The translations under genes and the position numbers were made by a program. Positions 1 to 42,425 of a stretch of 42,425 bases of DNA are shown here, piece by piece. The DNA lies in the IMG/VR virus record IMGVR_UViG_3300036418_000012, positions 1 to 42,425 of that record; one strand, 5' to 3'. Below the pieces are notes generated by a model. The model made no database searches, had not been told where the DNA came from, and was given only the letters and a program-made list of their open reading frames with translations. The DNA is from a virus. Each line of letters begins with the position of its first letter. Positions within the stretch are counted from its first letter, which is position 1.

Positions 1-105
1 GCCACGCTCCGCGATTCCAGCGGTCTAGTTCCCCGGCATGCTGAGTATGGGGCGCGATCATAGGCGGTTTCGATGGTCGAACGTACGATCGGGTCATCGG
101 CTGCC
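1..105. other. Left host flank (presumed)
   Basis: This DNA lies outside the left inverted repeat. It is too short to identify a gene. A plus-strand frame open from base 1 stops at 61-63, and a minus-strand ATG at 61-59 opens a frame running off the window (first residues MIAPHTQHAGELDRW). Either could be a fragment of a host gene; neither is recognised. Confidence 0.4.
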
Positions 106-175
106 TGTGGCTGCCGGAATTACGTGTCACTGGTCACCAGATTTACGTGTCACAGGTGTGACAAATAATTCCTGC
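106..175. repeat. Left prophage end with three transposase-site-like repeats
   Basis: Positions 106-130 form the outer inverted repeat. A second copy of the core, TTTACGTGTCAC, lies at 142-153, 23 bp inside the first copy at 119-130. A third copy in the opposite orientation (TGTGACAAATAATTCCTGC) lies at 157-175 and matches the right-end site at 42195-42213 at 17 of 19 bases. The 16-bp CCAGATTTACGTGTCA at 137-152 is an exact inverted match to 42303-42318, and GGAATTACGTGTCAC at 116-130 is an exact inverted match to 42196-42210. By analogy with Mu these would be sites L1-L3 bound by the transposase. From 176 to 299, up to the end of the last late gene, nothing recognisable is seen. Confidence 0.7.
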
Positions 176-299
176 ATATGGTTTTTCATAGCTCGCAAGA
201 TGCCCTCGCTTCAGATTGTGCGGTTCCGGCCCGATCTGACGAGAATCAAGCTGGCCGTCCCTAGCATCCCAGCGACCGTTATCTGCAGCTGAAATGCAC

Positions 300-1715
300 T
301 TACTGCAAGGCCGCCCCGTTACCCTTTACTGCCGCTCCGTTCCCCATAATGTGAGCCCCACCCGTCCTGGCGTATTTCGCAAAGCTCAGCAATTCTAAGG
401 AATAGATGCCCGTCGCCTGTCCAGTAAGTGTCGCACTAACCGTGCTGGGGCTGGGAACTAACTGGAATAACTGGGCTGAAGAGGCGCAATGAGATGTCGC
501 GCTCTCACCCCATGTCCAGCCGGTAAGAGGCATCGTAAATCCAATGGCATTGCACACATCCGTAGAGTTCGCCATCAGGAGGACGAGTTCATTGGGAAAA
601 CTCGTTGTAAGGCTAGCGGTTACAGGCGTTGTTCCCGTGGTGAGGTTGGACGCCACGAGGTCGAACACGTCCACGCCAGCCAGCTCATAGACAGCGAAAG
701 TCACGGTAACTCCGCCGTTATAGGTCGAGGCCGGAGTGACCGTGATCGTGTCTCGGCCCGCATTGAAGATCGAGGGCACCCAGAAACACCCGAAATAGTC
801 TGACTGTTCGCCAAGGAGCCTGGTCCATTGATTGCCCAGAGAATCGGTCACTGGCATCGGACTTTCCGCTCCTGATTGCCATGCGCCGCACACCACCAGC
901 GTATCTCCAGATGCGATTGGAACTGCCATCTCGTGGCTGGAGTAGGTCATCGGCAAATAACCGCCTGTGCCTCCACCATTCATGGCTTGAACTACCCGAG
1001 GTCCTGTCGTATTCTCCGACGAAAAAGCTATGTTGATAACCAACGGGAATTCGCTAGTGGTATATGACGGCATATTGCCGTAACTTCCGGCGCTGCTCAC
1101 CGTCTGAGAGTACATGGCCTTGAGGTAATTAGATGTGGACAGGCTGCTATCCACAGCAAAACCCGAGGTGGGTGTAAAAGTCCCTGTCTGCGAGTCTCCC
1201 AAGATGCTCAGAATGAACGCATTCCCTGAAGGGATGCTCAGGGCGGGCACACTCACTTGATCGGACCCAACCTCATCCATGGAACCGGTCAGAACGGGCG
1301 TCAGATTTCCGGCACCAGAGAGTTCAAAGGGGAATATATCGTAAACCTGGGCGTTGCCACTGGTAGAAGTGACGCTAATGCTGGTTGCCCCTCCAGTGGC
1401 GCTGGGACAGTAGAGAACGTCTACCCCGCCTGGAGGCGTCGAGTGAATATTGTAAGGCGGACTGATCCAATTTACGGCGCACCCGGCGCTGCTGATCACT
1501 GGCTGGTAACCCACCACAACATCCGTATTTGAGCCAGCAAAGATAAAGGCCCCATACCCATCCCCCGTGGCTACTGCCGCCATTGAGCAAGATGCGGTAA
1601 CGACCGACGCTGAGGTGCAGGGGGCCGGACTTTGCACAAGCGTGGGGCTAGAATGAGCATAAGCACAGCAGCAGAGGATTAAGAGCAAAGCATAGATGCT
1701 TTTCATTGTCATCAT
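300..1715 (-). CDS. Exported phage protein of unknown function (late operon, last gene)
   Basis: This 471-residue protein begins with three closely spaced Met codons. It then has a Sec-type signal sequence: Lys5, a hydrophobic core rich in Leu and Cys (residues 7-19) and a possible cleavage site after AYA at about residue 20. The rest is Ser/Thr/Gly-rich beta-type sequence like tail-fibre or surface-adhesion proteins, with two similar halves of roughly 200 residues. The C-terminus carries a short repeat (MGNGAAV, KGNGAAL). It starts two bases after the stop of the preceding gene and is the last gene before the left end. Its position fits a tail fibre or receptor-related protein, but a signal peptide is not expected on a virion protein, so secretion or surface display is possible. 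No family is recognised. Confidence 0.7.
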   Translation of the reverse strand: MMTMKSIYALLLILCCCAYAHSSPTLVQSPAPCTSASVVTASCSMAAVATGDGYGAFIFAGSNTDVVVGYQPVISSAGCAVNWISPPYNIHSTPPGGVDVLYCPSATGGATSISVTSTSGNAQVYDIFPFELSGAGNLTPVLTGSMDEVGSDQVSVPALSIPSGNAFILSILGDSQTGTFTPTSGFAVDSSLSTSNYLKAMYSQTVSSAGSYGNMPSYTTSEFPLVINIAFSSENTTGPRVVQAMNGGGTGGYLPMTYSSHEMAVPIASGDTLVVCGAWQSGAESPMPVTDSLGNQWTRLLGEQSDYFGCFWVPSIFNAGRDTITVTPASTYNGGVTVTFAVYELAGVDVFDLVASNLTTGTTPVTASLTTSFPNELVLLMANSTDVCNAIGFTMPLTGWTWGESATSHCASSAQLFQLVPSPSTVSATLTGQATGIYSLELLSFAKYARTGGAHIMGNGAAVKGNGAALQ

Positions 1716-1716
1716 C

Positions 1717-2952
1717 TTAGTTTCCTATTAATTCGATCACGGTTCCTGGCATAAGTTGGTAGCCCGATCCAACCTTAAAATCGATCTGGGTAATGGCCGA
1801 GGTTCCCCTCCACCGAAGCGCCGTAGTCTCAAGAACAATGGTGCTATTCGCCCAATACGTGCCGGTTGTCGTGATGCTCTTGATAAGCCCAACATTTGTG
1901 TAGTTTAAGATCGTCCCTACGAGATTCCCCGGAGTTTGCCCGTCGCCCTGCCCGCCAAGACCTATCATCGCATTGCTCTGACCAAGGCTGTTGGAGCAGG
2001 TCCATGCCGCAGTGGATGCCTCTCCTGAAGAGCAGAATACCCAGTCATAGTCATTGCCGGTGTCGGAATTTATGTACATTTGAATATAGTTGTCACTCCC
2101 ATTGTCCATCAAGTTATAAGCCATGACAGTTAGGTTCGTGCAGGTTTGCGGGATGTTTGCAAAGCTGACGTCGGAAGTATTTGCCGCCACGGATACGGTC
2201 ATGGGAGTCATGCACCCGCCACCGCCCGTACTCACGGTGGTGGTTGCGGCTTCCACCGTCCAATTTGTCCCGTCGCAGAAGGCACCCACTTTATGGGTTC
2301 CCCCGCCTGCTGTGAGGACCGCTCCCCACGAAGCGACTGGACTGTCGATGACAGTTGTGTGATAGCCCACGGAAGAGGTGCAGGGGTAGGCCGCCACAAT
2401 GTTTGCATAGGTGTCTGCTGGGACTATTACCACTGCCGACTGTCCGGTGTTCGTAGCGGTGAAGGACTTCCCAGCCACGTCCTCGGGCGTCGAGACAAGA
2501 ATGCCATTGTCGGTCCAACTGGTTGAGGACGACCCCGATCCCGAGCCAGAACTGCCGGTATTCCCTTGCTGAAACGGCGTCCGATCATCAGTGACACTCG
2601 TGATGGCGGAGCTGCTCGCCACCACCACCGCAACTGGAATATCGGAGGTGGTAAAAGCCGTGGCCTTGGTTGCTGGAGAGCAATTTGCGCTCGTGTTCAA
2701 GTACACATAGTTGTTGCCGCTCACCATGGTCAAGCTTCCACCTGCATAAGTAACAACGGTCCCCGAGCAGAATGCAGTTCCAGGCCCAACATTCAGGGTC
2801 AGCCCAGCCCCTGCCGTAGGCCGGTATCCAGGCGCGGTACCATTCACATATTTAGCGTTCACCGCGTCGATGGGAGCTGTTTGCGTCTGCGGCTGTTGTG
2901 CAGTCACGACTTGAACGGCTGCCAGGGCTAAAACTACTAAAGACTTTCTCAT
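1717..2952 (-). CDS. Exported tail-fibre-like protein with signal peptide
   Basis: The ATG at 2952 follows a good ribosome-binding site (TAAGGAGAATC), so it is preferred over a start seven codons upstream. The 411-residue product begins MRKSLVVLALAAVQVVTAQQ, a typical signal peptide with probable cleavage after VTA. Residues 22-110 resemble the N-terminal segment of phage tail-fibre proteins (YVNGTAPGYRPT, then beta-rich sequence ending in DDRTPFQ). A Gly/Ser linker follows at about residue 130, then Thr/Ser-rich beta domains with several Cys. It lies between a tail fibre gene and another signal-peptide protein. Probably a receptor-binding or surface protein; the export signal is unexplained. 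Confidence 0.7.
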   Translation of the reverse strand: MRKSLVVLALAAVQVVTAQQPQTQTAPIDAVNAKYVNGTAPGYRPTAGAGLTLNVGPGTAFCSGTVVTYAGGSLTMVSGNNYVYLNTSANCSPATKATAFTTSDIPVAVVVASSSAITSVTDDRTPFQQGNTGSSGSGSGSSSTSWTDNGILVSTPEDVAGKSFTATNTGQSAVVIVPADTYANIVAAYPCTSSVGYHTTVIDSPVASWGAVLTAGGGTHKVGAFCDGTNWTVEAATTTVSTGGGGCMTPMTVSVAANTSDVSFANIPQTCTNLTVMAYNLMDNGSDNYIQMYINSDTGNDYDWVFCSSGEASTAAWTCSNSLGQSNAMIGLGGQGDGQTPGNLVGTILNYTNVGLIKSITTTGTYWANSTIVLETTALRWRGTSAITQIDFKVGSGYQLMPGTVIELIGN

Positions 2953-2960
2953 GATTCTCC

Positions 2961-4205
2961 TTATGCAAAACAAGCCGCAGTGGCAGTAACGCCGGTGTCT
3001 GATGCGGTGAGGTAAAGGTTTGTGGCGTCGAACATCGGCGTCTGAAAGACAATTTGCCCCATCGCGGTCATCTGAATTGTTACTGCCCTTGGAGCACTGG
3101 ACATACCATGAGCAACGGTGAAGTTGCCGGGAGCACTGGACGTGAGTGCCACATTTGTTATTGCTTCAGTAATTGAACCGCCAGAACTACCAGAACCAGT
3201 TGTTGCGGTATTGGATAAGCCATACACGCGCACCGTGCCTGAGGCCAGAGTGCCACTCTCTACGCAGATTCTGAAGGCGTTCACTCCTGCATTGTTGCTA
3301 TATAAACCCCACGCCTGAAACCCATAAGGATCGCCATTTTGGTAGCAAGCGATACCCTCCATCCTGATACTTTTGTTGGCAGTAGCGCTCAAAGGATTCG
3401 TTAGCCTGATCGAAGCCCTCATAGGGTGTGCGGCGGCAGCGGCGAGGCCACTTCTGTCACTGCCGCCGAATATCACCAACCCGTCAACACCTGACTGATT
3501 GTTAGTTCCTGAAGATCCACTTTGAAGGTCAGTGTTGGTCTGTCTCCACGAATAGAGAGAACTTGTGTCCCAGGATGTCCCTTCGGTGGTCGAAAACTGA
3601 AGGATTGGGCAAGTTCCATTCGTCCCCACCTGAAGGTCAACTATCTCTATCAAATAGTCGTCATAATCGGAACTCAGAGCTGTGGTGAAATCGAGTTCCG
3701 TTCCGCCGCTCGCCGTGTGCTGCTCAAGCAAGACAAGGCCACTCGGAACACTTGAACTATCCCCACCGCCTGAGGCCGCTTGCCATGTAGGTTCTGCGCC
3801 TGGTCCAGCAGATGTGAGCACCTGTCCTGCAGATCCGGCCGGAAGGCGTGCAGGAGCGCCTGATGCTCCACCTATTATGATGTCGCCTTCCGCCGTCATC
3901 GGATTCGCCATACCGCCAGCCCCGGCCTGCCAACTAGGCTCAGCGCCAGCGCCACCCGATGTAAGTACTTGACCCGATGTCCCTGCAGGGAGGCGTGTCA
4001 AAGCGCCAGCAGCGCCTCCTACAATCAGATCGCCTTCGGCACTCATCACATTGATCAGCGGCGCCGGCGTGACGACATCCCAACTCGACCCGTTGTCGCG
4101 CATTGCGACGTTCGTATCGGTTGCAAAGAACAACCGCCCAGCTACGCCAGCCGCTGGGATATTCGCGATTACGTCCTTCAAAATCACCTGAGACAACAGA
4201 GCCAT
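2961..4205 (-). CDS. Tail fibre protein with tandem 49-residue repeats
   Basis: The start at 4205 (MALLSQVILKDVIANIP) lies 8 bp after the stop of the tail-tip gene. The open frame extends 34 codons upstream, but that part overlaps the tail-tip gene and looks non-coding. The 414-residue product has an N-terminal segment typical of tail fibres (GRLFFATDTNVAMRDNGSSW). Two tandem copies of a 49-residue unit follow, at about 54-98 and 103-147, each containing AEGD, a Gly-Gly-Ala step, RLPAG and SGQVLTS or AGQVLTS. The C-terminal half is Ser/Thr/Gly-rich. Such repeats probably form the fibre shaft. It likely binds the host surface. Function is inferred from position and repeat style. Confidence 0.75.
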   Translation of the reverse strand: MALLSQVILKDVIANIPAAGVAGRLFFATDTNVAMRDNGSSWDVVTPAPLINVMSAEGDLIVGGAAGALTRLPAGTSGQVLTSGGAGAEPSWQAGAGGMANPMTAEGDIIIGGASGAPARLPAGSAGQVLTSAGPGAEPTWQAASGGGDSSSVPSGLVLLEQHTASGGTELDFTTALSSDYDDYLIEIVDLQVGTNGTCPILQFSTTEGTSWDTSSLYSWRQTNTDLQSGSSGTNNQSGVDGLVIFGGSDRSGLAAAAAHPMRASIRLTNPLSATANKSIRMEGIACYQNGDPYGFQAWGLYSNNAGVNAFRICVESGTLASGTVRVYGLSNTATTGSGSSGGSITEAITNVALTSSAPGNFTVAHGMSSAPRAVTIQMTAMGQIVFQTPMFDATNLYLTASDTGVTATAACFA

Positions 4206-4213
4206 GATCCCCC

Positions 4214-7200
4214 CTAAACCACGTAAATTAAATCGGTGCCGGTGTCGTAGATTGTGTCGCCGGCGTCGGTGGTCAGAACGCTGCCAGGCAAGACTAGATT
4301 GCCCCACACAGTAACTGGCGCAGAACCAGAGGCAGTTGGTGCGGCCACACTCGTCGCAGTGATCGTATGAGTACCGGACTGATTCGGCGCCGCATATAAA
4401 CCGCTCGCATCAATCAGGCCTACAGTCACGTTACCGCCGGCGATCTCATCCACACTCCACAACACGTTCAGGTTTGCGTCGCCTGTCACGCTCGCGGAGA
4501 ACTGTTGGGTGGATCCGGCCGATACGCTTGCGCTTGCCGGCGTCACCGTGACTAGGGTCGGGGCTACCGTTCCAGATGTGCAGAACAAGGCGAAGACGTC
4601 CGCCTCGCCATTCCACACGTCATTCGATCCATCCTGAAAAGTGATGTGCACGACGTTGCTGGCGTCGAGATAACACGATCCAACGCCCTGCGCATGATGG
4701 CCGCCAATAATCAGCCCATCGCTTGACCCAACCATTGCCTCCAGAGTTGAACCGTCTCCCGCGCTCGCCGGCAATTCAAAAGTCGCGCCATTTGCGGCGT
4801 TCTTCTGACATCCGACGCCGAAGATTTTGCCGTTCGTCAGTGTGCACTGCATCCAATTTGCGCCGCCGACGGTCTCCGTGGTCACCGATCCCATGTTGTT
4901 CTGCCAGCCAAAGACCAGCACAGATGCATTGCCATGCGTGATGTGGCTGGAGCTGTCGATGTAGTTAAAGTGGACGACCAGGTCCACATCCACATAAGCG
5001 CCGACCGACTGATTGTTGTTTTCCGTTGACGGGCTGTCATGCGGAAAAGCGACTGCAAAAACCTTGCCTGCGGTGAATCCAGTCGGCAGAGTGATGGTCG
5101 CGCCATCCGCCAGCACGCCCTGACCGAAGACAATCACCTCACCGCCCAGCAACGTCAGTTGGAGCCATGTGATGCCGTTCGCTGTAGTCGTGGTATCGCT
5201 GCTCAACCAGCTCAGCGCCGCGAAGTTGACATCGCCGCTCCATGTCGTACCGTCGCAATCGGAATAGATCAGCGTCAGAAGCCTTGTTGCATCGGCCTCG
5301 CAAAGCTGAATGATGCGCATCGAGTGGTATTCGATATTCGCGCCGGCCGGCCCAGCCCACGCCAGCAAATTAGCGGCCGGGAAACCGGTCGACGGAAGGT
5401 TGAATTGTGTGCCGCTGGGCTGCTGCCCGGTGAAGAACACAAAGGTTCCACCATCGGCTAGATCGATCCCCGTGTAATTGTTGTCATTGCCTGGATCGCT
5501 GCCAGGCACATTGGGCCAGCCTGCCTGCAAGGGATCGCTGGTGTCGTACATGACCGCTTCGTTGTATGGCCCAAGCGCGAATTCGATTTCGCCGCTATTG
5601 TCATCCGGCTTGAGCATGATCTCTGCGCCCGAGGTGGCCGCCTGGCAACTCGGCGGATACACCGTGAGAGGCTCCAGAACCTCGTAGTCACCGGCGTACT
5701 GAAAATTGCAAGTCGGATCGATGGTCACCCGGTCGCCCGGCCGGACAGCGCCTGCCAGATTGCCAAACGCATCTTGCGCGAAGAGTGAGGTGCGAAGCTT
5801 TACGGTGGGCGGCGTGACGTAAGGAGTAGCATCGAGGCCGAGCAAGCGATCGCGCTCATAACAAGTGAGGCGGCTGGCCTGGTCAAACGTCGCGGTGGCG
5901 TAATCCAGTTGCTGTTTCACCTTGTTGCGTTGCCGCGGAATACCTAGCCCCACAGCGCCACGCGCGAGCATGTTTGTCTTGTGCCAGAACTCCGGATAGC
6001 GTTCCTTAAAGCGTGAATAGAGGAGCCCGCAGCCACCGCCGGCACCCACGTTCGATGGATAATTGGAGCCTTTCGAAACCAGTTCGAACGTAGTCGGATC
6101 CACCTCTTCGGGCGTGCCGGGATTCAGGACATCGGGCACGCTGTAGACGGCCCAGTTGCCGTCATAGGTTGTGTTGGTGCCACCGATCGCAATCCGGTCC
6201 AACGCTTCGAACGGATGTGGATCCACAGTGGTGACAACCGGCCTGCCATCGCTTCCGGTGGCGATCGACGCAATCTCGCTGCACTGCGGAATGAGCAAAT
6301 CTCGATAAGTTGCGACAAAGCGGTTCGCCGTGGTGTGGAGCGTCCGATCGCCCGCGTCCCAAGAGCCTGGCAGAATATGTGTGCGGTTAAACGTGAACAC
6401 GCTGGATCGCGGCATATCGCAATTGAGCCCGATCTTGCCGCCATATTCCGACGAAAAACTGCGGCAGCATAGCAGAATCTGTTCGAGCACCGCCTGCAGC
6501 GTGGTCTGCGAAGTGAATGCATAATTGCCCGTGAAGCGCCGGCGTCCGTTCGCTAAGATCTCGTCGAAATATTGCGCGGCCTGATAGATCGATCCCCAAT
6601 CAAATCGATTCTGCACAGCAGAGGGGAGCGCATCTGGGCCGGTGGTCAGAGAAAGTCCGTAATCGGGAAAGATCTTCCGCCGCAAAAGCACATCGACGAA
6701 GTGCCACGCTGGATTTGTGGTGAAAGCGTAGCCCGTCTGGTTTCCTTCATCATCAAAGAGACTGCAGCGCAACGCCCGCCACAGCCCGATCGGCGCGATA
6801 TCGCCCCACTGCGTAGGATCGTTCTGGTGGGTGTTGGTCTGGTTTTGGATCGGCTGTTTGCGCATGATCGCGTAGTACGCGACGCGCGAATAAGCCAAGG
6901 GCTGAATAGCAGAGGGAAACTGCGCAAAGAGAACGTCGACGCCCTGGTCCGGACCGCTTGACGAGGGATTCAGGCCCGATCCAATAGTGGAATCGCAGCC
7001 GCTATGAAAATTGAACACAAGCGACGGACCACCGTCGAGCGCGCCCACCCAGGTCTGGCCGCTGAATCCCGAAGGCGGCGTGGCAGATGGCGCGAACGTT
7101 GTCGCGGTTCCACCGCCGGTCCACACGAGAACGTCATTGATCCACAGCTCACTGCATCCATCCCACTCGCCATGGCCCAGCAGCCAAGTTCCTACACGCG

Positions 7201-7348
7201 TATAGTCCATGTGCGAGTTGCCGGTATTCTGCAGCTCGTAGTACTTGTCGCGCTTGCCGGTCACCCAGGCATAGCCGTAGGTCAGCGGAATCGGCGTACC
7301 TGAAGTTTCGCTTGCAGAACTCGTCTGCGTTGTGAATGCATTTGCCAT
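4214..7348 (-). CDS. Tail tip attachment protein (gpJ-like) with C-terminal Ig-like domain
   Basis: This 1044-residue protein starts MANAFTTQTSSASETSGTPIPLTYG, typical of the large tail-tip/host-specificity proteins of siphoviruses. The segment at about 20-560, with GVDVLFAQFPSAIQPLAYS and a long beta-rich region around 480-600, matches the phage tail-tip architecture. Residues about 620-920 hold three similar beta blocks, probably carbohydrate-contacting. Residues about 929-1014 form a bacterial Ig-like (Big_2) domain: VTPASASVSAGSTQQFSASV, then DASGLYAAP and GTHTITATS. It lies directly after the gpL-like gene, sharing its boundary base, as expected for the central tail fibre/hub. It should contact the receptor at the tail tip. 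Confidence 0.8.
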   Translation of the reverse strand: MANAFTTQTSSASETSGTPIPLTYGYAWVTGKRDKYYELQNTGNSHMDYTRVGTWLLGHGEWDGCSELWINDVLVWTGGGTATTFAPSATPPSGFSGQTWVGALDGGPSLVFNFHSGCDSTIGSGLNPSSSGPDQGVDVLFAQFPSAIQPLAYSRVAYYAIMRKQPIQNQTNTHQNDPTQWGDIAPIGLWRALRCSLFDDEGNQTGYAFTTNPAWHFVDVLLRRKIFPDYGLSLTTGPDALPSAVQNRFDWGSIYQAAQYFDEILANGRRRFTGNYAFTSQTTLQAVLEQILLCCRSFSSEYGGKIGLNCDMPRSSVFTFNRTHILPGSWDAGDRTLHTTANRFVATYRDLLIPQCSEIASIATGSDGRPVVTTVDPHPFEALDRIAIGGTNTTYDGNWAVYSVPDVLNPGTPEEVDPTTFELVSKGSNYPSNVGAGGGCGLLYSRFKERYPEFWHKTNMLARGAVGLGIPRQRNKVKQQLDYATATFDQASRLTCYERDRLLGLDATPYVTPPTVKLRTSLFAQDAFGNLAGAVRPGDRVTIDPTCNFQYAGDYEVLEPLTVYPPSCQAATSGAEIMLKPDDNSGEIEFALGPYNEAVMYDTSDPLQAGWPNVPGSDPGNDNNYTGIDLADGGTFVFFTGQQPSGTQFNLPSTGFPAANLLAWAGPAGANIEYHSMRIIQLCEADATRLLTLIYSDCDGTTWSGDVNFAALSWLSSDTTTTANGITWLQLTLLGGEVIVFGQGVLADGATITLPTGFTAGKVFAVAFPHDSPSTENNNQSVGAYVDVDLVVHFNYIDSSSHITHGNASVLVFGWQNNMGSVTTETVGGANWMQCTLTNGKIFGVGCQKNAANGATFELPASAGDGSTLEAMVGSSDGLIIGGHHAQGVGSCYLDASNVVHITFQDGSNDVWNGEADVFALFCTSGTVAPTLVTVTPASASVSAGSTQQFSASVTGDANLNVLWSVDEIAGGNVTVGLIDASGLYAAPNQSGTHTITATSVAAPTASGSAPVTVWGNLVLPGSVLTTDAGDTIYDTGTDLIYVV

Positions 7349-8472
7349 TAGATCTTTCGCCGCCTGTTGATGACGTTCGAAGCAGTGTTCGCGGTCGCTT
7401 CGCCGTAGTTCTTCTCGTAGTCATTCATGGTGACCATGATTCGCTCGAGCACCTGGCAGGTCTGAAAGCTATAACTGCATTCCGTGGCTTGTGTCGATCC
7501 GCAGCGGCGGCCGCCCCATTGCAATTGGCACGTCTCGCAATAGATTTCGAGCGGCGTATCGTCCTGCGAAGGGTTCAGCAGTTGGGAGCCTTTGAGCTGC
7601 ACAGTATCGACGCCGATTTCGTCCACCGTGAGTGTGCCGTGTACTTCAAGCCAGGACGCCTGGGCATCGGGCTGCCATAGGCGATATACGAAAAACGCAC
7701 CTTCGAGTGCCGATGCCCGTATGATCTTCTCGACGTCCCGCGAAAGAGTGTCGCCGCTAAGATTCTGCACGACGAAAGATCCAATGTCGGTCTGCAGCGA
7801 GCGATGAAATGAGAACTGCGAAACGCTCAGCAGCCATGGCGTATAGGTTGTCGGAGACGACGCTGGTTGCTCCCACTCGGGGGCTCCGGCATATGTGTTG
7901 TAGAGCCAAGTCACAGATGCGTGCACCGTATCGTCAGGGTTCGCGGAGGCAGGTCCGATGACATAGATCGCTGCCGGAAAAGAACCTCCAAAATAGCTCC
8001 ATGCCGTGGTGAAGATCTGCACAGTCAAGACGGAGCCGGCATCGGGAAGGTTGGGAATAGCTACAGGTCCGGTGACCCCCAAGGCCGCGCCGACCAGGTG
8101 AACCCCGCCCACGCCGTAATCGTTATGAGAATTGTTAGTCGAAGGTGAGTACGTGAGCTGAATCGTCGCGCCGCCATTGCCGTCGAAGACAATCTCTGTG
8201 GTCCCGTTGGGGAAGCCCGTACCTTCAGTCCAGTCTGACCAGTTGATCGTGCAGGCGGCCGGCCCGTCCGGGACGATGAGTATAGCCCCTGGGCCGCTTG
8301 CCTCGACGTTCGTATCGGTAGGCACGCCGGTGATCACGTTCGGCGCCACGATCACACGATCTGACCAGTAGTGCAGGTTCCCATTCACGTCCAGGACGTC
8401 GAGAAGGTTGGCAGGCGCGATGCCCGTGCGCGCGCCGCCGATTGCTTTGAGCGAGGCAGGATAGCTGATCAC
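7348..8472 (-). CDS. Distal tail hub protein, gpL/DUF2163-like with Cys cluster
   Basis: A GTG start at 8472 overlaps the previous stop (GTGA) and follows AGGTGATGCG. The frame is open further upstream but overlaps the neighbouring gene and is not protein-like there. The 374-residue product ends in a Cys-rich module with C312, C315, C324, C332 and C339 (YCETCQLQWGGRRCG, then CSYSFQTCQ). This is the pattern seen in minor tail proteins of the gpL and DUF2163/BR0599 type; lambda gpL binds an iron-sulfur cluster with such cysteines. The N-terminal two thirds contain Thr/Gly-rich beta sequence with a possible carbohydrate-binding fold. It lies between the distal tail protein and the tip protein, as gpL does in lambda. 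The cofactor is an inference. Confidence 0.75.
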   Translation of the reverse strand: MISYPASLKAIGGARTGIAPANLLDVLDVNGNLHYWSDRVIVAPNVITGVPTDTNVEASGPGAILIVPDGPAACTINWSDWTEGTGFPNGTTEIVFDGNGGATIQLTYSPSTNNSHNDYGVGGVHLVGAALGVTGPVAIPNLPDAGSVLTVQIFTTAWSYFGGSFPAAIYVIGPASANPDDTVHASVTWLYNTYAGAPEWEQPASSPTTYTPWLLSVSQFSFHRSLQTDIGSFVVQNLSGDTLSRDVEKIIRASALEGAFFVYRLWQPDAQASWLEVHGTLTVDEIGVDTVQLKGSQLLNPSQDDTPLEIYCETCQLQWGGRRCGSTQATECSYSFQTCQVLERIMVTMNDYEKNYGEATANTASNVINRRRKI

Positions 8473-9317
8473 CGCATCACCTGAAGGGCATACCAACTGA
8501 TCTTGGTTCCTGAGGAGCTGCTGTTCTTGGCGGCATCCACAACGACCTGAACATCGTGAATATCGAGGCTTACATCGGGCTGCGAAAGCACCATCTGCGG
8601 CCCCAACTCCGTGGCCGCGTAGCAATCCACCGTCTGCAGCTTCACGCTGTCGAGATAGACATCGCACTGTCCGTATTCAGGGCCTCGCACGAGCCATAGT
8701 TGGAAGCCATAGCCGCGATACTCATAGGTCGCCCAGTCGCCCGCAGTGGCGCCCCCATCTGTCATCACCAGGCCCGGCAACGTCTCGCGTGCAACACCGC
8801 CAAGAGTCACGGTCGGCGCGGCCACTGCAGCCTCGGCCCATGCGCCACTGGTCGCGAGCTTCTGATCGCCACGATCGTTCGCGACAAAGAACATGACCGA
8901 ATCGTGATTCCAGTCGGAGGGATAGGAAAGCATGGGAGCCTGGGGCATCTCTTCGAAGGTGACGTTCTGCACGTCATACATCCCGTTGCCCGTCTCCACC
9001 GGAGTCACTTCCGTGGTGAATCGTCCGACGTAGTGGCGGCCTCCGCCATCGTGATCGATGATCGTGAAGTAGCCGTCTTCATACTGCTCGCCGTACCACT
9101 TCAATCGCTGCACGCAATCCCAAGAACGAGTGCTCCAGGTGAAATTGAAGGTATGGCCCGTGTTCTGTGTTTCGCGCGTCCAGGGCGTTCCACCGATCGC
9201 TTTCTTGTGGAGTTGCGTTCCGGCCCGCTTACGTGTGAATCCGTAGTTCGGGCACATCGAATCTTGAATGTCCGATTCCCAGATCGCTGTCAGATTGAGG
9301 ATGTCGGTCTCAGGCAA
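8469..9317 (-). CDS. Distal tail protein
   Basis: This 282-residue protein overlaps the end of the tape-measure gene by 8 bp and the next gene by 4 bp, so the three are likely translationally coupled. The N-terminal 130 residues contain YGFTRKRAGTQLHKKAIGG, FNFTWSTRSWDCVQRLKWYGEQYEDGY(F) and DGGGRHYVGRFTT, typical of the protein that follows the tape measure in siphoviruses. The C-terminal half (about 135-282, from PSDWNHDSVMFFVAND) looks like a beta-sandwich that could bind carbohydrate. The role as a distal tail component is inferred from position and fold style; no specific family is certain. Confidence 0.65.
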   Translation of the reverse strand: MPETDILNLTAIWESDIQDSMCPNYGFTRKRAGTQLHKKAIGGTPWTRETQNTGHTFNFTWSTRSWDCVQRLKWYGEQYEDGYFTIIDHDGGGRHYVGRFTTEVTPVETGNGMYDVQNVTFEEMPQAPMLSYPSDWNHDSVMFFVANDRGDQKLATSGAWAEAAVAAPTVTLGGVARETLPGLVMTDGGATAGDWATYEYRGYGFQLWLVRGPEYGQCDVYLDSVKLQTVDCYAATELGPQMVLSQPDVSLDIHDVQVVVDAAKNSSSSGTKISWYALQVMR

Positions 9318-12300
9318 GTCCGCCTCCGGAGTTCTCTCCCATGCTGTCGTTCACCGCCGAGCGGATATTGTGCTTGTACTTGTCGAGGAACTGCGCCACG
9401 CCCTTGGCGTCGATCGCATGCACATGCATATCGCCCGTCCAGCCGGCGGGAGCCGACGCTGCCGGCATCGTGCTGCTATCGGCACCGTAATACTTGGCCA
9501 TGTCTGCATGAGTCGCGCCGCTGTTGATTGCATTGAGCGCGCCGCCGTGGGTTTGTGCAGCCTGCTGTTCGACAACGAATTCGTTGCGCTGGAGGCGCGC
9601 GTAGCCGTGATCCGGACCATCGCTCAGCGAGCCGAAGTTGTCCACGGGACCGCCCCAGTCATATTGCGCGGCCTGCGCTGTATACATGCTCCTGCCCGCG
9701 CGCTGCTGCGCTGTGAGCTTGCCTTCGGCCTCTTTGATCTCTTTCTTGATGGTGTCCTGGTAGTAGCTCTGTGCAGCCGGTCCCATCTGATTCGTCGCTC
9801 GCGCTGCCTCCTGCTGCAGGCTCTCGATATCGCTGTAGGCGCTGAGATAATCCATCCCGCCCTGCTGATAAGAATCCTGGTCGTTGGCAATGCGCGGGCG
9901 CACCGTCTTCAAGTCATAGACACGCGCTTTCTCACGGCCGCCAAATCCAATTGCACCCAACAGTGCGCCAGCTCCCAGACCGATTGCCGCGCCCATCGGT
10001 CCGCCCAACGACATGCCGAGCTGCATGCCGCTCATGGCTCCGCTCAATGCACCGCCCACTCCACCGTTGCCTTCATAGGCCGAGAACAGTCCCAGCGCGC
10101 CACCAGCCGCGCCCATGGCGTTGGACTTGATTCCACCGCCGCCCAGCATGCCGCCGTTAGGATTTGTGCTGCCGCCTGCGACGAAATTGCCGCTCTTATC
10201 GAATTGGCCGTCGATCGTCTGGCCCTGAGTCTGCGCGTACCCGGCGCTCGCATCGCCTGTACCGGCCGTCGAGCCGAAGATGCCCTTAGCTTGCGTGTAG
10301 AGCCCGAGCCCTTGTTGCGCATCTCCCACCGCGACGCCGGTTCTGTTACTCGACGCAGGCGCGGATCCGGCGCTGCCGGCGGTGAAGCTGCTGCTCGCGC
10401 CGCCTCCTGCCACGCTGCCTGCGCCGCCCAGTGTGCTCGACGATCCGCCGTATCTACTCGCCCCTGCGGTTGATCCACCGAATTCGCCTGCAGCTGCTGT
10501 CGACCCGCTGATTGCGCCGGGACCTGACGAGTAGGTTCCGCTTCCGCCTGGAGCGGATGCGGTCCCTGTGCCGGCGGATATGGTCGCGTTGCCAATGCTA
10601 ATCTGCGCCGTAGCAATTGCGAGACGTTCGCTCTGCCCGGCGCCGAGCGGCCTTGCATTACGCAGCATGCTCTCGTTCGCATCCGCGCCATGGTAGAAGA
10701 CGCCAGGCTCATAAGATGACGAGGTGCCGCTCGATGAGCGTGCTGTGCCATTCGGCGTGCCTGCAATCCGCGACCAGACGTGATCCATCCCCCCGCCGAT
10801 CGGTGACGATGCGCCTGTCCCGGCTCCCCCAAAGTGATTCTGCAAACGCTGCACCATCGCTGCGGCGGCCTGTCCTGCCATTTTGTCGCCCAGGTTCTTG
10901 AATGCCTCGGTAGGATGATCGAGGCTCTTGAAAAAGCCTGAGAACTCACCGGCCATCTTTTCGCGCGCAGCCTTTGAGGCTTCGACCATCTCCGCATTCT
11001 TGATTTCTTCAGCGGCGAGCACTCGGCGGTTGTAATCGTCGTTAGCAAGCCCCTCACGATCACGCTGCTCTTGAAACTTGGCCAGGCGTTCTTCGTATTC
11101 AGCCTCAATTGCCTTGGTCTGATTTTTCTCCGCAGACATGGACTTCGCTCGCGCCTCGGCCTCGATCTGCTCGGTCTCCTCGCTGTTCTTGCGGGCGAGA
11201 TCGGTGGTCTGCTGATTGGCCGCCCCAGTGATGAAATCGGTGCCCTGCTTCAACGTACCCAGATGCGCCTGATAAATCGGGCTGTTCGGATCCGAGCCAT
11301 ATGCCGTTTCGTAATTCTTTTTCAAATCCTTGATATGCTTAGCGGCCTCCTCTTGGATGCGCCGGAAAGCGTTGATCTGATGGGAGGCACTCTCATCCGC
11401 CAATTCGTCCACTTGCTTGGTGAATTCCCGCTCGACCTCCAACTTTTGCTGATCTGCTTCTGTGTTTGCCGCGGCGCCGGCAACGGCTTTATATGCGGCT
11501 CCGTGGTCCGGGTCGCTATAGATTTTCTGAATTTGGGCGCTGCGTTCCGCTTCAATTTTCGGAATACCAGTCTTCCCGGCGATCGCCGCCCGTGCCTTAA
11601 GCTCGTCGAGTTCCCGCCCCTCATCTTGCAGGCGTCTCATCTCTTCGTTATGGAATTTGTCGTGAATAGCCTTTCGTGCAGCCACCGAATCCATGTCCTT
11701 AAATTTGAGTTCGTCGATTGCCGCCGATTCTTGCGCCTTGTATAGATCAACTCCGCGTAGACCGGCCTGCACTACCTCTGCGCGCATATGGGCCAGCTCC
11801 TGCGAATGTTCGCGCTCAAGATTGAATGTGTCAGCCTCAGCGTGCGCAATCGCAATTTGATCTTTGACTTGAGAGTCAGACAGGTGACCGGTCGACCAAA
11901 GACTGTTGGTGGCCACCGGGTTCCCATACTTGCCTTCTTTATCGGTTTGGTACCGGCCTTCCTCGCGATCAAGCTCTAATTGCTTTTGCTTTTCTGCAGT
12001 GATCTTTGCTTCTCCGCGCAGTCGAGCGTCGCCCGCGTGTTCCATTTCAATCTGGCTCACGTTAGACTGATGCGTCATGTCGGGAAGGCGGTCTTTCTGC
12101 AGCTTGTCCACCTGGCGCTGTTGATCCATGGCGTTCGAGCGAGCGTCGTGCGCCCACCATGAATAGCCGATCGCGCCGATCGGATCGAGGATGTTGATTC
12201 CCGACCGAGATTTTTCGTGGAGTCTATCGGCCTCGGCCTGGTATGCCTTCACCGCCGCGGTGGCCTCGTCGATGCGCATCCGAGTGGTTGCGATCGAGGT

Positions 12301-12750
12301 CGGATTTCCGAAATCTTCTGTCTTCGCCTTCGCGACTTCGGCATTGTAGTCTTTGAGAGCGCCATTCACGTCGAGGACGTTGTGCCATAACTTTTGCGCC
12401 CCGGCACTGAGTTGTTCAAAGATCATCGCGCCGATTTGGATTGAACCGAGAGCTATCAGGCCAGTTCCCACTGCGCTCAACGCGGCCTGCGCAATCTTGC
12501 TCTGGGCGACGAGCTTTACCATGGCGCGCGGAAGCCTGACGCCAAACTCTTCTGTGGCGAGCCGCGTCTTCTCGACTGCGCTCAACGAACCTGCACCTGC
12601 GGCATCCATCCCCTGTTTCACTCTTTGTCCAGAGGTGGATCCAGCCGCGCCAAGCTGCTGGAGGTTCTGAGACACCTTGGAGACGACGGCACCTGAGTTA
12701 CCGTCGACAACGTTGATCGTAATTTGAACAGCAGAGGTCTCTACTGCCAT
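9310..12750 (-). CDS. Tail tape measure protein
   Basis: At 1146 residues this is the longest gene, in the standard place between the tail chaperone genes and the distal tail genes. It sets tail length and helps DNA entry. Residues about 20-60 start a helical region. A hydrophobic segment (LSAVGTGLIALGSIQIGAMI) lies near 90-115, and long charged helices (KAKTEDF, ELKARAAIAG, REKMAGEF) fill about 130-620. A Gly/Ser/Ala-rich stretch follows at about 660-880. A Gly-zipper hydrophobic region (GMSLGGPMGAAIGLGAGALL) lies near 930-970, probably the membrane-inserting part. The C-terminus ends SMGENSGGGLA. The length predicts a tail well over 100 nm by the usual proportionality. Confidence 0.9.
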   Translation of the reverse strand: MAVETSAVQITINVVDGNSGAVVSKVSQNLQQLGAAGSTSGQRVKQGMDAAGAGSLSAVEKTRLATEEFGVRLPRAMVKLVAQSKIAQAALSAVGTGLIALGSIQIGAMIFEQLSAGAQKLWHNVLDVNGALKDYNAEVAKAKTEDFGNPTSIATTRMRIDEATAAVKAYQAEADRLHEKSRSGINILDPIGAIGYSWWAHDARSNAMDQQRQVDKLQKDRLPDMTHQSNVSQIEMEHAGDARLRGEAKITAEKQKQLELDREEGRYQTDKEGKYGNPVATNSLWSTGHLSDSQVKDQIAIAHAEADTFNLEREHSQELAHMRAEVVQAGLRGVDLYKAQESAAIDELKFKDMDSVAARKAIHDKFHNEEMRRLQDEGRELDELKARAAIAGKTGIPKIEAERSAQIQKIYSDPDHGAAYKAVAGAAANTEADQQKLEVEREFTKQVDELADESASHQINAFRRIQEEAAKHIKDLKKNYETAYGSDPNSPIYQAHLGTLKQGTDFITGAANQQTTDLARKNSEETEQIEAEARAKSMSAEKNQTKAIEAEYEERLAKFQEQRDREGLANDDYNRRVLAAEEIKNAEMVEASKAAREKMAGEFSGFFKSLDHPTEAFKNLGDKMAGQAAAAMVQRLQNHFGGAGTGASSPIGGGMDHVWSRIAGTPNGTARSSSGTSSSYEPGVFYHGADANESMLRNARPLGAGQSERLAIATAQISIGNATISAGTGTASAPGGSGTYSSGPGAISGSTAAAGEFGGSTAGASRYGGSSSTLGGAGSVAGGGASSSFTAGSAGSAPASSNRTGVAVGDAQQGLGLYTQAKGIFGSTAGTGDASAGYAQTQGQTIDGQFDKSGNFVAGGSTNPNGGMLGGGGIKSNAMGAAGGALGLFSAYEGNGGVGGALSGAMSGMQLGMSLGGPMGAAIGLGAGALLGAIGFGGREKARVYDLKTVRPRIANDQDSYQQGGMDYLSAYSDIESLQQEAARATNQMGPAAQSYYQDTIKKEIKEAEGKLTAQQRAGRSMYTAQAAQYDWGGPVDNFGSLSDGPDHGYARLQRNEFVVEQQAAQTHGGALNAINSGATHADMAKYYGADSSTMPAASAPAGWTGDMHVHAIDAKGVAQFLDKYKHNIRSAVNDSMGENSGGGLA

Positions 12751-12753
12751 GAC

Positions 12754-13155
12754 TCACTTCTTCCCAAGATTGAATTCGACGCCGCACCCGACGCACTTAA
12801 CGCTGAATCGATTCTGCTGACGGGCTCCACATGCACTGCAGGCCGGATGTCTGCTCTCGAATCCGCCGCGTGCGCGCCCCAGGGCAACCAGACCGCTCGC
12901 CTCAAAGGAGGCCAGGTCAACTGCCGAGAAGCCGATACCGGCCTTTTGCTGGGCTTCAAGCCGTAATAGGTGCTGGGCAAAGTCGTAATAACCGGGAGAG
13001 AGTGTGCGTGGCGGGACCTGAAAGGCCATGCGTTCGCGTGTCTCCGCGTTGGCGCCAGCGGATTCGCGATCGATGCGGGAGCGCACGTAGTCTTGCTCGA
13101 AGATTTCTTCGAGAGCCATACGCACGCCTTCCGCATCATTGACCACATCGATCAT
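12754..13155 (-). CDS. Tail-assembly-chaperone-position protein with zinc ribbon
   Basis: This 133-residue protein starts with an ATG overlapping the previous stop (ATGA) and stops 3 bp before the tape measure. The N-terminus is helical and acidic (ALEEIFEQDYVRSRID). The C-terminus holds a zinc ribbon, CSACGARQQNRFSVKCVGCG, at about 106-125. In many siphoviruses this position holds the frameshifted tail assembly chaperone (GT). Here the two genes are coupled by an ordinary overlap, and no slippery heptamer was noticed. A chaperone role is inferred from position only. Confidence 0.6.
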   Translation of the reverse strand: MIDVVNDAEGVRMALEEIFEQDYVRSRIDRESAGANAETRERMAFQVPPRTLSPGYYDFAQHLLRLEAQQKAGIGFSAVDLASFEASGLVALGRARGGFESRHPACSACGARQQNRFSVKCVGCGVEFNLGKK

Positions 13156-13889
13156 TCCGCCTCTTCGAGCACGTTGGCGGCGGCCGGCGAAAAGAGGATG
13201 TCGGCTGCAGCTACTTTGTGATAGGTGTCCATCTCCGCCACGATGCGATCGCGATCATCACCGAGCGTGGCGCCGTTGACCTGGTAGCCGTCGACGCTCA
13301 CGATCAGCTCGTCATAGAGTTCGACCAGCGTGGCCTGGGGGCCGAGCCACAGCGTTTTGCCTTTGCGAGATCCTCCGATGATGCGAGACTTGCTCGATTC
13401 GCGCGAGTAACGGCGCTGCTGCTCGGCGTTGGGCGTCTTGAATTTGTGGCAGAGGCCGCTGTATTCCTGCATCTGGCCAGAATCATCTGCGCTCCAGATC
13501 GCTTTCAGGTAGATAGCCTCAGCGCCCAGCACAATGGGATCGTCGTCCGAGGGCTCAGCGCGCTGCACGCTTACGATCACATTGCCTGCGGCCAGGCGGT
13601 GCGAGAGCGGCAATAATTGCTGCCATCCGGATGTGGCAGTTACCTCGCCTCCATCCGCAGTGCTATAGCCCTTTGCGTTGACCAGGCTCTGTTCGACCAG
13701 CTCCAAACGGGCAGAGCTGGAGTCGAAGCTGTCAACTCGCTTGCCCGCCTGATTCTCCGATGTGGAGAGGATGCCCTCGAAGTAGTGCAGCCATTGCTTT
13801 TTCGTGATTCGGCCGATGGTGAGCAGATAAAGCTTTTTGCGATCGGTGATCGCGACGATACGCGGTGTTGCGAGTTCAATAGATGCCAT
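13152..13889 (-). CDS. Tail protein, probable tail assembly chaperone
   Basis: This is a 245-residue protein following the tail tube gene after a strong terminator-like hairpin. It begins MASIELATPRIVAITDRKKLYLLTIG and contains a central region (YFEGILSTSENQAGKRVDSFDSSSARLELVEQ) plus a charged C-terminus ending NVLEEAE. No catalytic motif is seen. In Mu-like siphoviruses a protein of this size usually sits between tail tube and tape measure and is thought to be a tail assembly factor. The function is inferred from position. The ATG at 13889 has the purine-rich AAGAAGG upstream. Confidence 0.65.
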   Translation of the reverse strand: MASIELATPRIVAITDRKKLYLLTIGRITKKQWLHYFEGILSTSENQAGKRVDSFDSSSARLELVEQSLVNAKGYSTADGGEVTATSGWQQLLPLSHRLAAGNVIVSVQRAEPSDDDPIVLGAEAIYLKAIWSADDSGQMQEYSGLCHKFKTPNAEQQRRYSRESSKSRIIGGSRKGKTLWLGPQATLVELYDELIVSVDGYQVNGATLGDDRDRIVAEMDTYHKVAAADILFSPAAANVLEEAE

Positions 13890-14000
13890 GAGTCCTTCTT
13901 TGGAGTTTTGGATTTTGTCTTGCCCAGGGTGAAGGACCCTGCATTTCTTGAGGCTCGCGGAGTGGGGCGAAACCTCGATTCAGCGAAGCGGTGCCGAACC

Positions 14001-14035
14001 TTAAAAAGTGCGGAGCGCGCCCAGACGCGCCCCGC
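14001..14035 (-). terminator. Intrinsic terminator after the tail tube gene
   Basis: Read on the minus strand, a 10-bp stem with one wobble pair (arms 14026-14035 and 14010-14019, six-base loop) is followed by ACTTTTTAA. It begins 11 bp after the tail tube stop. It probably lowers transcription into the tail assembly genes relative to the abundant capsid and tube genes. Confidence 0.75.
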
Positions 14036-14046
14036 GGAGGAAATCG

Positions 14047-15066
14047 TTAAGCGCCGACCAGGTATGCCGGCACGGTATTGGTGACCTGGATCGATATGGG
14101 GGGAACGCCCGCAGCCTGATATGAGGTGGTTTCGTCCGCCTCGACCTGCCATACAACCATGTCGCCGTCGAAACCGAGCTTGGTGGTCTTCAGGTTGATC
14201 GCCGGAATTGAGATGACCATCTGCACCGCGGCGCCCGAGTTCACGGTCAGCGTATAGGCCGACGTCGTATTGTTTGCGAACAAGGTGTAGATGTCGTCGG
14301 TGTCCTTCGCTGCGAACGTCGAGCTGAGCGAGAACTTCGGATTGCCCTTGCGTACGAAGATGCCATAAAGACCACCGCCCGGAGCCTTATGGACAACAAG
14401 CTGATTCTCGGCCTTAACCGTCGAAGTCATGTGGCGGCCGATGAAGGCGGCTTGCGCGCCGACTGGACCGAATGACAGAGACGCGTCCGACCCTAGCAAG
14501 TAGCTTTCGCTCGGGACCGCGGGGAGCCCTGCCGCCATGGCGCCCAGGATCTGGCGGCCGGTGCCCATCATCGTCATCTCGGCCGTCACTGCGCCGATGT
14601 CGTTGATGGTCAGGGTCACATCGTTCATGCACATGTCGGGGCACTTGTATTTCACGCCCTCGGTATCTTCGAGATAGATTGTGGTCGGCACGGCGGTGCG
14701 CGTCGATTCGTCGAAGGTAAATGTATGCGCATAGGGCGATGCGGCGCCCACAACCGTGTCCTGGCCCATCAGGAAGGCAAGAGCATAGCCCACAACTTCC
14801 GGAGAGGCTTCCACCTTGAAGCCGGAGAACTTGGTGTCATAGCTAGTGATCTGCCCGTTTGTGGCAAAGGCCGTGCCTTTGCCCGAGTAATCAATATCGG
14901 AACGCCGCGTGATGGTTTGCTCTAGCACGGCCGCGCCGTCGAAGCGTTGGCGTCTGGTCAATGCCGCATCCGCAAGCGCCGTATTCCAGGCGAGCTGAGA
15001 ATTCCAGCTCAGCATCAGGTTTCGTGCGCTTTTCCATTGAGACTCAAAATTGTACGGTCCAGCCAT
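14047..15066 (-). CDS. Major tail tube protein
   Basis: This 339-residue protein starts MAGPYNFESQWKSARNLMLS. Residues about 35-130 contain the typical tube start (TRRQRFDGAAVLEQTITRRS, then YALAFLMGQDTVVG). Residues about 135-250 contain the phrase NDVTLTINDIGAVTAEMTMMGTGR, very common in siphovirus major tail proteins (the protein builds a surface domain from there). The C-terminal third is beta-rich and Thr-rich. A terminator follows directly, in keeping with a highly expressed structural gene. No sheath gene accompanies it, which supports a non-contractile tail. Confidence 0.8.
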   Translation of the reverse strand: MAGPYNFESQWKSARNLMLSWNSQLAWNTALADAALTRRQRFDGAAVLEQTITRRSDIDYSGKGTAFATNGQITSYDTKFSGFKVEASPEVVGYALAFLMGQDTVVGAASPYAHTFTFDESTRTAVPTTIYLEDTEGVKYKCPDMCMNDVTLTINDIGAVTAEMTMMGTGRQILGAMAAGLPAVPSESYLLGSDASLSFGPVGAQAAFIGRHMTSTVKAENQLVVHKAPGGGLYGIFVRKGNPKFSLSSTFAAKDTDDIYTLFANNTTSAYTLTVNSGAAVQMVISIPAINLKTTKLGFDGDMVVWQVEADETTSYQAAGVPPISIQVTNTVPAYLVGA

Positions 15067-15381
15067 TTACTTGCCTCCCTTTGTCGCCGCCTGGGCAATT
15101 TGCGCCTTCAGCGTGGCCTCTTCGGCCTCCAGTGCGTTCAACGTTGTTTGCGGGTCCGCCGTGGTGGACGCCAGCTCAAAGATTGCCTTCCCTTGCAACA
15201 TCTGTTTTGACAGCACCTTGGTCCACTCGCTCGACAACACGCGCGTCGTCGATCCAGGCGTGAACTTATAACTGAGCCGATGTGCGTTGATCTGGATCAC
15301 ACCGTTGACGCCGGCAGCCTGGACACCTGCCGCGGTGAGCTGCACATTTACGAAATCGGATTGCGTCGCTGTCGTCGTCAT
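15067..15381 (-). CDS. Small tail-associated protein of unknown function
   Basis: This is a 104-residue protein whose stop abuts the tail tube start. The N-terminal half is beta-like (FVNVQLTAAGVQAAGVNGVIQIN), and residues about 80-100 form a short coiled coil (LNALEAEEATLKAQIAQAATK). It lies between gp37-like and tail tube genes, where B3-like phages have small tail-completion proteins. Function is not known. Confidence 0.6.
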   Translation of the reverse strand: MTTTATQSDFVNVQLTAAGVQAAGVNGVIQINAHRLSYKFTPGSTTRVLSSEWTKVLSKQMLQGKAIFELASTTADPQTTLNALEAEEATLKAQIAQAATKGGK

Positions 15382-15390
15382 TCTGAAACC

Positions 15391-15888
15391 TCATTGCCCT
15401 GGTTGAGCATTCGCGCCGCTGAACTGGGCGATGCCATTAACAAGCACCACAACGGAAAAGAGCTGATCCACCGGTCCCGACTCCGCAGCCACGAGCGATA
15501 CAGACTTCATCGTGATCGGCATCGTCTTCGACCCATCGGCCAACACCAGGCGCGCGCCAGCGAGCTGATCCTGGACGGTGGCCACCAGCACAAGAGTTTG
15601 TTTGCGCTCATCCGCTTTCGAACGAAGCGAGGATTCAAAGCACAGCAGTTCGAAGGGAAGCCCCGCCTCATAGGTCAGCCGCTGATTGTCGCGCAGATTG
15701 TCGTAGTCAGCGCCAGCGAAGCGCACCCGTACCGATGGTGGCTGTAGAACAAGGCGGCCTTCCTCGTCGAAGTCCTTGTCGCCGAGCGAATCGATCTGCA
15801 CCTTCGCGCCATAAGCCGCGGCGAGATTTGAATTGAGGAGCCCGAGGAGCGCGGCCTCAACATAATCGATGCGAAACGTCGAACTCAC
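15391..15888 (-). CDS. Mu gp37-like (DUF1834-type) tail connector protein
   Basis: This 165-residue protein overlaps the preceding G-like gene by 4 bp. The order G, gp37-like, small protein, tail tube follows the head-tail joining region of Mu-like phages. It contains YVEAALLGLLNSNLAAAYGA at the start, a central block with VRVRFAGADYDNLRDNQR, and a C-terminal beta segment. This resembles the gp37 family, thought to act in tail completion at the head-tail interface. Identification rests on position and overall style, so it is moderately supported. Confidence 0.6.
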   Translation of the reverse strand: MSSTFRIDYVEAALLGLLNSNLAAAYGAKVQIDSLGDKDFDEEGRLVLQPPSVRVRFAGADYDNLRDNQRLTYEAGLPFELLCFESSLRSKADERKQTLVLVATVQDQLAGARLVLADGSKTMPITMKSVSLVAAESGPVDQLFSVVVLVNGIAQFSGANAQPGQ

Positions 15889-16625
15889 CGGACACCTTCC
15901 AGTCCCGCCGCCTTCTCAGCTTTGCCGACATAGCGGACGACGATCCCGCGGATGCGCGCCGGATCTTCGGGCCGGAAGACCAGATAAGGCCTCGGCGGAA
16001 TGTTCTGATGGCGATCATGGGCCACGACGTTCGTTATGTTGCGCGGTCCGATGCGCTGGATCTTCTCAGTCACGAGATTTCGCGGTCCAGCAAGCTTCGT
16101 CCGCAAAGCTGGCCGCCGAGCGCCTTTCCGCGCCGGCCCCTCAAGACGGGTCGTCGCATAGCCAGGATCTTTCAGTCGCGCACGGCTGCCGGAGAATTGC
16201 GACTGAAGACGTGTGTGCTCGCCGACCTCGACCGTCGCTTTGGACTGCGCCTCGGTTTGCGGGCCAATCGCTACGCCGCGATCACGCGATCCGAACTGAT
16301 GCACCGCCGCATACTTGAGTACCGTGCCAATCACGACGCCCATGCCTCGCACCGCATAAGTGATGGAGTTCAGCAGCGTGCCTTTATTGATCAGCATCTT
16401 GTGGCCTGCCCCATATCGCTTCGGATCGCGCTTGATTGTGTTGGGCGAGAGAGGCACCCAGGAGTTTGCCGGCGAGCCTTGCTCGCGAAAGGTGCGCCGC
16501 ACTGACAAGAGCTGCGAAGCGCCAATCTCTCGCATCAGCTCATCATGCTGCTGCAGTGAGAGGCTGAACTTCGTTAACGCCAACACCACGCGGCTTTCAT
16601 CGACCTGGATGACTTCAGTGCTCAT
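15885..16625 (-). CDS. Phage virion morphogenesis protein (Mu gpG-like)
   Basis: This 246-residue protein starts MSTEVIQVDESRVVLALTK. Residues about 36-80 carry the conserved signature of the gpG/tail-completion family: SVRRTFREQGSPANSWVPLS and PNTIKRDPKRYGAGHKML, followed by LINKGTLLNSITYAV. An Arg/Lys-rich extension of about 100 residues, with PARKGARRPALRTKLAG, precedes the conserved C-terminus (IPPRPYLVFRPEDPARIRGIV). The insertion makes it longer than Mu gpG. It overlaps both neighbours by 4 bp. It likely acts in tail completion or head-tail joining. Confidence 0.8.
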   Translation of the reverse strand: MSTEVIQVDESRVVLALTKFSLSLQQHDELMREIGASQLLSVRRTFREQGSPANSWVPLSPNTIKRDPKRYGAGHKMLINKGTLLNSITYAVRGMGVVIGTVLKYAAVHQFGSRDRGVAIGPQTEAQSKATVEVGEHTRLQSQFSGSRARLKDPGYATTRLEGPARKGARRPALRTKLAGPRNLVTEKIQRIGPRNITNVVAHDRHQNIPPRPYLVFRPEDPARIRGIVVRYVGKAEKAAGLEGVR

Positions 16626-17065
16626 ACGAAGCCCTCGATATTGCGATCGCTGAAGCGCAGATGGTAATCCTTACGGGAAAGCTCGGGGCCAGCCAGCGAA
16701 GCCTGCGGAACAACCGCCGAAGCGGGCTGATCGAGCGAGGCCTTCGCATTCGAGATGTCCTTCAGGAATGCAATCGCCTGGTTGAACCGCTCCTGCACCG
16801 TGTCGCTGATGCGGGTCTCGCGCCGTCGACTAAAGAGCAGATAAACACCGATGTCCAGCGTGAGAGCCTTGACATCATCAGACTGCTGCAGGGGCGTGAC
16901 GTAGCGCGCGCGGCAATAGCTTTCGACTCGGCCCGACGCCTCCTCAAGCGCGGCCGAGACGATATCAGCGTTGACCTCGCCGGTATCGTCGTCGTCCGTC
17001 AGCTCGATTAGGTCCTTCTGTGTAAGGCGTAGCGGGACCAGGTCGTCTTGAGTTGCGTAAGGCAT
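16622..17065 (-). CDS. Mu gp36-like protein (DUF1320)
   Basis: This 147-residue protein begins MPYATQDDLVPLRLTQKDLIELTDDDD and contains EEASGRVESYCRARYVTPL and LTLDIGVYLLFSRRRE, the hallmarks of DUF1320/gp36 head-completion proteins. The N-terminal helical part is as in Mu gp36, and the C-terminal tail (about 110-147) is less conserved. It overlaps the gpG-like gene by 4 bp. The role is inferred to be head-tail adaptor by analogy with other phages. Confidence 0.85.
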   Translation of the reverse strand: MPYATQDDLVPLRLTQKDLIELTDDDDTGEVNADIVSAALEEASGRVESYCRARYVTPLQQSDDVKALTLDIGVYLLFSRRRETRISDTVQERFNQAIAFLKDISNAKASLDQPASAVVPQASLAGPELSRKDYHLRFSDRNIEGFV

Positions 17066-17076
17066 CGGGCGCTCGG

Positions 17077-17241
17077 CTACTTGGACTCGATTACGTTGAG
17101 GGCCTTGAGCGTCTCCGCTTCCTTGGCCGTGAGTTCGACCGTCGCGTTAGGCGCGTAGTGCTTGCCACCGTGGCGGAGGTTGCTGATCACTTTGTAGGGC
17201 TTCGTCTCGACCTGCTCGGGCTTCTCGTTTTTCGTGGCCAT
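17077..17241 (-). CDS. Small head-region protein (54 residues)
   Basis: The start at 17241 (MATKNEKPEQVETKPYKVIS) follows AGGAAGGACCGAAT, a strong ribosome-binding site; the frame is open further upstream, but that part overlaps the capsid gene. The sequence YKVISNLRHGGKHYAPNATVEL followed by KEAETLKAL is typical of the short conserved proteins that sit between capsid and gp36 in many Mu-like phages. Its role is unknown. Confidence 0.7.
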   Translation of the reverse strand: MATKNEKPEQVETKPYKVISNLRHGGKHYAPNATVELTAKEAETLKALNVIESK

Positions 17242-17287
17242 ATTCGGTCCTTCCTGGTTCTGCTTCTCTTTGCTCAAAGGGCGCGGG

Positions 17288-18337
17288 CTATCCCTCGATA
17301 TCGCTGGGAACCACGCCCATGGTGGGAGCGGTGACAGCATTGAGAATCGGGATCGCGGTTTCAACGGCCGTCACCTGCAGACCGTAATACCAGTCAACAG
17401 AGGCCCAGTACTTCTTGGTCGAAAGGTGCGGATCGATCCATTCCAGAACACCATATCCGTCGACCGTGTTCATCGGTCCGGGTATCGTAACGCCACTCTC
17501 GCCCTGGCCGCCCGTCCACACGAAAGTCTTCGCGCAAGAGACGTCGTCCATCGTCGGAGCAGCTTGCGTGAAGGCGAGCAACGCATTGTTACCCCACACC
17601 CACGAGGCGTTGTCGCCCTTGTCGAGCTGGATTGCGCTGGCGATCTCGACTTCGACGCCGAACACGGAACTGAGCTGATTGAGCGAGACTGCGCCCTGGG
17701 GGTTGGTGAACTTGAACCGATCGATGATGTCCGGGTGATTGCGCAGCTTCACGAAGACGGGATCGGAAAGCAGAAGCACCATCTGCGAGTCCTGAATGCC
17801 AGCCTGGCGCAACAGGGCCTTATAGCTATCCACGACGGGTATCGGATGCGATCCGTCATTTCCCGTGTTCACCGTGGAGGGATATGCATCCCACATCGAC
17901 GTGCCCGAGAGCGTGACGCCGTTCGGAAAGTTGCTGGTGTTCAGCAGCAAGTTTGCGATCGCCACTTCGCGATCGAGATTGATCTGATTGATCAACTGCT
18001 GGGTGAGCTGCTTCTTCGTGCTGAAGCCCATTCCCAAGCCATAAGCCTCGCTCTCGAAGGGAACGTCGCCGTCGAGTGCGTGGGACTGGCACATGTAGGG
18101 CGCGGTCGAATAACTGCGCCGGGTAGTTCCGGGCTTGGCTCCGGGCGCGCGAAGCGTCGAGCCAGGACGACGGAAGTCGTCGCGATTCCAGACCACGTAC
18201 TGATAGCTTTGGCGCGCCACAGGGACGCGGGGCGCAAATCGATCGCCCACGAAGGCATTGTTACGGAATTCTTTGGCGAAGTTGCTCAGTGCAACGTTCA
18301 GAGTTCCTGCCGGCATTGTCGGGACAAAAGCGCCCAT
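17288..18337 (-). CDS. Major capsid protein (HK97-fold family)
   Basis: This 349-residue protein begins MGAFVPTMPAGTLNVALSNF. It contains features typical of Mu-like siphovirus capsids: FVGDRFAPRVPVARQSYQYV near 30-50, RDDFRRPGSTLRAPGA, FSTKKQLTQQLINQINLDRE, and a C-terminal WYYGLQVTAVETAIPI. It follows a decoration protein and a protease with scaffold-like tail. It does not look like Mu gpT itself but like the capsid type seen with DUF2190 decoration proteins. A perfect 9-bp hairpin lies upstream. The gene should be the most abundant product of the head module. Confidence 0.85.
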   Translation of the reverse strand: MGAFVPTMPAGTLNVALSNFAKEFRNNAFVGDRFAPRVPVARQSYQYVVWNRDDFRRPGSTLRAPGAKPGTTRRSYSTAPYMCQSHALDGDVPFESEAYGLGMGFSTKKQLTQQLINQINLDREVAIANLLLNTSNFPNGVTLSGTSMWDAYPSTVNTGNDGSHPIPVVDSYKALLRQAGIQDSQMVLLLSDPVFVKLRNHPDIIDRFKFTNPQGAVSLNQLSSVFGVEVEIASAIQLDKGDNASWVWGNNALLAFTQAAPTMDDVSCAKTFVWTGGQGESGVTIPGPMNTVDGYGVLEWIDPHLSTKKYWASVDWYYGLQVTAVETAIPILNAVTAPTMGVVPSDIEG

Positions 18338-18384
18338 TGAACATTCCTCCTGCCGCTCGTGAGCGGGTGACTCTTGTTATTGCG

Positions 18385-18408
18385 CTGGGCGCGTTACTGC
18401 GCGCCCAG
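18385..18408 (-). other. Stem-loop ahead of the major capsid gene
   Basis: A perfect 9-bp stem (CTGGGCGCG at 18385-18393 with CGCGCCCAG at 18400-18408, loop TTACTG) lies between the decoration and capsid genes. No T-tract follows on the minus strand, so it is more likely an mRNA processing or stability element, or a leaky attenuator, than a full terminator. Confidence 0.55.
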
Positions 18409-18432
18409 GTGAGACTGACTGCGCGACCTGGC

Positions 18433-18840
18433 TTAGTTGAAGGCCTGGCCGCCAGGGCCACACACAAAAACGGTGATGTAATCGCCCGCGTTGGGATTGC
18501 CCGAAAGCGCGACCGCAATGACATGCTGAGGTGTGACGGCCGGGATTAACTGCCCAGCGGCGTTAGTGGTGAGTTTCTGCAGGGGTGTTACGGCGGCGCC
18601 GATCTGCGCCACGGCCTGCCCATGCTCGATTACCGAGATGGGGTTCTGGGCCGATACCGCATCCTCTTCGATCAAACCAACGCAAGGTTCACCGGCTGTG
18701 GTCGCCAGGGCAGCGTGATACTCGTCGGTGCCATAGACAACAGCCAGGCCGCGCTGGAATCCGGCCACGGCAGCGGGTAGCAGGCTCTCCTTGATCTGCG
18801 GTCCCTGCGGCCCCTTCAGTTCGACATTGATGTTTGCCAT
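18433..18840 (-). CDS. Capsid decoration protein (DUF2190-type)
   Basis: This 135-residue protein begins MANINVELKGPQGPQIKESL. It contains repeated beta-turn phrases with GLAVVYGTDEYHAALATTAGE, VIEHGQAVAQIGAAVTP and AVALSGNPNAGDYITVFV, typical of DUF2190 capsid cement proteins that bind the capsid surface and stabilise it. It lies between the protease and the major capsid protein, the usual place. It has hairpins on both sides: 18871-18892 upstream and 18385-18408 downstream. Confidence 0.75.
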   Translation of the reverse strand: MANINVELKGPQGPQIKESLLPAAVAGFQRGLAVVYGTDEYHAALATTAGEPCVGLIEEDAVSAQNPISVIEHGQAVAQIGAAVTPLQKLTTNAAGQLIPAVTPQHVIAVALSGNPNAGDYITVFVCGPGGQAFN

Positions 18841-18870
18841 ATGCCCTCCTGGGGCGAAAGTCTGAAAGCT

Positions 18871-18892
18871 GCGGGCGAATCACGGCGCCCGC
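18871..18892 (-). other. Stem-loop between protease and decoration genes
   Basis: A perfect 7-bp stem (GCGGGCG at 18871-18877 with CGCCCGC at 18886-18892) lies between the protease/scaffold gene and the decoration gene. No T-tract follows. Together with the hairpin at 18385-18408 it brackets the decoration gene transcript. Confidence 0.45.
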
Positions 18893-18931
18893 TCCGTCGC
18901 CATGCAGAGAACCACACGGCGCGTGGAACTG

Positions 18932-20161
18932 CTAGACTGCGCCGGCCGCCGCACTGCCGGCGTTTACCAGCTCCGGACGTTCTGTCACAACCTGGTCGAG
19001 CGCCTCGCTGAAGGTGATGTTCTTTTCCTTCTGCCGGGCGCGCGCTGCCGCCGTGAGCGGATCGTCTTTTGGATTAACGCTTGTTGGCGCTTGCGAAGCA
19101 CCGCTGAATACCGCGCCGCTCGGCACAATCTTCGGCAATGACTCCATAAAGCTGGTGAACACCTGAAGGGGAGCGACTTGCGGTTTCTTTCCGTCCTGGC
19201 CAGCCTCGCCGAACTCGATGGTCGTCGTGACCTTCGCCAGCTCGTCGAACACCAGGGGAAGCCCAGCCTTGTCGAAGGCGGGAACCCAGCGACCCTTGCT
19301 CTTGAGGCCATTGATAGCATCGAGCGCACGCTGTTGTGTCTCGGTAAGAGCTGCCCGAGACTCGCGCTCGGAGAATTTTGCAGTCTGCGCGGTCAGGTCC
19401 GTCTGCAAGGCGGAGACCTGGTCCTGCAGCGGCTTGGTTGCGGCTGTCACAGCTTCGGCGGCGATCCGCTTGACGTCGTCCTCGCTGAATGTCTTCGGTT
19501 GTGCGGGAGCCCCGAACATCTCGGCGAAGAACTCCTTGATCTGATCCTTAACGGGCTTTTTGTCGTCCACAGTTTCCTCCTCGCCGAAATCAACCGCCGT
19601 GAATCGCCGGTCTCCATCGTCGAAATTTAAGTTTTTGAGTCCCTTGACCTCGGGAGGCTGCGCACCGAGGAATGCCACATGCCGCAGATTGGTGATGCGG
19701 CCCTTGTCGTCGAGATAGAATGCGGCCGAGCGCTTCTTATAGCGGCCGGCTTTCACCGCGGCTTCAAACGCCGGATCGACTTCTTTGAATTTCGCCAGAA
19801 GCGTATTGCCGTTGCGCATGAGCCGTGAAGCCCATCCATACGCGGGCAGATTGTCTTTCGGATGGCCGACGCATGCAGGAGCTTCGTGACCTTCAGATCC
19901 TTCCGGATCATAGTTCGCGATTACACGATCGAGGTCCTCCTGGCTGAAAGTGCCCTTATCGCCGTAGCTTCCGGTACGGAAGATTTCGACCCATCCATTG
20001 CCGAAATCGGCCAATTGAACGGTCTGAGCGCATGTGCAGTTGGCACAGTCGCAATCTTTATGGGAGCAGTCTTTACAAATCCCGCTCTTGCAGGGATCGC
20101 ACTCGCATGCGCACATGTTCGTGCCTGCACTATCTCCGCCGGTATTTGTAGTTACGGCCAC
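18932..20161 (-). CDS. Mu I-like prohead protease/scaffold with Cys-rich N-terminus
   Basis: This 409-residue protein matches the Mu I protease family at about 45-180: GNGWVEIFRTGSYGDKGTFS, a GHPKD motif with H100, and KKRSAAFYLD with S145, candidate catalytic residues. The C-terminal half has a coiled coil (about 240-285) and then a scaffold-like region, as expected for a self-cleaving protease/scaffold. Unusually, residues 17-44 hold ten cysteines in CxC and CxxC spacing, resembling a metallothionein or compact zinc cluster; this is not part of the usual family. The start is GTG at 20161 with a weak ribosome-binding site. An ATG at 20116 (Met16), just before the cluster, is an alternative. 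It is followed by decoration and capsid genes. Confidence 0.8.
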   Translation of the reverse strand: MAVTTNTGGDSAGTNMCACECDPCKSGICKDCSHKDCDCANCTCAQTVQLADFGNGWVEIFRTGSYGDKGTFSQEDLDRVIANYDPEGSEGHEAPACVGHPKDNLPAYGWASRLMRNGNTLLAKFKEVDPAFEAAVKAGRYKKRSAAFYLDDKGRITNLRHVAFLGAQPPEVKGLKNLNFDDGDRRFTAVDFGEEETVDDKKPVKDQIKEFFAEMFGAPAQPKTFSEDDVKRIAAEAVTAATKPLQDQVSALQTDLTAQTAKFSERESRAALTETQQRALDAINGLKSKGRWVPAFDKAGLPLVFDELAKVTTTIEFGEAGQDGKKPQVAPLQVFTSFMESLPKIVPSGAVFSGASQAPTSVNPKDDPLTAAARARQKEKNITFSEALDQVVTERPELVNAGSAAAGAV

Positions 20162-20271
20162 GAAGCCAATGTAAGTGGCACAGAGGATATTTGTTGAGGA
20201 CTACGCAATAGACGCGATGAGTGCGATATATGCACTGTTGCGGGAAGGGATTAGTAGGCGAATGCCAGTGT

Positions 20272-21081
20272 TTATGCGGCTAGCAGCGACCGAAAGCTAG
20301 TCTGCTGAAGTTCGATCATAGCCAGAGGCATGGTCCGCAGACGGTCAAGGCCGCCGTCTTCACTGCCTTCCGGAGCTTCATCCGACGTGATGGGTACAAC
20401 TGAACAGCGGCAATTGAAGTCCCACGGTGGGTAAATCCTACGCCATACCGGATCAATTGCGCGAGCCGTGAATCCGTCCAGCTCAGCATGACCTGGCCGC
20501 ACACGCATATCGCCGACAGTCCAGTATTGCCAGAACGGCAGCGCCTCCTGCATGTGCGGCTCCTGCATCTGTTCGAGCCGGCCATTGGAGTAAGCCTTTG
20601 CCACTGTGGTGTGAAAGACGGTGTCCAGTTCAAATGCGGTGAGATTGGCGACTCCAGCGTCGCTCGTGATCTTGCCAACGGCCGCTCCCCACTCCGCGCG
20701 GGTGCCTCCGTTCGCCAGCGTATCGGCCAGCTCGTCGCGCACCTTGGCGATGACGCGCTGATCGTTCGTGCCGGCAATCGTAAAGGCGTCGCTGCGATAT
20801 TGGCGAGTCAGTCCGTCGAAGACATGCCTCGTCACCGGCGTGAGCTTACGCAGGTACTCGATCGCGCCTGTGGCCGGAACATCCAGACTGAATCCGACGT
20901 CGAACATGCCGTCGTCCATCTGCTCTGCGAAACTGCGGACCAGGCGCGATCCGGTGGCGAGCTGCATGGGCCGGCGCGTCTTCGCGAGGCCCACGCGCAC
21001 AATATGCAGCCGCCCCATTAGGTTCGAGGCGGCCATATACTGGGCCAGAGCATCCCCGATCTGAACCTGCGGCTGAATCAC
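20272..21081 (-). CDS. Phage head morphogenesis protein (MuF / SPP1 gp7-like)
   Basis: This 269-residue protein begins MIQPQVQIGDALAQYM. The conserved C-terminal block contains VGDMRVRPGHAELDGFTARA and, about 20 residues later, YPPWDFNCRCSVVPI, the signature of minor head proteins of the MuF/SPP1 gp7 family. These proteins sit inside the capsid near the portal. The start lies 3 bp from the portal stop. About 110 bp without a gene separate it from the protease; nothing clear is seen there beyond a weak palindrome around 20221-20237. Confidence 0.85.
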   Translation of the reverse strand: MIQPQVQIGDALAQYMAASNLMGRLHIVRVGLAKTRRPMQLATGSRLVRSFAEQMDDGMFDVGFSLDVPATGAIEYLRKLTPVTRHVFDGLTRQYRSDAFTIAGTNDQRVIAKVRDELADTLANGGTRAEWGAAVGKITSDAGVANLTAFELDTVFHTTVAKAYSNGRLEQMQEPHMQEALPFWQYWTVGDMRVRPGHAELDGFTARAIDPVWRRIYPPWDFNCRCSVVPITSDEAPEGSEDGGLDRLRTMPLAMIELQQTSFRSLLAA

Positions 21082-21084
21082 TTG

Positions 21085-22602
21085 CTACCTCGCAGCCAGG
21101 CCGCTGGCCAGTTCGCTGATGCGCTTGCGATAGATCTCGACCGATTCTCCCTTGAGTTGCGAGAAGAGACGATCGAAGTCCTTTTGTTCGCGGGCGACGA
21201 TCTGTTTGGTCGTCGGCTCCGAGAACTCCTCATCCGGCTGATCCTCATCGTCATCGCCCGGATCGGCGTCGTCATCTGGATCCGCGTCTGGATCGGCGCC
21301 TGAATTCGGCGGGGCCGCCCCAAAGGGCGCCGGCGGAGTTGGGGCCTTCAGCACGACATCGCCTTCCTCAGGAACAGGCACGCCGTAAGTTTCGGATACG
21401 TAGCCCTGGCTGATGGGGAAGCCCATCTTCTGCAGCCCCATGTCCACAGTGATCCGATCGGTCAGATCTTCCTGCTCTTCGATGTTGAACGTCCACTCCG
21501 GAACGGGCGCGTTCGGCCCGTAGTTCCATAGCACCAGCGGGCGGATAAGCTGACGGTTGACGACAGAGGCGACGGCGCGGCAAAGCTCGACAGTGCGCTT
21601 CTGCAGCGTGTCGGCATGCACTTCGCCTTGAGCCTTTGCGCCCGTGCCGCCTTCGTTGCCGAAGCTGGTCAGCGTCTCTCCCAGGATCTTGCGCGCGATG
21701 GAGTACTGCATTGCCTGGAAGAAATTCTCATAGACGGCCGGATCCTGCGATCGTGCCACCTTGAGCAGCTCCTCGTCATAGCTGAATCCCTGGGGAACGG
21801 CGATAGCCACGTTGTCGATGATGGCCTGCGCGAGAGCGGCGGCCTGCTGGCGCTCGGCGACGTTATCGGCGTCGTTGTACCTCACAACCGCTGTCCCCGG
21901 CCCCTTCTCGGCGAACTGCATCCATAGCCGCTGGATATTGCGCTTGAACCAGCTCGGCCAGAACACGGACTTCAGAAGCGGCCGTCCCATGCGATTGCGG
22001 CCGCGTTTGCGATAGGTGAAGACGATGAACTTCTCCTCGGGTACCAGCGTCCCCGTAGATGCCCATGGTTGATCGAGAAACTGCAGCTGTCCGATCTGAG
22101 GCTGGTAGCGATCGCCAAACAGAAACAACTCTTGCGGACAATCGTTGATCTCAGCCAGCGAAGCCTGTCCCATGCTGGTATCGAAGATCATCTCCTGGAC
22201 GCTGAACCCATAGCCGGGCGCGTCCAGTACGCAATCGAGCACCGAATGGAAGTCAGGGATCAGCGCGATCTGATCTTCGATAAATTCCTTAACGTCCAGG
22301 CCGAGCTGCGAATCGGCGCCGGCAATCACGCTGCGATCGCGCTCCAGCACGCTAAGCCGCAACGTGTCGAGCGCATTGCCTACGTCTTCATCCTTTTCCT
22401 CCAGTTCGCGATAGAGAAGCATCGCCTGGGGGTGGTTGTAGATCATCGTCGTCCAGATTGTGGACGGATCGCGCATCCCGCCAAAGGCGAGCGAATTGCG
22501 ATAAAGCGAGATCTGCGACATGTAGAGCGCCGCATCCGTAACGATCTTGCCCTTCGCGGGCAGAGGCGGAACGGCTTGCGGTTGATTCTGATCGTCGGCC
22601 AT
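21085..22602 (-). CDS. Portal protein (DUF935, Mu gp29-like)
   Basis: This 505-residue protein starts at an ATG overlapping the terminase stop (TAATG). It contains the DUF935 landmarks: YNHPQAMLLYRELEEKDEDV near 55-75, APGYGFSVQEMIFDTS near 130, EEKFIVFTYRKRGRNRMGRP near 190, and the family signature KILGETLTSFGNEGGTGAKA near 310. A strongly acidic segment (DADPDDDADPGDDDEDQPDEE) lies at about 430-455. It forms the portal ring for DNA packaging, between terminase and MuF. Confidence 0.92.
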   Translation of the reverse strand: MADDQNQPQAVPPLPAKGKIVTDAALYMSQISLYRNSLAFGGMRDPSTIWTTMIYNHPQAMLLYRELEEKDEDVGNALDTLRLSVLERDRSVIAGADSQLGLDVKEFIEDQIALIPDFHSVLDCVLDAPGYGFSVQEMIFDTSMGQASLAEINDCPQELFLFGDRYQPQIGQLQFLDQPWASTGTLVPEEKFIVFTYRKRGRNRMGRPLLKSVFWPSWFKRNIQRLWMQFAEKGPGTAVVRYNDADNVAERQQAAALAQAIIDNVAIAVPQGFSYDEELLKVARSQDPAVYENFFQAMQYSIARKILGETLTSFGNEGGTGAKAQGEVHADTLQKRTVELCRAVASVVNRQLIRPLVLWNYGPNAPVPEWTFNIEEQEDLTDRITVDMGLQKMGFPISQGYVSETYGVPVPEEGDVVLKAPTPPAPFGAAPPNSGADPDADPDDDADPGDDDEDQPDEEFSEPTTKQIVAREQKDFDRLFSQLKGESVEIYRKRISELASGLAAR

Positions 22603-24068
22603 TACATGTAGCCTCCAAGGCGAGAATAAGATGTGGGCACAAGCGGCGCCTGCATTCCCAGTTCGCAGTTGCCGGTGTCGGCCGCCAGATCCGCCAGGGC
22701 CTTGGCCCAGAACGCATCGGCGTGGGCATAGAGCTTTTTCTTGACGCCGCCGGCGACGGCCGTGTCGACCTCGATGCGCGGCGCATCGAAGGTGACACCG
22801 GTGGATGTGGCCTGGCGCTTGATGGCCTGCAACTCGGTGCGGATGCGCCCGTCGTGCGGAATGCGCGAGCGCATTTGCTCAAAGCGCTTCTTGATCCGGA
22901 TCGCCATATCCGTCTTGAGCCGGACACCATTGTCATTCGTTCCGCCGAAGCTCACGCCGAGCAGCCGGCCTGCGTTGGTTTCATTGAGCATGTCGTAAAG
23001 CCCAACGCCCATGCCTGTCTTGTCGATCGCTGCCCGGCTCGCCATTCTGACGATCGGATTGAGCGCCCGGAACTGGTTGGGGAAAGTGACGTTATGCAGC
23101 CAGATCACGCCCCGTGTCCAGGCAACATCGCCGATCTTCTCGTCAAGCCACAGACAAGAGGCATCGTGGTCGCGGCCGACATCGATGCCGGCGAAGAGCG
23201 GCCCGCGCGGATTGAAGTTCGGATCGAGATCGATCGTCATGCTCGAATTCGAATCCAACTGGAGCAGCTTCGCGCCGGCGGCATCGTCTTCGCACGCCGC
23301 GATCAGATCGAGCGTCAACCAGGCGCCAGTGGACTTGAGGAAGACACAGCAGAATTCCTGATTCCAGGTGTCGTCGTCATTCAACCCCAGGCGCATTCCG
23401 TCGATGTCGATCGGGCATCCCTCCGCAACGGCGCGGTAGACGTCGACCCAATGGCCGGACCATCCGTTTCGCCTTACCGGTAGATCCGCCGGCGCGACGC
23501 CGAGATCAAGGCCAAGGTCGCGCGCAATATCGAAAAACTTGCCTTGCTCGCCGTTAGGCGTGCTGAGCACTTCAAGCGAGTTGCCGAGCGCCACCTGGCG
23601 GAACACGGCCGCAAAGATCGCATAGCTGTCCTCGTGATGCCCGAACTCATCCAGGACGGCGTCTCCGGGATAGCCGCGAGCCGTGCGCGGGTTTGCCGGC
23701 AGCGCGATGATGCGGCTGCCGTTGGGAAAGGTAATCTTGCTTTGAATGGCTTCGATGCGGCCGAGCGAATCGACGAAATCCTCGTTGGCAATGTGCTGTG
23801 CCGTACCTCCCATGAGCTGGCAGAGCTTTGCCGCTGTCTCCACGAACTCGACAGATTGGGCCTTCGAAGCACTGAGCACCGTCGTGGTCCGGCCGGGAAT
23901 GCGCATGGAGATTTCGTCGCGGCGATAGGCAGTCGCGAACGAATAGCCGATACGGGCAGATTTCACCGCGCACTTGAACCGCGTGTCATCGTCGATCCAG
24001 CGCTGCTGGTAGGGCCGCATCTGCAGAACGGCCGGAAGCTTGATCTCGTGATCGAGAACCTCAATCAT
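22602..24068 (-). CDS. Terminase large subunit (Mu gp28-like)
   Basis: This 488-residue protein has the Mu-type ATPase N-terminus: KSARIGYS (36-43) as Walker A-like, DAVLDEFGHHED (136-147) as Walker B with D140 and E141, and LSTPNGEQGKF (168-178) as the coupling motif. The C-terminal nuclease begins with GIDVGRDHD (D296). It packages DNA into the prohead and cuts it. It overlaps the small terminase gene by 8 bp and the portal gene by one base. Confidence 0.92.
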   Translation of the reverse strand: MIEVLDHEIKLPAVLQMRPYQQRWIDDDTRFKCAVKSARIGYSFATAYRRDEISMRIPGRTTTVLSASKAQSVEFVETAAKLCQLMGGTAQHIANEDFVDSLGRIEAIQSKITFPNGSRIIALPANPRTARGYPGDAVLDEFGHHEDSYAIFAAVFRQVALGNSLEVLSTPNGEQGKFFDIARDLGLDLGVAPADLPVRRNGWSGHWVDVYRAVAEGCPIDIDGMRLGLNDDDTWNQEFCCVFLKSTGAWLTLDLIAACEDDAAGAKLLQLDSNSSMTIDLDPNFNPRGPLFAGIDVGRDHDASCLWLDEKIGDVAWTRGVIWLHNVTFPNQFRALNPIVRMASRAAIDKTGMGVGLYDMLNETNAGRLLGVSFGGTNDNGVRLKTDMAIRIKKRFEQMRSRIPHDGRIRTELQAIKRQATSTGVTFDAPRIEVDTAVAGGVKKKLYAHADAFWAKALADLAADTGNCELGMQAPLVPTSYSRLGGYM

Positions 24069-24750
24069 GAGCGATCACCAACGGGGGAAGGCCGAAGGTG
24101 CGCTCGCGCAGAAGATTGATGTCTTCGATTGAGAACTGGCCTGTGCCTTTCTTCGCCGCGCTTTGCGTGGCCTGGTCAACGCGTTCACGCGCCTGGCGTT
24201 CGCGCTCCTCAAGCAGCTTTATCTTGCGTTCGTCGGTGGCCACCTTGCGCTCTTTGATGTCATTGGCGCGGCGTCCCTGCATGATCTCCGCCAGCGCTAT
24301 CAATCCCTTGGTGGCGTTGAGACGGCCCTTTGGTGTGGAGTCTTCGGCCAGGATCGCCATGAGCTGATCCCGCGCCGCATTCAATACGGCTTCATCGCCG
24401 CCGGCCACGACGGATTTTGCAAATGCCTCGGCGATCTCCCGAGCCTGCGCTGAGCGCGACATCGTCTCTTCGGTTACCTGGCGTACGCGCAGATCGTGCC
24501 AGCGATGCAGATTCGTGTACGGAATCTGGAGATTGGGGAATAGTTCGAGCACGGGAGTCGGCAGAGACTCCCAGTCGACGAAGCCGCCCTCGCTCTTAGG
24601 AAGCGACGACAGCTCCTCGATTTCCTTCCACGTTTTACCGACGTCGCGCAGCTGGAGAATCGCTCCGCGCACCTCCACCGGAAGGCGATCGATTTTCAGC
24701 GGAAGATTTCTTTGCCGCTTTTCGCCGGTTCTCACTCGGGGCTTTGTCAT
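24061..24750 (-). CDS. Small terminase subunit (DUF3486, Mu gp27-like)
   Basis: This 229-residue protein begins MTKPRVRTGEKRQRNLPLKI. It contains LPVEVRGAILQLRDVGKTWKE, HRWHDLRVRQVTEE and ARDQLMAILAEDSTPKGRLN, matching DUF3486 proteins. These bind DNA and hand it to the large subunit. The C-terminal half is a long charged helix (about 150-205). It is directly before the terminase large subunit with an 8-bp overlap, as in Mu. Confidence 0.85.
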   Translation of the reverse strand: MTKPRVRTGEKRQRNLPLKIDRLPVEVRGAILQLRDVGKTWKEIEELSSLPKSEGGFVDWESLPTPVLELFPNLQIPYTNLHRWHDLRVRQVTEETMSRSAQAREIAEAFAKSVVAGGDEAVLNAARDQLMAILAEDSTPKGRLNATKGLIALAEIMQGRRANDIKERKVATDERKIKLLEERERQARERVDQATQSAAKKGTGQFSIEDINLLRERTFGLPPLVIAHD

Positions 24751-24752
24751 GG

Positions 24753-25076
24753 CTAGTCGATCAGTACGTCATCGTTGCTCTTGCGCCGGATCACTACGCC
24801 GAGGGCCATGGCCGTCAGCTCGATCTCAGAGATCTCCGTACGGCCGCTGAGTTCATTCACCTTCTGCTTGAAATCGAGGTAACCGAGCACCTTGAGATCC
24901 TGCAGCATGGTGATGACCTGGTCGCGCCCCATGGTGTGCCCCAGTTCCTGCATCATGGCGAATACTTCAAAGTCATCCATGCGCGAAAGCTGTGCTTCAT
25001 GGCCTTGGCGCACAAACTTCAACATCGTGCCCCGCCGCCGCCTCGTCTGGATCAGTTCACGCTCCGCATTCATCAT
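24753..25076 (-). CDS. Winged-helix-like protein in Mu gp26 position
   Basis: The ATG at 25076 follows GGGGGTGGAA; a TTG at 25094 overlapping the previous stop is an alternative. The 107-residue product contains LVRQ-type basic helices and residues such as GHTMGRDQVITMLQDLKVLGYLDF, typical of a winged-helix fold. It ends EISEIELTAMALGVVIRRKSND. Mu and relatives encode small helical or wHTH proteins here, just upstream of gp27. Probably DNA-binding, possibly in packaging. Function is not known. Confidence 0.65.
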   Translation of the reverse strand: MMNAERELIQTRRRRGTMLKFVRQGHEAQLSRMDDFEVFAMMQELGHTMGRDQVITMLQDLKVLGYLDFKQKVNELSGRTEISEIELTAMALGVVIRRKSNDDVLID

Positions 25077-25090
25077 TTCCACCCCCAAGG

Positions 25091-25609
25091 TCAACCCCGT
25101 TTATCCCGCTCATCCAGACGCGTATGGATTCGTTCGATCGAACGGGCCACATCGCTCATGACCACATCCTGTTTGTCCAGCCGCTCCGAGATGCTTCCAA
25201 GCTCCCGGCCGGCATAGATCGCCAGCCTCCGTACCTCTTCCGACTGACGTCCGCCCTGCTCAGCCAGTCTGGTCAGAGCATCCGCCGTTTTGCCCTGGGC
25301 CGAAGCGCCCTGCTGCACGCTGTTCACGACGGCGGAGAACGTGGTCTGCACCGTCTCGTTCATCCGGGACAGGAAGCGGCCGAGGAATGCGAGGGAGACC
25401 AGGGCGACGATCGGCCATGGCCCCCACACTCCGAGCAGCCGGAATGCCTCAAGAGGCTGGCGCTGCAGCAACTCAAAGAGAGCCAGGACAACCGCGGCGC
25501 CGCCCGCCGAACTCAAGGCCACCCGGAAGTGCTTCACCCAGCCAACCCGGAAACTGGCCTCGGCCACTCCTTTGGGTGCTTCCACAGAGCCAATCCCGAG
25601 GGTTGTCAT
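25091..25609 (-). CDS. Membrane protein with coiled coil (Mu gp25-position)
   Basis: This 172-residue protein has a hydrophobic hairpin at about 28-47 and 65-80 (ALSSAGGAAVVLALFELL; WPIVALVSLAFLGRFLS). A long amphipathic helix follows (about 80-170), with SVQQGASAQGKTADAL and ERLDKQDVVMSDVARSIERI. Mu-like phages often encode a membrane-anchored coiled-coil protein of unknown role between the lysis genes and gp27. A role in lysis or packaging is possible. The 256 bp upstream (25610-25865) hold no clear gene. Confidence 0.6.
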   Translation of the reverse strand: MTTLGIGSVEAPKGVAEASFRVGWVKHFRVALSSAGGAAVVLALFELLQRQPLEAFRLLGVWGPWPIVALVSLAFLGRFLSRMNETVQTTFSAVVNSVQQGASAQGKTADALTRLAEQGGRQSEEVRRLAIYAGRELGSISERLDKQDVVMSDVARSIERIHTRLDERDKRG

Positions 25610-25865
25610 CGTCTACCCTCGCCGCCGGCCAAATCTGACTTTCCACCGCCCATTTTCGGTCCTCGCCGGATCTCTTCCCGGTTTTTTAGGTTTTTGGACC
25701 CCTGGGCCGGTCCACGTCTCCCAGAAGCGCCCCGCAATCAAACAGAAAAATACCGTTTCAGCGTTCTCGCGGCGAGGGTGCCACTACCCCCGCCAAAATT
25801 TCCACCGACGCGTTCTAGGGCCTCCTAGCGCGATTTCGGCTTTTTCGCTCCCGTCCTGGGGGCGC
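25610..25865. other. 256-bp stretch without a clear gene
   Basis: On the minus strand one frame stays open for about 60 codons near the middle but has no start codon with a ribosome-binding site. T-rich and C-rich runs (GGTTTTTTAGG around 25680) and inverted pieces occur. A promoter or an mRNA processing site for the head operon could lie here; no convincing boxes were found. Confidence 0.35.
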
Positions 25866-26498
25866 CTACTGCACCGCCTGGTTCGAGGGCCGGTTCCAGA
25901 TAGCCTCGAAGTTACCCTCGAAGCGGGCTACCGAGGCGGGGTCTCTGACCAGCAAAAGAGAGTTGTCCTGGACCTTCTCGCCGCTGGCGCTCCAGTTCGC
26001 CGATCCCTCCCTGAGGAGTACTCCGTCCACGACGTATGCCTTCAGGTGCGCCAGGGCGACCACGCCTTTGATTCGCATGTGGATGTTCGGCTGCCCACCA
26101 AACAGCGCGTTGAGATCCGTTCCACCCTTGGCTCCATGCGCCCGCTCCCCGGCGTATTGCGTCTGATCGCGATAGACACGGATGGCTACGCCGCGCTGGG
26201 CCAGCTTCACAAGCTCCTCGGCAATCGGCTTGTCGTCCATCGCATAGGTGGAGATGTCCACCGACTTTCGCGCAGTGTCGAGCTGCGCCACGTCGATCAG
26301 CTCAAGATTCTCGGCCGGCGAGTAATGTGCTTCGATGACTGGCGGTGCCGCAACCTGAGCAAAGACCGGCCGCATATGTCCGTCGTCATCGCACCCGCGC
26401 AGGAATGCCCCTAGGCAAATACCGGCCGAGCAGACTATGAGCGCACGGCCCAAGTTAAGCATTGGGTGGTTTGTCCTACCTACAATCGCAACCTGCAT
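25866..26498 (-). CDS. Phospholipase-D-superfamily nuclease with export signal
   Basis: This 210-residue protein carries one HKD motif: H151, K153 and D158 in HLKAYVVDG, followed by REGSANWSASGE. This is the signature of bacterial Nuc-type endonucleases, which act as dimers. The N-terminus has a hydrophobic segment (about 15-35, LGRALIVCSAGICLGAFL) ending near a Cys, so the protein is probably periplasmic or membrane-anchored. GGAGAGAGT precedes the ATG at 26498. It lies between lysis and packaging genes in the late operon. A periplasmic nuclease could degrade host or competing phage DNA, or help release; this is an inference. The HKD family also includes lipid-acting enzymes. Confidence 0.8.
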   Translation of the reverse strand: MQVAIVGRTNHPMLNLGRALIVCSAGICLGAFLRGCDDDGHMRPVFAQVAAPPVIEAHYSPAENLELIDVAQLDTARKSVDISTYAMDDKPIAEELVKLAQRGVAIRVYRDQTQYAGERAHGAKGGTDLNALFGGQPNIHMRIKGVVALAHLKAYVVDGVLLREGSANWSASGEKVQDNSLLLVRDPASVARFEGNFEAIWNRPSNQAVQ

Positions 26499-26516
26499 AC
26501 TCTCTCCAGTTCTATG

Positions 26517-26546
26517 CCGGCGCCCGGAGGGTTATCCGAGCGCCGG
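26517..26546 (-). other. Stem-loop upstream of the PLD nuclease gene
   Basis: CCGGCGC (26517-26523) pairs with GCGCCGG (26540-26546), with a 16-base loop that can pair further. It lies 18 bp before the nuclease start and after the small membrane protein gene. There is no T-tract, so an attenuator or mRNA stability role is as likely as termination. Confidence 0.4.
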
Positions 26547-26632
26547 GTTAGGGTTGATGTGCTCCAGTGGCCTTCTAGCCGCCTTGTAAATCTCTCGCTG
26601 TGCCTGCCCTGGCGCCTGCTATGCGTTTTAAG

Positions 26633-26896
26633 TTATGTGTGGATCCGGCGCAGGACGATCATCAGAATCAGCGCCAGAAAAGGAAATGCCTTCTTAAGGT
26701 CTATGCCCGCCGCGCCGGCCGCCAGCTTGATTCGTGTAAGCAACAGCCTGGCCTCGTCGCGGTCCTTGCGCACAGACGCTGATGCCGCCTGCTCAATTGC
26801 AAGCAGATTCTTCGCGACCGTTGCGCCGCGCTTCGTTCCCAGCCAGAACGCGGCGATAATGGCCGCCACGATCCAGACGCCGTAAAGAATCACCAT
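26633..26896 (-). CDS. Small membrane protein in lysis cassette
   Basis: The start at 26896 (MVILYGVWIVAAIIAAFWLG) follows GGAGAGAGACC. The frame extends upstream but overlaps the next gene and is not protein-like. The 87-residue product has a transmembrane helix at 3-20, a charged helical middle (KNLLAIEQAASASVRKDRDE) and a second hydrophobic stretch at about 68-82 (AFPFLALILMIVL). This fits a holin-like or spanin-associated lysis protein. No specific family is recognised. Confidence 0.65.
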   Translation of the reverse strand: MVILYGVWIVAAIIAAFWLGTKRGATVAKNLLAIEQAASASVRKDRDEARLLLTRIKLAAGAAGIDLKKAFPFLALILMIVLRRIHT

Positions 26897-26906
26897 GGTC
26901 TCTCTC

Positions 26907-27194
26907 CTATTGCTGCGGGCCGCCGGCCCGGTTGTTGAGAACATCCGCAGCGCGGTTGATGCCGTACAGCGCGCCACACAGTCCAGTTGCAAACAGCGTG
27001 AGACTACCAACGGCCTGGCTAAATTCAGCCGCAGAGATCGGGCCGTGTATCTTCCAAAGCAGTGCCGAGACAAATCCCAGAGTGAACAAGATCACGGCGA
27101 CAATACAGAAACGCGAACTCGACGCAGTGCCGTCCGACTCACTCAGCATCGAGCGCAAATAGCCCTGCGCCCAGTTGTCGATCCCGTTTACCAT
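26907..27194 (-). CDS. Two-TM membrane protein, candidate holin
   Basis: The start at 27194 (MVNGIDNWAQGYLRSMLSES) overlaps the spanin-like stop by 7 bp. The 95-residue product has hydrophobic helices at about 27-47 (RFCIVAVILFTLGFVSALLW) and 60-80 (VGSLTLFATGLCGALYG), with a short loop. It resembles class II holins, which form membrane lesions for the endolysin. Its place in the lysis cassette supports this. The neighbouring 87-residue protein is an alternative holin. Confidence 0.6.
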   Translation of the reverse strand: MVNGIDNWAQGYLRSMLSESDGTASSSRFCIVAVILFTLGFVSALLWKIHGPISAAEFSQAVGSLTLFATGLCGALYGINRAADVLNNRAGGPQQ

Positions 27195-27913
27195 CGCCAC
27201 ATCTCGCAAGTCGCCACGCCTACAGCGCCACCAATCGAAGCTCCGCGAGCGGGGTGCTTTGAATCGACAGCCGCGCCCAGGCCCGCCCCACCGCCTGATA
27301 TGGCCAGGCATTTCCCGATGTGCCCAAGCCGCTGCATCAGTGTGCCGCCCTTGGCTGTTGCTTCCCACGTATCACGCTCGGTCGTCATCGCCTTCAATTG
27401 CGTTTGCGTGCCCGTAAGCTGCGTCTGCAGATCCGCGCCGGTGAGTTGGCATGCCGACAGCTTTGCGCCTGTCTCATCGCAATTGAGTTTGTAGGTCTGC
27501 AGGGCCTGCAGGTCTCCGGCCGGAATCTGGACCACCGGAGCGCCTGCGACCTGCTCTGTCTTGCCATCGACGACCTGGGTCGTAGGAGGTGGCTGCACAA
27601 CCGTTGCCGGCTGCGGAAGATTCGGAATCAATTTAGCCAGGTCAACCACAAACTGGTTCGGTGTGACCGGCTGGCTCTTTTGCGCTTCGAGCGTGGCGAT
27701 ACGCGTCTGCAGCTGCGCTGCCGTCTGGGCCTGGTCGGCTTTCGCTGCGTCGATCGACTTCTGCGCCGATAAGATTACCTGCTGTTGAGCAGTCTGAGTG
27801 CTCTCCGCTTTTAGCCGCGCGTCATGCTCCTGCAGCCAGGTCACGGTTCCAAATACGACAAACGCGAGCAGGCAAACGCCGGCACCGATCAGCCACCATT
27901 TAGAGATCGTCAC
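27188..27913 (-). CDS. Spanin-like inner membrane protein (Rz-like)
   Basis: A GTG at 27913 overlaps the glucosaminidase stop (GTGA). The 241-residue product starts with an N-terminal membrane anchor (residues about 4-24, SKWWLIGAGVCLLAFVVFG). A long coiled coil follows (about 30-85, with QQQVILSAQKSIDAAKADQA) and then a Pro-rich part (NLPQPATVVQPPPTTQV). The C-terminus has a Gly-rich segment (ISGGGAGLGAAVDSKHPARG). This resembles the inner-membrane spanin that disrupts the outer membrane at lysis. The Gly-zipper end is unusual. No overlapping Rz1-like lipoprotein was found. Confidence 0.6.
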   Translation of the reverse strand: MTISKWWLIGAGVCLLAFVVFGTVTWLQEHDARLKAESTQTAQQQVILSAQKSIDAAKADQAQTAAQLQTRIATLEAQKSQPVTPNQFVVDLAKLIPNLPQPATVVQPPPTTQVVDGKTEQVAGAPVVQIPAGDLQALQTYKLNCDETGAKLSACQLTGADLQTQLTGTQTQLKAMTTERDTWEATAKGGTLMQRLGHIGKCLAISGGGAGLGAAVDSKHPARGASIGGAVGVATCEMWRW

Positions 27914-28416
27914 GCGGCCACCGCCGTTTCCGCCGCCGGATCGTCCGGTGGAATCTCGTATTGCGTCAGATCGTAGAGCCGGATCAGATTGAAGAGTTCC
28001 GACCCATAGGCTGGATTGGTGGAGTAGCCGCACACCTGCAGCTCTGAAGCGTATGCCGCGGCATTGTTCCGCACCGACATCGCCGGCTTGTACCGCGCTG
28101 TCAGGGCCAACAGCACCGCGTGCGCATCAAAGCTCGCGGCCGGCGAAGCGTAGCGGGCGAACTTCGCCATCTCGCTCACACGGCGCCCGTCCACAAACTC
28201 CGTAGTCGGGAACTCCGTATAGCTGCTCGAATCGGCGTGCGCCGTCGCCTTGATGCCAAAGAAGTTGTTTGCTTTGCGGGCAAGGGCCGACTGCCCCCAA
28301 CCGCTTTCGAGGATCGCTTGCGCGATGGTCACCGATGCCGGCACGCCCCACTTGCGCTGGGCGGCCTGTGCCGCGGGAACGACTGACTTAAGGAAATCAT
28401 TCTGCTGCGCATTCAT
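27910..28416 (-). CDS. Endolysin, FlgJ-type glucosaminidase
   Basis: This 168-residue protein belongs to the FlgJ/N-acetylglucosaminidase family (GH73-like): VTIAQAILESGWGQSALARK with the catalytic Glu at residue 37, then NNFFGIKA and KFARYASPAASFDAHAVLL. It cleaves peptidoglycan and is the lysis enzyme. No signal peptide is seen, so it probably needs a holin. It is the first gene of the leftward late operon, preceded by GAGGGGCGAGCG. Confidence 0.9.
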   Translation of the reverse strand: MNAQQNDFLKSVVPAAQAAQRKWGVPASVTIAQAILESGWGQSALARKANNFFGIKATAHADSSSYTEFPTTEFVDGRRVSEMAKFARYASPAASFDAHAVLLALTARYKPAMSVRNNAAAYASELQVCGYSTNPAYGSELFNLIRLYDLTQYEIPPDDPAAETAVAA

Positions 28417-28638
28417 CGCTCGCCCCTCAAACCGGTATCAACACGGGGCGAGTGCGCGGCGGCCGGGAACAAGACGAATCGAAATTCGCGCACGGCCGGA
28501 TCTCCACGCTGCTCTGGCTCTTCGCAATCCTTTCTTCAGATTGGCAGTGCCTTTCCCGCAGGTGAGCCCAGATTAAGGCGCGGCTTCGCCGCGCGATGAG
28601 GGGCCTGAGATGCACGCGACATGTGCGATAAAAGAGGA
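28417..28638. other. Non-coding region upstream of the late operon
   Basis: No gene is seen. The leftward late promoter is expected here, but no convincing -35/-10 pair was identified. This fits dependence on a phage activator, as for Mu late genes. A hairpin (GCGCGG and CCGCGC around CTTCG) lies at 28578-28594. Confidence 0.4.
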
Positions 28639-28662
28639 AACCGCCCATGGGAATGGGCGGTT
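28639..28662 (-). terminator. Terminator-like hairpin after the 79-residue membrane protein
   Basis: A perfect 10-bp inverted repeat (AACCGCCCAT at 28639-28648 and ATGGGCGGTT at 28653-28662) lies just past the stop at 28680. On the minus strand it is followed by TCCTCTTTTAT, so an intrinsic terminator of the leftward regulatory transcript is likely. Confidence 0.65.
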
Positions 28663-28679
28663 CATCGGATATACGGGTT

Positions 28680-28919
28680 CTAGGACGGAGAAGTTATCAA
28701 GCGAATCAGAGCATAAACGATTCCAGCCGTGACAGAGAAAAGCCAAAGGCCGATGAAAACACCCCAAGCCGTGTTCCACACTGCCGACCTAGGACGTCGA
28801 GCGAAAACCCTTTCGTAAAGCTGGTCCGGAGAAAGTCCCTGGGCGGCGCCTTCCGCGCAACCTGTGTGTTCCTTATCAAAAAGGCCGCTCCAACCGCCGC
28901 AGTATTTGCAGTGCGCCAC
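28680..28919 (-). CDS. Small zinc-ribbon membrane protein
   Basis: A GTG at 28919 preceded by GAGG starts a 79-residue protein. It has MAHCKYCGGWSGLFD and a Cys at residue 20 (HTGC), a partial zinc ribbon, and a transmembrane segment at about 52-72 (GVFIGLWLFSVTAGIVYALI). It is followed by a strong hairpin. It lies upstream of the lysis genes, away from the head genes, in the area of leftward lysogenic genes. It may be expressed in the prophage state; function is unknown. Confidence 0.6.
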   Translation of the reverse strand: MAHCKYCGGWSGLFDKEHTGCAEGAAQGLSPDQLYERVFARRPRSAVWNTAWGVFIGLWLFSVTAGIVYALIRLITSPS

Positions 28920-29003
28920 CTCATCCTCGCTTTCATGTGGGAATGACCTAATTCCCGAAGCTTCCAGTGATATTTCAAATCAAGGGTTGTCTATTCTCAG
29001 CTG

Positions 29004-29366
29004 TCATTGCTGCAGACGGGTAGACCGATCCAGCCGATTTTCGGAGCCAAAAGAAACGTCCGAAGCCTTCCCTGGCAAAAGCGAGCTAATAGCGTCTGCT
29101 ACGAGCCTGAAAAGTTCCGCGGATTCCTCCTGGTTAAAGGCCCTTGTCTCTTTAATATCCGCCTCGTTTGCTCGTTCGACGACGTGATTCAGGTTGATAT
29201 GCACGATAAAATCTCTGCCCGCGATCTGGTTATTTGGGGAATTGATATTGATCGACACCCCATGGGCTTCCTGTTTGTTGTCGTCCTCCGGCTCCGAAGC
29301 TTCCATGATGGCTCCCATGCGTTTGGCAAGATGCAACTTCTGTTCCTCTACTAACAATCCCCACAC
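29004..29366 (-). CDS. Small protein with NSPNNQIAGRD motif
   Basis: This 120-residue reading frame starts at a GTG at 29366 with a weak ribosome-binding site, so the start is uncertain. The middle contains VSININSPNNQIAGRDFIVHIN, a beta-repeat motif (N-x-Q-I-A-G-R-D) known from many small phage and plasmid proteins, often near regulators. The C-terminus is helical (EADIKETRAFNQEESAELFR). Lying between the repressor and the lysis genes, it may belong to the lysogeny module. Confidence 0.6.
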   Translation of the reverse strand: MWGLLVEEQKLHLAKRMGAIMEASEPEDDNKQEAHGVSININSPNNQIAGRDFIVHINLNHVVERANEADIKETRAFNQEESAELFRLVADAISSLLPGKASDVSFGSENRLDRSTRLQQ

Positions 29367-29559
29367 CCCGAGGCCGTAAAATAGACGTCTAACAATCCCG
29401 AATCGTGCTTTGATTGCTTCGGGTCCCCATATAAATTGGCCCCAAGTCTATTATTTGCGACGGGCCTCTGCGGGTTGGCTCGTTTTAGTGCAACTATTGA
29501 CTCATTGCCGGACTTATCGAGATTGTGATAGCTCTCGGACGAAAACATCGATCGAAGCT
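29367..29559. other. Intergenic stretch downstream of the repressor
   Basis: About 190 bp without a convincing gene. It contains the perfect palindrome TAGACGTCTA at 29382-29391. A promoter for the 120-residue protein gene may lie here, but clear boxes were not found. Confidence 0.3.
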
Positions 29560-30129
29560 TCACGCGATCTTTAGTAAGCGTTCCACCATTCCGGTGTCGT
29601 GGCTCTTGCTTACTTGACAGAACTCATAGAACAAGACAACCATTTGAGCGAATTTGTCCGGCGGGAGCTTCCGGCCCCTCTTCCTTAGTTCCTCGCTTAC
29701 GGTTTCGATCACGAATACGAGAAGATCTGGTTCCCACAGAAGCCCCCTCTCGGCATTTTCATTCGCCGTCCCCTGCGCATTAGCTGAGCCATTTATTGCT
29801 TGGATATCTGGCTCAATTGGTTCATTGCCCATACGATCGTGATCGACCTGTTCCCCCATCTCAAAACTGACTGGCACCGAAACCTCCGCACGACGGACTT
29901 TGATATTTCCATCCTTCAGCAATAGTTCCCTGAGGTTTCCATTCGCCATTTCCGCTAGCAGCAGATAAGTGTGCGGCCCTGGGGCTGTCTCGCCGGTTTC
30001 CCATTTAGACACTGCCCCTTGGCCGACATTGAGACTCTCAGCAAAGGCTTTTTGATTCATTCCAAGCTGTTTCCGCAGTTGGAGTATCCGCTCTGCACGC
30101 GGCGACGCGATTATCTGATTTCTGGGCAT
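29560..30129 (-). CDS. XRE-family transcriptional repressor (phage c-like)
   Basis: The ATG at 30129 has AAGGAAA eight to twelve bases before it. An upstream TTG (30147) inside the operator is less likely. The 189-residue protein has an XRE helix-turn-helix at about 14-50 (ILQLRKQLGMNQKAFAESLN, then GQGAVSKWETGE). The C-terminal part has no Ser/Lys peptidase signature that I can see, so cleavage by RecA is not evident. It faces the early operon, and the 25-bp operator lies between them. It is the likely lysogeny repressor, acting like Mu c, with autoregulation probable because its own start lies 16 bp from the operator. Confidence 0.85.
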   Translation of the reverse strand: MPRNQIIASPRAERILQLRKQLGMNQKAFAESLNVGQGAVSKWETGETAPGPHTYLLLAEMANGNLRELLLKDGNIKVRRAEVSVPVSFEMGEQVDHDRMGNEPIEPDIQAINGSANAQGTANENAERGLLWEPDLLVFVIETVSEELRKRGRKLPPDKFAQMVVLFYEFCQVSKSHDTGMVERLLKIA

Positions 30130-30140
30130 GCGAGATTTCC

Positions 30141-30170
30141 TTGACAAGAATAATCCTAAAGATTACTCTT
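30141..30170 (+). promoter_or_regulatory. Early promoter with embedded operator
   Basis: TTGACA (30141-30146) and TACTCT (30164-30169) are separated by 17 bp. A near-perfect palindrome covers 30146-30170: arms AAGAATAATC and GATTACTCTT around CTAAA, 9 of 10 positions paired. The repressor bound here would block RNA polymerase for the rightward early operon and overlap the repressor's own upstream region. Confidence 0.7.
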
Positions 30171-30199
30171 CTCTCATCTTCCGAGAGTTGATATACACC

Positions 30200-30412
30200 A
30201 TGGATTTTACCCCGATTATCACCGCCTTTCAGCAAGCAAAAAATGTGCGTGGAATCGTTGCGGACGTCGCTCGTCAGCTCGGCTTGTCTCATGAGCATGT
30301 TCGGCTCGTTGCAGCCGGCAAACGCACGAGTGCACGAGTCGCGCGCGCGCTGGCCTCCGAATATCGCAAACGGCAGCATCGTCAGAACCAAAGAACCGAG
30401 CGTGCGGCATGA
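30200..30412 (+). CDS. Small HTH protein, Ner-like position
   Basis: The start at 30200 (MDFTPIITAFQQAKNVRGIV) is chosen because the longer frame crosses the operator. The 70-residue protein has a helix-turn-helix of the form ADVARQLGLSHEHVRLVAAG, followed by KRTSARVARALASEY. It is the first gene of the early operon, as ner is in Mu, and overlaps the next gene by 4 bp. It is clearly similar to the C-terminal half of the next protein, so the two look like paralogs. Probably an early negative regulator. Confidence 0.75.
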   Translation: MDFTPIITAFQQAKNVRGIVADVARQLGLSHEHVRLVAAGKRTSARVARALASEYRKRQHRQNQRTERAA

Positions 30413-30762
30413 ATAGCTCCCTACGAATCATCCTCACTCGCATCCACAGCGCGGGCCATGCGTTTTGCGAAGAGCTGATGCGGAAAGAGCGTCCCCGTAC
30501 AGCTGAAGAAAGAGCGCTTGCGGCTCAACTCGGATCCATTATGAACATCGCTGAACGTTCCGACTTCCTTGCCGACCTGCGCCGCATGCGCGAGTTCAAT
30601 GGCATTTATGCAGGTGTCGCGCGAGAAATGAACTGCTCGCCCCAGCATGTGCGCCATGTGGCGATCGGTTCGACAAAGAGCGCCCGCGTTCTCGCGGCTC
30701 TCGAAAAGCGATATCGCGAGATTGAGAAGCAGATCGATCAACAGAATGGCGGCGAAAAATGA
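30409..30762 (+). CDS. Second small HTH protein, paralogous to the previous
   Basis: This 117-residue protein overlaps its upstream neighbour (ATGA). Residues about 60-105 contain FNGIYAGVAREMNCSPQHVR, HVAIGSTKSARVLAALEKRY and then a charged end. This matches the HTH of the 70-residue protein in order and spacing (VAxxxxxSxxHVRxVAxG, then SARVxxAL). The N-terminal 55 residues are unique. It probably binds DNA near the early promoter. Confidence 0.75.
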   Translation: MNSSLRIILTRIHSAGHAFCEELMRKERPRTAEERALAAQLGSIMNIAERSDFLADLRRMREFNGIYAGVAREMNCSPQHVRHVAIGSTKSARVLAALEKRYREIEKQIDQQNGGEK

Positions 30763-31259
30763 ATGGGGAGAATTCATCACGCTTTCAGTCTGGGGCACCA
30801 TCCGGCGCGATGTCATTAGGAAATAACGACTTACGATTTCACACCGCCAAGCAAGGCGAGCTTGCCTTCAACGGCTCCGAACCTTCTAACCTCAACGATG
30901 ATCTTTTGGTACGTTCGACGATCTCCGCTTCTATCCGGAACTGCGCCAAGTCTCGCGAACAAATAAGCGAGGAGATGACGGCGCTGCTGGATGTACGGGT
31001 CACCGAGAAGATGTTGAATACCTACAGCGCCGAGGCGATGCAAGCCAATCGCTTCCCTGCGGCCTGGGATCGCGCCTTTTGCCGCGCCGTCGGATCAGAT
31101 GCTCTGCTGCGCTGCCGTGCGGAAGCGGCTGGATATCGGCTCATCCGCGGCGAAGAGATCTTTCTTTTGGAACTTGGACGACAGATGCTACGCGCCAAAC
31201 GCGCGAACGAAGAAGCTGCGCTTCTGGAAAAGCGGCTCCAAGGAGCAAGCGAAATATGA
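30759..31259 (+). CDS. Conserved pre-transposase protein
   Basis: This 166-residue protein starts in a 4-bp overlap and ends in another with the transposase. Residues about 50-120 (VRSTISASIRNCAKSREQIS, EEMTALLDVRVTEKMLNTYS) resemble proteins that precede the transposase in many Mu-like phages, where a CxxSREQIAEEM-type helix is found. They are thought to be regulators or transposition cofactors. The C-terminus is a charged helix. Function unknown; the family resemblance is moderately clear. Confidence 0.7.
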   Translation: MNGENSSRFQSGAPSGAMSLGNNDLRFHTAKQGELAFNGSEPSNLNDDLLVRSTISASIRNCAKSREQISEEMTALLDVRVTEKMLNTYSAEAMQANRFPAAWDRAFCRAVGSDALLRCRAEAAGYRLIRGEEIFLLELGRQMLRAKRANEEAALLEKRLQGASEI

Positions 31260-33373
31260 GCGCCGCCGTTGCAGCACCTCAACTCGCCCTGGTATCGCGT
31301 GGCACCGAACGCTGGTTATCGGCTGAGGAAGCCATGACGCGCACAGGCTGGAGTGCCTTCTGGCTACGCGAGCAGGTTAAACGCGGAAGAGTCACTAGCC
31401 GTGATAGCCAAACGATCGCTCCGAATGGCCGCCCTCTACGTGAATACCTCGAAAGTTCGCTGCCCGATACGCCCAGTGCTGCACCACAAACCCAGCTAAC
31501 CGTCGTCGGGCCGCCGCCCTCCGCGCTGGGTCCACTGTTCTCCGGACTGTCGGCGGCAAGTGAACGTATCGTGCTTTCGGATTCCAAAGCTCAGCTGCAG
31601 GCCGAACAACGCCTGGCCATTATTCAGCCGCTTCTCGACTATAGCGCTAATGCAGAACGCTTCACCCAACTCCGCTTGGCTGATGGCCGATCGGTCACCT
31701 CGCTCGAACGGATGATCGAATACGCGGCCGGAACGGCAGGGCAGTCTACACGCACCATCAAGCGGTGGATCGCGGCCTATCGCACGATCGGATTTGCGGG
31801 GCTCGCCGATCGCATCCGAATCGACAAGGGCCAGAGCCGCTGGTTTTCGAGAAATTACAACGCTTCCATTCTCGCCGCCTACCTTTACTTGAACGAGCGC
31901 CAGTCGGTGAGCTTCGTCCACGAGCAACTCGGCTACGAGGCCGAGACATTGGGGCTGGACATCAACGATCTGCCCAGCCGCGAAACCGTCCGCGTCTTCC
32001 TATCGCAAAGCATTTCGCCCGCGATGAAGGCGCTTGCCCGCGAAGGGCAGCGCGAGTATCGCCTGCGGATGGCCCCTTATGTCCGGCGCGGCTACGTGGA
32101 TGTATTCGCTAATCAGATTTGGGTTGGCGACCACGCTATCCACGACGTGGAGATCTCGAACGACCTCTTCGAGGAAGTTCCCTTCGGAACTCCCGGCCGG
32201 CTGCGCATGTCAGCGTTTGTCGATTACCGGAGCCGCAAGGCCTGGGCGACCTGGGCGTGGGAAGGCAGCTCCCGCTCGATCGCCGCCACGGTCGTGCGCG
32301 CCATGTTGGAAGATGGACCGCCCGAGGGCATCTACGTCGATAACGGGAAGGACTATAAGAAGGTCGCCAAGGGCGCAATAAAGGCCAGCGATCTGCCCGA
32401 GTCGAAAGACGACGATACAAAGGCCCCCGAAAAGTGGTGGGAGCGGGAATGCGAGGCCATCGAAAAGACGGGCCTTCTAGCTAGGCTTGGCATCTCCGTC
32501 ACGCATTGCATCCCGCGCCACCCGCAATCGAAGCATGTTGAGCGCTTCTTCCGCACCATGCATATGCACTTCGATGCGCGCCATTCGACTTATACGTCGG
32601 GCTCGCCATTCACGCGCCCCGAAGCGACAGAAAACGCCATGATGCGCCACCGCTGGCTGCTCAAGGCCGGACGCGTGGCCGAGTCCAATCACCCACTGGC
32701 CAGCCGTTTCATTCTCGGCTGCCTCACCTGGCTGGACGAATACAACAACACGCCCCAGCACGGCGAAGGCATGGACGGATGCACGCCCAATCAGATCTTC
32801 GATGCGGAGCGCAACCCTAATCAGAAGTCGGTTCCAGAGCGTTCCGCAATCGCCCTGCTTCTGCTCGACTATGTCGTGCGCAAAGTCCGCGAATGCGCCA
32901 TCACGCTCAATAAATATCGCTATACGCCGCGCCCTGAAGATCGTCTGGCCTGGGCTGCCATGCATGAAGCGAACGAGTGCGACGTCCGCGTCGGCTTCAA
33001 CTCCGGCGATCCAGAATACGTAGTCGTCACGGATATGGACGGCCGTTTTCTCGCCTGGCTTGAAGCCGAGCCGTTACTCCGCTTTGCGCCCAACGACAAA
33101 ATCACCCAGGCCCAGATCGGCGAAAGCATGTCTATCCGCCGGGGACTTGAGAAGGCCACTAAAGCTTCGCTGTCTGCCATCGCAGTGGAGGCCCGCCGTA
33201 ACGGGGCACGCACGGCCGAGGAATCGCTTTATAGCCGCCTGCTGATCCCCACGACCACCGGTGACATCATCACCCAGCGCAAACCGCGTGTGGAGTCAAC
33301 CAGTGAGCCAGAGAACCAGCTTGTTCCAGGCGAAGCCGCTGACCGCCTGGCTGCACGACTTCGGAGGAAATAG
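31256..33373 (+). CDS. DDE transposase, MuA family
   Basis: The start at 31256 overlaps the previous stop and follows AAGGAG; the frame is open further upstream but overlaps the previous gene. The 705-residue protein has an N-terminal HTH (about 20-45, LSAEEAMTRTGWSAFWLREQ), a second DNA-binding region (about 160-200, RTIKRWIAAYRTIGFAGLAD) and the catalytic core. Catalytic residues are D292 (IWVGDHAIHD), D362 (YVDNGKDY) and E429 (SKHVERFFRT). A C-terminal beta-barrel and tail follow (about 540-705), ending RLAARLRRK. It carries out strand transfer of the phage ends and works with the MuB-like ATPase. It probably recognises the repeats at both ends. Confidence 0.95.
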   Translation: MSAAVAAPQLALVSRGTERWLSAEEAMTRTGWSAFWLREQVKRGRVTSRDSQTIAPNGRPLREYLESSLPDTPSAAPQTQLTVVGPPPSALGPLFSGLSAASERIVLSDSKAQLQAEQRLAIIQPLLDYSANAERFTQLRLADGRSVTSLERMIEYAAGTAGQSTRTIKRWIAAYRTIGFAGLADRIRIDKGQSRWFSRNYNASILAAYLYLNERQSVSFVHEQLGYEAETLGLDINDLPSRETVRVFLSQSISPAMKALAREGQREYRLRMAPYVRRGYVDVFANQIWVGDHAIHDVEISNDLFEEVPFGTPGRLRMSAFVDYRSRKAWATWAWEGSSRSIAATVVRAMLEDGPPEGIYVDNGKDYKKVAKGAIKASDLPESKDDDTKAPEKWWERECEAIEKTGLLARLGISVTHCIPRHPQSKHVERFFRTMHMHFDARHSTYTSGSPFTRPEATENAMMRHRWLLKAGRVAESNHPLASRFILGCLTWLDEYNNTPQHGEGMDGCTPNQIFDAERNPNQKSVPERSAIALLLLDYVVRKVRECAITLNKYRYTPRPEDRLAWAAMHEANECDVRVGFNSGDPEYVVVTDMDGRFLAWLEAEPLLRFAPNDKITQAQIGESMSIRRGLEKATKASLSAIAVEARRNGARTAEESLYSRLLIPTTTGDIITQRKPRVESTSEPENQLVPGEAADRLAARLRRK

Positions 33374-34365
33374 TGACAATTCTGGCGAAACGCAAGCCCT
33401 ATCTGAATTCGTTGGGGCTACCCAACGATGCGGAGATGATCCGCCGCACGCGCGCCTTTGTTCTCCATGCGGGGCTGACGCTCAGCGAGATGGCCGATAT
33501 GGCCAGCCTCAACGCAAATTCGCTGCGCGTTTTCCTGTCGGGGTGTTACGACAAGCACCATGCCACTGCTGACAACACGCTCGCAATTCGCGCAGCACTC
33601 AAGCAGGTTATCGATCTTCATGAAATCAAGAGCGCCCCGCCCGCCTCTACGAAGCACTACCGCACCGCCGAATTCGATGCCCTGCGCCGCTCAATGTGGG
33701 CAGCATTGCGGCAGGGTACCGCGGCCCTCGCCGATGGACCTCCCGGAACCGAGAAGACGTACACATTCCGCCATGTGTGTGAAGAGATCAATGAGTCGAA
33801 AGAGGGCCGAGCGGTCTATGTCTATGTCCAGATCGATCAGAGCCCGCAATCATTTCTGATCGAAGCCTGCACGGAAGCCGGCATCCCGAACCGCGGCACA
33901 ATTGGGCAGCTCATGCGCAAGTTGCGCTTCTTTCTGGGAGATCAGCGCGCCCTGCTCGTGATCGACGAAGCGCAGCATCTCGGATTGAACGGGCTGGAGA
34001 TCCTTCGCCAGCTCCTCGACACACCGCCCTATTTCGGCGTCGTTATGGGCGGCTCACACGATCTTTCAGTGCGCCTGCGCGATTGGAAGATGGAGCAATG
34101 GCGCTCACGTCTGCGCCGCACTCACCTTCTCAAAGGGCTCAGTTTCGATGAGGCCGCGGCGATCCTCGTCGGCGAACTGGGGCCGATGTCTCCTCAGGAC
34201 ATCGCCGACTCGATCGCCGACGCCACAGTTGAAGCCGTTCGCGATCGAAAGTCCTTCAAATACATTTCTGCTCGAAACCTGTTCTTTGCCATTGAGGATG
34301 CCAAGCTCGCGATCGCCGAAGCGACCGTCGGCCAAATGCAGCAGAACAATCAGGAGGCTCTATGA
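33373..34365 (+). CDS. MuB-like AAA ATPase, target DNA activator
   Basis: A GTG start follows TCGGAGGAAATA, overlapping the transposase stop by one base. The 330-residue protein has an N-terminal HTH-like region (about 35-60, LTLSEMADMASLNANSLRVF). The ATPase follows: GPPGTEKT at 122-129 as Walker A, and LLVIDEAQHL with D198 and E199 as Walker B. A conserved Arg-rich segment lies near 235-250 (WKMEQWRSRLRRTHLLKG). It binds ATP and target DNA and delivers it to the transposase. The Walker A has Glu at position 127 where Gly is usual. Confidence 0.9.
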   Translation: MTILAKRKPYLNSLGLPNDAEMIRRTRAFVLHAGLTLSEMADMASLNANSLRVFLSGCYDKHHATADNTLAIRAALKQVIDLHEIKSAPPASTKHYRTAEFDALRRSMWAALRQGTAALADGPPGTEKTYTFRHVCEEINESKEGRAVYVYVQIDQSPQSFLIEACTEAGIPNRGTIGQLMRKLRFFLGDQRALLVIDEAQHLGLNGLEILRQLLDTPPYFGVVMGGSHDLSVRLRDWKMEQWRSRLRRTHLLKGLSFDEAAAILVGELGPMSPQDIADSIADATVEAVRDRKSFKYISARNLFFAIEDAKLAIAEATVGQMQQNNQEAL

Positions 34366-34568
34366 GAGGCGTTGTCACCATTGCGATGCGCGAGGATGGC
34401 GCAAATCGTCTGCAGAAGCTTGCACGGATTTCTTTCTACGCCGTCATCGTTATGACCGTCTGCTGTGTGCTCTTCGTCGGCATCCGCATAGTGACAGCCT
34501 TCACCTCCGGCCGCGTCAATCAGATCCTGCACCAGGCCGCGCAGTCGACGTCGGAAGGCGGCCGCTGA
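34362..34568 (+). CDS. Small membrane protein
   Basis: The ATG overlaps the MuB stop. The 68-residue product has a hydrophobic segment at about 24-48 (FYAVIVMTVCCVLFVGIRIV) flanked by charged ends. Its stop overlaps the next start. Function unknown; an early membrane protein could modify host physiology or entry exclusion. Confidence 0.65.
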   Translation: MRGVVTIAMREDGANRLQKLARISFYAVIVMTVCCVLFVGIRIVTAFTSGRVNQILHQAAQSTSEGGR

Positions 34569-34771
34569 TGAGACGCGCATGGATTGGGATTCAATGCGAT
34601 GGCTGCGGTTCGTTCTTCCCTGAGCTTGCAGCTTCGGGAGTCGCGGCCCCGCTCGATGCCGCTATCTACACCTGGGCGATGGTGCAAGAAGATGCCAACG
34701 ACAAGGGCTGGCAGCGTAAGGCAGGCAAGGACCAGTGTCCCGAATGCCTTTCCAAGAAAGGCGGCAAATAG
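34568..34771 (+). CDS. Small zinc-ribbon protein
   Basis: The ATG at 34568 begins MRRAWIGIQCDGCGSFFPEL, giving 67 residues; upstream sequence in the same frame runs into MuB and is not protein-like. Two CxxC pairs (CDGCG near 10-14, CPECLSKKGGK at the end) form a zinc ribbon. It overlaps the next start by one base (TAGTG). Likely a small DNA- or protein-binding protein of the early operon; the role is unknown. Confidence 0.75.
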   Translation: MRRAWIGIQCDGCGSFFPELAASGVAAPLDAAIYTWAMVQEDANDKGWQRKAGKDQCPECLSKKGGK

Positions 34772-35025
34772 TGGAAGTACCGACTCACATCGTCTGCGAC
34801 GTGTGCGGCCTCGCCAAGGGAGAGACCAATCACTGGCTGCAGTCCATCACGCTTCCCCCAACCGCGGAAGCGCCTGGCGTCGAGGGCATAGCATTCGCAC
34901 CGATCGATACGCCGGTCAACGATCCGGACATCAAGAAAGAACACATCTGCGGCCAGGGCTGCGCGCACAAGCGGCTGTCCCAATGGCTCGACGATCTCAC
35001 AGCAGTGGAAAGGCAAACAGCATGA
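34771..35025 (+). CDS. Small Cys-rich early protein
   Basis: A GTG overlaps the previous TAG; the ribosome-binding site AAGAAAGGCGG lies before it. The 84-residue product has HIVCDVCGLAKGETNHWL and a later HICGQGCAHKRLSQWLDDL, so four cysteines that could bind zinc. It overlaps the next start by 4 bp. Function unknown. Confidence 0.7.
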   Translation: MEVPTHIVCDVCGLAKGETNHWLQSITLPPTAEAPGVEGIAFAPIDTPVNDPDIKKEHICGQGCAHKRLSQWLDDLTAVERQTA

Positions 35026-35591
35026 GCGCAACATCCTTAGCACAGCCAGAGACGGCGGAAATATCACCCTGTTTCGATCCAGGGCTCGGCCCGGTTCCGA
35101 CGCGCCCCACACCTGAGCAGATCGACGAGCTGGCGCGCAAGCACGTAAAGGCGCAACTCGATAAGATCGCCGCCACCCAAGCCTTCGATGCTGTCGCTTC
35201 CGAAGTTGCAGACATGGTCCAGGCCTGGGGCATCGTGCCGGCCGGAGCCGAGAAGTCGCGCCGGCTTAATGGACGCCTTGCCGTTCTTACGGTAACGAAG
35301 TCCGACACAATCACAGTCAATGCCGAGCGTGTCGAAACGCTCAAAGACATGCTTGAAGCCAATGATCACGCGGACCTGTTTCCGAAGCTGTTCGCAGTGC
35401 AGACCAAGTACGAGATCGTCGAGGGCGCCGAATCCGTGCTGAAGGCTATCGAAGTCGGCAAACGCCTCTCTGAAAAGGTTCTGAACTTCTTTGGCCGCTG
35501 CATCACCGTGAAGGCCAAGAAGCCCAGCGTCAAAGTCGAAATCGCCAACCCAGACAAGTCTGCCAAGAAGGCGCGGAAGGCCAAGAAGTAA
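35022..35591 (+). CDS. Early protein in the Gam position
   Basis: The start at 35022 (MSATSLAQPETAEISPCFDP) gives 189 residues; the open frame reaches much further upstream but overlaps genes in other frames. The middle is helical and charged (RKHVKAQLDKIAATQAFDAV). Then come SRRLNGRLAVLTVTKSDTIT and a Lys-rich C-terminus (AKKARKAKK). Mu and relatives encode the nuclease inhibitor Gam in this region after MuB. This protein has some of the general shape but I do not recognise a Gam signature, so the assignment is only positional. Confidence 0.6.
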   Translation: MSATSLAQPETAEISPCFDPGLGPVPTRPTPEQIDELARKHVKAQLDKIAATQAFDAVASEVADMVQAWGIVPAGAEKSRRLNGRLAVLTVTKSDTITVNAERVETLKDMLEANDHADLFPKLFAVQTKYEIVEGAESVLKAIEVGKRLSEKVLNFFGRCITVKAKKPSVKVEIANPDKSAKKARKAKK

Positions 35592-35598
35592 ACCACCA

Positions 35599-35622
35599 GG
35601 TGCGGACCAATCGGCTCGCACC
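35599..35622 (+). other. Hairpin in the gap before the winged-helix gene
   Basis: GGTGCG (35599-35604) pairs with CGCACC (35617-35622). This is one of few true gaps in the early operon; the ribosome-binding site TCGGAGGAATCACC follows 20 bp later. No T-tract, so it may be an mRNA processing or stability element. Confidence 0.4.
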
Positions 35623-35653
35623 GTAACCCAAGTCTCACTTCGGAGGAATCACC

Positions 35654-36184
35654 ATGATGAACCCCACCAAAACGTCCACAGAAAGCATTGAAGTGCGCTT
35701 GCTCCAGGCCCTGTTATCCCTCGAAACCCCGGTAAGCGCGCCAGTTCTCGCAGATCACATAGCGATGAGATCGCCGTACGTCGTCGAAGAGACCCTGAAT
35801 ATCCTCGCGAGTAAAGGCCATGTGACCAAACGCTATTTCTCACCTCAGCTTCCGCTATGGGCGATTAGCGGTGCCGGAAAGGTTTGGCTCACGGCGCTCG
35901 GCAAAGATATGCCCCGCCCGATGTCGGCAACGATCTGCCACGTCGAAGAACCCACGATCCCCAGCGTTGCTTACATCTGCCTCGACGAAGATGAGCTGGA
36001 CAATTGGTGGAACGGCCTCGACGTCGAAGCGAAGTCGGACGCGTTCATCGGCTACAGCCTTCGCGCCCAGGGTCAGGACGATTCACACGTCTATTGCCCA
36101 GGCCTCGATCTCGACGATTCGATTCCGGTCCGAGGCACGATCGGCTCCACTGACCAGGCCCCCAGCCAGGCGGTGCGGTCATGA
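35654..36184 (+). CDS. Winged-helix DNA-binding protein
   Basis: Preceded by CGGAGGAATCACC. The 176-residue protein starts MMNPTKTSTESIEVRLLQAL and has a winged-helix domain at about 10-75: LETPVSAPVLADHIAMRSPY, VVEETLNILASKGHVTKRYF, then a wing. The C-terminal half is acidic (DEDELDNWWNGLDVEAKSDA). It may regulate middle or late genes. The gene opens the second part of the early operon and overlaps the next start by 4 bp. Confidence 0.75.
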   Translation: MMNPTKTSTESIEVRLLQALLSLETPVSAPVLADHIAMRSPYVVEETLNILASKGHVTKRYFSPQLPLWAISGAGKVWLTALGKDMPRPMSATICHVEEPTIPSVAYICLDEDELDNWWNGLDVEAKSDAFIGYSLRAQGQDDSHVYCPGLDLDDSIPVRGTIGSTDQAPSQAVRS

Positions 36185-36366
36185 CCGGCGGCGCGCGCTG
36201 CATCGACTGCGGTGAGCTGCTCGACGTTTGGAATACCTGCCCACAGGTTCCTTCCGACGTCGCCGCAACCGGTTCCTCAATGCATACGCCTCTTTATTGT
36301 GGGCAATCACCGGCCGGCCCCGCTCCCTCGGCCGAGCCGGAGCACGTTTCCGAACAGGCGGAGTAG
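36181..36366 (+). CDS. Very small Cys-containing protein
   Basis: The ATG overlaps the previous stop. The 61-residue product begins MTGGARCIDCGELLDVWNTC and carries CxxC plus two more Cys (about 20 and 40), a possible zinc-binding fold. The rest is Pro/Ser/Ala-rich. Function unknown. It ends just before the coiled-coil protein gene. Confidence 0.6.
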   Translation: MTGGARCIDCGELLDVWNTCPQVPSDVAATGSSMHTPLYCGQSPAGPAPSAEPEHVSEQAE

Positions 36367-36368
36367 AG

Positions 36369-36665
36369 ATGCCCAAAGCAAAGACATTGCCGCCTGGCCT
36401 GATTGACGCGATCGCCAACGCGAAGCGCCTGACGCGCGAGTTGCAGCAGCTGCAGCACGATTGCGAACTGGCGCTCACGACCGGTACCGATGCCAATCTC
36501 GAAATGATGCGAGAGCGTGCCTCCATGATCCGCAGCCAGAGCTGGGCTGTCCAGGACCTGGTGAGGAAGATCAATGACTCTATCGACGAACTAATTGAGG
36601 CAAAGAAGGCGGCCGAATCGACTGGACGTCGTCCGATCCTAACGCTTTCGAATGGAGGCCGCTGA
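36369..36665 (+). CDS. Coiled-coil early protein
   Basis: The start at 36369 (MPKAKTLPPGLIDAIANAKR) is preceded by GGCGGAGTAG. The 98-residue product is mostly helical: LTRELQQLQHDCELALTTGT, then RERASMIRSQSWAVQDLVRK. No catalytic motif is seen. The frame is open upstream but overlaps the previous gene. Function unknown. Confidence 0.65.
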   Translation: MPKAKTLPPGLIDAIANAKRLTRELQQLQHDCELALTTGTDANLEMMRERASMIRSQSWAVQDLVRKINDSIDELIEAKKAAESTGRRPILTLSNGGR

Positions 36666-37013
36666 TTGAAACCTCTTGCGGAGACCTCCATGCCGGCACA
36701 TCGCCTTATCGATATCACCTGGGATGGTGAACGCGAGGCGCTCCAGCGGCTGCTCAACTCGTCTTTCTGCGGACTCTGCAACAAGCTTGCGCTCCGCTCT
36801 GAGACCGATGCGCGCAGCTATATAGGTCTTCTGCTTGCCAATCCACGTCGCCGGCCGCATGCCGACGAATTTGCCCTGACACCGTTCCCGTGTCCGCATG
36901 TTAAGGACACCTGGCACATAGGCCGCAACTTCCAAACCGCCCGACTCGTGAAAGGGGCAAACTATGACCGAGCAAAAGATCAAGGTGGATGCGTTGCTGG
37001 CGACGACCTATAA
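36666..37013 (+). CDS. Early protein of unknown function
   Basis: A TTG directly after the preceding TGA has GGAGG seven bases before it; an ATG eight codons later (36690, also with GGAG) is the alternative. The 115-residue product includes SSFCGLCNKLALRSETDARS and later FPCPHVKDTWH, possibly a zinc-binding pair. The last 50 bp overlap the next gene. No family is recognised. Confidence 0.55.
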   Translation: MKPLAETSMPAHRLIDITWDGEREALQRLLNSSFCGLCNKLALRSETDARSYIGLLLANPRRRPHADEFALTPFPCPHVKDTWHIGRNFQTARLVKGANYDRAKDQGGCVAGDDL

Positions 37014-37209
37014 CCGTCTGCTGCATGCTGGCGAAACCGTCAACCGCATGCGACAGCTCAACCAAGTCAATGACGAAATTGCTTACTGGCAGACGGCGAT
37101 CCAGTTGGCCGAACACATGATGGTTGCCGGACATGCCATCGCCGAGACGCACCGCATTTTGCTGGCCGGCCAGGGAATCCTGCCCAAGGAGGAAGAGTGG
37201 ATTCAATAA
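36964..37209 (+). CDS. Helical early protein
   Basis: The ATG has GAAAGGGGCAAACT upstream. The 81-residue product is mostly alpha helix (RLLHAGETVNRMRQLNQVND, then AIQLAEHMMVAGHAIAETHR). It overlaps its neighbours at both ends (50 bp upstream, 13 bp downstream). Function unknown. Confidence 0.6.
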   Translation: MTEQKIKVDALLATTYNRLLHAGETVNRMRQLNQVNDEIAYWQTAIQLAEHMMVAGHAIAETHRILLAGQGILPKEEEWIQ

Positions 37210-37661
37210 TCACCCAACCTATGCTGTTTCCCGAATCGCCCGAAGCGCAGATCGCGCGGCTCGACAGTGAGATTCTCAATCTCCTGCTCGGTCACAGCGG
37301 TGGCCCGCTCGGGCTGCCCATGGCCGATGACGAAAAGAAAGTGTTGCGCACCATACGCTATGCCCGCGGCCTGGCCAACGCCATCACCATCGCCGAGATC
37401 CGCGAGAAGACAGACTATGACGTGCGCGTCGTTAAGAAGTGCGTTCGCGCCTTGCGGATGAACTATCGCTTGCCGATCGGCAGCTCGAAGCACGGCACCG
37501 ATGGCGGCTACTTCCTGATGATCACCGGTGAAGACCGGGCCATATGGGTCAAGGACGTTCTAGACCAGGTGCGTGCGGAGCTGGCAGTACTGCACGCCGC
37601 CGCCGGCCAGCAGGCCACGCTGGAGTTGCTTGGACAGTTACAGATTGAGGTGCGCTCATGA
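37197..37661 (+). CDS. Winged-helix-like early protein
   Basis: A GTG start has AAGGAGGAAGA upstream. The 154-residue protein contains a helix-turn-helix at about 45-100 (EKKVLRTIRYARGLANAITI, AEIREKTDYDVRVVKKCVRA) with a following beta wing (YRLPIGSSKHGTDGGYFLM), typical of winged-helix proteins. Similar proteins occur in other phages and prophages. It may be a transcription regulator. Overlaps the next gene by 4 bp. Confidence 0.7.
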   Translation: MDSIITQPMLFPESPEAQIARLDSEILNLLLGHSGGPLGLPMADDEKKVLRTIRYARGLANAITIAEIREKTDYDVRVVKKCVRALRMNYRLPIGSSKHGTDGGYFLMITGEDRAIWVKDVLDQVRAELAVLHAAAGQQATLELLGQLQIEVRS

Positions 37662-38089
37662 GACCGAAGAAACGAATTATGCTGATCGACTCCGACCAGG
37701 ACCGCCTGGGTGTGCGCCGATTCCAGATGGAGACGTGGGGCTTCGCGGTGAACTCGGCTTCGACCGCCGCAGATGCGCGCGACCTGGGCGCGGTGTGTGA
37801 ACCCGATTTGATTGTCGGCGTGTGGAAGTTCACCGGTGGCGACCTGGTCGCGCTGCTCAAAGATCTGAAGTCGCAGTGGCCGCACATCCCATCATTGTTG
37901 GTGGCCGAGCAGCTCGCGGCCATGCCGGAAGTCGCGATTGCAGACACTGTGCTGATCAAGAATCAGTGCCAGCCGGAAGCTATGCGCGAACGCCTCAAGA
38001 TCATGTCGGCGCGCAAGCGTGGACCGCGCAAAGCTATTCCAGCAACCATCGATCACATGATGGACCTCGCCGGGCGGAGGATCGCGTGA
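37658..38089 (+). CDS. Receiver-like (CheY-fold) protein lacking the phosphoacceptor
   Basis: This 143-residue protein starts MRPKKRIMLIDSDQDRLGVR and follows the pattern of a response regulator receiver domain. Acidic residues D11 and D13 match the metal-binding pair, beta3 is at PDLIVGVWKF (49-58), and K101 (VLIKNQ) matches the conserved Lys. Where the phosphorylated Asp should be (PDLIVxD) the residues are Gly54-Val55, so phosphorylation is not expected. The C-terminus is basic (MSARKRGPRKAIPATI). It may act as a protein-interaction module or decoy for host two-component signalling. It is coupled by overlaps on both sides. Confidence 0.7.
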   Translation: MRPKKRIMLIDSDQDRLGVRRFQMETWGFAVNSASTAADARDLGAVCEPDLIVGVWKFTGGDLVALLKDLKSQWPHIPSLLVAEQLAAMPEVAIADTVLIKNQCQPEAMRERLKIMSARKRGPRKAIPATIDHMMDLAGRRIA

Positions 38090-38496
38090 GCAAGGCAATT
38101 CGAGCGAAACAGCGCTACCTGCGCGAAGAGAATCGGAAATACGGCATCCACATGGAGCGCGTTTCTGTCGATGCTTATCCCTATGAGGGTATCCGGCCTG
38201 TTGCTGTATTCCGATCACGTTCTTTTCTCGCGCAAGTATTCGAAGAACAGGACGGCGCGGTGCGCATCAGCATCATGCGCACCATGGTTGACGAAGACGG
38301 CGAATGGTTGGAGGGCATCTCATGGAACTCTCTGATTGCCATCAAGAATGAGTGCGGGTTCAGCGCTCACTGGGCTGTCGAGATCTTCCCGCCGGCTGAT
38401 GAGATCGTCGACGTCGCGAACATGCGGCACTTATTCGTGTTGCCGGAGGCACCTGCTTTTGCCTGGCGAAAGTCGGGACTTCGGAGGATCGCATGA
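38086..38496 (+). CDS. Conserved phage protein of unknown function
   Basis: A GTG overlaps the previous stop, with GGCGGAGGATC upstream; the frame extends further 5' but overlaps the receiver-like gene. The 136-residue product contains WNSLIAIKNECGFSAHWAVE, IFPPADEIVDVANMRHLFVL and ends RKSGLRRIA. The motif around WAVExxPPxxExVxVANMRHL is familiar from proteins in many phages and prophages, but its function is unknown. No signal or TM. Confidence 0.7.
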   Translation: MSKAIRAKQRYLREENRKYGIHMERVSVDAYPYEGIRPVAVFRSRSFLAQVFEEQDGAVRISIMRTMVDEDGEWLEGISWNSLIAIKNECGFSAHWAVEIFPPADEIVDVANMRHLFVLPEAPAFAWRKSGLRRIA

Positions 38497-38723
38497 CACC
38501 CTATGACCTGGCCATGCAGCAGTTCCGCATCGCGTACCTGGTGCGCGCCGTGATCGCAGCCGGCGGCAATGAATGCGCGGCCGCGCGGGCGATCGGCGTG
38601 CACCGCAACACCATCTCGCGCGCAATCGTCGCCGGCGGATACACGCGCCGCCGCATCAAGAAGCTCGTCGAGCATCACCGCGCTGTCTGCGCAGGCAAAG
38701 TTCCGCCTAAGGGTGAAGCATGA
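38493..38723 (+). CDS. Fis-like HTH protein
   Basis: This 76-residue protein starts in an ATGA overlap. It contains a Fis-type helix-turn-helix, ECAAARAIGVHRNTISRAIV at about 27-46, with a basic flank (GGYTRRRIKKLVEHHR). Proteins of this type act as small transcription regulators. In Mu, middle and late activation is by Mor and C; this could have a comparable function, but that is a guess. Confidence 0.7.
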   Translation: MTPYDLAMQQFRIAYLVRAVIAAGGNECAAARAIGVHRNTISRAIVAGGYTRRRIKKLVEHHRAVCAGKVPPKGEA

Positions 38724-39070
38724 ATCAGCTTCCGCAATCTCTCTATCGTCTCGTGATGGACCTACCTCCTATGGAGACGTGTGAGGCATGCGGAAGTCTT
38801 GCGCATGGCAGATGCAATAACAACAAACAAGAGGGGCAGAGAGTTGACAGTGAACACGGCGGAGCCCACGTATCACAGGCAGTGCCAGTATCCAGGATGC
38901 AGTCAATCGGCAGATGGTCAGAAGCGATTTTGCAGCGACAGACATCGGGCGTTGGATTGGAAGAGTCGCCATATAAAGGCCACGCCGGAGATTTGTCCGC
39001 ACTGCGGAGGGAATCTCAAAAGGAAGCCAGGAAGGCCGCTTCGCAACAAATGATGGACTTGCGCAGCTGA
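38720..39070 (+). CDS. Small Cys-containing protein, overlapping frames
   Basis: The ATG overlaps the previous stop. The first 42 residues (MNQLPQSLYRLVMDLPPMET, then CEACGSLAHGRCNNNK) look like a genuine small zinc-binding protein, but the rest of the 116-residue frame runs antagonistically through a zinc-finger gene in another frame (38781-39053). The C-terminal half is therefore probably not real, or the two are joined by frameshift. Start well supported, end doubtful. Confidence 0.4.
   Translation: MNQLPQSLYRLVMDLPPMETCEACGSLAHGRCNNNKQEGQRVDSEHGGAHVSQAVPVSRMQSIGRWSEAILQRQTSGVGLEESPYKGHAGDLSALRRESQKEARKAASQQMMDLRS
38781..39053 (+). CDS. Zinc-finger protein
   Basis: The 90-residue frame ends with a convincing zinc module: YHRQCQYPGCSQSADGQKRF, then CSDRHRALDWKSRHIKA and ICPHCGGNLKRKPGRP. 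The start is uncertain: an ATG at 38781, or a GTG at 38850 preceded by GAGGGGCAGAG, giving 67 residues. The N-terminal part overlaps the gene in the other frame at 38720. Zinc proteins with this CxxxxC...CS-x-RHR pattern are common in phages and may bind DNA. Confidence 0.65.
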   Translation: MRHAEVLRMADAITTNKRGRELTVNTAEPTYHRQCQYPGCSQSADGQKRFCSDRHRALDWKSRHIKATPEICPHCGGNLKRKPGRPLRNK

Positions 39071-39091
39071 TTTCGTCAGAGGAGCGAACAA

Positions 39092-39250
39092 ATGGATGAG
39101 CTTGTGGCAAAGATACTCGATTGGATGAATAAGAACCCCAATCAGAACGTGCTCATTCATGTGAAGACCAGTTTCGAACAGGCGTGGTACGAAGATCAGT
39201 TTCGCGCCGCGAACGCAAATCTGGCTTACATCTTTTACGCGGTGCTTTAG
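39092..39250 (+). CDS. 52-residue acidic-helical protein
   Basis: AGAGGAGCGAACAA precedes the ATG. The product, MDELVAKILDWMNKNPNQNV followed by LIHVKTSFEQAWYEDQFRAA and ending AYIFYAVL, is 52 residues, with a short predicted helix at both ends. It is flanked by the hairpin-containing spacers. Function unknown. Confidence 0.65.
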   Translation: MDELVAKILDWMNKNPNQNVLIHVKTSFEQAWYEDQFRAANANLAYIFYAVL

Positions 39251-39264
39251 GGCATCGTCGCCGC

Positions 39265-39280
39265 TGGCACTGCGGTGCCA
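39265..39280 (+). other. UNCG-tetraloop hairpin before a small gene (copy A)
   Basis: TGGCAC-TGCG-GTGCCA forms a 6-bp stem with a UGCG loop closed by C-G. It lies between the stop at 39250 and the ribosome-binding site AAGGAAAGGGA before 39296. The spacer begins GGCATCGTCGCC just after the stop. Confidence 0.6.
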
Positions 39281-39295
39281 AGGAAAGGGAACGAT

Positions 39296-39499
39296 ATGGC
39301 TGTTTTGAAGGGATATTGTGAACACGGCGTTTTGCAAGCGGCTCTCATGGAAGAACACGCAGACCGAGATGAGATTGAAGAATTCGCTCATTCCTGGCGC
39401 GTGGAAAAGGCCGACTCCGTATCGATGGAAGGTGATCCATGCTCGAAGTGTCGTGAGCGATTTGAGAGCAATATGAGAATCATCGATGGTGTTTCGTAG
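39296..39499 (+). CDS. 67-residue early protein with CxxC
   Basis: The ATG at 39296 follows AGGAAAGGGAACGAT and the copy A hairpin. The product begins MAVLKGYCEHGVLQAALMEE and has an acidic middle. A CSKC motif at about 53-56 with Cys8 nearby could bind zinc. Function unknown. Confidence 0.6.
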   Translation: MAVLKGYCEHGVLQAALMEEHADRDEIEEFAHSWRVEKADSVSMEGDPCSKCRERFESNMRIIDGVS

Positions 39500-39528
39500 G
39501 CACCGTCGCGAATGCTTTAACAGCACTG

Positions 39529-39540
39529 GCGCTTCGGCGC
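39529..39540 (+). other. UNCG-tetraloop hairpin before a small gene (copy B)
   Basis: GCGC-TTCG-GCGC gives a 4-bp stem with a cUUCGg loop in the gap 39500-39553. The stop-proximal part begins GGCACCGTCGCG, very like copy A. The ribosome-binding site GAAAGGAAGC follows 2-4 bases after the stem. Confidence 0.6.
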
Positions 39541-39553
39541 ATGAAAGGAAGCT

Positions 39554-39847
39554 ATGAGTCATCTCGAATATCAGTGCGGACGATGTGGCAGTAGCATCAT
39601 GTTCAAAGACTGCCCGAACTGCGGCGGTGACGGCGTTACGAGCCATGACTGCGGCGAAGATTGTTGCTGCTGTGCCGATCCTGAAGACAACGTGGCCTGC
39701 GACATTTGCCAAGGTAGCGGAACGTTTCCGCTCTGCTTATCGTCGCGCGAATGGTGTGAGTCGCATCCGATGCCAGGCCGCGAAAAAGTCGCACGCAGCA
39801 CACCTGAAAGCTTCAAGGTACCTAGCCGTACGCGGCGCAAAGCTTAG
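39554..39847 (+). CDS. Cys-rich zinc-ribbon protein, DnaJ-type repeats
   Basis: This 97-residue protein has several CxxC motifs: CGRCG, CPNCGGDG, CGEDCCCCAD and CDICQGSG, near residues 8-60. The CxxCxGxG-like units (CPNCGGDGV, CDICQGSGT) resemble the DnaJ zinc-binding repeats. A basic tail (VPSRTRRKA) ends the protein. GAAAGGAAGCT lies before the ATG. Probably binds zinc and perhaps unfolded protein or nucleic acid. Confidence 0.7.
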   Translation: MSHLEYQCGRCGSSIMFKDCPNCGGDGVTSHDCGEDCCCCADPEDNVACDICQGSGTFPLCLSSREWCESHPMPGREKVARSTPESFKVPSRTRRKA

Positions 39848-39870
39848 GCAACACTGTGTAGGCGGAAACG

Positions 39871-39888
39871 CAGGCACTACGGTGCCTG
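39871..39888 (+). other. UNCG-tetraloop hairpin before a small gene (copy C)
   Basis: CAGGCAC-TACG-GTGCCTG is a perfect 7-bp stem with a UACG loop, in the gap 39848-39903. The ribosome-binding site AAAGAAAGGGA follows directly. The spacer starts GGCAACACTG after the TAG. Confidence 0.6.
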
Positions 39889-39903
39889 AAAGAAAGGGAT
39901 GAA

Positions 39904-40122
39904 ATGGCTTTAGAACACAACACAGGTCGCCCTGAAAGTGAGAACCCGGACGACTTCTCGAAGGAATACAAAACCGGGTGGAAGGATGGCTGGGATTCAA
40001 TCGAATCGCGGATCAAAACAGCTATCGAAACCTACGACGCGGAGATATTCGTCTGTGCTGACTGCGGGAAACTGGCTTACATGATTGACCCCGGAGACGG
40101 ATTAGTCACGCACATCGACTAG
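39904..40122 (+). CDS. Small acidic early protein with CxxC
   Basis: The ATG follows AGAAAGGGATGAA and copy C. The 72-residue product is acidic, with EYKTGWKDGWDSIESRIKTA and VCADCGKLAYMIDPGDGL, possibly half a zinc ribbon. Function unknown. The next gap (40123-40171) begins CACCGTAGC after the stop, like copies A and B, but shows no clear UNCG stem. Confidence 0.65.
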   Translation: MALEHNTGRPESENPDDFSKEYKTGWKDGWDSIESRIKTAIETYDAEIFVCADCGKLAYMIDPGDGLVTHID

Positions 40123-40171
40123 CACCGTAGCAAACGGGATTTAAGTATGGAATGACGAGAGGATCTAGATC

Positions 40172-40693
40172 ATGGGAAACTCGATAAGCAAAGGCCAGTT
40201 GAAGCGACTACAGGTTCTGTACGGCCAGCTCGCGCGTCATACCGACCAGGGCGCCGATCGCGCTGCGCGCTTGGCCTGGGCTTCCCAACTCGTCGGCCGC
40301 CAAATCGCGAGTTTCAGCGATCTCAACCAGGTAGACGCCAAAGGCCTTATTGACACGCTACAGGGGCAGCTCGGCATTAAAGAGACTGTGAGGCCGCGTA
40401 AGCGCCTCGATCGCGCCAGCGCCCAAAAGGCGGGCACGGAAGGGCGTCGTGGTAACGAGAGCAATGAGACCACGATTGCCGGGCCGGCCGAGTTTGCGCG
40501 CATCCGCTATGTCCTCGATCTACTAGGCTGGAATCAGACTCAGCTCGACGCCTGGCTACGCTCGTCGCGTTCTCCGCTCAAGAGCAAAGCTTCGCCTGCG
40601 ATCAGGACACTGGGCGATGCCAACCGCGTCTACTGGGCGCTCAAGGGCATGGCCACGGCGCAGGGCAAGTGGAAAGGGAAGGCCGCATCATGA
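40172..40693 (+). CDS. GemA/gp16-like regulatory protein
   Basis: This 173-residue protein begins MGNSISKGQLKRLQVLYGQL and continues LAWASQLVGRQIASFSDLNQ, the pattern of the Mu gp16/GemA family (DUF1018), in which the order KxQLxxLxVL and LxWAS-x-x-x-GR-x-I-x-SF is shared. The second half has a Lys/Arg-rich linker (RPRKRLDRASAQKAG) and a conserved helical block (IRYVLDLLGWNQTQLDAWLR). GAGAGGATCTAGATC precedes the ATG. In Mu, GemA modulates host gene expression and DNA topology. The match is by signature, so moderate. Confidence 0.65.
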   Translation: MGNSISKGQLKRLQVLYGQLARHTDQGADRAARLAWASQLVGRQIASFSDLNQVDAKGLIDTLQGQLGIKETVRPRKRLDRASAQKAGTEGRRGNESNETTIAGPAEFARIRYVLDLLGWNQTQLDAWLRSSRSPLKSKASPAIRTLGDANRVYWALKGMATAQGKWKGKAAS

Positions 40694-40938
40694 ACATCAC
40701 CAAAGATCAAAAGGTCGTTGTAGACAGGGTCAATGCAATCCTGTTGGACGCCGTGTCTGGCATTCTTAAGGCGCAGCTTCCGCATCTGGAAGCTGTCGGT
40801 TTGACGATCGAAGAATTCAAACTCGATCTCCTCGTTGCCCCAACCGAGACGCCCGCGCCGGTGGAGACCGATGAGGACTTCCTGCGGAAGCGCAGAATTA
40901 TGCCCGATCTCACGATCAGAGAAACGGAGCATCGGTAA
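40690..40938 (+). CDS. Small helical early protein
   Basis: The start at 40690 (MNITKDQKVVVDRVNAILLD) overlaps the GemA-like stop. The 82-residue product is amphipathic helix followed by an acidic stretch (PTETPAPVETDEDFLRKRRI). Nothing distinctive is recognised. Confidence 0.6.
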   Translation: MNITKDQKVVVDRVNAILLDAVSGILKAQLPHLEAVGLTIEEFKLDLLVAPTETPAPVETDEDFLRKRRIMPDLTIRETEHR

Positions 40939-40939
40939 G

Positions 40940-41197
40940 ATGGCGCGCGCGGGCTTTCGCATTCCCGATCAGCTTTTGCTGCCATGGAGCCCGAGGTATA
41001 CGATCTCGGCGTCTCATGCTGCACAGATGCTTGATTGCTCGATCGACACCATCTGCCGCATGATCGAGGCCGGCACACTGAAGGCTTATAAACTGAATCC
41101 GGATAAGCCCACCAGCCCCTGGCGCGTGAATTATGATTCAGTCATCGAACACATCGAGCGGATCCATCGGGAGAACGGCCTGGAAAAGAGGTTCTAA
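40940..41197 (+). CDS. Excisionase/MerR-like HTH protein
   Basis: The start at 40940 (MARAGFRIPDQLLLPWSPRY) gives 85 residues; the frame extends upstream through another gene. Residues about 22-65 form an HTH_17-like domain: TISASHAAQMLDCSIDTICR, MIEAGTLKAYKL, then PTSPWRVNYDSVIEHIERI. Such proteins bind DNA as excisionases or small regulators. Its place near the right end is compatible with a role at the end sites, but this is not shown. Confidence 0.75.
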   Translation: MARAGFRIPDQLLLPWSPRYTISASHAAQMLDCSIDTICRMIEAGTLKAYKLNPDKPTSPWRVNYDSVIEHIERIHRENGLEKRF

Positions 41198-41662
41198 ATG
41201 ACGGCGAAAAAGCAAAGGCAGATTCAGCGGGGGTCGCTAGAGCAGCCCGATTCGTTCACCCTGGACGTCCCCCCTGGAACCGACACGTTACCCATTGTCG
41301 AGCGCCTTCATGTTTATTTAACTGTGTTTGAGAGCGGGTGCTCGTGCATACTGCCAATTGGAAAGCCGGAAGACTGTCCTAAGTGCACGCGCGCCTTGGT
41401 TGATGCTGTAAGAAAAGCTGTTGACGAGGAGATAAGTTCAGACCCAATGGGGGCCTTCGAGAGAATGGCTAGGGCAGTCACTGGACATTGTCCAGCATGC
41501 GATGGAGAAGCAGATCAGCATAAGGATGGCTGCGAGCCGTTCATATTCGGCAGCGACGCCAGAATCTACAATCCCCCGGCTCAGAAGATGCCCAAGTGCC
41601 CCGAGTGCGGCGGCCGTGGGAGAACGCACATACCGGGCTGTCCGAACAGCTTCAAAGACTAA
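41198..41662 (+). CDS. Zinc-ribbon protein, last early gene
   Basis: The ATG directly follows the previous stop. The 154-residue protein contains several CxxC units: CPKC (about 60-63), CPAC with DGCEPF (about 97-113), and CPECGGRGRTHIPGCPNSF near the end. Likely binds zinc in three places. It ends the early operon; the next 660 bp up to the host gene carry repeats and no clear gene. Confidence 0.7.
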   Translation: MTAKKQRQIQRGSLEQPDSFTLDVPPGTDTLPIVERLHVYLTVFESGCSCILPIGKPEDCPKCTRALVDAVRKAVDEEISSDPMGAFERMARAVTGHCPACDGEADQHKDGCEPFIFGSDARIYNPPAQKMPKCPECGGRGRTHIPGCPNSFKD

Positions 41663-42194
41663 GTCGGGGTAAGTTGGCCTAAGTGGCTTTATTTATACAA
41701 AACTTACTCCTCGATTTATCTTTATGTTATTAGGTTTTGACTTATGAATTGTTCCGTTCTCACCCCTTCAAATCGTTCCGGCCGAGACGCCTTGGCACAG
41801 GCGTGTTCCGCGCCTCGGCAGGGGCCAGAAGGGCCATTCAGGAGCCGTGCAATCGGGCCGTGCGCTAGCGTTCTTCAGCAAGCCTTCACCAAGTCGAAAC
41901 CGCCTGCGGATCTGAGTCCAAAATCGACATGCGGAATGGTCGGAGCGATCGCAGCTATGGTTTTCCATAGTTGCGTTGGAGTTGCGTTGGATCTAGGGGT
42001 CTTCGGCTTCGTTAAGGGCAGTTGCGTTGGATTGAAATATGCGTTTCGTCCGCGACTGACGTGCGGTTTGCGCGTTTTCCACAAAAAGGCTCTGGTGACG
42101 ACGGAGGCAAGTCTCACCAGTTGCGTAGGATTGCGCTATCGGCCTACGAAGAATCAACAACTTAGCGCGAGAATCCAACGCAACTCTGCCGACC
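41663..42194. other. Non-coding right-end region with 11-bp repeats
   Basis: This stretch shows no convincing gene; a 151-codon frame covers it but its apparent repeats come from a DNA repeat. The 11-bp sequence AGTTGCGTTGG occurs at 41969-41979 and 41980-41990 (tandem), 42020-42030, 42119-42129 (one mismatch) and, inverted, at 42175-42185. A-T-rich sequence around 41690-41740 may hold a promoter or terminator for the early operon. Confidence 0.55.
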
Positions 42195-42326
42195 TGTGAC
42201 ACGTAATTCCTGCAACACTTGATCGGATAATTGGTGTGGAAAAGTCCATTTGACCCGCATGGATTCTACCTATCGACGCGGTTTCTACGATATGTCGTAC
42301 TATGACACGTAAATCTGGGAGTCACA
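42195..42326. repeat. Right prophage end with two transposase-site-like repeats
   Basis: The outermost copy, at 42302-42326, pairs with the left repeat at 106-130 (20/25). A second copy, TGTGACACGTAATTCC at 42195-42210, has the same orientation, about 100 bp further in. Its 15-bp GTGACACGTAATTCC (42196-42210) is the exact inverse of 116-130. By analogy with Mu these would be R1 and R2. The host gene begins 25 bp beyond. Confidence 0.7.
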
Positions 42327-42351
42327 GCCTCCATCGCGGTTTTATAGACAC

Positions 42352-42425
42352 ATGAACCCGCAGATCAACACAACCGATTTTGATGAGCGTCCATTCATTG
42401 CCATCTGGGAAGTGACACAAGCTTG
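42352..42425 (+). CDS. Host radical SAM protein, 5' fragment
   Basis: The frame starts ATG at 42352 and runs off the window: MNPQINTTDFDERPFI, then AIWEVTQAC. The phrase PF-x-x-IWEVTQAC is the usual N-terminus of radical SAM/SPASM proteins, where the Cys begins the CxxxCxxC iron-sulfur motif (here only the first Cys is within the window). The prophage is inserted 25 bp upstream of its start, so it has probably separated the gene from its native promoter. Confidence 0.75.
   Translation, partial: MNPQINTTDFDERPFIAIWEVTQA

Follow-up and report, generated by a model that had tools for sequence, protein, structure and literature searches.

How phage operons take in small accessory genes without disturbance to the neighboring genes is an open question. 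It is raised by a 42,425-base virus record (IMG/VR record IMGVR_UViG_3300036418_000012; the whole record was analyzed and is referred to below as the window), in which three consecutive small genes are each preceded by a hairpin with a UNCG loop. Since Mu-like transposition genes are present in the window, namely those for a phrog_310 transposase (positions 31079–33373) and a phrog_296 transposition protein (33373–34365), it represents a transposable, Mu-like phage. Named phages are only distant relatives (the best transposase matches show less than 30% identity), and comparison of the window region with INPHARED phages gave no match.

The hairpins are located within a block of four small genes and their spacers (39054–40171, plus strand, as are all features of this region described below). 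In two related contigs, L048 and L049, a homolog of the reading frame starting at 38781 is directly followed by a homolog of the gene starting at 40172, and the block is missing; the two homologs are likewise adjacent in a more distant relative, L032. Because L048 and L049 lack the block, the four genes are read, from this sequence comparison, as inserted at 39054–40171, with gain versus loss not polarised. The right flank of the insert is a resident gene (40172–40693), approximately 76% identical in L048 and L049. The GC content of the block (52.4%) is lower than that of the flanks (58.9% and 57.4%), and all four inserted genes end with TAG, compared to 8 of the 40 other genes of the window. 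On the left side, two long reading frames (38720–39070 and 38781–39053) overlap in the same stretch, and the gene may be either or both of them; relatives of the 38781 frame occur in L048 (4725–4931), L049 (4764–4976) and L032. A further window gene, starting at 40940, has three tandem relatives in L048 (5791–6443) and three in L049 (5788–6419).

The inserted reading frames encode putative proteins of 52 aa (gene 1; 39092–39250), 67 aa (gene 2; 39296–39499), 97 aa (gene 3; 39554–39847; Cys-rich, with the motif HDCGEDCCCC) and 72 aa (gene 4; 39904–40122). No Pfam family was assigned to any of them at the curated cut-off, and genes 1 to 3 gave no match in PHROGs; for gene 3, no Pfam or PHROGs family was found even at 0.1. 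Gene 4 has a weak PHROGs match (0.0027) and no relative among the viral contigs. Gene 3 has relatives in 28 viral contigs (L003–L030), and the UNCG hairpin is absent upstream of the gene in all 28. Since these relatives lack the hairpin, the spacer goes with the location rather than with gene 3. In one of these contigs (L005), the relative of gene 3 (upstream of 5001) is preceded by an 81-nt gap containing a different, G+C-rich inverted repeat (GGGCGGGA...TCCCGCCC).

The first-pass annotation described the gaps before genes 2, 3 and 4 as each containing a cUNCGg loop with its stem, followed by a purine-rich Shine-Dalgarno (SD) sequence and ATG, and this description was confirmed. Spacer A (39251–39295) consists of the leader GGCATCGTCGC (after the TAG of gene 1), hairpin A (39265–39280; TGGCAC-TGCG-GTGCCA, 6 bp), which forms in the fold, and the ribosome-binding site (RBS) AAAGGGA. 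Spacer B (39500–39553) contains, after TAG, the leader GCACCGTCGC, a TTCG hairpin (39529–39540; GCGC-TTCG-GCGC, 4 bp) and the RBS AAAGGAAG; this is a weak copy, with only four uninterrupted pairs plus a G.A mismatch, and it does not appear in the minimum-energy fold of the gap. Spacer C (39848–39903) begins, after TAG, with GGCAACAC and carries hairpin C (39871–39888; CAGGCAC-TACG-GTGCCTG, 7 bp) and again AAAGGGA. Gap C folds better than shuffled sequences (z −3.2); at minimum energy the same arms take part in a larger pairing, and the simple hairpin is present in the centroid structure computed for a longer stretch. The strong copies, A and C, share 87% identity across 31 nt, and B is more distant. 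The outer gaps of the block differ: the first (spacer 0; 39054–39091) has a different, weak hairpin (CTGAtttcgTCAG; fold z −0.7) and the RBS GAGGAG, and the last (spacer D; 40123–40171), which precedes the resident gene, carries the leader CACCGTAGC after TAG and no UNCG hairpin.

When both strands of the window are scanned, the complete arrangement (cUNCGg on a stem of 4 bp or more, RBS and ATG) is present at exactly three sites, which are those described above. In 300 dinucleotide shuffles the mean was 0.09 arrangements; two shuffles reached two and none reached three. A scan for sigma-70-type promoters detected no such site in region 38400–41000, and no intrinsic terminator (hairpin plus T run) was detected in the block, where the hairpins are followed by purines. 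Another gene gap of the window (35592–35653) contains an inverted repeat, GGTGCG-12 nt-CGCACC, which is not of the UNCG type.

In three of the four gaps (at 39252, 39500 and 40122/40123), the leader was confirmed to follow the stop codon immediately, as had been noticed from the sequence. Sites matching the bare 10-mer are no rarity: the window has 84 with up to two mismatches, against 83 expected. What is unusual is that the leader stands immediately behind stop codons, not the 10-mer itself. A second motif, TAG-GCAYCGYCGC, lies 3′ of several of the inserted genes.

Similar spacers were identified in other phages. A pattern scan of IMG/VR (hairpin, RBS and ATG) yielded 17 contigs, with three loci carrying the element in a gene gap: L031, L035 (together with L038 and L042) and L032. 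Since the hairpin sequence itself was used to find L031, L035 and L032, its conservation there is partly selected. In L032, the spacer is placed 5′ of a homolog of window gene 41198, and the preceding gene differs from that in the window (a relocated gene). Ten further contigs (L034, L036, L037, L039, L040, L041, L043, L044, L045 and L047) were set apart on account of long stems and pyrimidine-rich tails; they carry long cUUCGg hairpins just before the RBS, two of them before two successive genes in nine contigs and one in L040. The hairpin of L033/L046 was rejected as the same element, having neither a leader nor a clear gene junction.

Scanning separately for the leader by itself retrieved eight contigs. 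The matches in L051, L052 and L055 lie inside other reading frames and were rejected; the remaining five contigs, the L031/L050/L054/L056 group and L053, all contain a hairpin-type element in the gap one gene upstream. In the L031/L050 group the spacer precedes one gene, and L053 represents the same gene junction as L035 from the independent hairpin scan. A profile built only from window copies A, B and C and run on approximately 1 Mb of fetched loci placed L031, L032, L050/L054/L056, L053 and L118 ahead of the rest, although their E-values were modest (3e-4 to 0.08); L035 scored E 0.57, below two unrelated matches. L118 was added by a search with model R1. The spacers of L118 and L035 are nearly identical, and the gap fold of L118 has a z of −2.35, with another structure as the minimum-energy fold.

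Apart from L031, matches to a looser hairpin-RBS pattern lacked the ATG or spacer context, and most matches of a looser leader scan were located inside other reading frames. Two matches in bacterial genomes (L069 and L070; hairpin and RBS) were read as chance, and the consensus spacer gave only weak, chance-level matches to INPHARED. About four or five of the junctions are independent; most lie on short contigs, several of these measuring 4–7 kb.

The junction between a YqaJ-type exonuclease gene and the next gene is found in both empty and filled states. The spacer follows the exonuclease gene in L035, L118 and L053; no spacer is present in L135, L124 and L116, and at such empty sites the stop codon adjoins or overlaps the SD sequence. 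Comparison of L035 with L135 revealed a 34–35-nt insert placed exactly between TAA and GAAAGG, i.e. between the stop codon and the SD sequence. L035 carries the spacer only, L118 the spacer plus two genes, and L053 a decayed spacer and one different gene followed by the leader. The sequences of L035 and L118 diverge at short AAG/AAAGG matches. The contig L005 mentioned above also carries the gene adjoining the exonuclease (L123). The proposal that the element travels with cassette genes holds in part: genes are inserted, and elsewhere the spacer stands beside genes that are gained or lost, but it is not tied to one gene, as seen from the relatives of gene 3.

The stems in the window had been interpreted as showing compensatory changes. 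This was examined with an alignment of eight copies (A1) against 500 shuffled controls, and covariation did not rise above the shuffles, 88 of the 500 reaching the observed score; the apparent compensation disappears once eight copies are aligned. The T-A/A-T change of the outer pair is lost, as this pair is unpaired in five of the eight copies. The change at the inner pair remains as the sole consistent variation (A-U, with G-C in B and G-U in L054). A and C are near-identical copies and do not provide independent evidence of compensatory change. Furthermore, the UNCG loop is lost in L053 (UACA), which also has a stem mismatch, and in L050/L054/L056 (GGCG); these contigs were reached via the leader and not via the hairpin pattern. 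These results do not demonstrate a purely structural RNA element: there is no covariation signal, L053 has lost both loop and stem, and L050/L054/L056 have lost the UNCG loop.

The explanation we prefer, to which we give about an even chance of being right, is that the hairpins are part of a short module-boundary spacer, extending from stop codon to SD sequence, that precedes accessory genes; the function suggested for it is a candidate one. The anatomy is (i) a CGTCGC-like lead, (ii) a GGCAC-UNCG-GUGCC hairpin in most copies, (iii) an SD sequence (AAAGG) and (iv) ATG, and, on the 3′ side, the small gene, TAG and the GCAYCGYCGC leader. A few different environmental phages also carry the spacer, at positions where relatives are missing the gene or have other genes. 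The stop/SD arrangement of empty sites would favor translational coupling. The hairpin may separate the RBS of an incoming gene from the upstream RNA and keep the SD sequence clear, so that the spacer would give the inserted gene an independent translation start instead of stop/SD coupling. Approximately 30 nt of near-identical spacer, together with the AAAGG motif, could also provide homology for homologous or micro-homologous exchange, and phage recombination at this homology might add or remove genes. A more far-reaching form of this proposal is a phage gene-cassette format, in which a recombinase, dedicated or general, would move single accessory genes from one phage to another, unrelated one at fixed stop/Shine-Dalgarno junctions, each gene being flanked 5′ by a hairpin with RBS and 3′ by a TAG-GCAYCGYCGC leader; we regard this as rather unlikely.

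Common descent might also account for the copies, one spacer having been copied several times together with genes that were duplicated or acquired, while its hairpin would do no more than any ordinary intercistronic spacer. The 87% identity of A and C over 31 nt, the lack of covariation and the decay of the hairpin in L053 and of the loop in L050/L054/L056 agree with this possibility. However, the same type of spacer stands before unrelated genes in different phages, genes at one junction are swapped while the spacer stays, and the downstream genes show no mutual similarity. Common descent is a possible explanation that we consider doubtful. The position directly upstream of the SD sequence in nearly all copies, the UNCG loops of A, B, C, L031, L035, L118 and L032, and the fold scores of gap C (z −3.2) and L118 (z −2.35) would fit a stable UNCG hairpin 5′ of the RBS that sets translation or protects processed mRNA ends, in line with the proposal of the first-pass annotation. 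Such a role appears improbable, given that B and L053 do not form the hairpin, that the minimum-energy fold of L118 differs and that no covariation is seen. Least probable is a DNA operator, with the GGCAC-N4-GTGCC palindrome binding a repressor at several places of the early operon: the arms are perfect over 5 bp in several copies, but in A, B and C the asymmetric TNCG center has one and the same orientation with respect to the genes, no promoter-like site lies nearby, and the palindrome occurs in phages of different type.

If the module-boundary reading is correct, the spacer may help to explain how phages collect and express small extra genes. A recurring spacer whose sites are found both empty and filled among close relatives would allow direct tests of how such genes enter and how they are expressed.

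Compared with known systems, the spacer is not a PeSL, an ESAS, an attC site or an Rfam family. Very stable C(UUCG)G hairpins are reported to lie between T4 genes (Tuerk 1988). By this description, T4 and the window phage have in common that UNCG tetraloop hairpins of high stability separate genes; the window phage differs in the link to inserted genes and in the leader. No Rfam family matched at the gathering score in the whole window, and the integron attC cores RYYYAAC and GTTRRRY were absent from the 12 gaps examined.

The promoter-early-stem-loop (PeSL) motifs of T4-like phages (Arbiol 2010 and Comeau 2014, as cited in PMC4503421) are, as outlined there, also stem-loop spacers between small early genes and are tied to modular gene shuffling. 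Relative to that outline, the window block has no sigma-70-like promoter or terminator-like stem-loop with a T run, its RBS directly follows the hairpin, and the phage is not T4-like. The SAS/ESAS sites of cluster K mycobacteriophages, whose function is unknown, are short repeats with inverted repeats just upstream of the starts of small genes of different families (PMC3203893). The 13-bp SAS GGGATAGGAGCCC has no match in the window at up to two mismatches; at three there are seven matches versus 11.3 expected, none in gaps. ESAS are 17-bp imperfect inverted repeats with a variable spacer (PMC3203893), whereas the arms in the window measure 4–7 bp, and conservation of the cluster K sites follows that of gene families (PMC3203893), unlike the window spacers. 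Boundary sequences between modules are an old idea for lambdoid phages (cited in PMC3029335); in the outline given there, they resemble the present case as short conserved junction sequences with a possible role in recombination, and the window spacer differs from them in also carrying a hairpin and an RBS.

The inserted block also resembles the morons of Mu-like phages, small accessory genes of lower GC content placed between genes that are adjacent in relatives (PMC4378225), and its flanking genes are indeed adjacent in L048, L049 and L032. Morons are described as having their own promoter and terminator (PMC4378225), whereas neither was found here by scans for sigma-70-type promoters and intrinsic terminators. 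The mechanism by which accessory genes enter Mu-like Pseudomonas phages has been called mysterious, and no common flanking sequence was recognized at their regions of genomic plasticity (PMC4378225); in the window, by contrast, a shared spacer is present.
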